Positions 1 to 64,000 of a stretch of 64,000 nucleotides of DNA are shown in pieces (positions within the stretch are counted from its first letter, which is position 1; each line of letters opens with the position of its first letter). The translations under genes and the position numbers were made by a program. The stretch covers positions 1 through 64,000 of the forward strand of contig JAPPFM010000055.1 in the NCBI GenBank assembly GCA_028821605.1, read 5' to 3'. A model generated the notes under the pieces. The model did no database searches, had not been told where the DNA came from, and saw nothing but the letters and a program-made list of their open reading frames with translations. Source of the DNA: Candidatus Poribacteria bacterium (GTDB lineage Bacteria > Poribacteria > WGA-4E > WGA-3G).

Positions 1-1
1 A

Positions 2-505
2 CGAACGACAAACAAACGTAAAGACTTTATCGGCAAACTCGTCTACAAACTCTACCACCATCAGAAAAATAATGTGTTGGTAACAGAGAATCTAAAGATC
101 TCCAATATGATTCAGAACAAACACCTCAGCAAGAGCATTTCCGATGCGTCTTGGGCAACCTTCTTTCAGTGGGCTGGAAACATAGCCGAAAGAGACGGTT
201 TCCATTTCCACCAAGTTGATCCTAAGAATACCTCGCAAACTTGCTCCTGTTGTGGTAAGAAGTCGCGAAAAAAACTTTCACTGGCGATACGAACATTTGA
301 TTGTAGTTTTTGTGGCATGTCTTTAGACCGAGACCACAACGCTGCGATAAACATACTCTTACGGGCGGCTTGCGCCCATCGTGGAGAGCGTTGGGTTACC
401 GACCTCTATGAAGCGAGAAACACGAACAAAGCACCAGACGCGGGCTTAGAGAACGTCAGACAACCCCTATTGTTTGATGAACTCTTAACAAGCCCAAGTC
501 TTTAG
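2..505 (+). CDS. tnpB: TnpB-like protein of IS200/IS605 family, C-terminal part
   Basis: The frame is open from base 2, so the gene begins outside the window and only about 167 C-terminal residues are seen. The visible part carries the RuvC-like Glu (TENLK), a four-cysteine zinc ribbon (CSCCG, then CSFCG) and the final RuvC Asp motif DRDHNAAINIL, in the order typical of TnpB/OrfB. TnpB proteins are RNA-guided nucleases carried by IS605-type elements, and their guide RNA usually overlaps the 3' end of the gene and the element's right end. The coding end overlaps a hairpin at 493-512 that fits such an end. Whether the element is complete cannot be judged here. Confidence 0.9.
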   Translation, partial: RTTNKRKDFIGKLVYKLYHHQKNNVLVTENLKISNMIQNKHLSKSISDASWATFFQWAGNIAERDGFHFHQVDPKNTSQTCSCCGKKSRKKLSLAIRTFDCSFCGMSLDRDHNAAINILLRAACAHRGERWVTDLYEARNTNKAPDAGLENVRQPLLFDELLTSPSL

Positions 506-523
506 GCTTGGGTACATTGACTA
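491..523 (+). mobile_element. Probable right end of the IS605-type element with subterminal hairpin
   Basis: CCCAAG (493-498) and CTTGGG (507-512) form a 6-bp stem with an 8-nt loop spanning the tnpB stop codon. IS200/IS605 elements have subterminal hairpins rather than terminal inverted repeats, and TnpB guide RNAs derive from this region. The exact cleavage site cannot be placed without an empty-site comparison. The same hairpin could also serve as a weak terminator. Confidence 0.5.
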
Positions 524-525
524 AA

Positions 526-536
526 TGTGGTATAAT
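526..536 (+). promoter_or_regulatory. Extended -10 promoter (TGG-TATAAT)
   Basis: A perfect TATAAT at 531-536 is preceded by TGG at 528-530. A weak -35 (TTGGGT, 508-513) sits 17 bp upstream, inside the tnpB 3' hairpin. It faces the DUF5916 gene that starts at 587. Confidence 0.55.
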
Positions 537-586
537 AAGAAAAAGCTTAAGATAATCAAGGAGGTCGTGTTCCCACTTTATATACC

Positions 587-2812
587 ATGGATTATCTATG
601 TAGATGGCTATCAATCTTACTTCTCTTTTGTATCAGTGCTGGCGGGCACGCCGAAACTGATGAACTCCAAGCAGAAGCATACCGTACTTATGAGAGCGTT
701 GAAATCGACGGCGAACTCACAGAGTCCGATTGGCAGAAAGCAATCCCTATCCGTCAATTTACGCAATTTGAACCCAATGCTGGCGAACCGCTGACGGAAT
801 CAACAGAAGTTCGCATCCTTTACGATGACAGACACATCTATTTCGGTTTCGTCTGTAGCGAACCTGACCGTTCCAAGATTATTGCCAATAAGATGCGACG
901 CGACGCGATGATGTGGGACCAAGACAACGTCTTTGTCCTATTGGATACCTATAACGATAGGCGCAGCGGCTTCTTCTTCAGAGTCAATCCGCTGGGCGCG
1001 CGGGAAGATGTCGCGCTCATGGACAGCGGCGACAGTCGAAACGAGAACTGGAACGCGGTTTGGGACTCTCGATCAAAAATTAACGGCGATAATTGGACAA
1101 CAGAAATTGCGATTCCATTTAGCCAATTGAGGTTTAAGAGTGAAGAAGCACTAACGTGGGGTTTGAATCTTGGACGCACTATCCAAAAGAATCAGGAAGA
1201 AGGCACATGGTCACCAGTGCCAGCAGCATATACCTTTCTGGCACGTTATCGGACAACGCACTTAGGCACTCTCACCGGTTTATCAGGTATCTCACAACGC
1301 CGGAATATCGAGTTCCTACCGTATCTCCTCCCCGGTGTCGCACGGACAGATGAGGAAGGAACCTTTGGTGTGTTCGACTTTGGAGGAGACATGAAGGTGA
1401 GTGTCACCTCAAATCTGACAGCCGATTTAACCGTCAACACAGACTTCGCACAGGTTGAGGCGGACCAAGAACAAGCCAACTTAACGCGGTTCAGCCTCTT
1501 TTTCCCAGAGAAACGTCAATTCTTCTTAGAGGGTGCTGGCTTATTCGACTTTGGCATCCCACGCACAAGTTTCAACGCACCACCACCGCTCTTACTTTTC
1601 TATAGTCGCCGCATTGGTATTGAAGAAGGGCACGCAATCCCGATTTTGACAGGCGGAAAGATTACCGGTAAAGTGGGAGGCTTCGGTGTAGGACTCCTGA
1701 ACGTTTTCACGGATAAATATGCAGCGGACGCTACAGAAAATTTAGACGCAGTTGATGTTGACAGAACAAACTACTCGGTTTTGCGCATCAAGCGCGATCT
1801 TTTTACAGGTTCGAGCCTCGGTGTGATTGGGATTAATAAGCAAAGTCCTGACGCACACAATCGAGCAACTGGCGTTGATTTTATCTATCGCCCCACCGAC
1901 AGAATGAATTTTCGAGGCCTCTGGGCACGTACCTTTGAACCAAACGACCTCGTCAACGAGCAAACCTCTCCCACCGGAAACACAAACGCGCTGTACTTCG
2001 GCGGAAATTGGCAGAGCGAAGTCGCACGAGTGAACGCCTCCTATACAGACATCGGGGACGATTTCAATCCGGAAGCTGGCTATGTGTATCGTACAGGAAG
2101 CCGATGGTTTCGGAGCGAAGTCCGCGCCACTCCTTACCTCCATTGGTATGGGTTTCGTCGAATGTGGGCTGGACCGGAGATCGACATCATTCTCAATTCG
2201 GACAACGAATTAGAGACGAGAACCTTTATCTGGAGCACATGGCTTGAATTGGAAACAAACGGCTGGGGCGGTCTCCGAATCTACCGAAATTTCGAGAATC
2301 TCATCGACGACTTTGAAATTCGAGAAGGGATTATCATTCCGAGAGGCAAGTACAGTTACAATAACTATAGCCTCATGCTCAACGCTGAAGGCAAGGTTTT
2401 CAACGGACGCTTTGGGTTCAATGTTGGGGATTTCTACAACGGCACCCGACGAGGATTTGACCTCCGTCTCGACCTTCGGTTCGGTGGACGCTTTAGCTTG
2501 GAACCGAGATACGAGTTTAACCGCGTCACACTACCGCAACAAGGAGAATCTGACGAACAGGTCTCTTTTGATACAAACGTCTTCGGTGGACGTGTTGTTT
2601 ATTCTTTCTCAACCGACCTCTTTACCAAACTTTATGTACAATGGAACAGTGACCGGAATCTGGTTACCACGAATTTCTTAGTCAATTACATCTACCGCCC
2701 GGGTAGTGATTTCTATTTCGTTTTCAATCAGACATACGGAACAGACAGCATGACATCAGGGTTGATGGATACAACTCTGGTCGGTAAAGTGACGTATTGG
2801 TGGAATCCATGA
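587..2812 (+). CDS. Outer-membrane DUF5916 protein with CBM9-like N-terminal domain
   Basis: The 741-residue protein begins with a signal peptide (hydrophobic core about residues 6-20, cleavage near GHA-ET). Residues about 30-210 match the carbohydrate-binding family 9-like fold that precedes DUF5916 (TEVRILYDDRHIYFGF, then EIAIPFSQLRF). The rest is rich in alternating aromatic and polar strands and ends in an aromatic-containing strand (VTYWWNP), as expected of an outer-membrane beta-barrel. DUF5916 proteins have no established reaction; a role in binding or uptake of polymers is inference. A decayed homologous N-terminal fragment lies at 7485-7663. The start at 587 is supported by the signal peptide that follows and by AGGAGG-type purines at about 559-564. 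Confidence 0.85.
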   Translation: MDYLCRWLSILLLFCISAGGHAETDELQAEAYRTYESVEIDGELTESDWQKAIPIRQFTQFEPNAGEPLTESTEVRILYDDRHIYFGFVCSEPDRSKIIANKMRRDAMMWDQDNVFVLLDTYNDRRSGFFFRVNPLGAREDVALMDSGDSRNENWNAVWDSRSKINGDNWTTEIAIPFSQLRFKSEEALTWGLNLGRTIQKNQEEGTWSPVPAAYTFLARYRTTHLGTLTGLSGISQRRNIEFLPYLLPGVARTDEEGTFGVFDFGGDMKVSVTSNLTADLTVNTDFAQVEADQEQANLTRFSLFFPEKRQFFLEGAGLFDFGIPRTSFNAPPPLLLFYSRRIGIEEGHAIPILTGGKITGKVGGFGVGLLNVFTDKYAADATENLDAVDVDRTNYSVLRIKRDLFTGSSLGVIGINKQSPDAHNRATGVDFIYRPTDRMNFRGLWARTFEPNDLVNEQTSPTGNTNALYFGGNWQSEVARVNASYTDIGDDFNPEAGYVYRTGSRWFRSEVRATPYLHWYGFRRMWAGPEIDIILNSDNELETRTFIWSTWLELETNGWGGLRIYRNFENLIDDFEIREGIIIPRGKYSYNNYSLMLNAEGKVFNGRFGFNVGDFYNGTRRGFDLRLDLRFGGRFSLEPRYEFNRVTLPQQGESDEQVSFDTNVFGGRVVYSFSTDLFTKLYVQWNSDRNLVTTNFLVNYIYRPGSDFYFVFNQTYGTDSMTSGLMDTTLVGKVTYWWNP

Positions 2813-2987
2813 TGTTTTCCGATGCGATTCTTCGCTTCTATCCACCAGAAAACCGTAGCCCGTAACGTAGTGGAGGGGTGTTTTTGATAGGGTGTTTCTG
2901 CGTATTGCTTGGGTGTTTCTTCAGATATACGGAGCGACACTTCATTCATCAAACCGACTTGACCGAACCGCAAGGAAAATTAAAAAC

Positions 2988-4106
2988 ATGAAGATTGTTG
3001 ATGTAAAAACGTATCTCGTTGATGTGCCGCCGCCACACTGGGGCGGAAGACGTTGGATTTTCGTCAAACTGGTGACAGATGACGGCATCGAAGGCGTAGG
3101 TGAATGTACCTATCATACGCAATTGAACCATGTCGTCGTTGAACTCATCAAAGATTGGGGAGAACGCTTCCTCATTGGAGCGGACCCGTTTCGGATTGAA
3201 AGGATCTGGTCAACGCTCTATGAAGGTCCTTGTGTCCGGCACTCCGGCCCACTGACGACACCCGCGATGAGCGCGATTGAGATGGCGTGTTGGGACATCG
3301 TTGGCAAAGCGTTGAATCAGCCGATTTACAATCTGTTAGGCGGCATGTTTCATGAGAAGCTACGCGCCTACTCTTATCTGTTGCAATGGCGGCGTGGCGA
3401 TTCTCCAGAACAAACAGGTGAACTCGCGCTCTCTTATGTTGAAAAGGGATTTACTGCCGTCAAGTTCGATCCGGTCGATGCAGGGACTGCCGATAGGTTA
3501 GAAACACTTGATTATGCTGAGAGCGTCATCCGTGGCATTCGTGATGCCGTTGGCGATAGGTGTGATATTCTAATCGGGACACATGGTCAATTCAACACCA
3601 ATAGCGCAATCCGTTTTGCGAAACGCGTGGAACAGTACGATCCGCTCTGGTTCGAGGAACCGATACCACCAGAAAATATCAAAGAGATGGCACGCGTTGC
3701 CCAGTCAACAAGCATTCCAATCGCCACCGGAGAACGATTGCTGACAAAATATGAGTTCGCGGACCTGCTGGAACAACAGGCAGCATCTATTTTACAGATG
3801 GATTTGACGATTACAGGCGGCATCCTTGAAGCGAAGAAGATTGCATCTATGGGTGAAGCACACTATGCCCAGATCGCACCGCATCTGTACGGCGGTCCCA
3901 TCGGGGGTGCGGCGAACATCCAGTTGGATGTCTGTAGCCCGAATTTCCTGATTCAGGAAGGCATTCACATGTGGGACGGTTTCCACGCCGAGATTCTTAA
4001 GGAACCACTGCAGTGGGAGGATGGATATATCATTCCCTCAACGAAACCGGGACTGGGTGTTGAATTGAACGATGAGGTTTTGGAGAAGCACTCTGTTGTC
4101 GTTTAA
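2988..4106 (+). CDS. Mandelate racemase/muconate lactonizing enzyme family protein (acid-sugar dehydratase-like)
   Basis: The 372-residue protein belongs to the enolase superfamily, whose members abstract the proton alpha to a carboxylate using Mg2+. Start ATG 2988 is chosen because it opens on the conserved MKIVDVKTYLV and follows an AGGAAAA site; an open frame runs 96 bases further upstream without family similarity. Visible landmarks are Lys159 (AVKFDP), the metal ligands Glu223/Glu224 (WFEEP) and Glu249 (TGERL), and the Asp272-His299 dyad (LQMDLT, APHLYGG). The first metal ligand, usually Asp in a DxH motif, is Gly197 here (GTHGQ, with His199 kept). The overall pattern is closest to galactonate dehydratase-like members. 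The substrate is unknown. Confidence 0.85.
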   Translation: MKIVDVKTYLVDVPPPHWGGRRWIFVKLVTDDGIEGVGECTYHTQLNHVVVELIKDWGERFLIGADPFRIERIWSTLYEGPCVRHSGPLTTPAMSAIEMACWDIVGKALNQPIYNLLGGMFHEKLRAYSYLLQWRRGDSPEQTGELALSYVEKGFTAVKFDPVDAGTADRLETLDYAESVIRGIRDAVGDRCDILIGTHGQFNTNSAIRFAKRVEQYDPLWFEEPIPPENIKEMARVAQSTSIPIATGERLLTKYEFADLLEQQAASILQMDLTITGGILEAKKIASMGEAHYAQIAPHLYGGPIGGAANIQLDVCSPNFLIQEGIHMWDGFHAEILKEPLQWEDGYIIPSTKPGLGVELNDEVLEKHSVVV

Positions 4107-4276
4107 AATGTATCGCATAAGAAATCGAATTATCTGAATTGTATCCGCCGAAATGGGTTAAAAGGAACAGGAAAACGGAAGACTATTTGTAAATGCTAAT
4201 GTTTTGGCGATCAACCGTCAAATGATGCGGCATTAACCACTCGCATTCAGCAACATAGTAGATAGAGATTTTCGTC

Positions 4277-4498
4277 ATGTATTTAGTCTGTTATTCATGC
4301 AGGCGCGGCTATCGCGTCCACCAAGACAGTATTGACTTTGTTGAAAAAAAGACCTGTTCAAACGGACATGTTCACGATATACGGTGCAGGTGTGGTAAGA
4401 AAATATTTGTTACCCAACGCGTTGATTCGAGGCGTTGGAAGTCTATTGATCGCAAAGTCCTTTGGAAATATCCGGACGAGCGCACGCCCAGGAAGTAA
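4277..4498 (+). CDS. Small cysteine-rich (zinc-ribbon-like) protein
   Basis: A 73-residue protein with CYSC near the start, a C..GHVH segment in the middle and CRCGKK further on, followed by a basic C-terminus. The spaced Cys/His suggest one zinc site. The family is not recognised. It ends 21 bases before the zinc-ribbon ABC transporter gene and reads in the same direction, so co-transcription is likely; the shared zinc-ribbon character may mean a common function (inference). A purine-rich GATAGAGA precedes the ATG. Confidence 0.6.
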   Translation: MYLVCYSCRRGYRVHQDSIDFVEKKTCSNGHVHDIRCRCGKKIFVTQRVDSRRWKSIDRKVLWKYPDERTPRK

Positions 4499-4519
4499 GT
4501 ATGGGAGAACAAAGAAGGA

Positions 4520-6841
4520 ATGGCAACTGCAGAGACACCAACGGGTACGCTTGACGCGCTGCCCGACTCACTCAAAGAGACATTACAAAATTTGGATACA
4601 CCGATAGAACAGATCCGGTTTGCTGTCCGAAGTGATGTCCGCTCAGACGGCAATTACGGTGAAGAATGGTTCGTGCTAACAGATGCAGCGATATTTACTG
4701 TAACGGGCGTGGGTGAGGTGCTCCACTATATTCCCTATGAGAGCGTACTCGGCATCCGTCCTGAAATCGTCGTGGATGCTGGACTCTTGGTACTGGAAAC
4801 AGAGGAAGGGACGGTAGACCTCATCCGGTATTCCAACGGTTGTGCATCGAAGTTCGGGTTCGTCGCACGATTCATCGGGGACGAGATTGAGTTCCGAAAC
4901 GGCAAACGCGATGAAGCACCCATCTGGGACTATAAATCAGAGGATCACGCCTGTAAAAACTGCGGACTGCCTTTACCAGATGAGTTTTCGCCCTGTCCCG
5001 CATGTACCAAGAAACACAAGGTGATGCTACGGATTCTGTCCTACATACAACCGTATCGCGGTAGAGCAATTCTCTTTATCGCACTCATCATCGTCGGAAC
5101 GCTTATTTCCTTAGTGCCACAATATTTCAATCGTATTCTGATTGACGATATCCTACAGTTGAACAATCTCGTTACTCCGCCAGCGGATACGCAGTTAACA
5201 TGGTTAGCGGAGCTGTTCCGAAGGATTCAACCTGCGACAGTCGCTTTAGCAATCGCTATTGGGACGCTGTTAGCTGCACAAGTAATCAGTTCCATATTTG
5301 CAATTTTCCAAGGACGGCTGGCGGCTTGGTTGACATTTCGCATCTCTGCAAACATCCGGTCCCATGTCTACCAGCATTTGCACAACTTATCTATCCGATT
5401 TTTCGACAAACGAACAACAGGTACTGTCATTTCGCACATCACAGAAGACAGCGAAAGACTTCAGGATTTCATGTTAGAAGGGCTCTCGTTTCTCGCTGTG
5501 CAGGTATTCCTCTTCTTTGGGATTGGAGGTATCCTTTTCTGGATGAACTGGAAATTGGCATGTTTCATCCTAATCCCGATTCCCATAATCATCTTCGGGG
5601 CAGGTTGGTTTTGGAAGAAAGTGCGCAGCCTCTGGCACCGTGCGTGGCGACGACGTTCAAAACTGTTTGATGTCGTCAACGATTCGGTATCTGGTATTCG
5701 GGTCGTCCGTGCCTTCGGCCAACAACGGGGTGAGGTCAACCGGTTCGGGGATGCTAATATCGACGCACGCGATTATGAAACCAACGCGGAGATGATCTGG
5801 GCGACCTACTACCCACCTTTGATGTCTGCTATTCAGTTTGGTTCTCTCATCGTCTGGTACGTTGGTGGGCTTGATGTTCTCACTGGAACAATGTCCCTCG
5901 GCACCCTCATGACTTTCCATGGATATCTCATGAGGTTCTATGAACCGATGCGCTATATCAGTCCGCTTATCAACTGGGCTTCGCGTTCAATGACAGCAGC
6001 GGAACGGCTTTTTGAAGTCATAGACTCGCAACCAGAACAGTTGGACGACGGCAACCTTAAAGCGATGCCGAATATCACAGGAGAGGTTAGATTTCACAAT
6101 ATGACCTTCGGTTACGACTCCCATAAACCGGTGCTTCGGGACATCAACCTACACGTGCAACCCGGCGAGATGATTGGATTGGTGGGTCATTCTGGAGCGG
6201 GGAAGTCAACGCTCATTAACCTCATCTGTCGTTTTTATACACCGGATTCTGGACAGTTGGAGATTGACGGTGAAGACATAAAGCAAATCAACCTCAAAGA
6301 TTTGCGTCAACAAATTGGCGTAGTGCTACAGGAACCCTATCTGTTCAGCGGCACAATTGCTGAGAACATCGCCTACGCGCATCCCGATGCCACGATGGAG
6401 GATATTATCACAGCAGCAAAGGCAGCGAATGCCCACGAATTTATCGTCAAATTCCCTGACGGTTACGATACAGAAGTCGGTGAACGCGGCGGACGACTCT
6501 CTGGTGGTGAGAGGCAGCGCATTTCAATCGCACGGGCGATTTTGCACAATCCGCGTATCTTAATTCTCGACGAAGCCACTTCATCTGTAGATGTAGAAAC
6601 CGAAAAGAAGATTCAGCAAGCGATTGACAGGTTGGTGCAGAACCGAACCACATTCGCGATTGCTCACCGACTTTCAACGCTCCGAAACGCCGATCGCCTC
6701 TTCGTGATCGAAAAAGGCAGAGGCGTTGAATGCGGTTCTCACGAGGAACTTATGGAGCAACAGGGTATCTACTACAAACTTGTAGAAACGCAAAGGGAAG
6801 CTGCAAATATCCGCGCCCAAGCGCAAGCCGTGGAGAGATAA
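4520..6841 (+). CDS. ABC exporter (fused membrane and ATPase domains) with PH-like and zinc-ribbon N-terminus
   Basis: A 773-residue half-transporter. Residues about 35-125 resemble a small PH-like beta domain, residues 144-161 form a CxxC...CxxC zinc ribbon (CKNCG, CPAC), about 170-470 hold six membrane helices, and the C-terminus is an ATPase with Walker A GHSGAGKST, signature LSGGERQR, Walker B ILILDEATSSVD and switch His (AHRLST). All catalytic residues are present, so a homodimer can be active. Start ATG follows AGAAGGA. The next gene, three bases downstream, is DUF1854; this ABC-DUF1854 pair is known elsewhere beside cyanophycin genes, none of which are seen here. The exported substrate is unknown. 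Confidence 0.9.
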   Translation: MATAETPTGTLDALPDSLKETLQNLDTPIEQIRFAVRSDVRSDGNYGEEWFVLTDAAIFTVTGVGEVLHYIPYESVLGIRPEIVVDAGLLVLETEEGTVDLIRYSNGCASKFGFVARFIGDEIEFRNGKRDEAPIWDYKSEDHACKNCGLPLPDEFSPCPACTKKHKVMLRILSYIQPYRGRAILFIALIIVGTLISLVPQYFNRILIDDILQLNNLVTPPADTQLTWLAELFRRIQPATVALAIAIGTLLAAQVISSIFAIFQGRLAAWLTFRISANIRSHVYQHLHNLSIRFFDKRTTGTVISHITEDSERLQDFMLEGLSFLAVQVFLFFGIGGILFWMNWKLACFILIPIPIIIFGAGWFWKKVRSLWHRAWRRRSKLFDVVNDSVSGIRVVRAFGQQRGEVNRFGDANIDARDYETNAEMIWATYYPPLMSAIQFGSLIVWYVGGLDVLTGTMSLGTLMTFHGYLMRFYEPMRYISPLINWASRSMTAAERLFEVIDSQPEQLDDGNLKAMPNITGEVRFHNMTFGYDSHKPVLRDINLHVQPGEMIGLVGHSGAGKSTLINLICRFYTPDSGQLEIDGEDIKQINLKDLRQQIGVVLQEPYLFSGTIAENIAYAHPDATMEDIITAAKAANAHEFIVKFPDGYDTEVGERGGRLSGGERQRISIARAILHNPRILILDEATSSVDVETEKKIQQAIDRLVQNRTTFAIAHRLSTLRNADRLFVIEKGRGVECGSHEELMEQQGIYYKLVETQREAANIRAQAQAVER

Positions 6842-6843
6842 AT

Positions 6844-7413
6844 ATGGAGAATGAAAACGGAAAAAAAGAGGGCACACTTACCACAGATGACACGGCAAAA
6901 CCGGAGTCGTCTGAACCGGACGACTTTACGCCGCGTTATTTGGATGCAGCCCAACTTACGTTTACGCGTTCTGAAGTCGGGACAGCACGGCTCGAAATTG
7001 AAGATGAGGTCTGTCATCTGCGCGTGGTCGTGAGACGGCTTATGCCACTGAGCCACCCTGAAGAATACATCTCAATCGGAGCAGACGAGGATACTGAAAT
7101 CGGGATTCTCGTGAACCCATCAGAACTCACATCAGAAAGTCTGAAAATCCTACGAGAAGAGTTAGATAAACGGTATTTCACACCGACAATTCAGAAGGTT
7201 TATCGTGTAAAAGAGCAATTTGGTATCCATGAGTGGGAGGTCCAAACGGAGCGGGGACGTATAACGTTCTCGGTGCGCGGATTGAACCAGAACATCAAAC
7301 AGGTACCACCGGCACGACTTTTTGTGACAGATGTACAAGGGAATCGGTACGATATTCCGGATTATCGGGAGTTAGATACGCAGAGTTATCTACAAATTCA
7401 GCGACATCTCTAA
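6844..7413 (+). CDS. DUF1854 family protein, partner of the preceding ABC exporter
   Basis: A 189-residue soluble protein whose first 35 residues are a charged low-complexity stretch, followed by the compact DUF1854 beta-rich domain (HPEEYISIG, EIGIL, SYLQIQRHL at the end). ATG 6844 lies two bases after the stop of the ABC gene, so translation is probably coupled. An open frame extends 38 codons upstream inside the ABC gene but the overlap and lack of similarity argue against an earlier start. In other bacteria DUF1854 genes pair with ABC exporters of this same zinc-ribbon type. The molecular role is not established. Confidence 0.8.
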   Translation: MENENGKKEGTLTTDDTAKPESSEPDDFTPRYLDAAQLTFTRSEVGTARLEIEDEVCHLRVVVRRLMPLSHPEEYISIGADEDTEIGILVNPSELTSESLKILREELDKRYFTPTIQKVYRVKEQFGIHEWEVQTERGRITFSVRGLNQNIKQVPPARLFVTDVQGNRYDIPDYRELDTQSYLQIQRHL

Positions 7414-7484
7414 GGATACTGGGGGCTAAGAAACTTCTATTCTCTTAGTGAAAATCGCAAGTTGTAACGAAATGGAGACGGCTC

Positions 7485-7663
7485 TATGGAGAAATAGGTC
7501 AACATTTCTGGCAACATGCCGAAAGTGCGACCAATTTGTTACGAGCAAAAAAAAGCATCACATATCAGCTGAATTAAACACTGAAGTTAGGGTTATATAC
7601 GATGAGGATGTGCTCTATATCAGTGCACACTGCGAGGAGCCAGATATGAAAAAACTCCGGTAA
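7485..7663 (+). pseudogene. Decayed fragment of a CBM9-like/DUF5916-type N-terminal domain
   Basis: Two adjacent frames carry pieces of the domain. One (from about 7485) reads YGEIGQHFWQHAESAT, the other (from about 7537) reads QFVTSKK and then ELNTEVRVIYDEDVLYIS before a stop at 7663. The second piece matches TEVRILYDDRHIYFGF of the gene at 587. A frameshift near 7530 and a premature stop remove most of the original gene. It sits between two unrelated ABC transporter genes. Confidence 0.6.
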
Positions 7664-7700
7664 ACGAAAGGCCAGGTTACGGCTTCATTGGATATAGTAT

Positions 7701-9446
7701 ATGAAAATACCACGCAGTCAATATTGGGGCTTGCTTATTGACTACCTCAAACCTCAGGGGCCAAGATTTTTGCTGATGACATTGCTCTTGTTTAGTAGTA
7801 TCGGTCTACAACTCATCAACCCATTAATTGTGCGTCATTTCATTGATACTGCGAGATCCACCGAGGCACTACAGAAATTGATTCAAGCTGGGCTGCTTTT
7901 CATTGGCGTGGGATTGATTCATCAGACTGTATCTGCCTTTTCAGTATACGTCAGCAGTGATGTGAGTTGGCGGGCAACCAACCGCCTACGGGCGGATTTA
8001 ACCCTTCATATATTGGGATTGGATATTTCCTTCCATAACACCCACACACCCGGCGAATTGATTGAACGCGTTGACGGCGATGTGGATAGGCTTGCCAACT
8101 TTTTCTCACAATTTGTGATGGAGATATTGGGAGGCATTCTGTTGTCAGTTGGCACGTTGATTGTCCTTTTTTACGAAGACTGGCGACTGAGTGCGATCCT
8201 CGCAGTCCTTGTGACGGTCTATTTGATGGTTCACATTCGCTCTCAGCTTATCTCTGAGCCTTACTGGGACACTGAGAGACAGGCGAGTGCCGATCTGTCG
8301 AGTTTTCTTGAGGAACGTCTTTCTGGACTCCGAGACATTCGAGCTAATGGCGCAATCGCTTATGTGATGCGTCGTTTTCATGAGGTCATGAGACGAGCAG
8401 TCCTATCAAAATTCAAAGCCGACATTATCACCGATATAGGGTGGACTATATCAAACGTTGTATTTGCTATCGGTTTTGCTACTGTGATGGGGCTTAGCGC
8501 ATACCTATTCCAATCCGATGCTATTACTATCGGGACAGTCTATCTCGTTCTCCATTATCTCCAGATGTTGCATGCGCCCCTGAACAGAATTCAACGTCAG
8601 ATAGAGGACTTCCAAATGGTTAAGGTTAGCATAAGGCGTGTTAGGGAACTTATGCAAACCAAACCGAAAATCCAAGATGGTTCAGGAGCGGTTCTGCCTC
8701 CGCGGGCATTGTCAGTTGAATGCCAGGATATTTCCTTTTCCTACCAGCCAGAACAACCAATTCTGAAAAACCTGTCATTTCATCTGAGTCAGGGTAAAGT
8801 CCTAGGTCTGCTCGGACGCACGGGAAGCGGAAAGACCACCCTTTCTCGTCTTCTCTTTCGACTCTATGACACCAGTGATGGCACGATTTACTTGGACGAC
8901 ACAGACATAAGTAACCTCCAATTGTCTGACCTGCGTCGGCACATCGGGATCGTAACACAAGAAGTCCAACTATTTCAGGCATCTGTTCGAGATAACCTAA
9001 CCTTGTTCGATCAAACAATTCAGGATGAGCAAGTCCTTGAGGGTCTCCAAGCTCTGGGATTGGGTGATTGGTACAATACGTTGCCTAACGGCCTTGATAC
9101 AGAACTTCCTCCAAGTGGCGGTGGACTTTCTGCTGGCGAAGCGCAGCTGTTGGCATTCACGCGGGTTTTCCTCAGGAATCCCGGATTGATAATCTTGGAC
9201 GAAGCCGCATCCCGCCTGGATCCTGCCACTGAAAGACACCTTGAGCGAGCAATAGACACACTCCTGAAAAATCGGACTGCGATTATAATTGCACATCGCC
9301 TTTCGACTGTGCAGCGGGCGGACGAAATTATGATTCTCGAAGAAGGGCTAATCAAAGAATATGGAGAATATGAAAATTTGGCAGCTAATCCCAATTCCAT
9401 TCTTTTCGGTCTCCTGCGAACGGGTTTAGAGGAGTTCCTTGCGTGA
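7701..9446 (+). CDS. ABC exporter half-transporter, subunit with intact catalytic Glu
   Basis: A 581-residue fused permease-ATPase: six membrane helices in residues about 20-310, then an ATPase with Walker A GRTGSGKTT, signature LSAGE, Walker B IILDEAASRLD and switch His (AHRLST). The catalytic Glu follows the Walker B Asp. Its last four bases overlap the start of the next half-transporter gene, which has a degenerate site, so the two most likely form a heterodimer of the TM287/288 type. Substrate unknown. The start ATG has only a weak ribosome site upstream. Confidence 0.9.
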   Translation: MKIPRSQYWGLLIDYLKPQGPRFLLMTLLLFSSIGLQLINPLIVRHFIDTARSTEALQKLIQAGLLFIGVGLIHQTVSAFSVYVSSDVSWRATNRLRADLTLHILGLDISFHNTHTPGELIERVDGDVDRLANFFSQFVMEILGGILLSVGTLIVLFYEDWRLSAILAVLVTVYLMVHIRSQLISEPYWDTERQASADLSSFLEERLSGLRDIRANGAIAYVMRRFHEVMRRAVLSKFKADIITDIGWTISNVVFAIGFATVMGLSAYLFQSDAITIGTVYLVLHYLQMLHAPLNRIQRQIEDFQMVKVSIRRVRELMQTKPKIQDGSGAVLPPRALSVECQDISFSYQPEQPILKNLSFHLSQGKVLGLLGRTGSGKTTLSRLLFRLYDTSDGTIYLDDTDISNLQLSDLRRHIGIVTQEVQLFQASVRDNLTLFDQTIQDEQVLEGLQALGLGDWYNTLPNGLDTELPPSGGGLSAGEAQLLAFTRVFLRNPGLIILDEAASRLDPATERHLERAIDTLLKNRTAIIIAHRLSTVQRADEIMILEEGLIKEYGEYENLAANPNSILFGLLRTGLEEFLA

Positions 9447-11266
9447 AAACACTATCTCTGAGCAAGGAAAAGAAAGGACACTATTTCTGGCGACTCATAC
9501 GTTTTAGTCCCATGTTGTATAGTCTCAGTTTCATTTTTTCCTTGGCTTATTATGGTCTGCCACTTCTTATTGGGTTAATCATACGCGAGTTCTTTAACGC
9601 CTTAACAGGTGAAACGCCGGCCCGTTTTGATCTGTGGACCTTGGTGATTCTCTTCTTGGTCACGCGGTTGACTATCCAAATATTTGAACAGAGCTATGCT
9701 GCAACCTATGCATATTTTGAAGGTAAACTTCAAACACTGATTCGCAGGAATTTGTTCAAATCCCTTCTGCAAGATACAGAGATCCATTCTGTGCAGACCC
9801 CCGGCGAGATAATCAATCGTTTTGATGATGATACACAAGGGGCAGTCGCTCCGATCACAATAGTTATTGAATTGAGCGGACACGCGCTATCTGCTCTTAT
9901 TGCATTGGTTGTGTTGTTGCGTGTCAATGCTTTCATTACACTTTTCGCCTTTCTACCGATGATAGCAATTGTAGCCCTGACAAACGGGTTTGGCCAGCGC
10001 ATTCAAACTTATCGACGCATGAACCGCAAAGCCACGGGTCGTGTCACTGGATTTCTCGGTGAACTTTTCGGTGCAGTACAGGCAGTCAAGGTGGCAAACA
10101 CCGAGGCAAATGCCGTTCATCATTTTGATGGCCTCAGCGAGGTAAGACGCAAAGCTGTTATCAAAGAGCAGCTTTTCAACCAATTGCTGGCTTCGATGAA
10201 TTCGACAACAATCAACCTAGCGATAGGCGTGATTTTGATATTGGCTGGCGAGATGATAAGAGGTGGCGTTTTTACCGTAGGTGATTTCGCACTGTTTGTT
10301 AATTACATAGCACTCGGGCAGGTTTCGGTATTAGGATTTGCCAATTGGCTGGGTCGTTTGTTAGCAGCATTCAAGCAGGCTGATGTTTCTCTGAAACGAC
10401 TCTCTGAACTGACAACCGACGATACACAAGAGAAACTACTCAGGCTTGGACCGGTATACCTACGTGGTAACTTTCCGAGCGTTCCCTTCACTGCCAAAAA
10501 CAGAAGTCATCATCTAAGCCGCCTTGAAGTCGAAGGGTTGACCTATCAGCACCCAGATACGAGACGCGGGATTGAAAATATCAACCTCAGCGTAGAAGCC
10601 GGGACCGTTACTGTCATCACCGGACGCGTCGGTTCCGGTAAAACAACCCTTTTGGAAGTCCTATTGGGGCATCTACCTCGAGACACCGGAAATGTATACT
10701 GGAATGGTAAACTCATCGTGGAGGCAGCATCGTTCCTCGTACCACCGCGCTGTGCATACACGCCTCAAGTCCCACGACTTTTCAGCGATGCCCTTCGAGA
10801 CAATATTCTGATGGGACTACCAGAAGATAACGTCAAACTTCCTGCAGCCATTTGGGCAGCAGTGATGGAGGACGATCTTAAAACATTTGAAAGTGGACTG
10901 GATAGGGTGATTGGTCCCAGAGGTGTTAGACTCTCTGGTGGACAACTACAACGAACAGCAGCGGCGCGGATGTTGGTGCGTGAGTCTGAATTATTGGTGT
11001 TTGACGATCTTTCCAGTGCTCTTGATGTGGAAACAGAGCAAAAGTTATGGAGTCGAGTATTTGAACGACGCGAGCCAACTTCAAATAGTTTAGCCACAAG
11101 CACGTACCTTGTAGTGTCACATCGCCCTATTGCCTTACAACATGCCGATAATATTGTCGTTCTCAAGGACGGAAGAATAGAAGGGGAAGGAACGTTAGAA
11201 GTGCTTTTGGAAACATGCGAGGAGATGCAAGGGTTGTGGCGAGGAAATATGGATATAGTCGGATAA
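9443..11266 (+). CDS. ABC exporter half-transporter, subunit with degenerate catalytic site
   Basis: A 607-residue fused permease-ATPase starting at GTG within a GTGA overlap with the previous gene, which couples their translation. The ATPase has Walker A GRVGSGKTT, a canonical signature LSGGQLQR and switch His (VSHRP), but Walker B is LLVFDDLSS, so Asp replaces the catalytic Glu. In heterodimeric exporters one of the two sites is commonly degenerate in this way. An insertion of about 20 residues precedes the ATPase domain. Substrate unknown. Confidence 0.9.
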   Translation: MKTLSLSKEKKGHYFWRLIRFSPMLYSLSFIFSLAYYGLPLLIGLIIREFFNALTGETPARFDLWTLVILFLVTRLTIQIFEQSYAATYAYFEGKLQTLIRRNLFKSLLQDTEIHSVQTPGEIINRFDDDTQGAVAPITIVIELSGHALSALIALVVLLRVNAFITLFAFLPMIAIVALTNGFGQRIQTYRRMNRKATGRVTGFLGELFGAVQAVKVANTEANAVHHFDGLSEVRRKAVIKEQLFNQLLASMNSTTINLAIGVILILAGEMIRGGVFTVGDFALFVNYIALGQVSVLGFANWLGRLLAAFKQADVSLKRLSELTTDDTQEKLLRLGPVYLRGNFPSVPFTAKNRSHHLSRLEVEGLTYQHPDTRRGIENINLSVEAGTVTVITGRVGSGKTTLLEVLLGHLPRDTGNVYWNGKLIVEAASFLVPPRCAYTPQVPRLFSDALRDNILMGLPEDNVKLPAAIWAAVMEDDLKTFESGLDRVIGPRGVRLSGGQLQRTAAARMLVRESELLVFDDLSSALDVETEQKLWSRVFERREPTSNSLATSTYLVVSHRPIALQHADNIVVLKDGRIEGEGTLEVLLETCEEMQGLWRGNMDIVG

Positions 11267-11379
11267 TGAATCGACCTACTAACCGATTTTAGGTGCTGAA
11301 CTCAAAGAAACCGCGGACGAACACTCTTTTTTGAGCCCGCACTTCGGAGTTACGATCGCTCCAGACTCTGACACAAGTG

Positions 11380-11409
11380 TTGAATTGTAGGGGACGTATA
11401 TGGTATAAT
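11380..11409 (+). promoter_or_regulatory. Promoter for the DUF4159 gene
   Basis: TTGAAT (11380-11385) and a perfect TATAAT (11404-11409) are separated by 18 bp, with an extended TGG at 11401-11403. This lies in the 293-bp gap (11267-11559) between the ABC genes and the DUF4159 gene; nothing else was recognised in that gap. Confidence 0.65.
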
Positions 11410-11559
11410 AGAATGTAAGAAAAGTTTTAGATTTGAAGGTAATTAACCAATAACATTCATAGATTTCATAGCAGATTGGTTAAGTGGCATTGCCCTAATC
11501 CACTGATTTTGGTGTTATTCTGGCTTGCATTTTAAAGCACCGCAAGGTAAATAAAAAAA

Positions 11560-12933
11560 ATGAAACAGAGACATTTTTCGGTGCAGCTTGCAAACCGAAA
11601 CTTGCGATACAAACCTCATGCAGTCATCGCTTCAGTCGGATTGCATCTGCTCTTTGTACTGATAGCAGCGTTGCTGTTATCTGGACAGCGGGAATTGAAT
11701 AAAGATTCATTTGAGGCGACCTTCGTTACGCTCAATCCTGCCAGAACGGATGTGGAAACCCGCCCAACTCGGCGGACCGTCTCGACGAACATTCCACTTG
11801 CAAGAGAAATCCCCACGAATCGCATACTAACACAAGTATCGCCTGTGCAGCAATTTCCAAAGAACGAAAGGGAGGTTGTGCGGCAAGTAGCACCATTAGA
11901 CCTTGAAACTGATGTCCCGAATCCTACGGAGATGGCAATAGCACCGATACTTCCCAACGGTGAGACACCTAACACTTCATCCGTACATTCATCTGTTACT
12001 CCCAGAGTAGAGGCACCCGTCATAGAAAAAGGTGCTTCTGCTGTCATAAGAAGTGGTGGCTCCAATGCTGCTAAAAGTGGACTTTCAGAATTTCTGGACG
12101 GCTCCTTGCCGACAGGCAGTTTGGGAGATGGGTTTGATACGGCATTTCGCAACCTTGTGAAGATACCGAAGGAGAAACTGGGCGGTGTCCTTGAAGGAAC
12201 AGACAGCGAGATTCGGGGGCATATCCGGTTGATTAGACTCAAACATTCACTTTCGGATTGGTGGCAGGATCCGACTGCCATCCCCGCACTCATCAAATGG
12301 TTGGAAGATCACACACCGATTCGAGCGGATATGGACTTCGCTGGCGGCGCACTACGACTGACCGATCCACAGATTATGGATGCCCCACTCATCATCATGA
12401 CAGGACACGACAAAGATATTACCGTCGGGCGAGGGCTGGCGAAAGATGGTCCGCTCCAGACAGGTTTCACACCAGCGGAACGCGCCGCACTTCGGAAATA
12501 TATCGTTGAAAAGGGTGGAATGCTCTTTTTTGATGACTGCGGTTTCAACGGACTTTTCGCACACATCGTCGCCGATGAACTCAGGCAGATTTTTCCAGAG
12601 TATCCTCTTGATATTCTACCCCACGATCATGAAATCTACAGTATTCATTACCATTTGCCGAAACCGCCTACCGGTGGTGATGTGTTCTGGGGCAATGAGA
12701 ACAACGCACAACCGACGCAGTTCCGTTTTCAGAAAGGGATCATTATCGACGATCGGTTAGCGGTGGTTTACAATCGCAAGGATTATATGTGTGCAATGGA
12801 GACTGCAGAAATTGAGAGCCGCACGATGCTGCGGCTCCGACGTTCTACGGATGTCTATCGGTTTATGTCGAATCTGCTGATTTATGCGCTGAAATATGGC
12901 GGGAACATAGATAGGACAGGGTATACGGAGTAA
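11560..12933 (+). CDS. Membrane-anchored DUF4159 domain protein
   Basis: A 457-residue protein with a short cytoplasmic N-terminus, one membrane segment at about residues 21-41 (TonB-like anchor), a long Pro/Thr/Ser-rich linker to about residue 170, and a C-terminal DUF4159 domain from about residue 215. The domain carries the features APLIIMTGH, a glycine-rich MLFFDDCG strand and DHEIYSIHY, and looks like a flavodoxin-/glutamine-amidotransferase-like fold acting outside the cytoplasm. DUF4159 has no known reaction; it is often found near MoxR-von Willebrand clusters, which are absent here. Its own promoter lies at 11380-11409. Confidence 0.8.
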   Translation: MKQRHFSVQLANRNLRYKPHAVIASVGLHLLFVLIAALLLSGQRELNKDSFEATFVTLNPARTDVETRPTRRTVSTNIPLAREIPTNRILTQVSPVQQFPKNEREVVRQVAPLDLETDVPNPTEMAIAPILPNGETPNTSSVHSSVTPRVEAPVIEKGASAVIRSGGSNAAKSGLSEFLDGSLPTGSLGDGFDTAFRNLVKIPKEKLGGVLEGTDSEIRGHIRLIRLKHSLSDWWQDPTAIPALIKWLEDHTPIRADMDFAGGALRLTDPQIMDAPLIIMTGHDKDITVGRGLAKDGPLQTGFTPAERAALRKYIVEKGGMLFFDDCGFNGLFAHIVADELRQIFPEYPLDILPHDHEIYSIHYHLPKPPTGGDVFWGNENNAQPTQFRFQKGIIIDDRLAVVYNRKDYMCAMETAEIESRTMLRLRRSTDVYRFMSNLLIYALKYGGNIDRTGYTE

Positions 12934-12961
12934 AACTGTTTCTTTCCTAAGTTTCGTCCGA

Positions 12962-13309
12962 TTAGAAACTTTTGGCTATCGCTTCCGCGAGGTTTTTGGG
13001 AAATTCAAAAAGTGATGTCAGGTTTGTCCGAATTAACATACGTCTGATGCCCTTATTGACGTTAACAAGTGCCGTCCGTCCCCCATTCTGACGGATCTGG
13101 GTGCTGGTAGTGATAAGCACACCTAACCCGGCACTATCCATTGTTTGTGCCCCAGACATATCGAAAATGAGTGTGGGAACTCCACCTTGCGCCTCAAGTG
13201 CCTGAATATGTTCCTCAAGCATGGTTTTAAGCACGAGCGCATCTTGTCCGACGACTCTTCCTTGAATCTCTAAAATTGTGAAGTTTTTATTTTGAATATT
13301 GACTTGCAT
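12962..13309 (-). CDS. STAS-domain anti-sigma factor antagonist-like protein
   Basis: A 115-residue single STAS domain. It holds the conserved segment LIFDMSGAQTMDSAGLGVL, with Ser59 at the position phosphorylated in SpoIIAA/RsbV proteins by a partner kinase. Such proteins bind a kinase/anti-sigma factor and release a sigma factor or regulate phosphatases. No kinase or phosphatase partner is adjacent, so the target is unknown. It is convergent with the DUF4159 gene and stands alone. The start is supported by AAGGGGA eight bases upstream. Confidence 0.85.
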   Translation of the reverse strand: MQVNIQNKNFTILEIQGRVVGQDALVLKTMLEEHIQALEAQGGVPTLIFDMSGAQTMDSAGLGVLITTSTQIRQNGGRTALVNVNKGIRRMLIRTNLTSLFEFPKNLAEAIAKSF

Positions 13310-13497
13310 AAGTTCCCCTTTGCTATTTCTATCCTAAAGTTTGGAGAATTTTGTGTATTTTCATATCAAAAAGTACGAAAGAGAGTTTCCTTTTACGGAT
13401 TTAATCATAACAGATTTCTGTTTTTGTTTCAAGTGGCAAAATTTCAATGCTGAAAGGTCTTCACCTTGCCCTTGAAAAGCATAACTACGAAAAAAGA

Positions 13498-13518
13498 GGC
13501 GCGCTTAAAAAGCGCGCC
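13498..13518. terminator. Strong hairpin with 9-bp stem
   Basis: GGCGCGCTT (13498-13506) and AAGCGCGCC (13510-13518) pair perfectly around an AAA loop. On the minus strand the stem is followed by CTCTTTTTTC, so it has intrinsic-terminator shape in that direction. The 436-bp gap 13310-13745 otherwise holds only the promoter at 13596-13624 and no gene. Confidence 0.55.
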
Positions 13519-13595
13519 AATAAGAAAATGAAACAGGAAATTTTGTAAAACTACTTCAGAATCAATATGCGACAGGTTGCGACATCACAAAGAAC

Positions 13596-13624
13596 TTGAC
13601 AAGTCAATGGTATCGTAGTAAAAT
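13596..13624 (+). promoter_or_regulatory. Near-consensus promoter for the MNT/HEPN module
   Basis: TTGACA (13596-13601), a 17-bp spacer and TAAAAT (13619-13624) form a strong sigma-70-type promoter about 120 bp before the nucleotidyltransferase gene. No other gene lies between. Confidence 0.7.
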
Positions 13625-13745
13625 AGTATGTATTATATTCTTTGCCGTTGTGTTTTGTCAAAACAGTTCAATTTACTATAACACATTACTCTTAGCGTAT
13701 TAGCATCAGTACTGACGGGTAAATCGCCGATTTGAGGTAAAACCA

Positions 13746-14051
13746 GTGATATTAACAAGGGAAAAAATCACAAACATCCTTTCTGAAAAATCCGAATACC
13801 TGACCGAGGTGTATGGTGTTAAGAAAATTGGCTTGTTCGGATCCTATGCCAAAGGAACATACACTGAAACCAGTGATATTGATATCATTGTCGAATTTGA
13901 AGCACCGTTGGGCTTTAAGTTCATGGAATTTGCTGACTATCTTGAGGAGATTCTTGGAAAACCAGTGGATGTGCTTACTATAGGTGGACTTCAAGGGATT
14001 CGGATTCCACAAGTTGCCCAGTCAATCAGGGAAAGTATTGTCTATGTCTAA
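13746..14051 (+). CDS. mntA: MntA-like nucleotidyltransferase antitoxin
   Basis: A 101-residue minimal nucleotidyltransferase with the motif GSx10DxD (GSYAKGTYTETSDID) and a following acidic strand (VEFE). In MntA-HepT systems this protein inactivates the partner HEPN toxin by adding AMP to a tyrosine. The GTG start at 13746 is the first in frame; it lies beyond the promoter. The gene overlaps the HEPN gene by eight bases, the usual arrangement for this type VII module. Role as antitoxin is by family and context. Confidence 0.85.
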   Translation: MILTREKITNILSEKSEYLTEVYGVKKIGLFGSYAKGTYTETSDIDIIVEFEAPLGFKFMEFADYLEEILGKPVDVLTIGGLQGIRIPQVAQSIRESIVYV

Positions 14052-14412
14052 TAGAACAGATACGGAATTTCTGGAGGATATTCAAGAGGCTATACGTAGA
14101 ATAAGAGCCTATACGCATGAGATGACATACAAAGAATTTTTTGCGGATACTCGAACACAGGATGCCGTTATTCGGAATCTGGAAATTATTGGGGAAGCGA
14201 CTAAAAAACTATCTGTTGGACTCCGGAACCGATACCCAAGCGTTCCTTGGAAAGAGATGGCTGGTGCAAGGGATAGGCTTATTCATAACTATTTTGGTGT
14301 AGACATTGAAGTTGTGTGGAAAATCTCTATTGCTGAATTGTCTAATCTTACCCTACAAATCGCGAAAATCTTATGCAGTGATTTTACCGCAAATCAAGAA
14401 AATTCCATTTAG
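14044..14412 (+). CDS. hepT: HepT-like HEPN-domain toxin (DUF86)
   Basis: A 122-residue HEPN protein. The RNase motif Rx4HxY is visible as RDRLIHNYFG, including the tyrosine that the partner enzyme AMPylates. HepT toxins cleave RNA, in known cases tRNA. ATG 14044 is chosen because it lies at the end of the overlapping antitoxin gene and opens the conserved domain; the frame is open 20 codons further upstream only inside that gene. The pair probably acts in stress or phage response. Confidence 0.85.
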   Translation: MSNRTDTEFLEDIQEAIRRIRAYTHEMTYKEFFADTRTQDAVIRNLEIIGEATKKLSVGLRNRYPSVPWKEMAGARDRLIHNYFGVDIEVVWKISIAELSNLTLQIAKILCSDFTANQENSI

Positions 14413-14505
14413 ACTTGTACATTTCCCTTCTGGCAGAGTGCTTGGTCGCCTTTAAAACCTATCCACCAAAGTTGTAATTCAGAGATCACTCCGCCGCGAA
14501 TTTTT

Positions 14506-15594
14506 CTAACTCCATGCGTCGCGTAAGAATCGAAGCCAGTTACCGTGCATGATGGCGGTGATATCATCGTCGCTATAGCCACGATCTGCCAATAAGCCCG
14601 GTATCTTCTGTAGATCAGCGATGGTGTCCAAGTCGCTGGGGGATTGCTCACGCCCATAGCCACCATCTAAGTCTGTTCCAATAGCAGCGTGCCGGTTGTT
14701 GCCCGCCAGTTGACAAACATAGTCAATATGGTCAACGACGTTGTCCAAAGTAACCCCTCCATTGGAACTCTCACCCGTAATCCAGCCCGGTTGAAGCATC
14801 CACGCGTCAAATGCAGCACCGATGACCCCATCTCGTTCAAAGATTGCGCGTAATTGTTCATCGCTGAACTGGCGTTGATGCGGCACCAGCGCCCGACAGT
14901 TATTATGACTCGCGAGGACTAACCCGTTGTAGTGCTCTAATGCCTGCCAGAACGCCTGATCGGAGCAGTGCGTGAGGTCGAGGATAACGCCTAAGCGTTC
15001 CATTTCAGCGAGCAAGGGACGACCAAGTTCGGTTAATCCGATTTCTGTGCCTGTTCCACCAGCGTAACGTCCGGGACCGTAATGTGTTAGTCCGATCAGA
15101 CGCAACCCCCCATCAACCCAATCTTGTAATTGGGTCGGATAAAGGATCGGATCGGCACCCTCCATGCTAATTACAAACCCTAAAGGTGGTGCATTATCGT
15201 AGTCGCTTGCGTCGCCTATCGCTGTGCTCTCCCACGTCTGCCAAGCGTTGATGTGTCCGTCTAATTGTTCTCGGTTCGTGATGATACGGACATATCCCAT
15301 TCTTTCTAAAGCGCGATAGTAAGATAGTTGTCCCTGCGCGATGCCGTAGGATTGGGCAGGCGAAGCAAAATCGGAATGCGGAGAGGGTCTACCGGTGGAG
15401 CGGGCAAATAGTGTGACAAAACTCAGCGCAATTCGACCGCGACGCATTTCTGGAAAAGCGACGGTGCCTTGCGTACGTCCTTTACCGGGCATACCTACCT
15501 CTTGCGTGCGAATCGTATAGGCGGAACTCAGCAAATCTCGGTTGCCTTGTAACGCATTCATGGATAGATCAAGGTGGGCATCAACAATGAGCAT
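14506..15594 (-). CDS. Renal dipeptidase-like peptidase M19
   Basis: A 362-residue metallopeptidase-like protein. The N-terminal DAHLD (residues 5-9) gives the first zinc ligands, SMEGAD holds the bridging Glu, LTHCSDQ and ASHNNCRAL carry the further His ligands, and GTDLDGGY is the family's C-terminal motif. M19 enzymes hydrolyse dipeptides, including D-amino-acid-containing ones, and form TIM-barrel dimers. No signal peptide is present, so it should be cytoplasmic. It is the last gene of the leftward group whose next upstream members are a small membrane protein and a sulfatase. Confidence 0.9.
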   Translation of the reverse strand: MLIVDAHLDLSMNALQGNRDLLSSAYTIRTQEVGMPGKGRTQGTVAFPEMRRGRIALSFVTLFARSTGRPSPHSDFASPAQSYGIAQGQLSYYRALERMGYVRIITNREQLDGHINAWQTWESTAIGDASDYDNAPPLGFVISMEGADPILYPTQLQDWVDGGLRLIGLTHYGPGRYAGGTGTEIGLTELGRPLLAEMERLGVILDLTHCSDQAFWQALEHYNGLVLASHNNCRALVPHQRQFSDEQLRAIFERDGVIGAAFDAWMLQPGWITGESSNGGVTLDNVVDHIDYVCQLAGNNRHAAIGTDLDGGYGREQSPSDLDTIADLQKIPGLLADRGYSDDDITAIMHGNWLRFLRDAWS

Positions 15595-15667
15595 AAAACA
15601 TTCCTCTCTGATGTGTTGGAATTAGAAAAATCATTTCATAGACTGAATCCGGGTATCCGGACGTAAA

Positions 15668-16114
15668 TTATTGGGGAAGCAATAAAAATAAATGCCCCTG
15701 AACGCTCCAAACAAGGATGACACTACCAGTGACACACCCCGCAGAGGCCCACCGTGCTTGAATGTTTCCTCTTTTTGATTTGTAGGTTTGTGTGTAAACG
15801 GCTACATATTCCGGAGATTTCCCAACGAGGCGGGACAGTGGAGGACTCGGTTGATAGAAATAGGTTCCAGTGAGACCTACTGGAGTTAAAAGATAACTAT
15901 ACCAATTGGGCAAGGGGACAAATATGAGCCCCGAAAGTAGACAACCTGTACCAAACCATAACGGTTTGTTAACATCTTTGTTAGCATCCGCGACTGCATC
16001 GGCTGCTGCCTGTGCTCCAACTGAATTCGATTCGACGAGGGTGACAAAGGGGATGTTCAAGATTATCATCGCTATAAAAAGAATTAAACCGTGAAATACC
16101 GAACTTATTTTCAT
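15668..16114 (-). CDS. Hypothetical membrane or exported protein
   Basis: A 148-residue protein not recognised. A hydrophobic N-terminus (residues about 5-28) could be a signal peptide or anchor; an Ala/Asp-rich stretch follows, then a second hydrophobic helix around residues 55-70 (PLWFGTGCLLSGLIFVPLP) and another near 85-90. A tyrosine-rich segment (YVAVYTQTY) and a hydrophobic C-terminal end complete it. It lies 35 bases after the sulfatase stop in the same direction, so co-transcription is possible. Function unknown. Confidence 0.55.
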   Translation of the reverse strand: MKISSVFHGLILFIAMIILNIPFVTLVESNSVGAQAAADAVADANKDVNKPLWFGTGCLLSGLIFVPLPNWYSYLLTPVGLTGTYFYQPSPPLSRLVGKSPEYVAVYTQTYKSKRGNIQARWASAGCVTGSVILVWSVQGHLFLLLPQ

Positions 16115-16149
16115 ATTGAATTCCGCACTGATGAAGATGGGTCATAAGT

Positions 16150-17646
16150 TTAGCTGTTTGGGTAGGGAGCAAGATGCGCTCCGGGTGTACCATTTTGGTA
16201 ATCGCCATCACAAGCATTGAGCATCCACCCACTGAGGCGGGCAACGAGGTCAGGATGATCTGCTGAGAGGTCGTTCTCTTCGCGGTAGTCATCGTGGAGA
16301 CGATATAACTGGAAGCTGTCTGTGCTATTGATGTACCGTAACTTCCAACCATCTGCCGTTACGAGTGCCGGACCGAGCCGAGAGGCGTATATAACCCATT
16401 CGTGGTGCTGCTGGTCTTCATGCCTCTCAAGTAAAGTCGGTAAGAACGATACGCCATCTTTATCTTGCGGCATTTCCGTGCCGATGAAATCTGCGAGCGT
16501 TGGCATTAGATCGTAGTTCGTGAGTATATGGTCGGAGACACTATTGGGTGTAACCTTTCCGGGCAAGCGAACAATATAAGGAATTCGCGTGCCGCCTTCC
16601 CAACTCGACCATTTCAAGCCTCCCATACCGTCGTTTCCGTTGAACACATCGCCGCCAGTCTCCGAATAGAATTTCGTTGTGATGTCGTCAAAAGGGTTGC
16701 CGTCCAAATCGACTTGCCGACCCGTCGTTCGTCCTTTCTGACGGTAGTACACTTCATGGCCGTTATCAGCGGAGAAGACGATCATCGTGCGGTCGTCTAT
16801 TCCGAGGCGTTCAAGTTCATCCAAGATAATCCCGACGGTCTCATCCAGTTTTAGGATCATGGAAGCGTACTCTTTCTCAAACGTTGTTAACGCCGAAGAC
16901 TGCTTGACTGCCGGATGAATGTCAGGAATAGCAATCGGTCCGTGTGGCAACTGAGAAGGGTGATAGAGAAAGAAAGGGTTATCCTTGTGGTCGCGAAGGA
17001 ATTCTATAATTTTCTCGTTGAAAATGTCTTGAGAGTATACTGCTTTCCCTTGACGATTGCTGCGAATCTCCATATTTTTAGGAGATTCCGTATTCGGATG
17101 TACACCGCAATCGTCATGAGTATTGCCTCGGATAGGCGTGGGTTGCCCGTTCTCAAAGAGATAAGGCGGATAAAAACCGTGGCAACGCTGATGGTCATAG
17201 TAGCCGTAGTGATACTGCCAACCGTGGCGACGAATACGCGCGCCAGTCGTGGCAAAACCCCATTCGAGTTTCCCAATCTGTCCTGTAACGTAACCCGCTT
17301 CCTCGGCGATCTGTGCCAAGAAGACATCGTCGGGATCCGCTTGCAGTCCGGTTGTATGGATTAACTCTGTAATTTGATCCAGTGTTAGTTCACCAGCACT
17401 CAATCTGTGGTAGAGTCCACCCTGTGTATAGGTCCACGTTCCATCATGGCAATCGTGGAGACCTGTCAACATGCTGGCACGGGAGGGGGCGCAGAATGCA
17501 CAACCGTAAGCATGATTGAACTTCATACCTTCGTTTGCAAGGCGATCGATATTCGGTGTCTCGAAATGTTGCTGCCCATAGCAACTGAGCATACCACGTC
17601 CGAGATCGTCAGCGAAGATGAGAATGACATTCGGGTTATCGGTCAT
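16150..17646 (-). CDS. Type I sulfatase (formylglycine-dependent arylsulfatase family)
   Basis: A 498-residue sulfatase. Asp13-Asp14 (FADDLG) are metal ligands and Cys52 lies in the CxPSR motif (CAPSRASMLTG), the site converted to formylglycine by a maturase not seen in this window. SADNGHEV gives the remaining Asp/Asn metal ligands. Sulfatases of this family release sulfate from carbohydrates or aromatic compounds; the substrate cannot be read from sequence. No clear signal peptide is seen, which would place it in the cytoplasm unless the start is further upstream. Neighbours (aldehyde dehydrogenase, SMP-30-like protein) fit carbohydrate breakdown. Confidence 0.92.
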   Translation of the reverse strand: MTDNPNVILIFADDLGRGMLSCYGQQHFETPNIDRLANEGMKFNHAYGCAFCAPSRASMLTGLHDCHDGTWTYTQGGLYHRLSAGELTLDQITELIHTTGLQADPDDVFLAQIAEEAGYVTGQIGKLEWGFATTGARIRRHGWQYHYGYYDHQRCHGFYPPYLFENGQPTPIRGNTHDDCGVHPNTESPKNMEIRSNRQGKAVYSQDIFNEKIIEFLRDHKDNPFFLYHPSQLPHGPIAIPDIHPAVKQSSALTTFEKEYASMILKLDETVGIILDELERLGIDDRTMIVFSADNGHEVYYRQKGRTTGRQVDLDGNPFDDITTKFYSETGGDVFNGNDGMGGLKWSSWEGGTRIPYIVRLPGKVTPNSVSDHILTNYDLMPTLADFIGTEMPQDKDGVSFLPTLLERHEDQQHHEWVIYASRLGPALVTADGWKLRYINSTDSFQLYRLHDDYREENDLSADHPDLVARLSGWMLNACDGDYQNGTPGAHLAPYPNS

Positions 17647-17691
17647 GACTATGATACCAAACGTTTGAAAAAATCAAGTCTTTTCAAGGGA

Positions 17692-19098
17692 CTACCCACG
17701 CTGAAAAGCACGCTGCCGATAGAGATGCTCGAACAGATTTCCTTCATGTGGACTATCCCAAGAGATCTGATTCGTCGGGATTGCACCTAAATTCAGGCGG
17801 TCAATAAGCGGTGTTTCTATGAGGTTTCGCGTGAGCGATGCATCTTCTGTAATCGCGGTGGCAACGAGTGTCGCGTCGATGGCTTCAACTAATTTCGCTG
17901 GTGAAACTTCCACGACACTCACGAACGGAAACGGGAACTCCGTGTTCGCTAACGGATGTTCCGCATCCTCACACCATATCACAGTCGGTCTGAGGAAAGT
18001 GCAGCCATCCAATTCGACGACTCGGTCACCCGTTGTCAATTCCGTTGCACCCGGTTCTTTGAGGTGTTGATCGATAAGCGAGGAAATACCGTGAGCAGCC
18101 TTCGGATTCGCCCACGCTGCGATTCCGGCTTGTGGGTGATCCAAGGGTTTCGGCTCAACGCGCCCTAAACGTTCCGTCAACGCCTCGGCAATCTCACGTC
18201 CGTATGCTGTTACCCATACACCAGAGGCGTTAATACAGGATCTTCCCCCGTTCTTGGCAACCGACTCTACAATCAAATCAAGATATTGCTTCCAATTGTT
18301 CTGCTCCGCTTCGTGGATGATGATTTTGCTGCGTCCGGGTCCGTGGATTTCAACACGGGGCGTGTTGAGCCACGGTGCGACGGTTGAACCACCACCGAAA
18401 AGCATAGAACGCCCACATCGGACAAGGATTTCATTAGCACCAGAATAATCGGTAGGATAGAAACTGAACGCCTCCGCGGGAGCACCGGCTTCGATAAACG
18501 CTTGTGCTATCCGATAGGGTGTCCACGGCTCTTCACGTCCCGGTTTTAGGACGAGCGGCACCTTCAACGGAACAGCAGGCACCCACAACGAATGCACACC
18601 CGGTGAATTGCTCGGCAGGACAGCACCCAAGGAATCCGTTTCACAGACATAACTTAACGTCCGTCCGTTTTGGACACCCCACCCAGTGTCAAGCACTTGC
18701 AAATCGAGTCCTCGGGTGAGTCCGTCCAAAACCGTGTCTATGTTTTCCAAGACACCTTGAATCTTGACTAAATTCTGCTGACAGAGTGCTTCGGGCAAGC
18801 CAGTTGTTCCAGAGACCTGTTGGATATAATCCGTTGGCGATTGGTCGGTCCCGTCAAGTGGCAGCGTTGCCGTTGAGAAAAGGCGCGCTGCCTCCTTGCA
18901 GATAGCGATTAATTCGGCGACAGAACGTTGACCAAGCACCTCTTTTTGGAGGGTGATGTCCACGAGGTCTTTCGCTATCAAGCCACGGTTGGCTTGGCTC
19001 ACCTCAACCAAGGGTTCGCCTGTTTTGATATGCGGCACACGGACAGTGTTCAGGCTTCTGTAGGAACGTCCGGCGCGTAGAATTGGAATGTGTATCAT
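17692..19098 (-). CDS. Aldehyde dehydrogenase family protein
   Basis: A 468-residue member of the ALDH superfamily (NAD(P)-dependent oxidation of aldehydes or acyl-CoA reduction). Visible landmarks are the nucleotide-binding PLVLKPGREEPWTPYR, a glycine-rich FGGGSTVAPW turn, and the catalytic Cys in NGGRSCINASG. The usual ELGGK segment is divergent (VEIHGPGRSK), so the substrate class is unsure. Start ATG 19098 is chosen because it directly follows the stop of the upstream gene; the frame is open a further 36 codons but only across that gene. Confidence 0.75.
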   Translation of the reverse strand: MIHIPILRAGRSYRSLNTVRVPHIKTGEPLVEVSQANRGLIAKDLVDITLQKEVLGQRSVAELIAICKEAARLFSTATLPLDGTDQSPTDYIQQVSGTTGLPEALCQQNLVKIQGVLENIDTVLDGLTRGLDLQVLDTGWGVQNGRTLSYVCETDSLGAVLPSNSPGVHSLWVPAVPLKVPLVLKPGREEPWTPYRIAQAFIEAGAPAEAFSFYPTDYSGANEILVRCGRSMLFGGGSTVAPWLNTPRVEIHGPGRSKIIIHEAEQNNWKQYLDLIVESVAKNGGRSCINASGVWVTAYGREIAEALTERLGRVEPKPLDHPQAGIAAWANPKAAHGISSLIDQHLKEPGATELTTGDRVVELDGCTFLRPTVIWCEDAEHPLANTEFPFPFVSVVEVSPAKLVEAIDATLVATAITEDASLTRNLIETPLIDRLNLGAIPTNQISWDSPHEGNLFEHLYRQRAFQRG

Positions 19099-19099
19099 T

Positions 19100-19795
19100 T
19101 TACCAGGTAATTTTCGCGACCCATCCAGAAGAAGCATCGCAATAGAGGAAATCGTCCCCATAGAGGGATAACCCGTGCGGTTCTGGACAGTCTTCAGGCA
19201 CCTCAATCACATCAAGCGGTGTGCCGTCTTCAAGATCGAGTTTGACGATGACTCTATCAGAGGTATGCGTACACCAAAGCCCATCTTCAACGCGAACCAT
19301 GCCGTGTCCACGTCCATGAGGTAACGGAAGCGTCTTTTGTATAGACCAATCCGAAATCCTGACCTTATGTGTAACCTGATCTTTGAGGGTTTGGACCCAG
19401 AGATGTCCTTCATCGTAGTGGTCATACTCGACACCGTGCGTGCCGCCGCCATCAGGTATCGGGTATCGTCCGAGGGTTTCGCCAGTATCGGGATCCACTT
19501 GGAAAATCTCACCCGTTTCGGCATCTGTATCCCGTACGGGACGCCAGCGTTCGCCAGTACCATTCGCCGCTAACCAGAGCGAGCCGCCTCCATAAGTCAT
19601 CCCGCTTGTGTTGGAGGATTCGCTTGGAATGTCGCGGATGAGTTTCGGTACGGTATAGTCCGGGTCTGATGTGATTTCAACCAAAGCGACTCTGTCGGTA
19701 ATCTGATCAACGATCCATAAACCGTCGTCCGTAACTTGCAAACCGTTCGGCACGGAATAGGGTGAACGGAAGACTTTCTCAATTTTCGTTATCAT
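19100..19795 (-). CDS. SMP-30/gluconolactonase-like beta-propeller protein
   Basis: A 231-residue propeller with repeated blade motifs (DGLWIVDQ, GSLWLAANG, GHLWVQT, DGLWCTH). Proteins of this type act as lactonases or ligand-binding propellers and carry a metal in the centre; NG and EP/HG dyads near the blades (PNGLQ, EPHGLS) resemble that site. No signal peptide. GAGGAG precedes the ATG. It lies between the candidate selenoprotein and the aldehyde dehydrogenase genes, in the same direction with one-base spacing to the latter, so all three are probably one operon. The reaction is unconfirmed. Confidence 0.7.
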   Translation of the reverse strand: MITKIEKVFRSPYSVPNGLQVTDDGLWIVDQITDRVALVEITSDPDYTVPKLIRDIPSESSNTSGMTYGGGSLWLAANGTGERWRPVRDTDAETGEIFQVDPDTGETLGRYPIPDGGGTHGVEYDHYDEGHLWVQTLKDQVTHKVRISDWSIQKTLPLPHGRGHGMVRVEDGLWCTHTSDRVIVKLDLEDGTPLDVIEVPEDCPEPHGLSLYGDDFLYCDASSGWVAKITW

Positions 19796-19816
19796 ACTTA
19801 GACTCCTCTTCAGTGT

Positions 19817-20974
19817 CTATCTATCTACTTGCGCTAAAGATGACTTTAGCCATCTAAAATATTCGGATTTTTTTTCATTACCGGGAAAAGATTTGTGAAA
19901 CTCATTCGTGGGCAGATGTTGGACAAACTCCAACGCTGGTGTCAGAATCAGAGAGTCCACCGGATATACAAAATGCGCTTGGAGTTTTGTCGCTAACATA
20001 GCGGCAGCAGCTCCTTTGGCACCGTCCTGCAGTTCGGGTAACTCTCGCAATAGAACCCAAACATTGACAAAGTGAGCGTTGAGTAACTTGATGACTTTCG
20101 ATGAAGAGAGCGGACCCGCTCTCAAAATTTTACCCGTCCCTCAGCACGATTCATCAGCAAGTGCCCCAAATAAAACTAACGCATGGATGGGGCGATTTGT
20201 TGATTTGGCGAGTTCAACGGCATCTTCAATTGGGCCCCACTCAATTTTAGCAAACTTGTAGAACGCAGTCGCTAACGTTTTGTGCGCTTCCTCCTCAGTG
20301 ATCGCTGTTTCCCATGCTATCTCACGTACAGGTGTGCTTGATAAAGTGGAAAGTTCCATGCGAGGGATAAAAGCTATGTCTGCTGCCCTGAACACATTAA
20401 CATCTACATTGCTATTGCGTGACGGAAGAAACAGAGAAAACTCGACAACTTCTCCTTCCTTTCGATTCAGTACCAATCGTCCTGCAAACTGTGATGGCAA
20501 CAAACGGATACCAAACGCGTCCAGCACGAACTGCGCATGAATTCGGAAGACAACCTCGGCGTAATCGGGCGAAATTGCCCGTAAACACGCTCTCGCACCG
20601 TCAGACTTAGGCGTTCTGTGAGAAAAGATAGTGATCTCCGTTGTTGCACCCGGGTGAAACTGACAAAGGAAAGGCAGAATCCCTTTCGGGTCAAGTTCCC
20701 AAATATCCCCTACATTAGCAGCCGAAGGTGGTAGAAAAACTTGAAAGTCAACTTGGCTGTAGTTCTTCAATGGGTGCACAGGTTTGAGATTGAAAAGTTC
20801 TAACGCCTGTTCCCACTCCATATTCACTGGTTCTGGCAACCGTGCTTTGAGCCTATCGAACTGTTCTCGTGTTGGCTGATGCAAATTGTACGTAGCATCC
20901 GCTATTGGTTCCCAATGTGCTTGCACTTGCACATCCGCTGTGCTGCTAAGAATATTACTAAAGTCCACTATCAC
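19817..20974 (-). CDS. Candidate selenoprotein with C-terminal thioredoxin-like domain (in-frame UGA as Sec278)
   Basis: Read through one UGA (20141-20143), the frame encodes 385 residues. Residues 1-240 form a uncharacterised beta-rich domain. From about 245 the sequence looks like the thioredoxin-fold segment of proteins that begin EWGPIEDAVELAKSTNRPI, continue with a strand (HALVLFGALAD) and then carry the motif Glu-Ser-Cys-UGA-Gly-Thr-Gly. After UGA the frame stays open for 107 more residues, with helix and strand (SSSKVIKLLNAHFVNVWVLL) of the same fold. A SECIS-like hairpin lies at 20106-20123. Without recoding, the protein would lose its active-site half. Selenocysteine assignment is inference; no sel genes lie in the window. 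Confidence 0.75.
20106..20123 (-). promoter_or_regulatory. SECIS-like stem-loop downstream of the UGA codon
   Basis: On the minus-strand RNA, GAGAGC and GCUCUC pair perfectly around the loop GGGUCC. The loop begins 24 nt after the UGA and has G at its first two positions, which matches the bacterial SECIS consensus (apical loop about 16-37 nt after UGA, G among the first two loop bases). Confidence 0.7.
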
Positions 20975-21004
20975 CTTATTTTCTCTCCCGTTTGTTAAGA
21001 CAAT

Positions 21005-21142
21005 TTAGTAAACTCCCACGACACTCGCTTGAAGTTCCGTAAGCAGGCGGAGGTTTTCAACGCCGTCCCACGGATATTCGGGAATCGGTTCGGCGCGCTC
21101 CGCTTCGTCACGTTCTAGAAAACGGGCACAAAAAATTCTTTC
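21005..21142 (-). pseudogene. Duplicated 3' end of the PaaK-like gene
   Basis: This stretch reads FLERDEAERAEPIPEYPWDG and then LLTELQASVVGVY before TAA, nearly the same as the last 45 codons of the intact gene ending at 21872. The copy has no start and no upstream part. It directly abuts the stop of the toxin gene at 21144, so a toxin-antitoxin pair lies between the two copies. Confidence 0.75.
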
Positions 21143-21143
21143 G

Positions 21144-21404
21144 TCAACCTTCTCGAATCCGCCTTATGTATTCATCATGTTTTCCGATCCAAAACCAGTC
21201 GAATACCCCGTTCTTTTTCCGTGCTAAAGCTCTATATTCGTTACCGATTCGAATCGCCCAAAGAATCCCAACCTTTTTAAAACGAAGAGAAGGATGTCTT
21301 GAATTTCGCGTTAGCAGTTCAAATTTCTGAGGGACTCGTCTTCGAACATCGCGCGGAAGTTTCGCGCAAAACCTCCAAAAATCAGCATTCAGAATATGGC
21401 TCAT
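21144..21404 (-). CDS. RelE/ParE-superfamily toxin-like protein
   Basis: An 86-residue basic protein with the RelE/ParE-type pattern: N-terminal helices (FWRFCAKLPRDVRRRV), a middle strand set (SLRFKKVG, WAIRIGNEYRALA) and a C-terminal WFWIGKHDEY. It is clearly homologous to the toxin at 48332. Such toxins are mRNA interferases or gyrase poisons; which one cannot be told. The probable antitoxin gene lies 109 bases upstream on the same strand, a wider gap than usual. Confidence 0.75.
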   Translation of the reverse strand: MSHILNADFWRFCAKLPRDVRRRVPQKFELLTRNSRHPSLRFKKVGILWAIRIGNEYRALARKKNGVFDWFWIGKHDEYIRRIREG

Positions 21405-21513
21405 GTTGCTCTATATTTGTTCGCGTTTACTCAAAAATTTCCGATTTTTGTATCAAGAAGCCCAGTTTGTTGGACACATTTCTGTTCATAGTTATTTCAT
21501 AAGTGCTAAAAAA

Positions 21514-21846
21514 CTACTTTTCCAAGAATTTCCGGAGGTCTTCTATCTCGTAGTACCTGCCAGCTTTGAAATTTTCTTCTGCTTTTTGTAAGAGATCATC
21601 AAGATGTCCTGCTTTTAAGTCTTCCTCAATTTGTCTATCCCATTCTTCTTCTGCAGTGACTAAGGTTTCATGAAGGACTTTTGCGAGGGTTTTTAGCAAC
21701 GCTTCCTGCGTGTTTTCCTCACAACACTTGACTTTCGGAACTTCCGGTATCCACCCGATCCACGTAGCTCCATTTTTCTGAATGTGAGCGGTATAGGTTT
21801 CTTCGTATATTAGGTCTTGTATTTCAACGGTTTTAATCTCTTCCAT
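21514..21846 (-). CDS. Putative antitoxin or HicB-like small protein
   Basis: A 110-residue acidic protein. The first half has a short beta pattern with an aromatic strand (YTAHIQKNGATWIGWIPEVP) typical of HicB-like partial RNase H folds, followed by KCCEENTQEALLKTL. The second half is a charged helix (EEEWDRQIEEDLKAGHLDDLL) that could wrap a toxin. No DNA-binding domain is obvious. Placement directly before a RelE-like toxin gene makes an antitoxin role likely, but the pairing is inferred. AGGAGAT precedes the ATG. Confidence 0.6.
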   Translation of the reverse strand: MEEIKTVEIQDLIYEETYTAHIQKNGATWIGWIPEVPKVKCCEENTQEALLKTLAKVLHETLVTAEEEWDRQIEEDLKAGHLDDLLQKAEENFKAGRYYEIEDLRKFLEK

Positions 21847-21871
21847 GTTTATCTCCTGTGATTAAGAGTGC

Positions 21872-22945
21872 TTAGTAAACACCCACGACGACACTTTCCT
21901 GGAGTTCCGTAAGCAGGCGGAGGTTCTCAACACCGTCCCACGGGTATTCGGGAATCGGTTCGGCGCGTTCGGCTTCGTCACGTTCCAGAAAACGTGGCAC
22001 AAAAAACTCTTTTGTTAACGTGGTTAGCATGACGCGCCCAGTTTCGCCGTAATCGACAAGCTCCTCCGGATTTTCAGGGTTAACCAATTCAATGATCGCG
22101 CGCGGATGCGGTGGATAATAGATAATCGCATAGTTGTCCGCTGGATCGAATGGCTTACAAGTGGCTAAACCCATAAGTGTATTCCCGTATGTTGGAATAA
22201 AATCAATGCCCGGAACGAGTTCCTCACGAGCGAAACGGTGGAACTGCGCGTCCATCTCAGTTCCGCCACAAAAGATACCTTTAATACCGACCTTTGGCAA
22301 CGAAATTTTCTCACACAACGCCTCTAACAACTTTGGCGTGGTGAAAAGACATTGGACGTTTTCATGGGCGCGCAGCACATTGAGTGCTTGTGAGATGACA
22401 TGGTTTTTATACGCGTCCAATTCCTCATTTTTCCCGTAACGCACGAGTTGGTTCACCCAACGTGGGTCAAGATCGACGTGGAAACAGATGCCACCCCGAT
22501 GTTGTGCGAGATGCTCAACGGCGAGCCGTAAACGCCGCGGCCCCGTTGGACCTAACATCAGCCAATCGCTACCGGGTGGGAAACTCTCATCAGAAAGCGT
22601 TTCACTGAATATTTCATAATCAATGTGAAAATCACGTACACTAATGCGCGACTTCGGTACGCCTGTCGAACCACCGGTTTCAAAAACATAAATAGGATCA
22701 TTGGCGTAAGCCTTCGGGACCCAGCGTCGGACGGGTCCACCACGGAGCCATTCGTCTTGGAAATGTCCGAGACACTTGAGATCCGCATAGCCACCGATCT
22801 CTTTTCGCGGGTCAAAATCAAGGTTTTCTGCGTACTCCAGCCAGAAGGGACATCCTGTCTTTGGGCTAAAGTGCCATTTGACGATTTCCCGGACGTGTGC
22901 ATCGAGTGCTTTTCGGGCTTCATTAATTTTTCGGGTAAGGTTCAT
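21872..22945 (-). CDS. PaaK-like adenylate-forming enzyme
   Basis: A 357-residue protein related to phenylacetate-CoA ligase and other acyl-adenylating enzymes. The ATP/phosphate motif is visible as ETGGSTGVPKSR, followed by LMLGPTGPRRL and the later FIPTYGNTLMGLA, with a GE-T-G-R-V motif (YGETGRVMLTT) near the C-terminus. It is shorter than PaaK (about 430 residues) and seems to lack the last mobile subdomain. ATG 22945 is preferred since the domain starts there; an in-frame ATG at 22990 would add 15 residues. The substrate is unknown. Its last 45 codons are duplicated at 21005-21142. Confidence 0.75.
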   Translation of the reverse strand: MNLTRKINEARKALDAHVREIVKWHFSPKTGCPFWLEYAENLDFDPRKEIGGYADLKCLGHFQDEWLRGGPVRRWVPKAYANDPIYVFETGGSTGVPKSRISVRDFHIDYEIFSETLSDESFPPGSDWLMLGPTGPRRLRLAVEHLAQHRGGICFHVDLDPRWVNQLVRYGKNEELDAYKNHVISQALNVLRAHENVQCLFTTPKLLEALCEKISLPKVGIKGIFCGGTEMDAQFHRFAREELVPGIDFIPTYGNTLMGLATCKPFDPADNYAIIYYPPHPRAIIELVNPENPEELVDYGETGRVMLTTLTKEFFVPRFLERDEAERAEPIPEYPWDGVENLRLLTELQESVVVGVY

Positions 22946-22996
22946 TTGTATAAAACTTTCTACAAAGTACCATTTACTTGGCACTTTCAAATTTAA

Positions 22997-23257
22997 CTAA
23001 TCAATGTGTTCAACTGATTCCCTAACGTGCTCAACTAAAACAACATTCACTAAGGTCTCAATTGACACACCTCGCGCGCGCGCTTTTTTCATAAGTTCTT
23101 CAGCGATTTCCGGAAGAATTGCCACACGAATCGCTTGATTCGTCTCAAAACGAAACCATTCTCCATCGTCTCCCATAAAATCGGCGGTGTCAAGGTTATC
23201 CCAAAAAGCGGCTTCTTCTTCGTAAGTCGAAAACTCTGGTACTTGCAACGCTTTCAT
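22997..23257 (-). CDS. brnA: BrnA/CopG-like antitoxin
   Basis: An 86-residue protein: an acidic N-terminal part (FSTYEEEAAFWDNLDTADF) that is typical of the toxin-binding arm in CopG-like BrnA antitoxins, then a ribbon-helix-helix-like segment (IRVAILPEIAEELMKKARARGVSIETLVN). The N-terminus overlaps the end of the upstream toxin gene by four bases. BrnA binds BrnT and represses the operon. The toxin-first order is the one seen in brnTA operons. Confidence 0.8.
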   Translation of the reverse strand: MKALQVPEFSTYEEEAAFWDNLDTADFMGDDGEWFRFETNQAIRVAILPEIAEELMKKARARGVSIETLVNVVLVEHVRESVEHID

Positions 23258-23526
23258 TTTTGGAGTCTCCTAAAATTTCGTTTTTCGCGTTCAGTCATAT
23301 TTCGTGCAGTAATAGGTTTATACACAGACTCTTGGATACGCTCCAATACTATAAATAGATACCGCCCATCCAAGGTTTGTCCATAAACAAGATAGCGATT
23401 GCGTCCTTGACGGCGTGCTAAGTGGGACCTGTCATCACAGACTTCCCATACTTCACGCGGTTCTACATTATGTCGGGCAATATGTTCAACGCGATAGTCG
23501 TCCCAATCCAATCGGTCGATATACAT
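23254..23526 (-). CDS. brnT: BrnT-like toxin
   Basis: A 90-residue protein with the BrnT pattern: WDDYRVEHIARHNV at the start, EVWEVCDD in the middle, RYLVYGQTLDGRYLFIV strands and a C-terminal ITARNMTEREKR. BrnT is a RelE-fold ribonuclease that stops growth by cleaving RNA. It overlaps the antitoxin gene by ATGA, and the pair lies apart from the neighbouring operons. Confidence 0.85.
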   Translation of the reverse strand: MYIDRLDWDDYRVEHIARHNVEPREVWEVCDDRSHLARRQGRNRYLVYGQTLDGRYLFIVLERIQESVYKPITARNMTEREKRNFRRLQK

Positions 23527-23543
23527 ATATTATCTGAACTACT

Positions 23544-24998
23544 TTATTTCTTTTCTTCTATTGCGATCAGTGTATTACGGGTTACGATGTAAAGCACCCC
23601 GTCTTTTGCCACAGGGGTCGTATAAACAGCACTACCCATATTGGTTTCAAACAGTACCTGTTCAGTTTTGCCTGCTTTCAGGATAACAACATCGCCATCT
23701 TCGTCGCCGAGATAAACCTTGCCGTCCACAACATAAGGAGAACCCCAAATTGCGGCGAAGGCATCGTGTTTCCAATAGAGATCCCCAGTGTTCACATCCA
23801 AGCAGTAGAGGAATCCGCTCAAGTCTGAGATGTAGAGAAGTCCATCAGCAATGGCAACAGTGGACATCGTGCGATTGAACTGTTCACCGCCGAAATGCCA
23901 TACACCTGCGGTCTCCGTAATATCACCGGTTTGGGAGGCATCAATGCACCAGAGATGTCCTACGCCTTCACCGTGTTCCGGGTCTTGTCCAACAGCGATA
24001 AAAACCTTGTCGTCATAAACAACAGGGGTTGAGATGATGTTGTTGCGTGTGCCACGTCCGCCGAGTTCCCAAACGGAATCTTTCGGATTGCAGTCAAACT
24101 TCCAGATGATATCACCTGTTTCCGGCGCAAACGCATAGACCCAACCATCACCACCAGGGATGATAACCTGCGGGACACCTTTGATAACACCGTAAGCGGG
24201 GTTTGACCACTGCCCGTGCAGTATATTTTCGGCAGGGGAGGCATCTTCCCAAACAAGTTCTCCTGTGTTCTTATTCAAAGCAATAAAGGATGGAGCATCT
24301 GGTGAAGGGATATGTATATGCCCTTCATCAACACCGTTACTCGTTTCCAAGAAAAGAAGATCACCAACTGCGAGTGGTGAACAGGTCGCGAGATTGTGCG
24401 GAAAGACATCTAACTCGTCCATCATATCGTAGATCCAGATGATATCGCCATCAATCTCACTTGTTTCGGTTTCGTCGGTAAAAGGACCGTCGTTTTCACC
24501 ATCAAGGAAACCCTCAGTGTCAACACAGACGACTTCACAACGGTTGGAGATATAGTAGAGTCGATCACCTTCAATAAACGGCGTGGAACAGATTCCCTGC
24601 AGGGGCCAGTCGTTTACCCTGCCTGCCGGGAGTTTGGTGTGGGTCGATTGCCAGAGGAATTTGCCATCGGATTCGCGAAATGCCATAAGATTCCCGCGAT
24701 CACCGGTCAGTTTTGGGTTGTAGAGTGCCTTGTTATTTGTACCGACGAAAACTTTCCCTCCAATGATGAGGGGTCCTGCGTAACTTTGCGAACCGAGCTC
24801 TGCTGTCCATTTGATATTTTCACCGGTTTCCAAATCCCAACTTGCGGGGATATTCTTTTCGTCGGAGACCATATTACGGCTTAGCGTGCCGCCCCACAAG
24901 GCGATCTCTTTTTCCGGGGAGACGGCAGACACCATAAAAGGAAGAAATACCGCGAGTTTTATGATGTAGATAAATCGTGATTGCCAAAAAGGTTTCAA
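23544..24998 (-). CDS. Secreted PQQ-like beta-propeller protein (484 aa)
   Basis: The N-terminus has a signal peptide (hydrophobic core about residues 10-24, cleavage near VSA-VSPE). The rest is a propeller of PQQ-like repeats (GKFLWQSTH, GDIIWKFD, GDLYWKHD with VDGKVYLGDEDG and similar strands). Tryptophan-docking repeats of this type are found in BamB and quinoprotein dehydrogenases, but the active-site residues of the dehydrogenases are not visible, so a binding or scaffold role is likely. It follows the lipoprotein and a second PQQ-like gene in one leftward operon. Confidence 0.85.
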   Translation of the reverse strand: MKPFWQSRFIYIIKLAVFLPFMVSAVSPEKEIALWGGTLSRNMVSDEKNIPASWDLETGENIKWTAELGSQSYAGPLIIGGKVFVGTNNKALYNPKLTGDRGNLMAFRESDGKFLWQSTHTKLPAGRVNDWPLQGICSTPFIEGDRLYYISNRCEVVCVDTEGFLDGENDGPFTDETETSEIDGDIIWIYDMMDELDVFPHNLATCSPLAVGDLLFLETSNGVDEGHIHIPSPDAPSFIALNKNTGELVWEDASPAENILHGQWSNPAYGVIKGVPQVIIPGGDGWVYAFAPETGDIIWKFDCNPKDSVWELGGRGTRNNIISTPVVYDDKVFIAVGQDPEHGEGVGHLWCIDASQTGDITETAGVWHFGGEQFNRTMSTVAIADGLLYISDLSGFLYCLDVNTGDLYWKHDAFAAIWGSPYVVDGKVYLGDEDGDVVILKAGKTEQVLFETNMGSAVYTTPVAKDGVLYIVTRNTLIAIEEKK

Positions 24999-25046
24999 TT
25001 GAACGACTCCTTTGTTTTCTTCTTACGCGTGGTTTTCGTTAGAGGA

Positions 25047-25967
25047 CTACCATACCTTAAGATTGTCATAATAGATATCAGCTGGGGAGTTACCGTAGAT
25101 ACCCGGGCTTCCCTCGCGATTCGGCAATGGATCTTCAGCAGTGATCGTCCATTCTGCCGGTTCAGATTCGCCAGTTCGCCATACTTTTCCACGGATGATT
25201 GCTTTATCATCAGCAATTTCTACCATCATTTTCATTGTGTACCAGACACCTGTCTCCCAAGCGAAGTCGATTGTCTTCGCCATCCGTAAGTCTGATGCCC
25301 ATGAACGGATTTGCAGACGTTGGTGTCTACCTTGCATATCCAACGTATATCGGTTCGCAATGAGTCCCATATCCGGTACTCTGCGTTTATTTCTGGTGCC
25401 CATCAGGTCAATTTGAATCTGATAGTCTTTCATTGTGGCGGGACCGATGTAGACATTCGATCGGTCTAAACCGCGTACAGGGGGTGGTTTGACAAGAATT
25501 TTATTTCCGTCTTTCTCGCGCACAAAGAACTTGCCGGTCGCGCCAATCCAGTGCGTGGGTATCTTTTCGAGCTCAATCGCCTCAAAATCTTGCGACCACG
25601 GGAGTGATGGAATAACACGAACACGAGCCATCGTTTTCATATCGCCCGATTGGACAGTAACTGTGCCAGCGTGTGCTCCTGCACTTTTATCAGGTGTGAA
25701 CGTGCCATCTTGAAGCGTACCGGTCAAGCCGGTTTTGCTCCATTCCGTAGCACTGACTGCTTCTGTCTGTTTACCCTCTGCATCGAACCCAATGACACTG
25801 AACGCAACAGATTCACCCGATGTGAGTGTTTCGGCAGGTGTAAGCAGGAGCGAGACAGCAGGAGCAGGCAATACTACACTTGGTACGATTACCTTCTTTT
25901 TTGTAGCACAACCGGCAGCAAGGATACACAGGATCAGAATAACGTAAAGTAGGATAGAATTTCTCAT
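25047..25967 (-). CDS. Lipoprotein with glycoside hydrolase 16-like/LamG-like domain
   Basis: A 306-residue protein with a lipobox (LAAGC) at the end of the signal peptide. Residues about 30-110 form an Ig-like/Big-type beta domain (ETLTSGESVAFSVIG), and from about 120 a concanavalin-like domain (SRVYIG-type strands, DYQIQIDLMG, MLGLIANRY). Catalytic glutamates of GH16 are not evident. It overlaps the upstream PQQ-like gene by one base (TAATG), so the genes are translated in tandem and the protein probably binds the same partner at the outer membrane or periplasm. Confidence 0.75.
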   Translation of the reverse strand: MRNSILLYVILILCILAAGCATKKKVIVPSVVLPAPAVSLLLTPAETLTSGESVAFSVIGFDAEGKQTEAVSATEWSKTGLTGTLQDGTFTPDKSAGAHAGTVTVQSGDMKTMARVRVIPSLPWSQDFEAIELEKIPTHWIGATGKFFVREKDGNKILVKPPPVRGLDRSNVYIGPATMKDYQIQIDLMGTRNKRRVPDMGLIANRYTLDMQGRHQRLQIRSWASDLRMAKTIDFAWETGVWYTMKMMVEIADDKAIIRGKVWRTGESEPAEWTITAEDPLPNREGSPGIYGNSPADIYYDNLKVW

Positions 25968-27307
25968 TAATTTTTCCCTCCGAGACAGTAGAGACGTTCT
26001 TCTGTCGTGAAATAGATACGTCCATCAGCAATAGCGGGTGAACCGTAGATTTCGACGTAATGCTCCTCCGCTGCCCGACTGATCTCTTGCGTGCTTAACG
26101 TCTCACATTTATCTTCGCCAGGTTGAAGGATAATAAATCCGCCGTTGACTTCCGGGACATAGAGTTTTCCATCTGCCCAGACAGGAGAACCTTTGCCGAC
26201 TTTGCCGATGTTGTGCATCCAGAGGAACTCGCCTGTATCCGCATTAACAGCATGAACGTTAGCGGAATTATCCACAACATAGAGGTGTCCACCGTGAATT
26301 GTCGGAGATGCGTATCCAACGTTAACCGCGTCATACCGCCAGAATTCGTGGGTTTTAGTGACATCCCCGGTGCCGGTTGCGTCAATACAAACGACGCGTC
26401 CCATCTCTGTATTGTCTATATTCTCTTCGCTATGTGAGGCATAGACCTTCGTGCCTGAAACGATGACGGATGTATTGATACCGCGTTGACTCAGTTTAAA
26501 TCCCCAGACCATCTCTCCGGTATTCTGTTTCATCGCGTAGATACCGCCATCAGCATTGCCACCAATAATGAGCTGCTGTCCATTGATAGTGGTAACAACT
26601 GGCGTGGAGTAGGTTGTGTCTAAGGGTCTACCACCGGGGGTTGAAATCCAAATCAGTTCGCCGGTCCGTTTATCGAAGGCAAAATAGCGGTGGCGTGTTG
26701 CGGCTTGATCGCCCCAACCCGAATTGAGATAACTAATCACGACGAGGTCGCCAGCAATAATGGGAGTATGAACGCGCCCCCCGTACCCGGATATTCGTCC
26801 ATACTCCTCTGTGAGTGAACGCGACCAAAGGACATTGCCATCCTTGTCGAAGCAGAAGAAAAGTCCTTGGACCCCGTGCGCATAGATATTCCCTGTCTCT
26901 GGGTCGCCAGCGAGGCTCGTCCAGCCGACTCGGTTGAAGGTGATGGTGGTATGAAAGACGTTAAACTGATAATTCCATAGGCGTTCACCGGTTTCTGCGT
27001 CGAAGCAGGCGACGCGTTCCTGTTCGGTGATGTCTTTACCGACACGCCCCATGACGTAGACTCTGCCGTTGAGCACAATCGGTGTTGAACGTCCGATAAA
27101 TTCCGCTTCCCAGAGCAGGTTCTCACCTTCAACCGACCAAGATGAGATTAACCCAGTTTCAGTTGAGGTGCCGTCTTGGTTTGGTCCCCGCCACGTCGGC
27201 CAATCGCCAGCGACAGCAGGCATGGAAAGGGAAACCACCAGAACAAAGCAAGTAAATAGTCGAAAAAGGTTTGATTTCCAATGGTGCAAACTTCTGTTCC
27301 TCCTCAT
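25967..27307 (-). CDS. Secreted PQQ-like beta-propeller protein (446 aa)
   Basis: A signal peptide (residues about 12-33, cleavage near AVAG-D) is followed by DWPTWRGPNQDG, the opening motif of Planctomycete-type outer-membrane propeller proteins. Repeats of the type GERLWNYQF, GELIWIST, GEMVWGFK and GEFLWMHN show the PQQ-like blades. These proteins have no confirmed enzyme activity. First gene of a three-gene operon with a promoter at 27458-27466 (minus). Confidence 0.85.
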   Translation of the reverse strand: MRRNRSLHHWKSNLFRLFTCFVLVVSLSMPAVAGDWPTWRGPNQDGTSTETGLISSWSVEGENLLWEAEFIGRSTPIVLNGRVYVMGRVGKDITEQERVACFDAETGERLWNYQFNVFHTTITFNRVGWTSLAGDPETGNIYAHGVQGLFFCFDKDGNVLWSRSLTEEYGRISGYGGRVHTPIIAGDLVVISYLNSGWGDQAATRHRYFAFDKRTGELIWISTPGGRPLDTTYSTPVVTTINGQQLIIGGNADGGIYAMKQNTGEMVWGFKLSQRGINTSVIVSGTKVYASHSEENIDNTEMGRVVCIDATGTGDVTKTHEFWRYDAVNVGYASPTIHGGHLYVVDNSANVHAVNADTGEFLWMHNIGKVGKGSPVWADGKLYVPEVNGGFIILQPGEDKCETLSTQEISRAAEEHYVEIYGSPAIADGRIYFTTEERLYCLGGKN

Positions 27308-27457
27308 GTATTTTGCGCGTATCTGTAACCTTATTAAGACGCTGAAAAAGGTCTTAATGTTTAACGCTGCGCGTCTGTTAGAAACATCTCATTATGTCGC
27401 GCTTATGAATCTGACAGCGCAAGAGATAGTTTTGTTCTGCATATCTTTTGATATACT

Positions 27458-27466
27458 ATTATACCA
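27458..27466 (-). promoter_or_regulatory. Extended -10 promoter (TGG-TATAAT) for the PQQ-propeller operon
   Basis: On the minus strand TATAAT (27458-27463) is preceded by TGG (27464-27466). No clear -35 is seen at 16-18 bp. It lies about 150 bp before the PQQ-like gene; the 27308-27600 gap holds nothing else recognised. Confidence 0.5.
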
Positions 27467-27600
27467 CGTTTGACGTTTTTGAAAAAGGACTTAAATTGAG
27501 AAACAGCGAAAGGCGTGGTTAGGAAAGAAACCTTGCCAGCGGGAAGGCATGAAGTTTGAAGTGGATTTCCGAGAATAGAGGAGGTGGAAATTAGAGGGAT

Positions 27601-28374
27601 TTACTGATTTGACCTGGATTTGGTCTGCTTCTTAACGCGGATTAATGGAATCTTGTGCGGTGAGGCATCCTCATAACGTTCGGTTGACGCTCCATCAAAA
27701 TGGTACAAACCGAGTGTATCATCGTCTGAAGTAAATGCGCCAATCGGTGTGTTATAAGCACCTACGTCATAACGCACAACACGGCTGATTCTCAGTTCGT
27801 CAATATACATCCCAGAGGCAGGAACCGCTTTCAATCCACTCTTCTTCAGAACTGGAACACCACCGATAAGGAGGGGTTCACTCACAGGTGCGAGACGGCT
27901 CCCGGGTGCTAATCCAGAGATAACTCCGCCGCATCCAACAGTAGAGCCACCGTCAATTATTGCTACGTAATAGACCCACCGCCTGGTAGGTAGTGTCCCT
28001 CATATTTTTCCAGATCCACCCTCAACGCCCCTTGTGACGATAGCGGGACTGGCTTTGTATCCATCACCAACAACGGCACAGGTGAATCGGTCTGTCTGAC
28101 CCGCTATGGAAAAGGCGGCACGAGATCCAGCCTCCAGTGATATGATATCCTGAACGCTCGGTGGTCTGTCTATGTAGACCCACGCTTCAATCGTTAGCGG
28201 ACCCGGATAATCGGGAAACCACGGTTTTTCGGTTTGCACGAATGGCAGTTTAGGATTCAGTTCAAGCCAACCCCCTCCAGCAGGAGAAGGTTCATGCGGT
28301 GCTGCAAGGAGCGGTAAAGGCACTGTAAAAATAATGCCTATAATCATCAAGAAAATTTTTCTAATATATTGCAT
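27601..28374 (-). pseudogene. LamG-domain secreted protein interrupted by in-frame UGA
   Basis: Read through one UGA (28000-28002), the frame encodes 257 residues that align along the whole length with the next gene upstream (28522): same signal peptide region and PHEPSPAGGGWLELNP, then a LamG core with YPGPLTIEAWVYI and the C-terminal FTSDDDTLGLYHFDGAST. The UGA falls in a loop where the intact relative has Thr (SGMVTTH); no cysteine is near. A nonsense mutation that inactivates one of two tandem copies is the simplest reading, though the region after the UGA can fold into a short stem-loop. Confidence 0.65.
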
Positions 28375-28521
28375 AATCTACTTCCTTCAAAATTAGGGTT
28401 TACACAGTTTTGATAGAATAGCAGGTATTTTTAATTCCTGTCGGAGATAATGGTCAGATAAAATCCATATGTAGTATAAGCCCATTTACGATGCTGACGA
28501 TCCTTACGTTTACTGTCCCGA

Positions 28522-29409
28522 TCAGATCATCATGATCATTAGGTTCATTAGTTCGAGGAAAAAATTCTCCAACCTTGATCGGGCAGATTTCAGGGTGCCC
28601 CATATAGTGGCTAATTTATAGAGGGCTTCGACCGCAAGTTTTTCCTTTTTGGATTCGGCATTTTCTTTACTACGAATTAACGGAATCCGGTACTCTGACG
28701 TGTCCTGGTAGTGTTCTGTTGATTGACCATCAAAATGATATAATCCGAGTGTATCAATATCCGATGTAAACGCCTTGGTTGGAACAGTATAATTTTCACC
28801 CAACTTGTAGCGCAGGACACGACTGATTCGCAGTTCATCAATATATACCCCTGTCCCAAGAACCGTTTCTTGCTTGTTCGGAAAAGCAATTTCAGTCAAT
28901 ACTGGCACCCCACCTATGATCAATCGGTTGTTAGCAGTTGCCAGAGATTCCCCGTGACTTATTTGTGTAATAAAACCGCTGCTTCCTACAGTAACACCAT
29001 TGTCAATTACCGTTACGTAATGTACCCATTTCCTCGCTGGTAGATGTGTGGTGACCATACCTGAAGTTCCATTATGTTCCTGGGTAAGAATGCCTCCAAT
29101 AGAATCTGGAACACCATCAAAGTTACTATCTCCAGAATGTCCAAGAATTGCCCAATTGAAACGACTTGTTTGTCCAACAAGTGAGAAAGCACTTTGGAGG
29201 TTCGGCGGTTCTTCTATATATACCCATGCCTCAATCGTTAGCGGACCCGGATAATCGGGAAACCACGGTTTTTCGGTTTGCACGAGCGGCAGCTCCGGAT
29301 TCAGTTCAAGCCAACCACCTCCAGCAGGGGAAGGTTCATGCGGTGCCGCAGAGAGTGTTAAAGGCAGCATCAAGAGGATCATCAAAAGTGTCTTTTTGAC
29401 ATATTTCAT
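28522..29409 (-). CDS. Secreted LamG-domain protein
   Basis: A 295-residue protein with a signal peptide (residues about 6-21) and a LamG/concanavalin-like domain (YPGPLTIEAWVYI, RKWVHYVTVIDNG, VYIDELRISRVLRY, DIDTLGLYHFDG). LamG domains bind polysaccharide or protein; no enzyme signature is seen. GGAGGTAT precedes the ATG. It starts 19 bases after the sigma-propeller gene and is likely co-transcribed with it. It has a broken tandem copy at 27601-28374. Confidence 0.8.
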   Translation of the reverse strand: MKYVKKTLLMILLMLPLTLSAAPHEPSPAGGGWLELNPELPLVQTEKPWFPDYPGPLTIEAWVYIEEPPNLQSAFSLVGQTSRFNWAILGHSGDSNFDGVPDSIGGILTQEHNGTSGMVTTHLPARKWVHYVTVIDNGVTVGSSGFITQISHGESLATANNRLIIGGVPVLTEIAFPNKQETVLGTGVYIDELRISRVLRYKLGENYTVPTKAFTSDIDTLGLYHFDGQSTEHYQDTSEYRIPLIRSKENAESKKEKLAVEALYKLATIWGTLKSARSRLENFFLELMNLMIMMI

Positions 29410-29428
29410 GAGATACCTCCGTCAAAAT

Positions 29429-32400
29429 TTAATTGTTGGATTGGTCAAAATGCAGGCGGAGTACACCGCGGTGTCGTGTACCGATGTAGAAGATACCACG
29501 GTCAACAGCGAAAGCCGTTATTTTGTATGGAATCTCGGGTGCCATCTGAATCCATGTATTTGTTCCGGTGTCTATGCGATAAACACCTTGGCTGCACACA
29601 CCGTAGACCTTATCACCATCCACAACTACCCGAGTGATGAGAACTCGATGCTCTTCGGTATCGGTGAGTGCGTTCCAATTGACACCGTCATGAGAGTTCA
29701 TAACGCCTTGATCCGTTACCAGATAAACGGTTGGACCAGCAAACGTTATATCTTCAAAATATGCAAACGAAAAAGGTAAATCTGTGGTAATCTCTTTCCA
29801 ATTCTCTCCGCCGTCAAGCGATTGAAATAGGGATCCATCGCGTTTACCCACATAGACGACGTTCTGCGAAGTTGCGAGGGTGAGACCTTTAGACGTATTA
29901 GTACCAGCGGCGCGCTCAGTGGTATCCACAATGCCTGTATTGAACCATTCCGCTTCACCTTTTCGCCATCTGAAGAGTTTGTGTCGGAATTCCATAAAGA
30001 CGGTTTCGTCGGTAATTGTAAAACCACCGTTCGTCAGATACTCTTCAATGATACGGGGCCTAGCCGCTTTTCCCTTACGATTTAATTCACGATCGCCAGG
30101 TGCATTATTAATCTTTTTTCCCCACTCAACTTCCAACGTATCCTCAGCAAAAGCCGGTATTTCTTGAACGGACATCAATACATCCCTGTCAACAGACAGG
30201 TAATAAAAACCGACCCCATCGGATGTACTATTGCTTACATAAAGTGCACCGTTAGCCTTCGCGATTTTGGCATCGCTCAGCAAATCTGGAGCCGCCTGTT
30301 TCTTTTGAAGTTTCCCCTCGTTCACAACAATAGCATGAGCATCTACCCCAATGGATGTCCACGATTCTCCGAGATCCGTTGATTTAACGACACCTTCAGG
30401 AGTGAGGGCACAGAGCGTGTTTTCAAGAGTAATCAGACTCTGGACATGAGAGTTTACAATTCCGCTGGAAAAAGGGTGCCACGAAACACCAGCATCCATT
30501 GACCGAGCAATCCCAGAAATGTCCGATGTATAAAAGTTATTTTCGTCCAACGCGAGAACGGGAAGTATACTCTGACTCAACGCATTTCGATCAGCCCCGA
30601 TATTTGTCCATGTATCACCACTATCGGACGAATGTAGCAAGACGCGTGTTCCCATCACTACAAGTTTCTCGCCGACTGCGGCTAACTGGATACCACTGAA
30701 CATTTGGAGTCGGAAACCGTCATCTGTTGGCGGTACCTCCATCCATAATCTACCACCTGTCCCCTTCCCTTCTACCGGCGAGATGTCAACCCAAGTGTCC
30801 CCCAGATCGGTAGAACGAAAAATTCTCGGTGGAAATTCTAATATCTTCACTGAAAAATCTAAGTTTTGATAGTCTTGCGTAAATGCAGACTGTGTAAAAA
30901 AATCGGGACCCGCTACAACATAGAGTTTGCCCTCGGTAGCGATCAATGAATTAATAAATTGGGGACCGTAGAAAGGCAACCTCTCCCAAACGCCGGTGGT
31001 AACACGGTAAAGTCCTTGGTTTGTCCCAACAAATACGCTGTTGTCAAGCGCGACAGCGTCCGAAATTGATATGTCAGGTGAAGCATTCCTTTTTGTAATA
31101 TGAGCGTGCAGCTCCTGCATCATCGGTATCCAGCTTTTACCAGCATCGTCAGACCGAAAGACATGTTTTTCAAAAACAAGGTAAAATGCTCTGTCTGTGA
31201 TGAGCAACTCAAAAGCACGTCCCTCTGGTCGCGGACCCACGGTATCCCATGTCTCACCCTCATCGGTTGAGACTAATAATTCATCAGGAGTCAAGACATA
31301 AAGGGTATCGCCTCGTTCCGCCATCGGTGCCTGAAACTGACGGGTTGGGCTGCTTTCGCAGATAAGGGTCCAGGCATCTTCGTTTTCTGTCAATCGGTAA
31401 ATCCCTCTTGCTGCAACGGCATAAAGGGTTCGGTTGGATGTCGCAAATAGACCGGCTCTGCCACCCGAAGTGCCTTCTGGTCCGCCCATCGGAATCCACG
31501 GCGATTTTACAACGGATGTATCGGATCGCTCCGATTGGTCGGCAACAATTTGGCGTGCATCCGTTCCGAGATGAGTGTTTCCCTTATTTTTATCCGGTAC
31601 GTCAGTGTTCCCGAATTGATTTCTGACATCAAGTTTTCTCTTTGAGGCACGAACAAGGGAGGTGTCAACAAGTTCAACGGTTGTCTCTGATCTAACATTC
31701 AAACTGTAGGGCTGCTGGAAACGGGCTAAATACTGTGTACCGCTTCCCATCAAAAGTATAACGAAAATGGTCGTTGAGGTTGCTACTACCCACGGCATCC
31801 ACGGCTTACCCCCCGTGGGTGCTGTCGGTTTGATATGGGCAACTTCCCGCAGAACGTTCTCAACTAACGACGCGGATAACTGGAAACCGCCCAAAACGTC
31901 ACGAACCATGCATTCCTCTTTCTTCAATCGCTTGCGAGCGCGATGGAGCCGACTCTTCACTGTATTCGGTGATACACCCAAAAACTTGCTAATGTCTTCG
32001 CAGGTCATGTCACCGAGATAGTGGAGCGTTACAACGGTGCGTTCACTCTCTGGCAATTTTTGCAGGAGACGTTTGACGACTTCGCGGTGCCGTTCACTCA
32101 CGACCTCGTCTTGTCGTTCCGCGTGATATTGTGCGTAAGCCAGCTCTTCCAATTCCTCTGGTGGCATCGCATCCAACGATTTCATCGGAATCCGCTTCTT
32201 TTTTAACCAAGCGATACATCGGCGGGAAGCAATCACATAAAGCCATCCCGCAAACCGATTCGGATTTTTCAATGTCTGTAGTTTTTTGTAAACGTTAAGG
32301 AAGATATCCTGCGTGATTTCTTCGGCGATGTGGAAGTCGCCGATTTTCCGCCATACAAGCGCGTGGAGCGGTTTTTGGTACCTTCGCACAAGTGTACCGA

Positions 32401-32458
32401 AAGCGCGCTGGTCGCCCATTAAGGTTTGTTGAATTAGTTCAGCGTCGTTGTTTCGCAT
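29429..32458 (-). CDS. ECF sigma factor fused to a membrane anchor and an extracytoplasmic Asp-box propeller
   Basis: A 1009-residue fusion. Residues about 10-82 are sigma-70 region 2 (ITQDIFLNVYKKL, GWLYVIASRR), 122-180 region 4 (LPESERTVVTLHYL, ISKFLGVSPNTVKSRLHRARKRL). A single membrane helix spans 221-239. From about residue 310 the protein is a BNR/sortilin-type propeller with at least seven Asp-boxes (STDEGETW, SDDAGKSW, STDLGDTW, SSDSGDTW, SMDAGVSW, STDLGESW, SLDGGENW). The design places the sigma factor in the cytoplasm and a ligand-binding propeller outside, so release by proteolysis or direct signalling is inferred. GGAGGTGG precedes the ATG. The gene is followed by LamG genes that could be its targets. 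Confidence 0.9.
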   Translation of the reverse strand: MRNNDAELIQQTLMGDQRAFGTLVRRYQKPLHALVWRKIGDFHIAEEITQDIFLNVYKKLQTLKNPNRFAGWLYVIASRRCIAWLKKKRIPMKSLDAMPPEELEELAYAQYHAERQDEVVSERHREVVKRLLQKLPESERTVVTLHYLGDMTCEDISKFLGVSPNTVKSRLHRARKRLKKEECMVRDVLGGFQLSASLVENVLREVAHIKPTAPTGGKPWMPWVVATSTTIFVILLMGSGTQYLARFQQPYSLNVRSETTVELVDTSLVRASKRKLDVRNQFGNTDVPDKNKGNTHLGTDARQIVADQSERSDTSVVKSPWIPMGGPEGTSGGRAGLFATSNRTLYAVAARGIYRLTENEDAWTLICESSPTRQFQAPMAERGDTLYVLTPDELLVSTDEGETWDTVGPRPEGRAFELLITDRAFYLVFEKHVFRSDDAGKSWIPMMQELHAHITKRNASPDISISDAVALDNSVFVGTNQGLYRVTTGVWERLPFYGPQFINSLIATEGKLYVVAGPDFFTQSAFTQDYQNLDFSVKILEFPPRIFRSTDLGDTWVDISPVEGKGTGGRLWMEVPPTDDGFRLQMFSGIQLAAVGEKLVVMGTRVLLHSSDSGDTWTNIGADRNALSQSILPVLALDENNFYTSDISGIARSMDAGVSWHPFSSGIVNSHVQSLITLENTLCALTPEGVVKSTDLGESWTSIGVDAHAIVVNEGKLQKKQAAPDLLSDAKIAKANGALYVSNSTSDGVGFYYLSVDRDVLMSVQEIPAFAEDTLEVEWGKKINNAPGDRELNRKGKAARPRIIEEYLTNGGFTITDETVFMEFRHKLFRWRKGEAEWFNTGIVDTTERAAGTNTSKGLTLATSQNVVYVGKRDGSLFQSLDGGENWKEITTDLPFSFAYFEDITFAGPTVYLVTDQGVMNSHDGVNWNALTDTEEHRVLITRVVVDGDKVYGVCSQGVYRIDTGTNTWIQMAPEIPYKITAFAVDRGIFYIGTRHRGVLRLHFDQSNN

Positions 32459-32587
32459 GTGCCACCTCCAAAAGCATGTTGTCTCTCATAATATATAAGA
32501 GATGTGCTGCAGGCGGGAAGGTTGCATAAAATGTCAGATTTATGGAAAATTTCAGAATTAAAATGGGAAAATCGAAAAAGAATGTAC

Positions 32588-34711
32588 TTAGACACGCGCA
32601 TTGGGAACGGTAATAGTTTCCCACGCGACCGCCGTGCGACCTGCCATATCAACGGTTGCGGCTCGAAGGCGATAGTCCCCGGGGTACTTAAGGCTAAAAC
32701 TAACTTCCACACCGGCAACCGATCCCGTTTGAGTAATGCGGACTTCCGATTGTTCTCTATTCAAGAAACGGTAATCCTCTTCTCCTGGACCGAACAACTC
32801 CCAGAGCACCATCTCGTTACTGTAGACACCATTCTCGTTAGCACCCCGCGTGTAGTAAACCGAGGCGGATCCTTCGGTCACAGTCGCGCAAGCATGGACT
32901 TCAATTGAGGCATTGATTTGTGAAACAGACACATCAACAGTCAACGTCGGCGAGACACCGGTTGGACGGGGTGGTATCCTCGCGCCTTCGTGTAAGACCG
33001 TCTCCTCACCTTCACGGACCTCCACCTTGCCATCCTCTCGAATCCGGACGACTTCACGATAATCGGACAACTTAAGTTCGGCTAAATCCCAAAGGAGGTC
33101 AAAGGCAACACCGAGTCTGAGTGCTTTCTCAATCTCGGTAAAGAAGTTGTGCATCACGGTACGATATTTGATACCCTCTCTGTTGCGCCTCTCTAAATTG
33201 AGTTCACCCAAACCCCAGAGATTACCTCTACCCATCTCAACGTGTCCCAGATTGTAGCCGGGTGGTAACAGAATAACTATTTCCGCGGCTGTACGGAGTT
33301 CCTCAAGGTTCCTATGCGGATGACTTTCAACATGGGCACTCAGATTTCGTGAGAGGGCAAGGATTTCACCATAAGGTACACAAGCAAGCTGATAACTATC
33401 CCAGTAGTGGAAATGTCGCGCGCCCAAGTCGTAAGCGTGCGTCTGTAGCCAGAACGCGTCTGCACGATGTACCTGTCCGTAGATGCTCATGCCCCATCCT
33501 TTATCGGTTTGCCTCGCTGCACCACGTAGGAATCCGTAGAGGATACTCGCCAGATTTTTCGGGTTGTCTATCGGGATTTGGCAGCCGTAAGTCATATTCA
33601 TTTCAGGTAGCGTTCGCATCGTTCCAATCCTACCGGGTGGTTCAAAAACTATCGCGGTAGGTGTCTCTGCGTTTCCCTCTGACAACTGGTACACTGCTGA
33701 ACTGACGATGGTCTCCCACGTATATAGATTCTGCTGAAGAAACTCCATGTCTCCTAAATCCACGTCCGGGTGTGTTTCCAAACCTTTGCACAGCCGTGTA
33801 GGCGCGCCATCGTATTTGGCGGTGTGGAAATAATCTTGGAAGGCTTCAAAGGCGAGTTGCGGTGTTATCGCTTCCCGAAATGCCTCATCCGCCTCCAACT
33901 TGGGTCGAAGCACATGGTCCCGTGTGCAGACAGCGGGTTCATCCATGAAAATAGCGGGACCGAGGTAGTTGCTTCGGTATAAACACTCAGGATAGCCGAG
34001 CGTAGCCGCGTCAATCCCCCAATAAAAAACGTTGCGATTCTTAACCCATTCGACCTGTTCTGTATCAACACGGACACAGTTGATTCCCGCCGCAATCATC
34101 TCGTCATAATCAGCTTCCATCAAAGGAACAAGTTCATAATCGGACAGGTCGTAGCGGCGCGTTTCGTCCTTCTGCCTCGTGTTGCTGGGCGGTCCAATAA
34201 GAGCATCAGGACGGAGAGAAAGGAGTTGCGTGTCAGGAGGTGCAGCAGATTCACCTGAATCGGATATACGCGTAAGCCGATAGGTATGCCCAAGATATTT
34301 TACAGTTTGTGGGAAGAGATTATCTCGCACCGTTTCATCTGTAGGCTTAGGGAAAAGATACTGCCACGCGCCGAGTCCAGGCAGGACAGGTTTCCCACTG
34401 AATCTATCGTGGAATTCCAAAGGAACATCATCGCTAATCTGGAGAATATAACGGGACGTGGTCGCGCTGGCTTCCTTCAAATCCCCGGACGGTCCATTTT
34501 CACTGAGCAACCAGACAGCAAATTTTTCACCGGATACTTTCATTGCGCGGAGACAGATCCACTGGAACGGCACACCAGCCTTTTCCTCAACCGAACCGAT
34601 CGACCAAGTGAATGTTCTCACAATCGTATTCGGCAGCGGGTCTTCACCTTCATACTGGTACGTCGCCATCTGTCCCAGTTCGCCAAGTGGATACGGCTGG
34701 CATGTTTGCAT
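32588..34711 (-). CDS. Uncharacterised large protein, possible TIM-barrel glycosidase-like fold
   Basis: A 707-residue protein not recognised as a named family. Residues 1-180 are beta-rich, the centre (about 200-490) has the strand-helix spacing of a TIM barrel (AAGINCVRVDTEQVEW, YLGPAIFMDEP, MSIYGQVHRADAFW, HFHYWDSYQLACVPY), and the C-terminal 130 residues form an Ig-like beta-sandwich. The acidic residues in FMDEPAV and YWDSY could be catalytic, but this is guesswork. No signal peptide. GAGGTG precedes the ATG, overlapping the stop of the PhyH gene, so the three genes from 36365 down form one operon. Confidence 0.6.
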   Translation of the reverse strand: MQTCQPYPLGELGQMATYQYEGEDPLPNTIVRTFTWSIGSVEEKAGVPFQWICLRAMKVSGEKFAVWLLSENGPSGDLKEASATTSRYILQISDDVPLEFHDRFSGKPVLPGLGAWQYLFPKPTDETVRDNLFPQTVKYLGHTYRLTRISDSGESAAPPDTQLLSLRPDALIGPPSNTRQKDETRRYDLSDYELVPLMEADYDEMIAAGINCVRVDTEQVEWVKNRNVFYWGIDAATLGYPECLYRSNYLGPAIFMDEPAVCTRDHVLRPKLEADEAFREAITPQLAFEAFQDYFHTAKYDGAPTRLCKGLETHPDVDLGDMEFLQQNLYTWETIVSSAVYQLSEGNAETPTAIVFEPPGRIGTMRTLPEMNMTYGCQIPIDNPKNLASILYGFLRGAARQTDKGWGMSIYGQVHRADAFWLQTHAYDLGARHFHYWDSYQLACVPYGEILALSRNLSAHVESHPHRNLEELRTAAEIVILLPPGYNLGHVEMGRGNLWGLGELNLERRNREGIKYRTVMHNFFTEIEKALRLGVAFDLLWDLAELKLSDYREVVRIREDGKVEVREGEETVLHEGARIPPRPTGVSPTLTVDVSVSQINASIEVHACATVTEGSASVYYTRGANENGVYSNEMVLWELFGPGEEDYRFLNREQSEVRITQTGSVAGVEVSFSLKYPGDYRLRAATVDMAGRTAVAWETITVPNARV

Positions 34712-34720
34712 CGTAGCACC

Positions 34721-35506
34721 TCAGCACGCATCTAATTCACGCAAAATCCGTTCCACAACCTGTTTCCGTTGTCCCTGAACTGCGGGCTGCTCCAACTCGT
34801 AGACTTCATCCGAAATCAGGTGTTTGTGGCTTTCAATGGGAAGGGAATTGTGTGATGCGTTGTCAATATAACGGTTAAAAATAGTGTATCGGGGATAGGA
34901 TTCCGTCCAGCGTCTTCCACCGTGATAGAGTGCTTCAGTAAAGACAACACAATCACCAGCATTGACAGGGACGTTGATAACCGTTGGGGGTCCGTCATAA
35001 ATTGATAGGTCATCGGGCGGTTCAAAGTTACGCTTGTGGCTTCCGGGAAGACAGACGAACCCTGTCCCTGATGGCACGTCAACTAACGAAGTCCCAGCGT
35101 TGAGGAAACCCGCTCGAGGTCCAGATTCGTCCACGCTATAATCTTGACCGGAGGCATGGAAGTGGATGTCATTGGAGGTTTTGTAGTTCTTCGTCAAGGC
35201 GCAATCAACGAGACAGGGAGTCCCCCGCGTCAGGGCGATAATCACCCGCATAATCTCGCGGTTAAGCACAAGCCGTTGAAAGACGGGATCACCGTATTGG
35301 ATATGATTAACCCAATGGGCAATCGTCGAGGAATGATCACCGGTTCGGGATGTAGAGGTGAGCGGTGCAGGAAGCTCATCCAAGGGCGTGTCATGCCACT
35401 GGTTACCGAGTTCAATCATTCGTTGGATGTCCTCAGGTGGCACAACTTTTCGGAGGATGATGAATCCGTGGTGGTCAAAAAACCATTTTTCGTGAGGTGT
35501 GAGCAT
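34721..35506 (-). CDS. Phytanoyl-CoA dioxygenase (PhyH) family protein with altered metal motif
   Basis: A 261-residue PhyH-type protein (Fe(II)/2-oxoglutarate fold). The start (LTPHEKWFFDHHGFIILR), the FVCLPGSHK segment and the second metal His195 (ALYHGG) are clear. The first HxD motif is HFHASG: His117 is followed by Ala-Ser, so the Asp ligand is missing, unlike the paralogue at 56603. Either the iron site is lost or a nearby residue (Asp122) substitutes. Substrate unknown. AAGGAATGTA precedes the ATG. It sits between a LamG gene and the 707-residue protein. Confidence 0.8.
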   Translation of the reverse strand: MLTPHEKWFFDHHGFIILRKVVPPEDIQRMIELGNQWHDTPLDELPAPLTSTSRTGDHSSTIAHWVNHIQYGDPVFQRLVLNREIMRVIIALTRGTPCLVDCALTKNYKTSNDIHFHASGQDYSVDESGPRAGFLNAGTSLVDVPSGTGFVCLPGSHKRNFEPPDDLSIYDGPPTVINVPVNAGDCVVFTEALYHGGRRWTESYPRYTIFNRYIDNASHNSLPIESHKHLISDEVYELEQPAVQGQRKQVVERILRELDAC

Positions 35507-35522
35507 TACATTCCTTATAGTG

Positions 35523-36365
35523 TTATCTTACTGTTTTGAGATCAGCCCAGACGATAGGCAGTTTCTCAGCAGCTTGAACGGACAATCCGATTTTGGATTT
35601 AAAATTACGGGTTACTTCGTCAGCTGTGAGCGGTCGGTCGTAAATACGGACTTCATCAATGAGACCGGGGAAATGCCGCTCAACGTTGCCGCGATTGTTC
35701 GCCGCGCCAATATAGACAGGTTCCACAAATGGAACAAAGGTGTCAAGGTCTTTTACAGCACCTTCAATAACTTCCTGTGGCTCGCCGTCCATATAGATAC
35801 TGACTTCGGCTTTGCCCGCGTCTACAATTGCGAAAACGATGTGATGCCATTTGCCGTCTGACAAAGCAAATTCAATTTCAACAGCGATGGCGTTGCATCC
35901 CGCCGCCGATTTCTGACGGACGTAATAGTGGACAATGTCTTCAGCAAGCGGGAAACCTGCTTTCGCGCTCCGGTTGACATCGATTGCCCATGCCATATTA
36001 CAACCTTGGTCAAGGACTTTAAATAGCGTCGTCCACTCTTTCTTGAAACTCGTTTTGACCCACGCTTCAAATGTAGAGGTGCCAACCTGCTCTCCAAAGT
36101 CGCCGAGGTTCGTTAAGTTGACATAATCGTCTGAGCCATCAAATTCGAGTGCTTCTCTGACGTGACCGTCAACAACTTTCGGAGCACCGACGATTTTCCC
36201 ATCATTTTCGCCCCAGACATCTTTGACTGTGTTGCCATCAATGTCCTGCCGGTCAAAAGTCCAATAACTCACAAGTCCATCTGTCACCACTGGTTCTGTG
36301 TATCCATTGTCGGGAAATGCTACAATAATCAGTGTAAGCGTAAGGAGATAGATTAGCGTTTTCAT
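35523..36365 (-). CDS. Secreted LamG-domain protein
   Basis: A 280-residue protein with signal peptide (MKTLIYLLTLTLIIVAF, cleavage near YTE-P) and a LamG domain (YWTFDRQDIDG, TSTFEAWVKTSFK, WHHIVFAIVDAGKAEVSIYMDG, GLIDEVRIYDRPL). This class is common as a secreted adhesin-like or substrate-binding module. Start ATG 36365 is preferred over an ATG 14 codons upstream because AAGGAG lies directly before it and the signal peptide begins there. First gene of an operon with a PhyH and the large unknown gene. Confidence 0.85.
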   Translation of the reverse strand: MKTLIYLLTLTLIIVAFPDNGYTEPVVTDGLVSYWTFDRQDIDGNTVKDVWGENDGKIVGAPKVVDGHVREALEFDGSDDYVNLTNLGDFGEQVGTSTFEAWVKTSFKKEWTTLFKVLDQGCNMAWAIDVNRSAKAGFPLAEDIVHYYVRQKSAAGCNAIAVEIEFALSDGKWHHIVFAIVDAGKAEVSIYMDGEPQEVIEGAVKDLDTFVPFVEPVYIGAANNRGNVERHFPGLIDEVRIYDRPLTADEVTRNFKSKIGLSVQAAEKLPIVWADLKTVR

Positions 36366-36497
36366 AGTATACTGCTCCTTGCGGAAGTGAGAACGTTTCC
36401 GCATCTATTGAGAACGTTTTGTGTGATCCCGAAGTACCTACAATCCTGTCTATCCTTGAATCCTATGCATCTTGGTTCAGACGATATCGGTGAGATA

Positions 36498-36506
36498 ATT
36501 ATAGCA
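36498..36506 (-). promoter_or_regulatory. Extended -10 promoter (TGC-TATAAT) for the LamG/PhyH operon
   Basis: On the minus strand TATAAT (36498-36503) is preceded by TGC (36504-36506); a weak -35 candidate TGGTAG (36521-36526) lies 17 bp upstream. About 130 bp before the LamG start. Confidence 0.45.
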
Positions 36507-36626
36507 CCTTCAACGATTTCCTACCAAATTTATTTTCATCTCAAGTTCACGCTTGCAAGTTATACCGAAAACTGATAAAATGACTCTTACATCGTGTTGC
36601 AAACCACACCATTTTTGTAGAGCAAG

Positions 36627-36652
36627 TTTTGGCTTGACAAGCTGCGCCAAAA
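36627..36652 (+). promoter_or_regulatory. Inverted repeat just upstream of the TPP enzyme ribosome site
   Basis: TTTTGGC (36627-36633) and GCCAAAA (36646-36652) form a 7-bp stem directly before the ribosome binding site AGAGGAGA at 36653-36660. It could act as an operator or leader hairpin. The function is not known. Confidence 0.35.
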
Positions 36653-36667
36653 AGAGGAGAAAAACTT

Positions 36668-38341
36668 ATGCCGAAAATGACAGGTGCTAAATTTATTGCT
36701 GAAACCGTTCACGGGTATGGGATTACCCACGTTTTTTTTATGCCCTATATCGGGCCGCGGGCTTTAATGGAGATGGAAAATCTTGGGATTAAGCGGGTTC
36801 AGACACATGGCGAGAAAGCAGCGGCATATATGGCGGATGCCTATGCGCGTGTGAACCGCGCCCCCAGCCTCTGTATGGCACAATCTGTCGGAGCAGTGAA
36901 CCTCGCCGCCGGGTTACAAGATGCCTACCTTGCCTGCTCACCGGTGATTGCGCTCACAGGTAAAGAAAACCAAATCAATCAGCAACGACACGCCTATCAA
37001 GAGGTGGACCACGTTAATCCGTTTTCCGCTGTTACGAAATACAGTGCTTATGTCGCGACACCGGAGCAGCTTCCTTTCTATTTACGCCAAGCCTTCCGTG
37101 CGGCAACAACGGGGACCCCGGGACCTGCACATCTCGACTTTGAAGGCATCGCGGGGTCGTCGGTTATTGATCGGGAGGGCGAACTTGAGGTAATCGTTGA
37201 AGAGGCGTTTACCCAACTCCCGCCGTTCCGACCAGAAGCAGAAGCAGAAAAGGTCACAGAGGCTCTCGAACGCCTCTCCAACGCGAAACAACCCATTATT
37301 GTAGCAGGTGGCGGCGTAACGGCTTCAGACGCACGCGCAGAACTCGTAGCATTGGCAGAAAAACTCTCGATTCCAGTAGCGACCTCTCTGAATGCCAAGG
37401 CGATGTTCCCCAGTGATCATCCGCTGGCAGTCGGAACCCCCGGTTCATACTCGCGGGCATGCGCCAATCAAGCGGTATGCGAAGCAGACCTTGTCTTCTT
37501 TATCGGCAGCCACACCGGTGGACAGGTAACCAACGGATACAAGATCCCACCACAAGGGACATCGATTATACAACTCGATATTAATCCAGATGAACTTGGA
37601 CGGAATTATCCTATTCAGTTGGGGATGCAAGGAGACGTGCGGAATACGTTAAGACGGATGCTTGAAGCGGCAGAAACGGCTGCACCGCGGACCGATTGGA
37701 TTCATCGCGTGCAAGAATTGGTGAACAACTGGAGAGAGAGCACCAGCGAAAAAGTGAATTCAGAGCGACTCCCGATGCTACCGGAACGCCTCTGCCGTGA
37801 ACTGACAGATTATCTCCCGTCAGATGCGATCCTTGTGTCCGACACAGGGCATTCAGGCATCTGGACCGGCACAATGATTGATTTCAAACACCCCGATCAG
37901 AGTTTCATACGGTGTTCAGGTTCGCTCGGATGGGGTGTCCCCGCGGCGATGGGTGCGAAGTGTGCACAGCCCGATAGACCTGTACTCTGTTTCACAGGAG
38001 ACGGCGGCATCTGGTATCACATGACTGAACTCGACACGGCAATGAAGTCTGGGATTAATGCTGTTATCGTTGTGAACAATAATCACTCGCTGAACCAAGA
38101 GCAAGGTGGCGTTGAGTCGGTTTACGGTGGACGGACAGAGGGTTCCGATGAACTCTGGTTGTTCCCGGATGCCGACTTCGCGAAGATGGCAGAATCGATG
38201 GGATGTTTCGGGATCACGGTCAACAAACCGAGTGAACTTGCGAGTGCCCTGGATCAGGCGTTTGCTTCAGGTCAGCCAGCAGTCGTGGATGTGAAAACGC
38301 ATGTGGAAGGGATTGCACCACGGACGTGGATGCCTTCCTAA
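36668..38341 (+). CDS. Thiamine diphosphate-dependent enzyme, acetolactate synthase-like
   Basis: A 557-residue protein with the three-domain plan of the ThDP family (PYR, central, PP). Glu49 (THGEKAAAYMADAYAR) is the activating glutamate, and GDGGIWYHMTELDTAMKSGIN with the later NNNHSLNQEQ is the ThDP/Mg2+ motif of the PP domain. Candidate functions are acetolactate synthase, sulfoacetaldehyde-type lyase, oxalyl-CoA decarboxylase or a decarboxylase of a less studied class; the sequence does not decide. A clear ribosome site (AGAGGAG) precedes the ATG. No ilvN partner is adjacent, so biosynthetic acetolactate synthase is less likely. Confidence 0.85.
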   Translation: MPKMTGAKFIAETVHGYGITHVFFMPYIGPRALMEMENLGIKRVQTHGEKAAAYMADAYARVNRAPSLCMAQSVGAVNLAAGLQDAYLACSPVIALTGKENQINQQRHAYQEVDHVNPFSAVTKYSAYVATPEQLPFYLRQAFRAATTGTPGPAHLDFEGIAGSSVIDREGELEVIVEEAFTQLPPFRPEAEAEKVTEALERLSNAKQPIIVAGGGVTASDARAELVALAEKLSIPVATSLNAKAMFPSDHPLAVGTPGSYSRACANQAVCEADLVFFIGSHTGGQVTNGYKIPPQGTSIIQLDINPDELGRNYPIQLGMQGDVRNTLRRMLEAAETAAPRTDWIHRVQELVNNWRESTSEKVNSERLPMLPERLCRELTDYLPSDAILVSDTGHSGIWTGTMIDFKHPDQSFIRCSGSLGWGVPAAMGAKCAQPDRPVLCFTGDGGIWYHMTELDTAMKSGINAVIVVNNNHSLNQEQGGVESVYGGRTEGSDELWLFPDADFAKMAESMGCFGITVNKPSELASALDQAFASGQPAVVDVKTHVEGIAPRTWMPS

Positions 38342-38736
38342 ACCCAAATTGCTACTAACAGATTTTGCACATTGCAGAAAGGTTTTTCGGTTTCCTCTTT
38401 CCACACCCCACATGAAGATTAAGAATTTAATCAGGTAATTTTTTCCCATGTCCGGTGCGGTTAGGAAACCGCACCATAACTGTCAATTTAAGAGCAAATA
38501 ACCGTCTCGGGACCAGGACCGGTAGGTTCGGTTTCCCAACCGAACCGGATTCTACGCGGAAACCTTGAAGACTTCAAAACCTTCTTGAATCCCGTAGGGA
38601 TGGTATCTGTATAGAAAAACGCAACCTCACAGACCCAAGCCCCGTAGGGTTTATTTGCTTGGGTATTTTTTCAGCATCTGTGTAGCAGCGTTAACATCAA
38701 AGGAGCCAAGCCCTGTAGGGGCGGCATTTGTCGCTC
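38342..38736. repeat. Repeat-rich intergenic region with two REP-like palindromes
   Basis: This 395-bp gap holds no gene. It contains two related perfect hairpins with 9-bp stems: GGTGCGGTT/AACCGCACC (38454-38475) and GGTTCGGTT/AACCGAACC (38525-38546), with four-base loops AGGA and TCCC. It also has three copies of a CCCgtaGGG-type motif (near 38591, 38641 and 38713). The stem pair differs at two positions, as in a REP-type family under pair-preserving change. Confidence 0.7.
38633..38672 (+). terminator. Rho-independent terminator-like hairpin
   Basis: ACCCAAGC (38633-38640) pairs perfectly with GCTTGGGT (38657-38664), with a nested CCCgtaGGG in the loop, followed by ATTTTTTC. It could end transcription from the TPP gene 290 bp upstream. 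Its CCCAAG/CTTGGG stem resembles the tnpB-end hairpin at 493-512. Confidence 0.5.
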
Positions 38737-41700
38737 TTACTGATTAAGTTTTTTCCATTCTTTTTCAAGATCGCATCGGGATTTCTTTCCGCCGTGGATG
38801 CTCGGTTCGGCACATAACAATTCGCGGAGGCGATGTATCGCATTATGGGCATCTTCAGTTGTGATGTTCAACACCTCAGTTAGCAAAAGGCGATCAAGTC
38901 CGTGGCGCACCGGATCGTGATCTGCCTCATTGAAAGGCAGCATTCTCTGGTCTTTCAAGGCGTGAAAGATGCGTTCAGCATTTGCCAATGCCTCATCTGA
39001 CAGACAGCGTACATCCAATGTAGGCATTTGGAGTAAGGCAGTTCTTGAACTTACACCTCTACCCGGTTGTTGTTTGCCACTATGTGCCCAGTGAAGTAAA
39101 AACCCTAAAGTTGAATTACCCCAGAGCGTCCAGACATAATCGTAAACCTGCTTTTTTAGCACAATGTTGGGCAATGAATTTATCCCAAGAGCAGATTTTT
39201 CTGTGAAGAGGACTCCAAGAGAGTTGGCGTTAAACCTTAGCATCGTGTTGAAATGCACGCGTCCATTGAGTGTGAGTATCTTCTGTGCTTTGTCATGGCG
39301 ATTAGGACGCGTGATGAGATGGCAATCTGGTTCAACAACCATTGCCCGTTGTGATGGTGCATTAACATGCCATAAGCCTGGATACAGATCGGTGTTAGTA
39401 TAGGTCTTTTCCACGTCAAACGCGCCGCGCTCCCCTTTTTCATGAATATCCCGATGGACTGCTCCAACCTCCCCAATGTCACTAACGAGGCAAACAGGGA
39501 TTTCTAAAGGGGATACCTGCGTTGGCAACCACATTTCACCATTTGCCAAACGATACGCGGATTGGATCAACGCCATTTGCTTAATACGAGCTGCATCCCA
39601 CGCGCCATCTATTTTTAAGGGACAGTTGAGCGCATGTCCAAGAGAATCGTCTCCGACTTTGAGCGAATTGCCACCGCTCGGTTCGTCCTCCAACCGCCGG
39701 ACGCTATCAAGTCTATAGGTGTTATTGACTATCTCAAGGGCTTCCAATACACTTCCGGGGCGGTGGTTTAGGGATATAAACCTTCCTCGACCCGTATTAT
39801 CGGTTTTCTTTCCTTTAGTCGCTACAACGATGCACTCTGCTATAGTTGTATCCGCTGAGAACGCACAGCTTTCACCCTTGGCATCTGCGATCGTAATTAC
39901 AACCACATCGTGATATTCAGTCGCCCACATATTCCTTACTTTCCGCCAGTCCGAGGTTGTAAGACAGGTAGCCGGTAAGATAAATCCCATTTTGCTTTTT
40001 CCATTTGCTTTCAGCATCTTGTCTGCAAGGTCAACAAAATCAGAAGCGAGACCGGCATTACCATCGCCAACTCGCCAATCTTTTTGTCTGCGGGCACGCC
40101 GCATCTTCTGTTCTTCCTCTTTATCCCTGTCACTTCCTTTGAACACTGCTTTTGGAACACTGCTGTTAGCATCTGAATCTGGTCTGGTAAACGGTGGATT
40201 TAGGACGACAATATCAAATTCTCCATAGCGAAATTCCTGTTGTGTCATCACCGTCGTGTCGTCTTCTCCACCGATCTGTTGAGCTGCTGTGCCCATCATC
40301 GGGAGCGGTAATGTTTCGGGAATATCGTACAGATCAAGCGCACCCAGAGCGTAGCTGCGATCTTCTTGACTGCCGTAGGGCATGGTATGAATTCGGGTGT
40401 TACCGATTTTCAAATCAGGATAAATGCTTGTCAGGAGAGAGGCGGTTAAGTGGCTTGCGTTCGGCATAACATCGCATCCGACAAGATTTTCCTCTATCAT
40501 CTGCGTGTGAATGCGGCTGCCTTTTCCACCAGCGTGTTCGTGCAGTTCAAGGATACGTTGGTATGCGCCGTTGAGGAGTGAACCTGTTCCGCATGCGAAA
40601 TCCGCCACCTTCAATTCGCTCACATTCTCCTGCGTTTTGGGGAGGACTAACGCTGATAGCAAGGCTACGGATTCGAGGCGAGTGTAGTTCGCTTTGACAT
40701 ATTTTCTGTCAACGATAAGACGTTGGAAAACGGTTCCAGCGAGTTCATGTATTTGTGTGAGTCTCTGGTCAACCAACTCCTTCGCGGTATCACAGAGGGT
40801 TGCGAGTATTCTATCAACAAGTTCATCATCGGTCGCGATTGCCTCTATGAGTCGTTTAGCAACATGGAAAATTGGACGGTAATTTACCTTAAGGATGATG
40901 TCCCATCCTGCTATGACCTGCTCGTATTGAACCCGTTTCGCATTGTCAGAGAGCATCCGTTTGAGCGACATAACCCTTTCCATCTCAGGTTTTCCCGCGA
41001 GGACACTCTGGAATACAAATGCGTTGGTAACGATGAGCATCGCCATCCGTGAGGTTTGTTCGCCAGCCTTTTGGAACAGAACCGTTTCGATTTCTGCGCC
41101 GATACTTGGACGTTCTTGAATCGCTATTTCAAGCTGCTGCGCGGCGGTTTCTATCCGTTTTTCCAACAAATCGGCGGCGGCATCTATTTTAGAAATGGGA
41201 GTTGCCCTGACGCGGATAGCGGTTGCGATGTCGGCAACACTGCCGCTTAACCAACCCCTTTGTGGGAAAGATTCGGGTTCCATCTCGGTGTCAGGCTCTG
41301 ATTCGGCGATGAATGGAATTTGATCGGGTTCGAGTTCGCGCTCTGGTTTCTGTTTATTGAGAAGTATGTAAGCGATGTCTTCTGCACGCTGCATCTCTGA
41401 CGCAATCCTATCTTGTAGCATCGTTCTAAATCGGGCAGGCATGCGAACGCGTAGAACATTCTCAATGGTATTGTAGGTGAGACCCGTAAAGACACTCGGA
41501 TCGAGGAGCATTCCGAAATGTGCTTCTGCTTGTGTTTCTCCTGAAAGGTTCGGTGTGTCGCCATCAATTTTTACCTCAATGACAACGGGGTTTCGTCCTT
41601 TTTCAGTGACAATTACATCCGGTTTTTGTGTGGCGTTGAGGAACGGTCTGGTAATTTGTTCGTTAACGCTCCATGCCTCCCGCATCGGACGTAGAACACT

Positions 41701-41739
41701 TACAAACGCACTGGTGATGGTGTTTTCGCTATTTGCCAT
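38737..41739 (-). CDS. N6-adenine DNA methyltransferase with N-terminal nuclease-like domain (type IIG-like)
   Basis: A 1000-residue protein. An N-terminal PD-(D/E)xK-type motif is visible: Asp41 (PDVIV) and Glu55-x-Lys57 (IEVKIDG). The SAM-binding motif I is FACGTGSL (about 381-388) and the catalytic motif IV is NPPF (514-517). The C-terminal 400 residues may serve as target recognition. One polypeptide with both nuclease and methylase parts is characteristic of type IIG restriction enzymes; a type I-like or BREX-type methylase is an alternative. It stands alone beside the repeat-rich gap, and no specificity subunit is seen. Confidence 0.8.
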   Translation of the reverse strand: MANSENTITSAFVSVLRPMREAWSVNEQITRPFLNATQKPDVIVTEKGRNPVVIEVKIDGDTPNLSGETQAEAHFGMLLDPSVFTGLTYNTIENVLRVRMPARFRTMLQDRIASEMQRAEDIAYILLNKQKPERELEPDQIPFIAESEPDTEMEPESFPQRGWLSGSVADIATAIRVRATPISKIDAAADLLEKRIETAAQQLEIAIQERPSIGAEIETVLFQKAGEQTSRMAMLIVTNAFVFQSVLAGKPEMERVMSLKRMLSDNAKRVQYEQVIAGWDIILKVNYRPIFHVAKRLIEAIATDDELVDRILATLCDTAKELVDQRLTQIHELAGTVFQRLIVDRKYVKANYTRLESVALLSALVLPKTQENVSELKVADFACGTGSLLNGAYQRILELHEHAGGKGSRIHTQMIEENLVGCDVMPNASHLTASLLTSIYPDLKIGNTRIHTMPYGSQEDRSYALGALDLYDIPETLPLPMMGTAAQQIGGEDDTTVMTQQEFRYGEFDIVVLNPPFTRPDSDANSSVPKAVFKGSDRDKEEEQKMRRARRQKDWRVGDGNAGLASDFVDLADKMLKANGKSKMGFILPATCLTTSDWRKVRNMWATEYHDVVVITIADAKGESCAFSADTTIAECIVVATKGKKTDNTGRGRFISLNHRPGSVLEALEIVNNTYRLDSVRRLEDEPSGGNSLKVGDDSLGHALNCPLKIDGAWDAARIKQMALIQSAYRLANGEMWLPTQVSPLEIPVCLVSDIGEVGAVHRDIHEKGERGAFDVEKTYTNTDLYPGLWHVNAPSQRAMVVEPDCHLITRPNRHDKAQKILTLNGRVHFNTMLRFNANSLGVLFTEKSALGINSLPNIVLKKQVYDYVWTLWGNSTLGFLLHWAHSGKQQPGRGVSSRTALLQMPTLDVRCLSDEALANAERIFHALKDQRMLPFNEADHDPVRHGLDRLLLTEVLNITTEDAHNAIHRLRELLCAEPSIHGGKKSRCDLEKEWKKLNQ

Positions 41740-41774
41740 AACCTCTGAACCGAATTATGTGGGTGTCAAACAAT

Positions 41775-42617
41775 TTACGCAAATAATGCTGCGTCGGGCT
41801 GACCACGGTAGAGAACAACACGATACTGCAAGTTCAAAGTTTCATCGGCTGCGAGATGGAGCGGTTCGTAATAAACAAGTGAGGGATGGATTAAGCAATA
41901 GTTCTCGCGGTTGCGCACCCACCACGTTGTCGGATAACGCGGGTTATCGGGGTGATCAACAATAGCGACACCGTAGGTTTCGTTGTCAGTCGGATGTTGC
42001 GTAGTGAAACTGCACCAACGGCTCTGTTGACCAAAGATGTCCATCGGTTCGGTACGACCATCGGCATCCAACAAATTTCCCGGTGTGATGATATTGTCGA
42101 ATCGGATCGCCATACCGCTGTAGAATCTGCCGTCTGCACCGGGTTCACCGCGCCGTAAATCCAAAACGACCTCACGTTCATTCGGCTGAAGCGTCAACGA
42201 AACAGAAATCTGCATCGCATCGGCTGTCGGTGAATGGACGGTTATCTCTCGCTGCTCGGTGAGATGCGTTGTACCTTCCCAATCGATCCACGCGTTCTCA
42301 GTTGTTAGGCGTGCGCTGTCAGCATCCGCATTTTGCGAAACAATCTGCTGATGGACGATCTTACCGAAGCCTGTCGGATCGCTACCAGGTCCCGGTTGTT
42401 CCCAAAAATTGACTTCGTTGACCTTTTTCCACGCGACCCATAACCCTTGATGATGCACATGGTCACCGGGTTCATTCATCGTCAGCGGCGGCGCACCGGG
42501 CAGGTTCAACGGATGACAAAAAGGACGGTTACCATCTTCGGGAAAATGGTAGCCCAAGACCTGCTGATCGTTCCAAGCGACGCTTAAACTGTGTTCTGTT
42601 TGTGAGTGTGTAAACAT
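41775..42617 (-). CDS. PmoA-type protein (DUF6807)
   Basis: A 280-residue protein matching the PmoA/DUF6807 group: HPLNLPGAPPLTMNEPGDHVHHQGLW is the signature stretch, with several His and Glu that could bind a metal, and EREVVLDLRRGEP, GMAIRFDN further on. The family is named after a methane-monooxygenase association but is unrelated to PmoA subunits of particulate methane monooxygenase; its function is not known and it occurs often in sugar-degrading gene sets. No signal peptide. Alone between the methylase and the MNT-HEPN gene. Confidence 0.75.
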   Translation of the reverse strand: MFTHSQTEHSLSVAWNDQQVLGYHFPEDGNRPFCHPLNLPGAPPLTMNEPGDHVHHQGLWVAWKKVNEVNFWEQPGPGSDPTGFGKIVHQQIVSQNADADSARLTTENAWIDWEGTTHLTEQREITVHSPTADAMQISVSLTLQPNEREVVLDLRRGEPGADGRFYSGMAIRFDNIITPGNLLDADGRTEPMDIFGQQSRWCSFTTQHPTDNETYGVAIVDHPDNPRYPTTWWVRNRENYCLIHPSLVYYEPLHLAADETLNLQYRVVLYRGQPDAALFA

Positions 42618-42659
42618 ATTTTTATCCGTAATGTTGCTGGTTTGATATTTCCCAAGGAA

Positions 42660-43460
42660 TTATAAGTTTTGCCCTGTATGATAACCGTGTTGTGCGAGCT
42701 CAGTAGATACGGATGTCCAGACGGATCGTGCTTGTTCAACCGCCTCGGTAGCCTCTGCTTTGGTGACTCCTTGCCTGTCCTCTGGATAGCGAGTTTCAAG
42801 TGCCCATCGAGTTAAATCCGACAGGTCTGGATGCGCGGTTTTGAGTTGCCAACTCTCAGGCAACAAATCCCGTAGAACATTCAAATTATGCGTTCTCCGA
42901 AAATCGATCTGTAAGAAAATTAAGGCTGCTTTTAACGCCTTTTCAGCAGCTTGTTGCGCGTGCCAACAGACTTGGCGAGGCGGAATTTGTGGATGCCCTA
43001 AAAATGTTTCAGCTGTTGTTAAGTCTTCCTCTGCATGGCGGAGCCAGCGGGCGGTGTCTGCGAGTCTATCAGCTGTTTGCATAGCGTCCGTTACCTCTAT
43101 GTTGGACAGCGCAGTGTGCTGGGCGGATCCGCTGTACGCGGCTGCGTTCAAGTTCTTCCAAAGGGTTTTACCCTCTTGTTGGGCATACCGCAGCACTGAC
43201 CCGATCCGCGTGCGACCGCGTTCCAACTCTTCCGGTGTTGATACGATGATGTCCTTTGCCACGGGTACATCAGATAGTGCGCGCTCAATGTTAATGGCAG
43301 CTTTCCGTTTATCTGTGAGTTCTGCGAAGATCACGAGCAGATCTATATCGCTATCTTGATCTGCGTCCCCTCGTGCCTGTGAACCGAAGAGGATAATCTG
43401 TAGCGGGTCAAACTCACGCACAATGCGCTCTGTCATGATTGAGATGAATTCGTTATTCAT
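42660..43460 (-). CDS. Fused nucleotidyltransferase-HEPN protein
   Basis: A 266-residue fusion. Residues about 10-100 are an MNT-type nucleotidyltransferase with GSx10DxD (GSQARGDADQDSDIDL); residues about 140-260 are a HEPN domain (LRHAEEDLTTAETFL, HAQQAAEKALKAALIF, RRTHNLNVLRDLL). The two parts are separate genes in the HepT/MntA pair at 13746-14412. A fused form would keep toxin and antitoxin in one chain or repurpose the pair as a nucleotidyltransferase effector. ATG 43460 is chosen because GGAGAGGG directly precedes it. Confidence 0.85.
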   Translation of the reverse strand: MNNEFISIMTERIVREFDPLQIILFGSQARGDADQDSDIDLLVIFAELTDKRKAAINIERALSDVPVAKDIIVSTPEELERGRTRIGSVLRYAQQEGKTLWKNLNAAAYSGSAQHTALSNIEVTDAMQTADRLADTARWLRHAEEDLTTAETFLGHPQIPPRQVCWHAQQAAEKALKAALIFLQIDFRRTHNLNVLRDLLPESWQLKTAHPDLSDLTRWALETRYPEDRQGVTKAEATEAVEQARSVWTSVSTELAQHGYHTGQNL

Positions 43461-43476
43461 TACCCTCTCCATTTAT

Positions 43477-44511
43477 CTATGAGTTCGTTCTAAATCTCTC
43501 TTTTGCCGAGATGAGATAGGAATAGACATCAATCTCATTTGATTCATCAGGTAGCGTTCCAACAACCGCTGCACTGGCAGAAAGGGCTGAGGCAATAGGA
43601 TCTCCGCTTTGATAAGCCCACACTGCCCCCGTTAAACTGATTCCAAAAGTAATTGGTTTTTTCCAAGAACCTTGATATGTTTTTCTGAGTGTAGAAGATC
43701 GCTCCTCTACTTCTTCTTGGCGTTGCTTAAATTTTACTTCGCGTTCGTCAAAGGGCGTACGACTGAGTTCGCGCGTAAAATCCCGTACTGATTGGATATA
43801 GTCTCGATGTTGACGATAGTTCTGCTGACGAAAATCAAGAACCTCATCTATTGGAACTGGACCAAGATCAACACCTACTTTAGTCATGTCAAACGAAACA
43901 ACGTCGCCAACTGATGGGGATGGAGAATCCGTACTTGAAATAATTTCGTTTAAGGCACCGACGACTTGTTTTTGGTCAGTTGCTGGTGATAGCTTCAAGC
44001 CAATACAGTTCTCGGCAGATCTGCTGAGGACTTGTGCCAAGAGCGTAAGAATTAGTGCACCTACGGTTCCATCCATGGAGATGAAGGAACCTTCTCCTGA
44101 GTTATCTGCTAAACCACGAGATTCAAGTTCTTGGAGTATAGCATCAGCGAGTTTTTCATTACCGTCATATCCGAGTTTCGACCTTGCTAAGGAACGGAAA
44201 GCAGAATCTTTAATCCGGTTACTATCGAATCGAGTCAAATGGTCCAACCGCCCGGACTCTATTATATCACTTAGTGCTTTTGCCAATGCTTCAGTTGCTT
44301 TATCATCAATAATTTCTTCCGGACGAATTACGCGAAACAATTCGTGATTTTTAAGGGCGAAAACGATTGGGAAGTCATCGTATGGTTGATAATCCTCTGC
44401 GGAGCCGGGTATTAACATGGCAATACCATCAAAAAAACAAATCAAGTTTTTAACCCAGTCCGTATCGCGCCAACGCTGCCCGGGGTAATAGAAAGCAAAA
44501 TTTGGTTTCAT
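43477..44511 (-). CDS. DUF6236-like protein of unknown function
   Basis: A 344-residue protein. The opening FYYPGQRWRDTDWVKNLICFFDGIAMLIP matches the DUF6236 pattern, followed by helical segments and a charged coiled-coil region (FDEREVKFKQRQEEVEERSSTLRKTY); a hydrophobic stretch GISLTGAVWAYQ near the end could be an amphipathic or membrane helix. No motif with a known reaction. It ends 16 bases before the fused MNT-HEPN gene, whose ribosome site lies in that spacer, so they are probably one operon. A defence-related role is a guess from that neighbour. Confidence 0.6.
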   Translation of the reverse strand: MKPNFAFYYPGQRWRDTDWVKNLICFFDGIAMLIPGSAEDYQPYDDFPIVFALKNHELFRVIRPEEIIDDKATEALAKALSDIIESGRLDHLTRFDSNRIKDSAFRSLARSKLGYDGNEKLADAILQELESRGLADNSGEGSFISMDGTVGALILTLLAQVLSRSAENCIGLKLSPATDQKQVVGALNEIISSTDSPSPSVGDVVSFDMTKVGVDLGPVPIDEVLDFRQQNYRQHRDYIQSVRDFTRELSRTPFDEREVKFKQRQEEVEERSSTLRKTYQGSWKKPITFGISLTGAVWAYQSGDPIASALSASAAVVGTLPDESNEIDVYSYLISAKERFRTNS

Positions 44512-44621
44512 AGTTTAGGTCTTCTATAAAAATCTAAACATCGTCGCTAAACTCCAGTGCAAATACTAAAGCATACTTAGAAGAAAGCAGATTGTGTTCG
44601 TCATAATAGGGAAACCGGATT

Positions 44622-45176
44622 TCACTGATGATCATGTGCCTTCTTTTGCTGCACGGTTTTGTAATAATCTACAGATGACATAATAAGGCAATCTTCTAGA
44701 TTAACAATTAAACCAGCCTCCGAACCCGTAACCTTTCCAACCACCACTACATTTTGCCCCACTATGAGTTGCTGTAAAATTGGAAAGGTACTCTTTTTCA
44801 TCTGACAGGAAACACTCATGACCAAATCGACCGACTCAAGATTGACAAAGTACTTCTCTGCCAATGTATACATGTTACTAATGTCACCACGGACTATAAC
44901 GTTTTTCCCTTTATACTTTGCATCTGCGGCAAATACGTTAGCTGCATATTCTTCAATGAGTTCAAGGGCACGCACATAATAATCAGCTTTTTCTAACTTC
45001 TTTAGGAAATCTTTTTGCTCTTTTCCCATAGTCTCTTGTGGCCGTGTCTCTGTACCTGTAGGAGGTTCTTTATCTTTTACTGGTGGATCAGGTAGCACAC
45101 CAAACATTGCCAGAATAACGGATAGCACAAACAGACCTAACACTGAGAAACAGCCAATTTTGAATGCTCTTTTCAT
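44622..45176 (-). CDS. Membrane-anchored OB-fold-like protein
   Basis: A 184-residue protein. One hydrophobic helix (about residues 6-22, IGCFSVLGLFVLSVILAMF) anchors it, then a Pro/Glu/Thr-rich linker, and from about residue 80 a domain with the tRNA_anti-like OB-fold pattern (VIVRGDISNMYTLAEKYFVNL, VGQNVVVVGKVTG, VNLEDCLIM). ATG 45176 is chosen because AGGACAGG precedes it and the helix begins there; an earlier in-frame ATG 30 codons upstream is less likely. Its ligand is unknown and its neighbours give no clear hint. Confidence 0.65.
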   Translation of the reverse strand: MKRAFKIGCFSVLGLFVLSVILAMFGVLPDPPVKDKEPPTGTETRPQETMGKEQKDFLKKLEKADYYVRALELIEEYAANVFAADAKYKGKNVIVRGDISNMYTLAEKYFVNLESVDLVMSVSCQMKKSTFPILQQLIVGQNVVVVGKVTGSEAGLIVNLEDCLIMSSVDYYKTVQQKKAHDHQ

Positions 45177-45369
45177 ATAGCCTGTCCTGTTGAAAAAGTT
45201 ATTTACTGTCCGGTAGCGAACAACTTTCACCAGTAACCACTTTGTTTCTAACTGGTGCTCCGTCAATTTTGAGTTTGTAATATCAACATCGCTAAGTGGA
45301 GATCGCTCCTAACGGAAAATGCGGCCTGCGATAAACCCTTTTACTTACAATTTTAAACTTGATAAGGTG

Positions 45370-46194
45370 CTAATTGAGATACGGGTTCACGACTTCACGC
45401 TCCAGTGCCAAGCCTTCCCATTCGTCATCACCGGGTCCATCGTAGATGAGGGTATGGGGTCCGGCGAAACCCGCTTCTTGAGTGAGTTTAAGGCATTGCA
45501 CGTAATCTTCTTTGTCCATTTCGCGCGGCGCAGCGAAATGGGCTTTGGTATGACACGACTCTGCTAACGGCGCAATCGCGGCGAGGTCTTCGTATTTCGT
45601 ATCGCCACGCCAGTTACCGAAATCGAGACAGAGTCCCACCTTACCGTCTAATCCGTCTAAAATGGTGTTGACGTTTTCAGGGGTAGAGAAGATAGAGAAC
45701 CAGTTTTCGCTCATCAGGCGGATGCCTGCGATATCGGCGCGTTCGGTGAGCTGCGAGAGGACCTCACGGCTCTGTGCCACAGTTTCAGCAGACGGATCCG
45801 CTTTACCACCGATGACACGTGCGCACTTCGCACCAAGTTCACCAGCAATGTCGATCCACTTCTCAATCCACGCGATGTCGCGCGCTGCATCAGATGGATG
45901 CGTGATGTCGCCATCATCAATCAACACAGAAAAGAGTTCAACATCAGCATCTGCAAGTGCGGCGCGAAGTTCAGTGAGATAAGACTTCTCGACAGAGGGC
46001 AGATGGAAATGGCAAATCTCTAAGGTGCGAATGCCGAATTCGGCAACACGTGCAGGTAGTTCCAAGAGTGAAATGGGTCCCTGATTGTGGGTTTCGAGGG
46101 GGATCTGCATATCGTGCGTGGGTCCGGTGAATCCGGGTTTCCCGAGTTGGCGATGCAAACTCCAGGTTGAGACTGAAAGACGAGGTGTTGACAT
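45370..46194 (-). CDS. Sugar phosphate isomerase/epimerase-type TIM-barrel protein
   Basis: A 274-residue AP-endonuclease-2-like/xylose isomerase-like TIM barrel. Strand ends are visible as IRTLEICHFHLP, CARVIGGKADP, MSENWFSI, GLCLDFGNW, CHTKAHFA and HTLIYDGPG; several of these carry the Glu/Asp/His that bind the metal in this family. Members include inosose dehydratases and various sugar isomerases; the specific one cannot be chosen. It follows the methyltransferase gene by 35 bases and is probably not functionally linked to it. Confidence 0.75.
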   Translation of the reverse strand: MSTPRLSVSTWSLHRQLGKPGFTGPTHDMQIPLETHNQGPISLLELPARVAEFGIRTLEICHFHLPSVEKSYLTELRAALADADVELFSVLIDDGDITHPSDAARDIAWIEKWIDIAGELGAKCARVIGGKADPSAETVAQSREVLSQLTERADIAGIRLMSENWFSIFSTPENVNTILDGLDGKVGLCLDFGNWRGDTKYEDLAAIAPLAESCHTKAHFAAPREMDKEDYVQCLKLTQEAGFAGPHTLIYDGPGDDEWEGLALEREVVNPYLN

Positions 46195-46229
46195 AATTGT
46201 AATTCTCCAAAATTGCGATCAGTAGATCG

Positions 46230-47441
46230 CTAAATATGATGCTGTCCTAACAACGATTTGAAATACGTATCTAATCCAGACGCTGCTTGTTTCCTCGCTA
46301 TCGGATTTATCTGAAAATGCTTTTTCAAGAAAGGGTGATGTCTAATAGTCTCACTAATGAAAGCAGATTTATATTCCCTGAACAATTCATCATCTATAAG
46401 CACATCACAATTCCCGAAATAGAAAGGAAGTCTATGCAGGTTTCTTTTAAACACATCTATGTATGCATAGTAATCTAATTTTCGTTTGTCAATCACGATC
46501 GTATTCGCGCTATAACTTTCAACAAAGGTACGATTTCTTTTTAGGGCATTGATGTCTCGCATTGTCCAAAAAAACAGAGGATTATCTTTTTCCGAATGAT
46601 GGCTGTTTCTCTCCGCAGATATCGATCGCTTCTTCTTTGGATATTTATCGACGTAACCCGTAATATAATCGAAGTCGCCAAGGCAAAAATCTTCTATAAA
46701 CATTACGCCCCGCTGGGGCTTTATCGGTGCTGCGCGCTTTTGGTTATCTTTACCCGCTATACGAAAACGAAAAGAACGGATGAAACTATATTCCATTCCT
46801 TGCGTGTCTCTCTGGTAAAGCGCGAGAACAATTGGAAAGGACGTGTGTTTCGCGGATTCAGGAAATTCCGAACTGCTGATGAGTAGACCCTCTATCAGTC
46901 TGTAATTTGCAGTGAACTCCTTTAAGTGTCTAAAATTGGTAGGCTTGATTAAATAGGACAGTGGATGCAAAACACAAATGAGGTCTGCTTCGAGTTTATT
47001 GTAGGAACGGAGAAACGATATACCTAAATCCCGACTCGCTATATCTTCATCGATGTCAAAATCAATGTCTTTGATACTGTGGCGAATAAGCGATGTTTTA
47101 TCGTTATAGGGTGGGTTTCCAACCACTATCAAATGAGACTGCTGAGGAATACCGAATTTTGCTCTTGATACATCACACAAAGCATTTGTTTGAAAGAACC
47201 GAACTTTATTATTGTTTTTTTTCGCTACGCTGATTGCAGTTTCGTCTATATCGCACCCAATTGTGGTAGCCTGCCCACAATTTTTCAGAAAATCCCCGTA
47301 TCCACACGCACTATCAATGACAGTGGTCTGTGAATTCAGGTAAGGCGCGATCATCTTCCACGCTATATTTACAATTTCAGGCGGCGTGTAGTAGCTCCCC
47401 AAATTCACTCTACTCTCATACGCTAAGTGTGCTTGACTCAT
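46230..47441 (-). CDS. N6-adenine DNA methyltransferase, type II-like, no restriction partner seen
   Basis: A 403-residue protein. Residues 45-49 (ACGYG) are SAM motif I, GCDIDETAI motif II, and NPPY (109-112) the catalytic motif IV of adenine-N6 methylases. The opening YYTPPEIV is typical of Eco57I-type/type II methylases, as is the aromatic-rich C-terminal part that may recognise DNA. No endonuclease gene is adjacent, so it may be an orphan with a regulatory or protective role. A 32-codon open frame ends eight bases before its start. Confidence 0.8.
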   Translation of the reverse strand: MSQAHLAYESRVNLGSYYTPPEIVNIAWKMIAPYLNSQTTVIDSACGYGDFLKNCGQATTIGCDIDETAISVAKKNNNKVRFFQTNALCDVSRAKFGIPQQSHLIVVGNPPYNDKTSLIRHSIKDIDFDIDEDIASRDLGISFLRSYNKLEADLICVLHPLSYLIKPTNFRHLKEFTANYRLIEGLLISSSEFPESAKHTSFPIVLALYQRDTQGMEYSFIRSFRFRIAGKDNQKRAAPIKPQRGVMFIEDFCLGDFDYITGYVDKYPKKKRSISAERNSHHSEKDNPLFFWTMRDINALKRNRTFVESYSANTIVIDKRKLDYYAYIDVFKRNLHRLPFYFGNCDVLIDDELFREYKSAFISETIRHHPFLKKHFQINPIARKQAASGLDTYFKSLLGQHHI

Positions 47442-47449
47442 TTTTCAAT

Positions 47450-47548
47450 TCATTCATTGGTGCTTTTTGTAGCTCTTCGTACGATTCTTCCGAGCGTAAA
47501 GAGGAACGCTATAAACACACCTGCGATAACCCATTCCATCCAGTCCAT
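47450..47548 (-). CDS. Possible 32-residue single-pass membrane protein
   Basis: The frame encodes 32 residues with a hydrophobic helix (WVIAGVFIAFLFTLG), a basic end (RIVRRATK) and an ATG preceded by GGAAG. It lies between the hydrolase (stop at 47578) and the methyltransferase gene (start at 47441), all in the same direction. Its length is below usual gene-calling limits. Membrane mini-proteins of this shape often act as regulators or toxins; no homology can be claimed. Confidence 0.4.
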   Translation of the reverse strand: MDWMEWVIAGVFIAFLFTLGRIVRRATKSTNE

Positions 47549-47577
47549 CACAATTCTTCCAATATCGCGAATCACGG

Positions 47578-48294
47578 TTATAAGTTTCCATCAATCCACG
47601 CCACGACTTTTTCCACCATAACAGCGGTGCCATCGCCAGAAAAGACGTGGTCTACACCGGGGAGTTCAAGGAGTTCTGTCGGTTCGTTTGCAAACTGAAG
47701 AACATCAATACTATCTTGAATTGGCACAATATCGTCCTCTGAACCGTGAACTAACAGCCATGGACCTCCAAATTTACTGGCACGTTTCGCAACGCTGTCG
47801 ATTGTTGCCATGTCGTCCATATAGGCTTGTGAGAGCGGACAATCGGGCTCATCCCACATGAAGCCTTCGTCGGGTGTAGCATCACTGAATTCACGTTCTG
47901 CAAACGCTTTCGTGTGTACCATCCCCGCAAGCGAGACCAGTGCTTCAATGCGTTCATCCGTGGCGGCACGCAGCACGCCAACGGCACCCCCCATGCTGTG
48001 TCCGACATAGCAGACTTTATAATCGCTGAGTGCGTCAATAATTTTACCGAGGTCCGCAACCTCTTTGGTGATAGTGGAATCTGTAAACGCCCCTTCCGAT
48101 TCACCGTTGCCGGAAAAGGAGAAGCGCAAGGCAGAGATACCAGCCGCGGCGAGTCCTTCTGCCAAAGCGACAAGAGCAGGTCTGTCTTTATTACCGGTGA
48201 CCCCGTGTCCAATCACCACAATTCTATCGCCTTTGCCTTCGTGAAAGGTGTAATCGAGGCGTTCACCATGTTCATTTCTAATTTCGCTAAACAT
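47578..48294 (-). CDS. Alpha/beta-hydrolase family protein
   Basis: A 238-residue hydrolase. The nucleophile elbow is GHSMGG, the acid is Asp in LVHGSEDDIVP and the His is in GVDHVFSG near the C-terminus; the oxyanion turn is IGHGVTGNKDRP. The family contains esterases, lipases and acyl transferases; the closest pattern is that of short-chain carboxyl esterases such as those in EstA-like subgroups. Cytoplasmic, without a signal peptide. It lies downstream of the toxin-antitoxin pair in the same direction. Confidence 0.85.
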   Translation of the reverse strand: MFSEIRNEHGERLDYTFHEGKGDRIVVIGHGVTGNKDRPALVALAEGLAAAGISALRFSFSGNGESEGAFTDSTITKEVADLGKIIDALSDYKVCYVGHSMGGAVGVLRAATDERIEALVSLAGMVHTKAFAEREFSDATPDEGFMWDEPDCPLSQAYMDDMATIDSVAKRASKFGGPWLLVHGSEDDIVPIQDSIDVLQFANEPTELLELPGVDHVFSGDGTAVMVEKVVAWIDGNL

Positions 48295-48331
48295 AAGTTT
48301 TTAGTTTCCAAAAGTAATGGCTTATTTAGAG

Positions 48332-48601
48332 TCAAAATTGATGAAGTAATCTGTCATATTCGTCATGAGGACCGATCCAAAACCAGTGGATTGCATTACC
48401 TTCCCGTAAATCTAAAGCACGCCACTCAATTCCGATTCGGACTGAGTAAATCGGTTCTATGGTATGCACTCGCTTGAATCGCAAACTTGGATGATTAGGG
48501 TTTTGTTGCCAGAGGCGGTGGTTTTTGCGTGTTTTTTCCTTGACATTTTCCGGTAACTGCCGAAAACGAGCAAGAAAATCTCTTGTTAAATGTGAATTCA
48601 C
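48332..48601 (-). CDS. RelE/ParE-superfamily toxin-like protein
   Basis: An 89-residue protein with the pattern DFLARFRQLPENVKEKTRK, SLRFKRVH, YSVRIGIEWRALDL and WFWIGPHDEY, homologous to the toxin at 21144. The start codon lies within ATGA overlap with the antitoxin stop. The C-terminal basic patch and Tyr fit RelE-type RNA cleavage. Toxicity is assumed from family and pairing. Confidence 0.75.
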   Translation of the reverse strand: MNSHLTRDFLARFRQLPENVKEKTRKNHRLWQQNPNHPSLRFKRVHTIEPIYSVRIGIEWRALDLREGNAIHWFWIGPHDEYDRLLHQF

Positions 48602-48816
48602 AACTCATCAATGTCCATCTTTTTACTATGCCCTGCTTTAATATCAGCACGGACTTTGTGTGCGAGTTGGGCGAGTTTCTCTTGTGATTCGGCAAAAGCC
48701 TTATTCCATCTCTGTTCATCTTCCAGCTCTTCAAGAATTACAGCAGCAATGGCATCTTGTTCTTCAGGTGCCAGTTTATAAACTTCGCTGAGGGCTTTTT
48801 CAAGAAGCTGTGTCAT
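48598..48816 (-). CDS. Probable antitoxin of the RelE-like pair
   Basis: A 72-residue acidic helical protein (LLEKALSEVYKLAPEEQDAIAAVILEELEDEQRW, then a charged tail with KAGHSKKMDIDEL). It overlaps the toxin gene by ATGA, and it lies first in the operon, which is the common order for such pairs. No DNA-binding motif is obvious, so autoregulation cannot be claimed. The last 30 residues, which would wrap the toxin, are acidic/basic mixed as in other antitoxins of this sort. Confidence 0.7.
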   Translation of the reverse strand: MTQLLEKALSEVYKLAPEEQDAIAAVILEELEDEQRWNKAFAESQEKLAQLAHKVRADIKAGHSKKMDIDEL

Positions 48817-48891
48817 TAATATTTTGGGCGTAGAAAACTTTAACTTTAGTCAAGCTTTCTACGCCTTCTCCTCTTTTTCACAGGCTTGTTG

Positions 48892-48929
48892 ATAGGTAGG
48901 TGTACTTCTTCTACTGTGCACCTACCTAT
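48892..48929. repeat. 14-bp imperfect inverted repeat
   Basis: ATAGGTAGGTG (48892-48902) and CACCTACCTAT (48919-48929) pair perfectly, and the stem extends to 14 positions with one G-T mismatch around a 10-nt loop. It lies between the antitoxin start and the end of the molybdenum hydroxylase gene. It could be a terminator relic or an operator; no T-run follows on either strand. Confidence 0.5.
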
Positions 48930-48983
48930 ATTCGGATGTGTGAGACACGAATGAATGCCTCGCAAATATCCTTATGTGACGAA

Positions 48984-51287
48984 CTACACGCCATGCCCGT
49001 TGTTTTTCAGGGCATCAATAACCTTCTCAGGTTTAATCGGTAGCTCGTTAATCCGTACGCCGATAGCATCTTTAACGGCATTTGCCATCGTTGCCAACGT
49101 TGGCGTGATAGGCGGTTCACCGACCCCTTTGGCACCGTAGGGACCATTCGGTGCTGGCACTTCGACAATAACGGACTCTACCGTTGGGAGGTCTGCGGAA
49201 GTTGGAACGCGGTAATCGACGAAGCCGGGATTGATGTTCCCTTCTTCACCGTACTGCATCTCTTCCATCATCGCCCATGCGTAGCCTTGTACCGTTCCAC
49301 CTTCAATCTGCCCTTCAACCGCCATTGGGTTGATAGCGAAGCCGACATCTTGCGAAGCGACGAGCTTAAGGACTCTGGTTCTGCCAGTATCTGGGTCTAC
49401 CTCAACTTTGGCAATCTGCGCCGCGAGTGCAGGTGTACTGGGTTGCCGCGCGAAGGAACCTTTCCCAACAATAGGACCACCGGTTGTGGACAGACTATAC
49501 GCCGCGAGTTCACCCAATGAAATTGACTTCGGCGGGTCAGCTGAGATAACGTGAACCTCTCCATCTCTAAGCTCAAGATTATCTACATTCATATTGAGTC
49601 GTTCTGAAGCGAGTTCAAGAATCCGCCGATGCGCATCTTCAGCCGCTAACTTAGCAGTGTTGCCCATTGTGAAGGTGACAACGCTGCCGCCTGAACCAGT
49701 AGAATACGGTGCGGAATCCGTGTCGCCGCGTCGGATTGTGACGCTTTCATACGGCACTGTTAGGATTTCAGCGATAATCTGGGAAATCGCTGTATCTGTT
49801 CCCGTGATGTCCATAGATCCGTGGAAAATACGGACACTACCATCTTCGTGGACAGAAACGTAGACACCACCCGGTCCACAGCCGTTCGTCCAATCACCAA
49901 CGGCAACGCCCCAGCCTTGATTTTCACCTGCTTCCCGATCCCACCATCCGGCGGCATCAGCAACCGCTTCTAAGGTCTCTTTGTAACCGACTTTCGGTTC
50001 AGCTGCGCCTGCGGGGACGGCATCGCCTTCTTCGCGCATGTTCATCAGGCGGAATTTAACGGGATCCATGCCGATACGCTCAGCAATCTCGTCGAGTTGG
50101 GACTCACCTGCGAAAATGGCTTGTGGCGCACCCGGTGCCCTATAGGCAGCTGTACCGGATTTATTGGTGTGAACACCGTAAGCACTTACTTTGAGGTTTG
50201 GAATCTTGTAGACCCCGCGGACTCGAATCGTGCTGCCGATGGATGCGCCGGAAACGGAACCTGAGTCCCAAAAGGCGACTGCTTCCCGTGCGACGATGTG
50301 CCCGTCCTTCGTAGCACCTGTTTTGAGTTTGATAACACATCCGGGTGCCGGTCTGCCATCGGTGAATTCCTCTTCGCGCGTCATCTGCACACGAACAGGA
50401 CGACCTGTTTTCTGTGAGAGCAGCACGGCTGGAACGTGCGTGATGATAACACCAAAACGTCCACCAAAACCGCCGCCCATTGTTGTACCGATGACGTTAA
50501 TTTGCGTCAACGGAATACCAAGCGTTCCAGCGATACCGGAACGGATCGCAAACGGACCTTGGGTGGATGCCCAAACAGTAATTTTACCAGATGAATCTGC
50601 ACTGGCGACAGAGACGTGCGGCTCCATGTAGGTTTGATGTACCCGTGGAATCACGTACGTATCTTCAACAACGACATCGGATTCAGCAAATCCTTTTTCA
50701 ACATCACCCGCTTCGGAATGGCTTTCGGCGGAGATGTTATAGTAGACTTCATCAGGATAATTCTCTAATTCTGCTTCAAGCTTGCTGATTTCGTCGCTGT
50801 GATCGTTCTCCCTATCGCGAGAGAGTTTCCGGATTTGTGTGCTGATTTCTCGCCGATTCGGTCCGTCCTTTGTGTCGTCCCCGTGCAGTCTTGGTGCAGA
50901 AGGCGTGATCGCTTCCATGACATCCTGCACAACCGGTAGAACTTCGTATTCAATCTTAATGAGTTCAGCGGCTTCCTCAGCGATATCCGGATCGGTTGCA
51001 GCAACAGCAGCGAGCGGTTCGCCTAAGTACAGTACTTTATCGGTTGCGAAAACTCTTCTACCGCTTGGCACATCATCTTGCGTAATGATCGCCCTGACAC
51101 CGGGAAGTTTTTCGGCTTCGCTGGTGTCGATGCTGAGTATATTGGCATGCGCCTGTTTACTACGGACGATTTTCCCGTAGAGCATACCGGGCGGATGGAC
51201 ATCTGCACCGTATTGGGCAGCACCCGTCACTTTCTCCACAGCATCAACCCGTGCGACTTTTTGCCCAACAACAGTATAATCTGACAT
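48984..51287 (-). CDS. Xanthine dehydrogenase family, molybdenum-binding large subunit
   Basis: A 767-residue large subunit of a CoxL/XdhA-like hydroxylase. Visible are GGGFGGRFG (molybdopterin loop), YRAPGAPQ, GGSVVTFT, the C-terminal QGYAWAMMEE and GAKGVGEPPITP with the catalytic Glu. These enzymes oxidise purines, aldehydes or CO using water and pass electrons to the Fe-S and FAD subunits. The N-terminal region carries an extra charged segment of about 40 residues (SRDRENDHSDEISKLEAELENY) absent from standard members. AGGAGAATGAG precedes the ATG. The substrate is not known. Confidence 0.9.
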   Translation of the reverse strand: MSDYTVVGQKVARVDAVEKVTGAAQYGADVHPPGMLYGKIVRSKQAHANILSIDTSEAEKLPGVRAIITQDDVPSGRRVFATDKVLYLGEPLAAVAATDPDIAEEAAELIKIEYEVLPVVQDVMEAITPSAPRLHGDDTKDGPNRREISTQIRKLSRDRENDHSDEISKLEAELENYPDEVYYNISAESHSEAGDVEKGFAESDVVVEDTYVIPRVHQTYMEPHVSVASADSSGKITVWASTQGPFAIRSGIAGTLGIPLTQINVIGTTMGGGFGGRFGVIITHVPAVLLSQKTGRPVRVQMTREEEFTDGRPAPGCVIKLKTGATKDGHIVAREAVAFWDSGSVSGASIGSTIRVRGVYKIPNLKVSAYGVHTNKSGTAAYRAPGAPQAIFAGESQLDEIAERIGMDPVKFRLMNMREEGDAVPAGAAEPKVGYKETLEAVADAAGWWDREAGENQGWGVAVGDWTNGCGPGGVYVSVHEDGSVRIFHGSMDITGTDTAISQIIAEILTVPYESVTIRRGDTDSAPYSTGSGGSVVTFTMGNTAKLAAEDAHRRILELASERLNMNVDNLELRDGEVHVISADPPKSISLGELAAYSLSTTGGPIVGKGSFARQPSTPALAAQIAKVEVDPDTGRTRVLKLVASQDVGFAINPMAVEGQIEGGTVQGYAWAMMEEMQYGEEGNINPGFVDYRVPTSADLPTVESVIVEVPAPNGPYGAKGVGEPPITPTLATMANAVKDAIGVRINELPIKPEKVIDALKNNGHGV

Positions 51288-51307
51288 CTCATTCTCCTTT
51301 CTTATTC

Positions 51308-51419
51308 GTTATCAGTTGTTAGTCGTCGATTATCAGACACAATCTTGTGGCGGTTACCAGAAAGATGCCCGCCACAAATTGTCTCTTAACTGGAAACTGA
51401 TAACTGAAAACTGATAACT
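51308..51419. repeat. MITE-like element with nested inverted repeats
   Basis: The gap between the large subunit and the zinc-ribbon gene has related ends (GTTATCAGTT near 51308 and AACTGATAAC near 51408) and an internal 9-bp stem TTGTGGCGG/CCGCCACAA (51345-51353 with 51369-51377). The size of about 110 bp and nested stems suggest a small non-coding mobile element. Confidence 0.5.
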
Positions 51420-51420
51420 A

Positions 51421-51651
51421 TTATGCACTTGCAACGAGGTGGTGGAGTTTACCGCGTCCGATAGCAGTATTACATCTTTTACAGACTTTCACAGTCTCCT
51501 CACCAACTTCTCGTTCATAGAGCACTTTCACACCGGTGCGTTCACAAACTGGACAGGTTCCACGACCGTTATTATATTCGCCTTGGTGAACGTTCCCGTT
51601 TGGATCGACATAGAGGTGTCTTATGCCTGTTCCACGATGCGTCTTTGCCAT
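51421..51651 (-). CDS. Small zinc-ribbon protein within the hydroxylase operon
   Basis: A 76-residue protein with CPVC and CKRC, a four-cysteine zinc ribbon, preceded by a short basic N-terminus (KTHRGTGIRHLYVDPNG). The family is not recognised, although ribosomal-protein-like (L32/S27-type) ribbons look similar. AGGAG precedes the ATG. It lies between the Fe-S and the molybdenum subunit genes. A role as a maturation or electron-transfer partner, or merely a chance insertion, cannot be decided. Confidence 0.6.
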   Translation of the reverse strand: MAKTHRGTGIRHLYVDPNGNVHQGEYNNGRGTCPVCERTGVKVLYEREVGEETVKVCKRCNTAIGRGKLHHLVASA

Positions 51652-51663
51652 TTTTTCTCCTAA

Positions 51664-51762
51664 CGTTGGCTATCAACAATCGGCTGTCGGCTATCAGTGA
51701 AGAGCGTTTCTGGTTCAGTTACGTCCCTTGCTGGCTGCCGATGACTGATGGCTATTTTATAG
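51664..51762. repeat. Intergenic repeat with TGATGACTGA-type ends
   Basis: The 112-bp gap between the zinc-ribbon and Fe-S genes carries GGCTATCAGT near 51688 and ACTGATGGCT near 51744, i.e. related inverted ends. Matching ends are found in the final gap at 63876-63990, so this is one of a family. Confidence 0.45.
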
Positions 51763-51763
51763 T

Positions 51764-52234
51764 TTAGCGGATCTCTTCTGCCGCTTGCAAAATTGCTTCG
51801 AGAATTTTTGTATATCCGGTACAACGGCATATATTCCCACCGAGCGCATGTCTGAATTCCTCTTCGCTCCGATTGGGGTTCTCATCTAAGAGTGCCTTTG
51901 ATGCCATGATAAAACCCGGCGTACAGAAACCACACTGATAACCGCCCGTGTCGATAAATGCTTGTTGAACGGGATGGAGTTCACCATCGCTGGCGAGACC
52001 TTCAATGGTCGTAATTTCTTTGCCAGAGGCGGTGACACCGAGTACCATACAGGACGTGACGGCTTTGCCATCAACGATAACAGTGCAAGCACCACAGTCG
52101 CCTGTGCTACATCCCTCTTTGGTACCTGTCAAACCGATCGTATCGCGAAGCACTGCGAGTAAGGTTTTGCGCGGTTCAATAAGTAAATCGTGTTCGTCTC
52201 CATTAACCGTTAGACTGACAGGATGTTTTGCCAT
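51764..52234 (-). CDS. Xanthine dehydrogenase family, [2Fe-2S] small subunit
   Basis: A 156-residue subunit. The first cluster is held by Cys42, Cys47, Cys50 and Cys62 (GCSTGDCGACT, TSC), the second by CGFC and CRC (GGYQCGFCTPGF, NICRCTGY). Electrons flow from molybdenum through these clusters to FAD. ATG 52234 is chosen because AAGGAA precedes it and MAKHPVSLTVNG opens the fold; the frame is open eight codons further upstream. Order on the strand: FAD subunit, this gene, zinc ribbon, molybdenum subunit. Confidence 0.9.
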   Translation of the reverse strand: MAKHPVSLTVNGDEHDLLIEPRKTLLAVLRDTIGLTGTKEGCSTGDCGACTVIVDGKAVTSCMVLGVTASGKEITTIEGLASDGELHPVQQAFIDTGGYQCGFCTPGFIMASKALLDENPNRSEEEFRHALGGNICRCTGYTKILEAILQAAEEIR

Positions 52235-52303
52235 ATTTCCTTTCCTTGATTTATGCAATGCGAGGCATGAGCGTCGGGCCTCGCGTCAGATATGAATGCT
52301 TCT

Positions 52304-53158
52304 TTATCCACTTGCTCTTTCTAAGGCTTGCTGGAGGGTTCGCCTTGTAAGGACATCGACCATCTCCTTGCGATGTTCAGCGGAGCACCGTAGATCCGAT
52401 ATAGGACTCGAGGCAGCTGCCGCTGCTTCGCCTGCTTGTTCAACAAGTTCTGCTGTAGGTGCGTTTCCATTTAGGAGATCCTCTGCTTCTGTCGCGCGAA
52501 TCGGTGTAGGTGCGACAGCGGCAAGCCCAATTCGAGCGTTCGTTATTGTACCATTGTCCAAATTAATAGCGGCCGCGACACCAATAAACGCTAAATCCAT
52601 GACTTCACGAATTTTGTGCTTGATATAGTGCGAACCGGATGCGGGACTTGGTAAACGAAAGCGCGTGATTATCTCACCGGGTGCTAAGACGGTCTGCCCG
52701 GGTCCGGTGAAAAGTTCGTCAATTGGCACGGTGCGTTCGCCATCAGCACTTGCGATATCGACCTGGGCATCAGCGACAAGCAAGCCAGCGACCGTGTCTG
52801 CTGCTGGGGAAGCGTGCGCGATGTTTCCACCGATAGTTGCAAGATTCCGAATTTGGATAGAACCGATTTCTGCGGCACCTTCCGCCAGTGCAGTATGGTG
52901 TTGCTGAATATCTGCGGAGATCTCAATTTCCCGCACCTTCGCCATCGCACCGATGCTGATGCTATTATCGGCTTCAGTGGTGATGTCAGTCAACCCTGGG
53001 ATCTTCTGTAAACTAATCACAGACTGTGGTGTTTCGATAAGTGCCTTCATACCGATAACGAGGTCCGTTCCGCCTGCAAGAAGCTGTGAATGCTCTTCTG
53101 CAAACAGGCGGGAGGCTTCCGCTAGGGTCGTAGGTTCATGAAACTCAAAACTTTTCAA
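52304..53158 (-). CDS. Xanthine dehydrogenase family, FAD-binding subunit
   Basis: A 284-residue subunit of the CoxM/XdhB type. The FAD motifs are visible as LAGGTDLVIGMK and ATIGGNIAHASPAAD. It accepts electrons from the Fe-S subunit and passes them on. The start codon is TTG at 53158, preceded by GGAGG at a normal distance; no ATG is in frame that would keep the N-terminal domain. The operon with the other two subunits is tight. The natural electron acceptor is unknown. Confidence 0.9.
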   Translation of the reverse strand: MKSFEFHEPTTLAEASRLFAEEHSQLLAGGTDLVIGMKALIETPQSVISLQKIPGLTDITTEADNSISIGAMAKVREIEISADIQQHHTALAEGAAEIGSIQIRNLATIGGNIAHASPAADTVAGLLVADAQVDIASADGERTVPIDELFTGPGQTVLAPGEIITRFRLPSPASGSHYIKHKIREVMDLAFIGVAAAINLDNGTITNARIGLAAVAPTPIRATEAEDLLNGNAPTAELVEQAGEAAAAASSPISDLRCSAEHRKEMVDVLTRRTLQQALERASG

Positions 53159-53292
53159 ATCTAATCCTCCATATCATGTTCCTTCAAGATAATACCTTCT
53201 ACCTAATACCTATTTCCGCACGCCCAACAACACATTAAAGGATAACCGATTGATGGGCTGTTTGTCAACCTTAAATTCGTTTGCGACCACCT

Positions 53293-54537
53293 TTATGGAA
53301 TCGGCCAACCGGGTGTCGGTTCAGTGCGGAGTGCTTCTATTTCATAAAGTTCTTCTACGCTGATTTCGCGTCCAAGTTTCGCTGACAAAAGCGAACCGCT
53401 CATAATCTCTGTAACCTTCAAACCGACATCTCCGTTGCTGGCGGGTTGCGCGTCGCTGTTACAGGCATCAAGGAAATCTCGGAACTTATCAGGGAAGGGT
53501 CTATTTGGCAGCTCTAACGGCGTTTCGACGAGGTCGCTTTGATAACGTCTGCGGTTACCCTGATCATCAGTATCCCACTTCCCTTTCTCAAGAAAGAGTT
53601 TATTGCCGCTGAACGAACCCAGAGAACCGAAGATGAAAATGCCTTGCGGATGTTCTGCCAAATTGCCTGCCCAGCCGTGTTCATACGTAAAGGACATGCC
53701 GTTGGTGAATCGGACAAAAATTGACACGTGTTCCTCAACGTCGTTGATCTCTTCACCCGTGTATTCAGGGAGCATACCCCGATAGGCGATACCACTGATG
53801 GTAGCAGGTTGTGGAGAACCGAGTAGATAGATAGAACGGTTTATATCGTAGACACCCGTGTCGTATACCGTGCCACCGCCGCTATAGGCGGAATTGAGGA
53901 ACCATCTGCCGAAGCCGAACATATCAACATTGGGTCTGCCGCGAACGCGGTAACTCGTGAGTCTGCCGTAATAGACATCGCCAAGTTTTCCAGAGGTGAC
54001 GTAGTCCCGGATAGCATAACTCGTTGGATCAAGGCATGTACCACCGCTCTGATATGCGAGTTTAACGCCAGCCGCGTCGCATGCGTCACGCATGTTCCTT
54101 GCCTCTGTCGCTGTACGTGCCATCGGCTTTTCGCAGAAGACGTGTTTTCCAGCTTGCGCAGCTGCAACGGTGGGACCCTCATGGACAAACGGCGGAGTTG
54201 CAAGACTGACGGCATCTAAATCGCATTCCTTGATCATCTCATTGTAGTCGCTAAAGATTTTAACACCATTGTCGGCATATTCTGCCCAGAGTGCCGCGTT
54301 TGCTTTCAATTCCTCGCGTGCTTCTGCTATGTCTGCCTTTGCTGCTTCCTCAGTTGCGGCTTGTGCGCGTGACGCTGCACCCGACAGGACTTCTGCGTGG
54401 CGACGCTTTACATTCGCATCTACTGTGTCGCAGACAGCGACGATTTCGGCGTGCTGCGGATGTGCGAGATACCCGTTGACATGTGAACCGGATATCATGC
54501 CGCATCCGATAATCCCGATTTTAATCCGTTTTGCCAT
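53293..54537 (-). CDS. Gfo/Idh/MocA-family oxidoreductase
   Basis: A 414-residue NAD(P)-dependent oxidoreductase. The Rossmann start is IGIIGCGMISGSHVNGY, and the family Lys-Pro motif is CEKPMARTATEA; a C-terminal alpha/beta domain carries the substrate site (FGFGRWFLNSAYSGGGTVYDTG). An insertion of about 40 residues (AQAATEEAAKADIAEAREELKAN) in the N-terminal half is unusual and helical. Members act on sugars, inositols or related compounds. GGAGCAT precedes the ATG. It follows the aldolase-like gene by 24 bases, suggesting one operon. Confidence 0.85.
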   Translation of the reverse strand: MAKRIKIGIIGCGMISGSHVNGYLAHPQHAEIVAVCDTVDANVKRRHAEVLSGAASRAQAATEEAAKADIAEAREELKANAALWAEYADNGVKIFSDYNEMIKECDLDAVSLATPPFVHEGPTVAAAQAGKHVFCEKPMARTATEARNMRDACDAAGVKLAYQSGGTCLDPTSYAIRDYVTSGKLGDVYYGRLTSYRVRGRPNVDMFGFGRWFLNSAYSGGGTVYDTGVYDINRSIYLLGSPQPATISGIAYRGMLPEYTGEEINDVEEHVSIFVRFTNGMSFTYEHGWAGNLAEHPQGIFIFGSLGSFSGNKLFLEKGKWDTDDQGNRRRYQSDLVETPLELPNRPFPDKFRDFLDACNSDAQPASNGDVGLKVTEIMSGSLLSAKLGREISVEELYEIEALRTEPTPGWPIP

Positions 54538-54561
54538 TATGATGCTCCTTAAGTTCCAGTT

Positions 54562-55224
54562 TTATAGATTTCCTGATGGCGAGGCTCCGGCACCTACTTT
54601 GACGTGTGTATCTGCCAACTGAGTTTCTACGTGGGCGATACACTCTTGAAGGTTCTTAAACGGAGAACTCGGATATGACTCTATGCTAAAATTCAAATCG
54701 TTCTCGCCGAAAGTTACCATATCCACGCCCGGTTTCGCCAATTTTCGGACGTTGATGACAGCATCAACGGACTCAATCTGTAAGATAAGGATACCGGTGT
54801 TATTCCACCACTCAGCGTATTCAAGGCGGTCCATGCCGCGGTCGATCCCGTATCCACTACTGGGACCCCAACTCCGTTTTCCTTTCTGCGGATAATAGAA
54901 CGCATCGATTGCCTCGTCCACCGTTTCGATTTTCTCGACTTGTGGCACGACAATTGCGAGCGGACCGAGATCCAATAGGTTACCTATGAGATAAGCGTGA
55001 CGGGTGTGTTTGATGCGAAGTTGCACACCGATACCGAATTCGTTTGCCATCTTGCAATATTCGACGAGTGTATCTTCGTTCGCCGGTCCATGCTGGTGGT
55101 CAGTCCCGATTAAATCGTAGTCGTCTTGGCTAAGAGCGGCTTCCATCTCGTCACGGGTGCAGCCGAAGGGGACACCGGCGATCTTAATCGCTTCTTTACT
55201 GTGGATGCGTTGTTTTAAGGACAT
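54562..55224 (-). CDS. HpcH/HpaI aldolase-like protein
   Basis: A 220-residue protein of the HpcH/HpaI (class II pyruvate aldolase) family, though shorter than the usual 250 residues. The landmarks are GVPFGCTRDE, GTDHQHGPAN, LRIKHTRHAYLIG, IVVPQVEK, ILQIESVDAV (metal Glu) and DMVTFGENDLNFSI (metal Asp). ATG 55224 is chosen since AAGGAG precedes it and the fold begins there; upstream codons are unlike the family. A perfect promoter lies 40 bp upstream. Substrate: an aldehyde plus pyruvate-type donor, unspecified. Confidence 0.75.
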   Translation of the reverse strand: MSLKQRIHSKEAIKIAGVPFGCTRDEMEAALSQDDYDLIGTDHQHGPANEDTLVEYCKMANEFGIGVQLRIKHTRHAYLIGNLLDLGPLAIVVPQVEKIETVDEAIDAFYYPQKGKRSWGPSSGYGIDRGMDRLEYAEWWNNTGILILQIESVDAVINVRKLAKPGVDMVTFGENDLNFSIESYPSSPFKNLQECIAHVETQLADTHVKVGAGASPSGNL

Positions 55225-55264
55225 TGGGATAATCTCCTTGCGGTTCAACCAGATTGTGATGTTC

Positions 55265-55292
55265 ATTATAGGGGTTTTAAGATTTTTGTCAA
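55265..55292 (-). promoter_or_regulatory. Consensus promoter for the aldolase/oxidoreductase operon
   Basis: On the minus strand TTGACA (55287-55292) and TATAAT (55265-55270) are separated by 16 bp, both boxes perfect. It drives the gene starting at 55224. Confidence 0.8.
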
Positions 55293-55457
55293 GAGTTTTG
55301 AAATCACAAACCACTCTGGCTTTCCTCAAAGAGATGCGAAATTTAGAGAAAACCGAAAATACAATAGCTCAGCGAAGTGCGAAATCAACCGAAATCTTGA
55401 AAATTTCATGGAATTCTGCTAATCTGCATGCTTAACAATCGGGAGGAGTTTGTTACT

Positions 55458-56585
55458 ATGAAACGCATCTTAACTTATGTGGTATTAGCGGCTGTCCTGC
55501 TTCTAAGTGACGGTCTACTGTTCATAGCCAATTGGGCAGACGCTGCGGGAAATGATCGGATCTCTTTTACTTCCAATCGAGCGGGAAATTTTGATATCTA
55601 TGTCATGGATGTCAATGGTGAACGCCTCCGCAACGTGACGAACCACCCGACGGACGAGTTTGGTCCCTGGGTTCCTGCACCGCTGCCTGTTCATACATGG
55701 TCGCCGGATGGTCGTTTCTTGGCTTATGTCTCCGGCAGAGACGGGAGTTTTAAGGTTTATGTCATGGATACAAGAACACAGAAACATCGGCGGCTCACAC
55801 ATCACCACGAGAGCGAATGGTCCCCAGCATGGTCACCCGATGGTAAGTGGATTGCCTTCGTCTCTCGGGATCCCAAAGAGGTGCGCCAAGGCAAAACAAC
55901 CGACCACATCTACAAAACGGATATCAACGGTGCCGATGTGATCCAGCTGACACCGCCTGGGAGTGGGCACGGACACCCGGCGTGGTCGTCAGATAGCAAA
56001 CAGATTGCATTTTTCTCCCACAAGCGGCATAGGCAGCAAGGTCTCCATATTATGAACGCGGATGGGGAAAAGTTGAGACGGGTTCCTGATGGCAATATCC
56101 AAGCGATGAAAGGCATTTTCGGAAATCAATGTGCGTGGTCGCCGGATGGCAAGCAGATCGCTTTTAGTCTCTATATGCCTCAAGCCCAGCGGGAGCACTT
56201 ATGTGTAATTGATGTGGACGGCGAAAACTTTCGCCAACTCACCCGAGGGGGTCCCATAGAGGGAGAAAGGATGTTGGAGAAACGTGAACCTGTGGAGGCA
56301 CCCGCCGTTCCGCTGCCCCTGACTGATTGGCTTCCATGGATTAGTTCCCCGGCGTGGTCGCCTGATGGCAAATGGATTGCTTATGTTTATTCAGATAGAG
56401 TACTCTGGCAAACCGCTGACATTTATATTATAGACGCTGAGGGCAACGGACCCGGAAAACCGCTTGTGGAGGGTGTGGGGCAAGACCTATCTCCTGCGTG
56501 GGTGCCGGAGGGGTTTCTCTCTGTTTCACCGGGTGCGGAGAAGCAGACGACGCTTTGGGGTAGACTCAAGCAAATCGACAAATAA
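55458..56585 (+). CDS. Exported TolB-like beta-propeller protein
   Basis: A 375-residue protein with a signal peptide (residues about 3-29, cleavage near ADA-AG) and WD40/TolB-type repeats (WSPDGRFLAYVSG, WSPDGKWIAFVS, WSSDSKQIAFFS, WSPDGKQIAFSL, WSPDGKWIAYVY), with YVMD-type strands between. Such propellers bind proteins in the periplasm and are common in this organism type. No Pal or TolA gene is adjacent, so a true Tol system role is unlikely. ATG 55458 follows GGGAGGAG; an in-frame ATG ten codons upstream is less likely. Confidence 0.8.
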   Translation: MKRILTYVVLAAVLLLSDGLLFIANWADAAGNDRISFTSNRAGNFDIYVMDVNGERLRNVTNHPTDEFGPWVPAPLPVHTWSPDGRFLAYVSGRDGSFKVYVMDTRTQKHRRLTHHHESEWSPAWSPDGKWIAFVSRDPKEVRQGKTTDHIYKTDINGADVIQLTPPGSGHGHPAWSSDSKQIAFFSHKRHRQQGLHIMNADGEKLRRVPDGNIQAMKGIFGNQCAWSPDGKQIAFSLYMPQAQREHLCVIDVDGENFRQLTRGGPIEGERMLEKREPVEAPAVPLPLTDWLPWISSPAWSPDGKWIAYVYSDRVLWQTADIYIIDAEGNGPGKPLVEGVGQDLSPAWVPEGFLSVSPGAEKQTTLWGRLKQIDK

Positions 56586-56602
56586 AATTGCGGAGAAAAA
56601 TA

Positions 56603-57445
56603 ATGCATACCATCCATTCCACATTGACGGAAGAGGAGAAGTGGTACTTCGATTTACACGGGTTTCTCGTTTTGCGGAATGTTATATCGAAGGACGAGAT
56701 TGAGGAGATGTTAAAGGTGCTTCAGCATTGGTTGACGATTGATGAAGCCGACATCCCACCGCCGCTCGACCGTGGGCGACAGGAACCTTGTAAAACACAC
56801 ATTGGGCATATCCAATATGGGCATCGTCTCTTTGAAGACCTCGCGATGAATCCCCACATCATGCGGGTTGTGGCGGGCTTGACAATGAACGCCCCACGTC
56901 TATTTCACTGCAATTTCACGATGATGACGAAACACGATGCGCCGCAACATTTTCATCGTGATGATAGCGGTTTTAAATTCCCTCTCGGATTTCGCAATCC
57001 GCACAACGATTATCAGGCTGCTGCTGGACATATCTATTGTAGCCACATTGCGACGTGGGTTGCTCTCGTAGATGTACCCCCCGGAACCGGTTTTTGTCTT
57101 GTCCCTGGCAGTCATAAATCTCTGTTTCAGACACCGCCTAATTTACCCGTGAAGCACGATCCACCCACCTCAATTACATTGCCGATGGCGGCGGGTGATG
57201 TGGCGATTTTCTCGACGAATCTGCTCCACGATGCAAGTCCATGGACGGAGGATTACCCGCGCATGAATATCTTTCAACGTTACCAACTGAGTGTTTATTT
57301 CAATGAGACTGGAAAGGGCGGATACCCTTTTGACGAACATCGCGATAAGATCTCGGATGCACAACATGAACTGGAATCATTATCAAAAGAGGTAAAGGCG
57401 GCGGTGAAACCCGTTTTACCTAATGGAGGTGGAGAATGCGTTTAA
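56603..57445 (+). CDS. Phytanoyl-CoA dioxygenase (PhyH) family protein
   Basis: A 280-residue Fe(II)/2-oxoglutarate-dependent oxygenase-like protein. The iron motif HxD is His128-Arg-Asp130 (QHFHRDDSG), FCLVPGSHKS holds the family GSH segment, and the distal His is in NLLHDASPW. PhyH enzymes hydroxylate acyl-CoAs or other small molecules. ATG 56603 is preferred to a TTG five codons upstream since GGAG precedes it. Its end overlaps the SDR start by ten bases, so the two act in one unit; oxidation of the hydroxyl group by the SDR is a plausible sequence. Confidence 0.88.
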   Translation: MHTIHSTLTEEEKWYFDLHGFLVLRNVISKDEIEEMLKVLQHWLTIDEADIPPPLDRGRQEPCKTHIGHIQYGHRLFEDLAMNPHIMRVVAGLTMNAPRLFHCNFTMMTKHDAPQHFHRDDSGFKFPLGFRNPHNDYQAAAGHIYCSHIATWVALVDVPPGTGFCLVPGSHKSLFQTPPNLPVKHDPPTSITLPMAAGDVAIFSTNLLHDASPWTEDYPRMNIFQRYQLSVYFNETGKGGYPFDEHRDKISDAQHELESLSKEVKAAVKPVLPNGGGECV

Positions 57446-58197
57446 AAGGACAGGTTTGTATCATCACAGGGGGTGGAAGCGGTATTGGCCGCGGTGCTGC
57501 CCTCGAAATGGCACAAGAGGGAGCGACGGTTATAATTATCGGTAGAACGGAATCGAAATTGACAGATGTTAAAGCCGAGGTTGAAGCAGCAGGCGGAAAA
57601 GCCGCAAGTTACGCGCTTGATGTCGCTGACTACGATGCTGTCGAGCGGATGGCTGCCGATGTGCTTGATAACTTTGGACGGATTGATGTGCTTGTGAACA
57701 ACGCTGGACACAGTTCGCATCATCGGCGGCTCCTCAACACGACCCCTGAAGAGATGCGATCGGTTATTGATTCCAATCTGATTGGCACGTTTTTCTGTAC
57801 GAAAGCGGTTGTGCCAGCAATGCTGGAAGCGAAATCGGGAACGATTATCAATATCTCATCGCTTGCGGCGGTCACGCCGGGTCCGTTTAGTGGTTTTGCT
57901 TACGGCGCAGCGAAGGCAGCGGTCATCAACTTCACCGAGTTCCTCAACGCCGATTTAAGAAACACAGGTATCCGGGCAAGTGTCGTCGTTCCGGGTGAGG
58001 TGGCAACGCCGATTCTGGACAAACGTCCGATTCCACCGGACGCTGACGCTCGCGCAACGATGGTAGATGTCGACGAAACCTCAGCGGCAATAATGCTTAT
58101 CGCGACGCTGCCGCAGCGGAGCAACATTCCAGAGTTGGTCATTCGCCCGACAATGCATCGCAATATGACAGGCGAAATCGTCGAATTGGATAATTGA
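57436..58197 (+). CDS. Short-chain dehydrogenase/reductase (classical SDR)
   Basis: A 253-residue SDR with the cofactor motif TGGGSGIGRG (residues 11-20), NNAG (substrate-side structure motif), Ser in ISSLA and the catalytic Tyr-x-x-x-Lys in AYGAAKAA. It reduces or oxidises a carbonyl/alcohol with NAD(P)(H). AATGGAGGTGGAGAATG gives a GGAGGTGGAG ribosome site inside the end of the PhyH gene, which couples the two. The substrate is not known. Confidence 0.92.
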   Translation: MRLKGQVCIITGGGSGIGRGAALEMAQEGATVIIIGRTESKLTDVKAEVEAAGGKAASYALDVADYDAVERMAADVLDNFGRIDVLVNNAGHSSHHRRLLNTTPEEMRSVIDSNLIGTFFCTKAVVPAMLEAKSGTIINISSLAAVTPGPFSGFAYGAAKAAVINFTEFLNADLRNTGIRASVVVPGEVATPILDKRPIPPDADARATMVDVDETSAAIMLIATLPQRSNIPELVIRPTMHRNMTGEIVELDN

Positions 58198-58398
58198 TGT
58201 TTTACACATGCTGAGTAAGAGTGGTCGTAGGTTGGGTTGAGCGGTGAAAAGTCGAGAACCTACAGTTTATGCTGAGAATCCCGATTTTCGATGAATTATC
58301 CGTATAGGTAATCATAGCGAAACCCAACAATTCAAGTGCTATAAGGGCAAGCGTTGATTTCCTACGCACTTACGTTGGTCTTACATCAGTTATTGTAT

Positions 58399-59427
58399 CT
58401 ATCGGTAGATCGTTGTTTGGGGATAGTACCGCGCCCACGCGAACCAATAGATGTTGACAGCAGGCAGCCGTTTCAAACGCGTGCCTTTCTCTTTACCGGA
58501 TGCCGTCTCCCCTGTAATGAGATTCCAGCGTGTTCCTGTATTGTCCTCTACGAAGTGTTGGTCTTGAAGGTTGAAGGTTCGCACGTCCTCCCCAACTTTC
58601 CGGACAAAAACTGCCGTTGCAAACGACGCTTTGTCGTGGAAAATCAACAGCGGTACCTCGCCAAGCGTATCGTTGATGACAGCGGTTTCGGCGAAATGTG
58701 TCAACGGATAGGCACGGAACTGTGTGGTGTCGTCCTTCGCTGGCACCTGAACGCCGATCACGAGGGATTTATTCGGCAGTCTGTTATCGGTATATTTCAT
58801 CCCACTGACACCGGCACGCTGACTGGCGTGGTAGTCCGCATAGACATCTTGGCTTCTACTCTCTTGCATGCCAACTCTGGTAGGCACAGACAATACCCGT
58901 GTCTCTGGATAATTGAATTGCCATGTTTTCCATGCGATCTGTGGCATGGAGGCGAGGGACTTCAGCCGCTTGCCTTTGAGCGGTCCCTGTATCGCCTCCC
59001 CAGTGATATGCGACCAGAGGGAACGGGTCTGATGGTCATACATCAACAGCGCGTCCCGCCACAATTTGCCACTCACCCCGAAAGTATAAATCTTACCGTC
59101 AAGTTCTCGGCTATACACGATGGCCGTTTTACAAAGCGGTCACCACGTCGTTGCAATTTTCTGTCCACCCACAATGTCGTTGACGATCTCGTGTCCATTT
59201 AGCAGATAGAGCGAATAGGCATGGCTTTCATCGTTAAAGGTTACGCCGATGACGGGGGCATCCGCGTCTAATTTTGCTTCACTTGCTGACACAAATTGTG
59301 GGTCGCTGATGGCGGGAATAGCATCGAAGGGTAGTAGCGTTCGGATTGCGTCGTCCCTATAGTCTGCAGCGGTTGCGCAGGCAGTGGTAGCGAGTAGTAG
59401 TATGAGGATGAATGTGTAGTTTTTCAT
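58399..59427 (-). CDS. DUF3179 family protein, candidate selenoprotein (in-frame UGA as Sec96)
   Basis: Read through UGA (59140-59142), the frame encodes 342 residues: a signal peptide (hydrophobic core residues about 6-20), GVTFNDESHAYSLYLLNGHEIVNDIVGG, the redox motif, then TFGVSGKLWRDALLMYDHQTRSLW and SHITGEAIQGPLKG. In DUF3179 the GGQKIATTW segment is normally followed by Cys-Pro-Leu-Cys; here the first Cys is UGA (W-UGA-PLC). The second Cys (Cys99) is kept. Without readthrough the protein would end after 95 residues and lose the family core. A stem-loop near 59108-59126 is compatible with a SECIS element. A nonsense mutation at a Cys codon is the alternative. Function of the family is unknown. 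Confidence 0.75.
59108..59126 (-). promoter_or_regulatory. Possible SECIS-like stem-loop after the DUF3179 UGA
   Basis: On the minus-strand RNA, CGGC (59126-59123) pairs with GCCG (59111-59108), and A-U, U-A pairs above an internal mismatch close a CGUGU loop 20 nt after the UGA with G at the second position. The stem is weaker than that of the gene at 19817. Confidence 0.45.
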
Positions 59428-59541
59428 GATCTTTTCCTTGTTTTTTTGAGTATAAATGTGTGATAATATTTTTGTCCGATTGATATAGAATTATATCCCA
59501 ACAAATGCCAGAAAACAACTCAAAATCGCAGGAAGAAGATA

Positions 59542-61032
59542 ATGGAACCACCAACAGTATTTGCCTCATATTCTCACGATTCTGATGAACACAAACAATG
59601 GGTGTTAAAACTTAGTACCCAACTAATTGAAAATGGAGTTAACGTAATACTCGACCAATGGGAGTTAGGGGCTGGTGATGACATAACATTGTTCATGGAA
59701 AAAGGAGTTAAAGGTTCTGATAGAGTTCTTGTGATATGCACAGATGCCTATGTAAGAAAAGCGAATGCAGGTGAGGGAGGCGTAGGATACGAAAGGCTTA
59801 TAGTCACGGCTCAACTTGCCCAAGATTTAGGAACCAAAAAGTTTATTCCTATAATTCGTCAATCGTCAAATGAAGAGAGAACACCAACTTTCTTAGCAAC
59901 GAGAAAGTATATTGATTTTGAGGATGACGACGAATTTGATGAGAAGTTCGATGAATTGCTTCATGAAATCCACGATGTGTTGATTATCCCAAAACCACGT
60001 CTGGGCAGGAATCCACTTTCCAATCTCCCTTCCAAACCTGAAGCCTCAAGTCATAATCTCCCCGATATTCCTGAAAAAGTTGAATCCGTTACCCATGCTT
60101 ATGAATCCGCATTTGATCTTGTCAGAGCAAATGATGCTTTAGGTTGGGCACGACTCGTCAGACGAGTTCGCCCGAATGCTTTCAAGTCGTTAGTGATATG
60201 GCGACAAAAGGAGTTAGATAAGCAACAACCAGAGAGTATAGAACAGAGATATCAAGCAGTAGATAAAGCTGTTGATATTGTCGCTCCTTTAATTTCTATG
60301 GCTCTTGTCGGAGTCGAATCGTGTAATCAGCACTTCAACGATCAAGAATATTTGCTTGATGATTTGTTGAATATAAGAAATAGGGATGGATGGGATCCCT
60401 CTGGTTATACCTCTTGGATTGACATTCCTGATGCACTCGGATATGTATATCATAGTCTACACGGAAGTCTGTGTATTATGACAGATCAAATTGTGCTTGC
60501 CCTCGGTTTAGCACGAGTAAAAACCCGTAGAATCATTGATTCACGATTCGTCGGCAGTGTCTGGGAACATAGTGAACTTATGGGTTGGTCTAAATCGCTT
60601 GGTGGAAAATGCACAGATAATTGGAAATTTTTGGTAAATGCTTACAAAAGATGGAAATGGCTCGACCTTATATTTGAAGATGAGGTAACCTATCAGACTT
60701 CCCTCACTGCATACTATTTGGCACTGCATATTCATGAATTGGCGGTTGAAATCAATTCGGGGAGAGAAGTATCACCAAGGGGGCATCATTTTAGCGTACC
60801 TATAGATTTTTTAACTGAGAAAAACGAAGTAAAACAACGTGCTATTTCGCTACTACTTCGCAATCCAGCACTACCTGAATTGTGGACATGCTTGAATGTA
60901 ACACAAGACCAAATGAAAGACTCATGGGATGATTGGATTCACAGTTGTGGAAGGTGGTTAATGGGTGTTTATAAAAATCATTGGTATGGGTTTGATCCAA
61001 TGCCTCATGAGAACTTTTTTGATAATTTGTAG
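59542..61032 (+). CDS. SEFIR-domain protein with large C-terminal domain
   Basis: A 496-residue protein. The N-terminal about 150 residues match SEFIR, a TIR relative (VFASYSHDSDEHKQWVLKLSTQLIENG, VILDQWELGAGDDITLFME, VLVICTDAYVRKANA, FIPIIRQ). TIR-type domains use NAD+ or bind proteins; SEFIR proteins have been found in bacterial antiphage systems. The C-terminal about 300 residues, a helical region with many Trp and a RPNAFKSLVIWRQKEL section, is not recognised and could sense infection. AGGAAGAAG precedes the ATG. It stands alone, without partner gene, between DUF3179 and unrelated genes. Confidence 0.8.
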   Translation: MEPPTVFASYSHDSDEHKQWVLKLSTQLIENGVNVILDQWELGAGDDITLFMEKGVKGSDRVLVICTDAYVRKANAGEGGVGYERLIVTAQLAQDLGTKKFIPIIRQSSNEERTPTFLATRKYIDFEDDDEFDEKFDELLHEIHDVLIIPKPRLGRNPLSNLPSKPEASSHNLPDIPEKVESVTHAYESAFDLVRANDALGWARLVRRVRPNAFKSLVIWRQKELDKQQPESIEQRYQAVDKAVDIVAPLISMALVGVESCNQHFNDQEYLLDDLLNIRNRDGWDPSGYTSWIDIPDALGYVYHSLHGSLCIMTDQIVLALGLARVKTRRIIDSRFVGSVWEHSELMGWSKSLGGKCTDNWKFLVNAYKRWKWLDLIFEDEVTYQTSLTAYYLALHIHELAVEINSGREVSPRGHHFSVPIDFLTEKNEVKQRAISLLLRNPALPELWTCLNVTQDQMKDSWDDWIHSCGRWLMGVYKNHWYGFDPMPHENFFDNL

Positions 61033-61082
61033 TTTCCTATCTTAAAAAATCTGTGTTGGATATTTTATCCTAAGGAATAGAT

Positions 61083-61337
61083 TCAGAAGAACTTACTTCC
61101 CTCTTTTAAACCTAATTCAGCAGTAATTTCGCCTAACGTCTTCCGTCTGCTCTGAGCCAAGGCGATGAGTGCTTCGATGCGCTTCAGGTTCTGGGCTTCT
61201 AATTGGCTCAGCAATGCCTGATATTCTATCAATTCATTTTCGCTTAGGGTTTCATCTTCACACTTGCGCCACAGTTGTTGATACCGCTGCTGTTCTTTTT
61301 CGGGCAATTGCGAGTTGTCTCGGATGGTTGCTAACAA
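61083..61337 (-). pseudogene. Small hypothetical protein or 5'-truncated gene
   Basis: 84 residues from a TTG at 61337: a helical charged protein (EKEQQRYQQLWRKCEDETLSENELIEYQALLSQLEAQNLKRIEALIALAQ). The same frame is open and protein-like back to a TAG at 61431-61433 (YELRNLGWPLRQLDRNDTE) but has no ATG, GTG or TTG there. Either the true start is lost or the gene starts at the TTG. The pattern resembles small unknown proteins of cyanobacteria and other groups. Confidence 0.45.
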
Positions 61338-61438
61338 AGTGACTTCCGTATCGTTCCTATCAAGTTGTCGAAGGGGCCAGCCTAAATTGCGTAATTCATA
61401 GACAAATATTTCATTTGATTTTCCGACACACTAACCTT

Positions 61439-61810
61439 CTATAGATCTGCGTCCTCATCAAATTTCCTGACATTCGCGTGGCTATGCGACTGATTTGCAG
61501 TCTCGTTCTCATCAGCATTGTCGGATCTCTTTTTGCCAAAAATCAGTCCAATCAATACCGATGGCAATGAAAAAATAAAGTTAGCCATAAAGCTAACAAT
61601 AGAGAGCATAGCCCATATCACGATGACACCGACCGGCCAAAACAAAGCAAATCCAAACCCATTGAGAACCGCAGAGAGAAAGCTCCGGCCGTCTTTGAGA
61701 TACATCCACGTCATCAAAACAAAGATAACAGGTGTAAAACACATCATGATCCGATATAACCCAGGCATCCAGAGCCAGAACTCCTTAAGATGTTTTTTCA
61801 CGATCTCCAT
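61439..61810 (-). CDS. Hypothetical membrane protein
   Basis: A 123-residue protein with about three hydrophobic helices (about residues 18-35, 45-70 and 75-92) and an acidic Asn/His/Glu-rich C-terminal tail (SDNADENETANQSHSHANVR). Not recognised. It is divergent from the M42 peptidase gene and shares a symmetric promoter region with it at 61866-61891. No signal peptide separate from the first helix is seen. Confidence 0.6.
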   Translation of the reverse strand: MEIVKKHLKEFWLWMPGLYRIMMCFTPVIFVLMTWMYLKDGRSFLSAVLNGFGFALFWPVGVIVIWAMLSIVSFMANFIFSLPSVLIGLIFGKKRSDNADENETANQSHSHANVRKFDEDADL

Positions 61811-61845
61811 TACCTCGACTACTGAATATGAAATCTACTTAAAAG

Positions 61846-61874
61846 TTGGCATAAAACATCAAGCATGCTATAAT
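61846..61874 (+). promoter_or_regulatory. Promoter for the M42 peptidase gene
   Basis: TTGGCA (61846-61851), 17 bp, and TATAAT (61869-61874) with TGC extension (61866-61868). The -10 lies in an 8-bp inverted repeat GCTATAAT (61867-61874)/ATTATAGC (61883-61890), so a minus-strand TGC-TATAAT (61883-61891) faces the other way. Confidence 0.75.
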
Positions 61875-61913
61875 ACACTCAAATTATAGCATAATTGCCA
61901 AAGGAATGCAAAG

Positions 61914-62984
61914 ATGAGTAAAACTTCAATTGAACTGCTCAAATCATTAACACAAGCGGACGGAATCCCGGGTTACGAAGGCGAGGTGCGAGACGTTTTC
62001 CGCGAGGTTGTCTCCGGTGTTGGTCCAATTGAGACTGACAAATTAGGGGGTATCTTCTGTACGCGCGCTGGCAGTACTGAACATCCTCGGATATTGCTTG
62101 ATTCGCATTTAGACGAGATCGGTTTTGTTGTGCAAAATGTCACGGATAACGGGTTCGTCAAGTTTCTGCCGCTCGGTGGATGGTGGGCGCACACACTTTT
62201 AGCGCAACGGGTCACGATCACGACGAAGTTAGGAAAAGTACCGGGAGTGGTCGGCTCTACACCCCCTCATTTGCTCTCAGGGTCACGTGACAAGGTCTTA
62301 GATATGAAAGACCTTTTCATTGACATCGGGGCGGAAAGTGAGGAACAGGCGGCAGAAGAGTATGGTGTATTACCCGGGTGTCCAATCGCTCCTTACGGTC
62401 CCTTTACGCGAATGAAAAATGAGAAATTACTTGCTGCGAAAGCGTTTGATAATCGTGTCGGTGTTGCGGTTGTAATTGAATCGCTTTTAGGACTTGATGA
62501 ACATCCGAACACTGTCATCGGCGCGGGAAGCGTTCAAGAGGAGGTAGGATTGCGAGGTGCTAAGACAATGGTCGCCAGTGTGGAACCCGATCTCGCTATT
62601 GTGCTTGAAGGACCCCCTGCTGACGATACCCCAGGATTAAGCGTCGGAAATTCACAAGGGAAACTTGGCGGCGGTGTACAAATTCGGATCATTGATTCTT
62701 CAATGATCGTCAATCCAAAATTGGCAGATTATGTGATTGAAACGGCGAAACGACACGAGATACCGTATCAACTTGGCGTGCGTCAATCTGGTGGGACGGA
62801 TGGCGGCGCAATTCATCAATTCGGTAGAGGGGTGCCGTCCGTTGTGCTCGGCGTGCCGTCGCGTTACATCCATAGCCATGTCGCAATTATTAACATTGAC
62901 GACTACACCGCAGCGTTGGATTTGACGAAACATCTCGTACGTGAAATTGATGCATCCGTTTTGGAAGGGTTTCTGTTCGGTTAA
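61914..62984 (+). CDS. M42 family metallopeptidase (aminopeptidase/glutamyl peptidase type)
   Basis: A 356-residue enzyme of the M42 family. Zinc ligands and the catalytic Glu appear in LLDSHLDEIGFVV, KAFDNRVG, VQEEVGLRGAKT (Glu-Glu pair) and RYIHSHVAIINIDDY. M42 enzymes are cocatalytic two-metal aminopeptidases, often multimeric; some are called endoglucanases by old annotation, which is not supported. AAAGGAATGCAAAG precedes the ATG. It is followed by the TIM-barrel-like gene after 44 bases, in the same direction. Confidence 0.88.
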   Translation: MSKTSIELLKSLTQADGIPGYEGEVRDVFREVVSGVGPIETDKLGGIFCTRAGSTEHPRILLDSHLDEIGFVVQNVTDNGFVKFLPLGGWWAHTLLAQRVTITTKLGKVPGVVGSTPPHLLSGSRDKVLDMKDLFIDIGAESEEQAAEEYGVLPGCPIAPYGPFTRMKNEKLLAAKAFDNRVGVAVVIESLLGLDEHPNTVIGAGSVQEEVGLRGAKTMVASVEPDLAIVLEGPPADDTPGLSVGNSQGKLGGGVQIRIIDSSMIVNPKLADYVIETAKRHEIPYQLGVRQSGGTDGGAIHQFGRGVPSVVLGVPSRYIHSHVAIINIDDYTAALDLTKHLVREIDASVLEGFLFG

Positions 62985-63028
62985 GCACGCTTTGGAGACA
63001 CGCACTTCACTTCATCGGAGGATAAACA

Positions 63029-63865
63029 ATGACAACCTTACCGAAAGTCTCGTTTTGTGGTCATCAAATCAGTAAACTGGTGATTGGGGATAACCCAATC
63101 TACGGCTATTCTCACTTCAATAAACTGCTTTCACAGCACCAGCAGGAATATCATACACCGGAGCGTGTTGTGGCAACACTCAAACGGGCAGAGGAAGTTG
63201 GGATTAATGGTTGGCAGAATAGTATGACGGAACGCTCGATGTCTGATCTACAACTTTACCGAGATGCGGGTGGCACGATAAACTGGTTTTGCCTTAGCCA
63301 AGGTTCCCGCTGGTACGAGGATCCTGACCATGTTTTTGAGGCTGCGAAACATAATCCGATCGGTATGGCACCACACGGCGGTGGTGTTGGGCAAAGGTGT
63401 TTACGTGAAAACAGGCTCGATTATCTGCAGGATATTCTCAAACGGATTCGCGATACAGGAGTTTTGGTTGGTTTATCTGTACATGATCCGAAACTTCTAC
63501 ACATCGCTGAAGACGAGGCGTGGGATATAGACTATTACATGACAGGGCTTTATAATCTTCACGGTGGTGCCGATAAGTTCAGGGAGAAATTCGGTTACGC
63601 CGCTTTGGGTGAAGTCTACGCGCGAGAGGACCGAGATGAGATGTGCGAGGCAATACAACGGACAGAGAAACCGTGTCTCCTTTTCAAGGTCCTCGCGGCA
63701 GGTAGAACAATCGGAAGCCCGGAACAGATTCGGACAGAAGTGAAGTTCGCTATAGACAACACCAAGCCGATTGATCCGTTATTGCTCGGTATGTATCAAC
63801 AATTCGGCGACCAGATCGGTGAAAATGCGCAATTGATTACGGAACTCTGCGCAGAATTGGGATAG
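63029..63865 (+). CDS. Uncharacterised TIM-barrel-like protein
   Basis: A 278-residue protein of no recognised family. Strands and loops (LVIGDNPIYGYSHFN, NGWQNSMTERS, INWFCLSQGSRWYED, GMAPHGGG, VLVGLSVHDPK, YYMTGLYNLHGG, CLLFKVLAAGR) show the rhythm of a TIM barrel similar to aldo/keto reductases or radical-free isomerases. No conserved catalytic Tyr or Lys of aldo/keto reductases is confirmed. ATCGGAGGATAAACA precedes the ATG (GGAGG site). Likely co-transcribed with the peptidase gene. Confidence 0.6.
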   Translation: MTTLPKVSFCGHQISKLVIGDNPIYGYSHFNKLLSQHQQEYHTPERVVATLKRAEEVGINGWQNSMTERSMSDLQLYRDAGGTINWFCLSQGSRWYEDPDHVFEAAKHNPIGMAPHGGGVGQRCLRENRLDYLQDILKRIRDTGVLVGLSVHDPKLLHIAEDEAWDIDYYMTGLYNLHGGADKFREKFGYAALGEVYAREDRDEMCEAIQRTEKPCLLFKVLAAGRTIGSPEQIRTEVKFAIDNTKPIDPLLLGMYQQFGDQIGENAQLITELCAELG

Positions 63866-63875
63866 GTTGTAATAT

Positions 63876-63990
63876 TAGCCATCAGTTGTCGGAAACCATC
63901 AGTAAAGAGGTTTCTTGTGTACCGATATCCGTTGCGGATACCCAATTGGACAGGCACAAGACTTGCCTCACTGATGACTGACGGCTGACC
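63876..63990. repeat. Intergenic repeat with nested stems, same family as 51664-51762
   Basis: After the last gene the sequence has AGCCATCAGT and ACCATCAGT on the left and ACTGATGACTGACGGCT on the right, i.e. inverted ends. Inside, CTTGTG (63914-63919) pairs with CACAAG (63955-63960) and TATCCG with CGGATA (63926-63931, 63935-63940). No gene is seen to the window end. Confidence 0.45.
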
Positions 63991-64000
63991 GCCACACATC

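Follow-up and report, generated by a model that had tools for sequence, protein, structure and literature searches.

Closest Described Systems

Mammalian thioredoxin reductase has adjacent Cys and Sec residues followed by Gly, which are in principle able to form a vicinal selenenylsulfide. This enzyme has no homology to the protein described here; its Cys-Sec pair lies in the C-terminal tail of a flavoenzyme, whereas the present pair lies inside a thioredoxin fold. The C-terminal domain of the present protein shares the thioredoxin fold with the Thioredox_DsbH/DUF255 domain (PF03190; PDB 7tkv and 2ju5) and with 2lst and 1sen. In contrast to DsbH/DUF255, the protein appears to have Sec for the first Cys and Gly for the second, with an extra Cys before the Sec, and it has a novel N-terminal domain and a sub-threshold sequence score.

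A 2026 review catalogues the motifs of 119 prokaryotic selenoprotein families and subfamilies (PMC13188914). Among them, the CU selenoproteins (SaoC, SaoL, HgcA, KCU-star, MbdU, and the Csac_0668 family) likewise have a Cys directly before the Sec. NCBIfam has models for most of the CU families but gave no match for the present protein at E <= 0.5. The Sec-containing thioredoxin and thiol:disulfide families of the same catalogue (UxxC, WAxxUGC, and VPGUxxT) have the fold, the active-site Sec, and the downstream bSECIS in common with it. It differs from them in having UxxG instead of UxxC, in its large paralogous expansion, and in that no Cys homologues were found in its phylum. None of the 119 catalogued families has this motif together with this architecture. 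According to the deep-Sep paper, Cys homologues now seem to exist for every known selenoprotein, and the method described there may discard selenoproteins that lack them (PMC12013277). No paper naming both Poribacteria and selenoproteins was found in the open literature searched, where the two papers pairing Poribacteria with selenocysteine mention selenocysteine only once each; with a search of open papers only, a prior description is possible.

A UGA Codon Conserved in Poribacteria

The window analyzed here is a stretch of 64,000 nucleotides from a Candidatus Poribacteria metagenome-assembled genome (MAG) of 6.0 Mb (98.0% complete, 3.1% contamination). As the first-pass annotation had described, a minus-strand frame of 277 codons is followed by a UGA at 20141-20143, 107 further codons, and a stop codon. 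The UGA has the context Ser-Cys-UGA-Gly, and the peptide across it reads ..LADESC-U-GTGKILRAGPLSS.. The features of the locus are listed in Table 1. From the evidence given below, this gene almost certainly encodes a selenoprotein.

Table 1. Features of the selenoprotein locus in the window
Feature	Position	Strand	Basis or remark
Predicted selenoprotein gene, 385 residues with Sec278	19817..20974	-	Frame and translation; orthologues align over the full length
Stop codon of the gene	19817-19819	-	
Start codon GTG of the gene	20974	-	Alternative GTG at 20968 possible
In-frame UGA, predicted Sec278	20141..20143	-	UGA in 12/12 orthologues
Cys277 codon, invariant residue just before Sec	20144..20146	-	46/46 in alignment A2
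bSECIS hairpin, 7-bp stem GAGAGCG/CGCUCUC, loop GGUC at 20113-20116	20106..20123	-	
N-terminal beta-rich domain, residues 1-224, no known family	20303..20974	-	Model, profile and structure searches
C-terminal thioredoxin-fold domain, residues 225-385, DsbH/DUF255-like, motif ESC-U-GTGK	19820..20302	-	
Weak virginiamycin B lyase-like beta-propeller match, downstream	19100..19795	-	Synteny conserved
Aldehyde-dehydrogenase-family gene, downstream	17692..19206	-	Synteny conserved
AMP-binding ligase-like gene, upstream	21872..22990	-	

Is the UGA conserved? I found 12 orthologues, 81-90% identical and all from Poribacteria MAGs, and every one has the UGA at the site; three of them (L016, L021, and L022) have extra frame or stop-codon differences elsewhere in the gene. 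A profile built from the orthologues picks out 12 family members in the host genome, of which 11 have UGA and the other has GGC (Gly). With this profile, the family was detected in 65 of 85 Poribacteria genomes, some of them single-contig assemblies. Since the same UGA occurs in independent genomes, several of them single-contig, assembly error is excluded; the earlier doubt about a sequencing error is thus answered by these genomes rather than by re-sequencing. The family was also searched at the DNA level with the pattern D-E-x-C-any-[GA]-x-G-K, which gave 376 matches in 65 genomes, with TGA at the site in all among the matches listed. Some other Poribacteria genomes have up to 15 motif matches. 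When the codon was required not to end in A, only two matches were obtained in the 85 Poribacteria genomes, both GGC and orthologous to each other, and no Trp or Cys sense codon was found at the site. U is present in 67 of the 69 distinct sequences read and Gly in the other two. The homologues foreseen in the first-pass annotation were therefore found in part: relatives keep the UGA at the same site, but the expected Cys homologues are absent, with no intact Cys version in the 85 genomes, an absence that holds for the phylum only. Such homologues are usual for a bacterial selenoprotein but do not define one. An apparent TGY (Cys) in genome G070 belongs to a broken gene, in which the similarity to the family ends immediately past the Sec site and the thioredoxin half is missing. 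Searches beyond the phylum gave no homologues in viral contigs or plasmids.

In a maximum-likelihood tree, the family falls into two deep clades, both of which have UGA save for the Gly pair at one tip. Thus, the ancestor of the family probably already had Sec, and the sampled rows point to a single loss. The Gly pair, L073:7639-9336 (G000, C2) and L110 (G076, C102), is the only Sec-free orthologous pair, with GGC for UGA. The mean dN/dS was 0.235 before the UGA and 0.202 after it; these sequence comparisons indicate that both halves of the gene are under purifying selection, with equal constraint on either side of the UGA.

The SECIS Hairpin

The first-pass annotation had placed a 6-bp stem with a GGGUCC loop downstream of the UGA. 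The hairpin is real and is located there, but it is better described as a 7-bp stem with a GGUC loop. The distance from the UGA is 17 nt to the stem and 24 nt to the loop, and the minimum free energy (MFE) is -11.9 kcal/mol. The published bacterial SECIS model asks for a loop of 3-9 nt, a G in the first two loop positions, a spacing of 16-37 nt, and an MFE <= -7.5 (PMC13188914), and the hairpin agrees with all four constraints. A comparable hairpin accompanies 59 of the 2353 TGA triplets in the window (2.5%), so the hairpin by itself is weak evidence; the case rises above chance because of conservation in relatives.

The family hairpin occurs in two registers, class A (GAGRGCG-GGUC-CGCUCUC) and class B (GAGGRC-AGKU-GYCCUC). 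Class B has 2 nt less between the outer arms, tracking a change in the protein from Gly-Pro to Gly/Val-Val. Thus, the RNA structure has been kept though the amino acids differ. On average, 6.97 of 7 pairs form in class A (36 sequences) and 5.86 of 6 in class B (29 sequences). Class A has double changes from G-C to C-G and from C-G to U-A, and no shuffle reached its observed paired fraction or covariation score; the covariation of class B is weaker. The mean MFE of the 65 sequences was -10.3 kcal/mol, compared with -5.0 kcal/mol for synonymous recodings. A G is present at loop position 1 or 2 in 65/65 UGA members. In both Gly members, the stem is still largely present and the loop is AACU; the lack of the loop G fits a loss of Sec insertion. 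The informative tests were the synonymous-recoding energy and the pair counts. In a sliding-window analysis of synonymous sites among close orthologues, the hairpin was not visible as a dip in divergence. The Rfam SECIS_1 model had no match in the genome and likewise none in 14 control genomes, and hence is uninformative, and no Rfam model matched the locus.

The Selenium Machinery of the Host

The first-pass annotation had called for selA, selB, selC, and selD in the same genome, and all four are there. The host encodes SelA (E 4e-180, 600 bits), SelB (E 3.5e-105, 353 bits), and SelD (E 5.5e-107), and a tRNASec with the anticodon UCA adjoins selB on the same strand. The gene for the host SelD is itself interrupted by a single in-frame TGA, located at the usual Sec site (KCAG-U). 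SelA was found in 72 of the 85 Poribacteria genomes and in 57 of the 65 that have the selenoprotein family; the other eight (G027, G030, G033, G035, G049, G061, G062, and G078) are draft MAGs of 73-96% completeness. The UGA would be decoded as selenocysteine by the genome's own SelA, SelB, tRNASec, and SelD, directed by the hairpin.

A Predicted Thioredoxin Fold with a Novel N-terminal Domain

The AlphaFold2 model of the window protein has a mean pLDDT of 90.3. In the model, the strands of the beta-rich domain lie between residues 14 and 210 and the thioredoxin fold spans residues 263-384; the first helical turn past the strand 263-268 begins with Sec278. Only the thioredoxin part gave Foldseek matches, to DsbH-type domains (7tkv, E 5.6e-5; 2lst; 2ju5) with a probability of 1.00. 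At the sequence level, Pfam Thioredox_DsbH matched below its gathering cut-off (15.1 versus 27 bits), and the best match to it among 46 family members had an E value of 0.0087. The window protein scores below the cut-off of every Pfam and NCBIfam model, and sequence searches of the PDB gave chance matches only. The thioredoxin-like fold proposed from the sequence is thus borne out by the model and Foldseek, as is the familyless N-terminal part, which no Pfam, NCBIfam, Foldseek, or PDB sequence search matched.

Ten residues are invariant in the 46-sequence alignment: Trp92, Gln105, Cys130, Arg144, His146, His264, Glu275, Cys277, Gly281, and Lys282, of which Cys130, Arg144, and His146 sit in the N-terminal domain. 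Sec278 is present in 45 of the 46 sequences. The two-cysteine redox motif of PF03190 is replaced by C-U-x-x-G-K with the invariant Gly281. If Lys282 corresponds to the Lys after the CxxC of many thioredoxins, Sec is at the first Cys, Gly281 at the second, and Cys277 at the Trp position. A profile alignment with a DsbD-type thioredoxin had a probability of 0.4% and serves only as a hint for this K/K register. From the model and this very weak alignment, I infer that Sec278 may occupy the nucleophile position.

Most paralogues are longer (500-660 residues) and have additional C-terminal parts. One paralogue (C54; L076:2121-4004) has a C-terminal AhpC-TSA/ResA-like domain (E 3e-18), through which alone it matches NCBIfam redox families, below their cut-offs. 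The fused TlpA/ResA-like domain has the motif WAVWNSFC, with Asn where WCxxC has its first Cys. Some paralogues have an NTF2-like tail (weak matches), and others have a beta-type tail matching no family. A signal-peptide-like start, read by eye, is present in some paralogues and absent from the window protein. Tandem clusters of paralogues were found in C1 (4 copies), C16 (3), and C2 (2). Duplications within Poribacteria would have enlarged the family, and its copies probably include both cytosolic and exported forms.

The Gene Neighborhood

Among the orthologue loci, the order AMP-binding ligase, selenoprotein, beta-propeller, aldehyde dehydrogenase, and sulfatase is largely kept, which suggests a metabolic operon. 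In the window, the end of the AMP-binding gene is present twice, as direct repeats of 118 nt (87%) at 21018-21135 and 21888-22005. Between the two copies (21144-21846) lie genes for a ParE-like toxin and a putative antitoxin. This ParE-like module appears to be an insertion that separates the ligase gene from the selenoprotein gene, because relatives such as L012 and L016 do not have it. In L012 and L016, about 34 nt separate the end of the AMP-binding gene from the selenoprotein gene. A BrnT toxin gene (E 1e-8) is located at 22997-23526, and the small downstream gene overlapping it probably encodes a BrnA-type antitoxin.

Proposed Chemistry and Alternative Readings

Taken as a whole, the reading of a two-domain selenoprotein with both Sec decoding and a redox role is very probably correct, and a thioredoxin-type role, taken separately, is likely. 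In the proposed mechanism, Sec278 would attack a peroxide, a disulfide, or another electrophile, and Cys277 would resolve it as a vicinal selenenylsulfide, as mammalian thioredoxin reductase does with its Gly-Cys-Sec-Gly tail. Reduction of Cys277-Sec278 might then fall to a partner of the thioredoxin/TlpA type. A Cys-Sec redox pair, as suggested in the first-pass annotation, is plausible, and the case for the selenenylsulfide step is evenly balanced. Cys277 is taken here as the resolving residue; the invariant Cys130 could serve instead.

It is unlikely, though worth weighing, that the vicinal Cys-Sec binds a metal or an organometal such as mercury, or scavenges electrophiles, without catalytic thiol-disulfide or peroxide chemistry. 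Links to metals or mercury exist for several CU-motif selenoproteins in the catalogue (MerB-like SaoL, HgcA, and MbdU; PMC13188914), and the replacement of the second thioredoxin Cys with an invariant Gly would suit such a function. Against it, the model puts Sec at the start of the active-site helix of a thioredoxin fold, one paralogue carries a fused thiol-disulfide domain of the ResA type, and the conserved neighbors include no metal-resistance genes. The redox reading is preferred.

Any in-frame stop may be a mutation, and the window gene has a TTG six codons downstream of the UGA, so that the UGA might be a plain stop, in a nonsense mutant or with re-initiation giving two products. This is very improbable, because the UGA is kept in all the orthologues and in deep paralogues, both gene halves are under the same constraint, and the hairpin is under selection; as for re-initiation, codon +6 is CTG in 11/69 and TTC in 2/69 sequences, and 10/69 lack any start codon within 19 codons. 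Readthrough without Sec, by Trp recoding, a suppressor tRNA, or programmed readthrough, is just as improbable given the complete Sec machinery, the SECIS covariation, the UGA at the usual Sec site of SelD, the absence of a Trp or Cys sense codon at the site, and the use of UGA as an ordinary stop in the same window (e.g., at 34721-34723).

The last-named triplet has a C-TGA-G context that mimics the Cys-Sec site; it is the plain stop of a 261-aa ORF (34721-35506), and the next in-frame ATG begins 9 nt after it. No other frame in the window interrupted by a single TGA was a convincing selenoprotein candidate. A copy (27601-28374) of the Laminin_G-like gene at 28522-29409 is apparently split by a TGA near 28002; there is no hairpin at this TGA, and the copy is likely a pseudogene.

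Implications

The multi-copy nature of the family and the phylum-wide absence of Cys go beyond what the reading of a single sequence could show. It is tentatively proposed that this is a Sec-obligate, deep, multi-copy family in which Cys never replaces Sec, the chemistry needs selenium, and the loss of Sec leads straight to a non-redox Gly; this may or may not prove right, with the balance slightly against it. If true, a Sec-obligate family would contradict the published view that no known selenoprotein appears to lack Cys-containing homologues (PMC12013277). Because selenoprotein finders commonly pair a UGA with Cys homologues, a family without Cys homologues is likely to be missed and annotated as truncated hypothetical proteins. 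One such family accounts for 11 selenoproteins in a single genome. With its Gly loss variant, it is a natural set for testing why Sec is used rather than Cys, and it points to heavy selenium use in Poribacteria, a major phylum of sponge symbionts.
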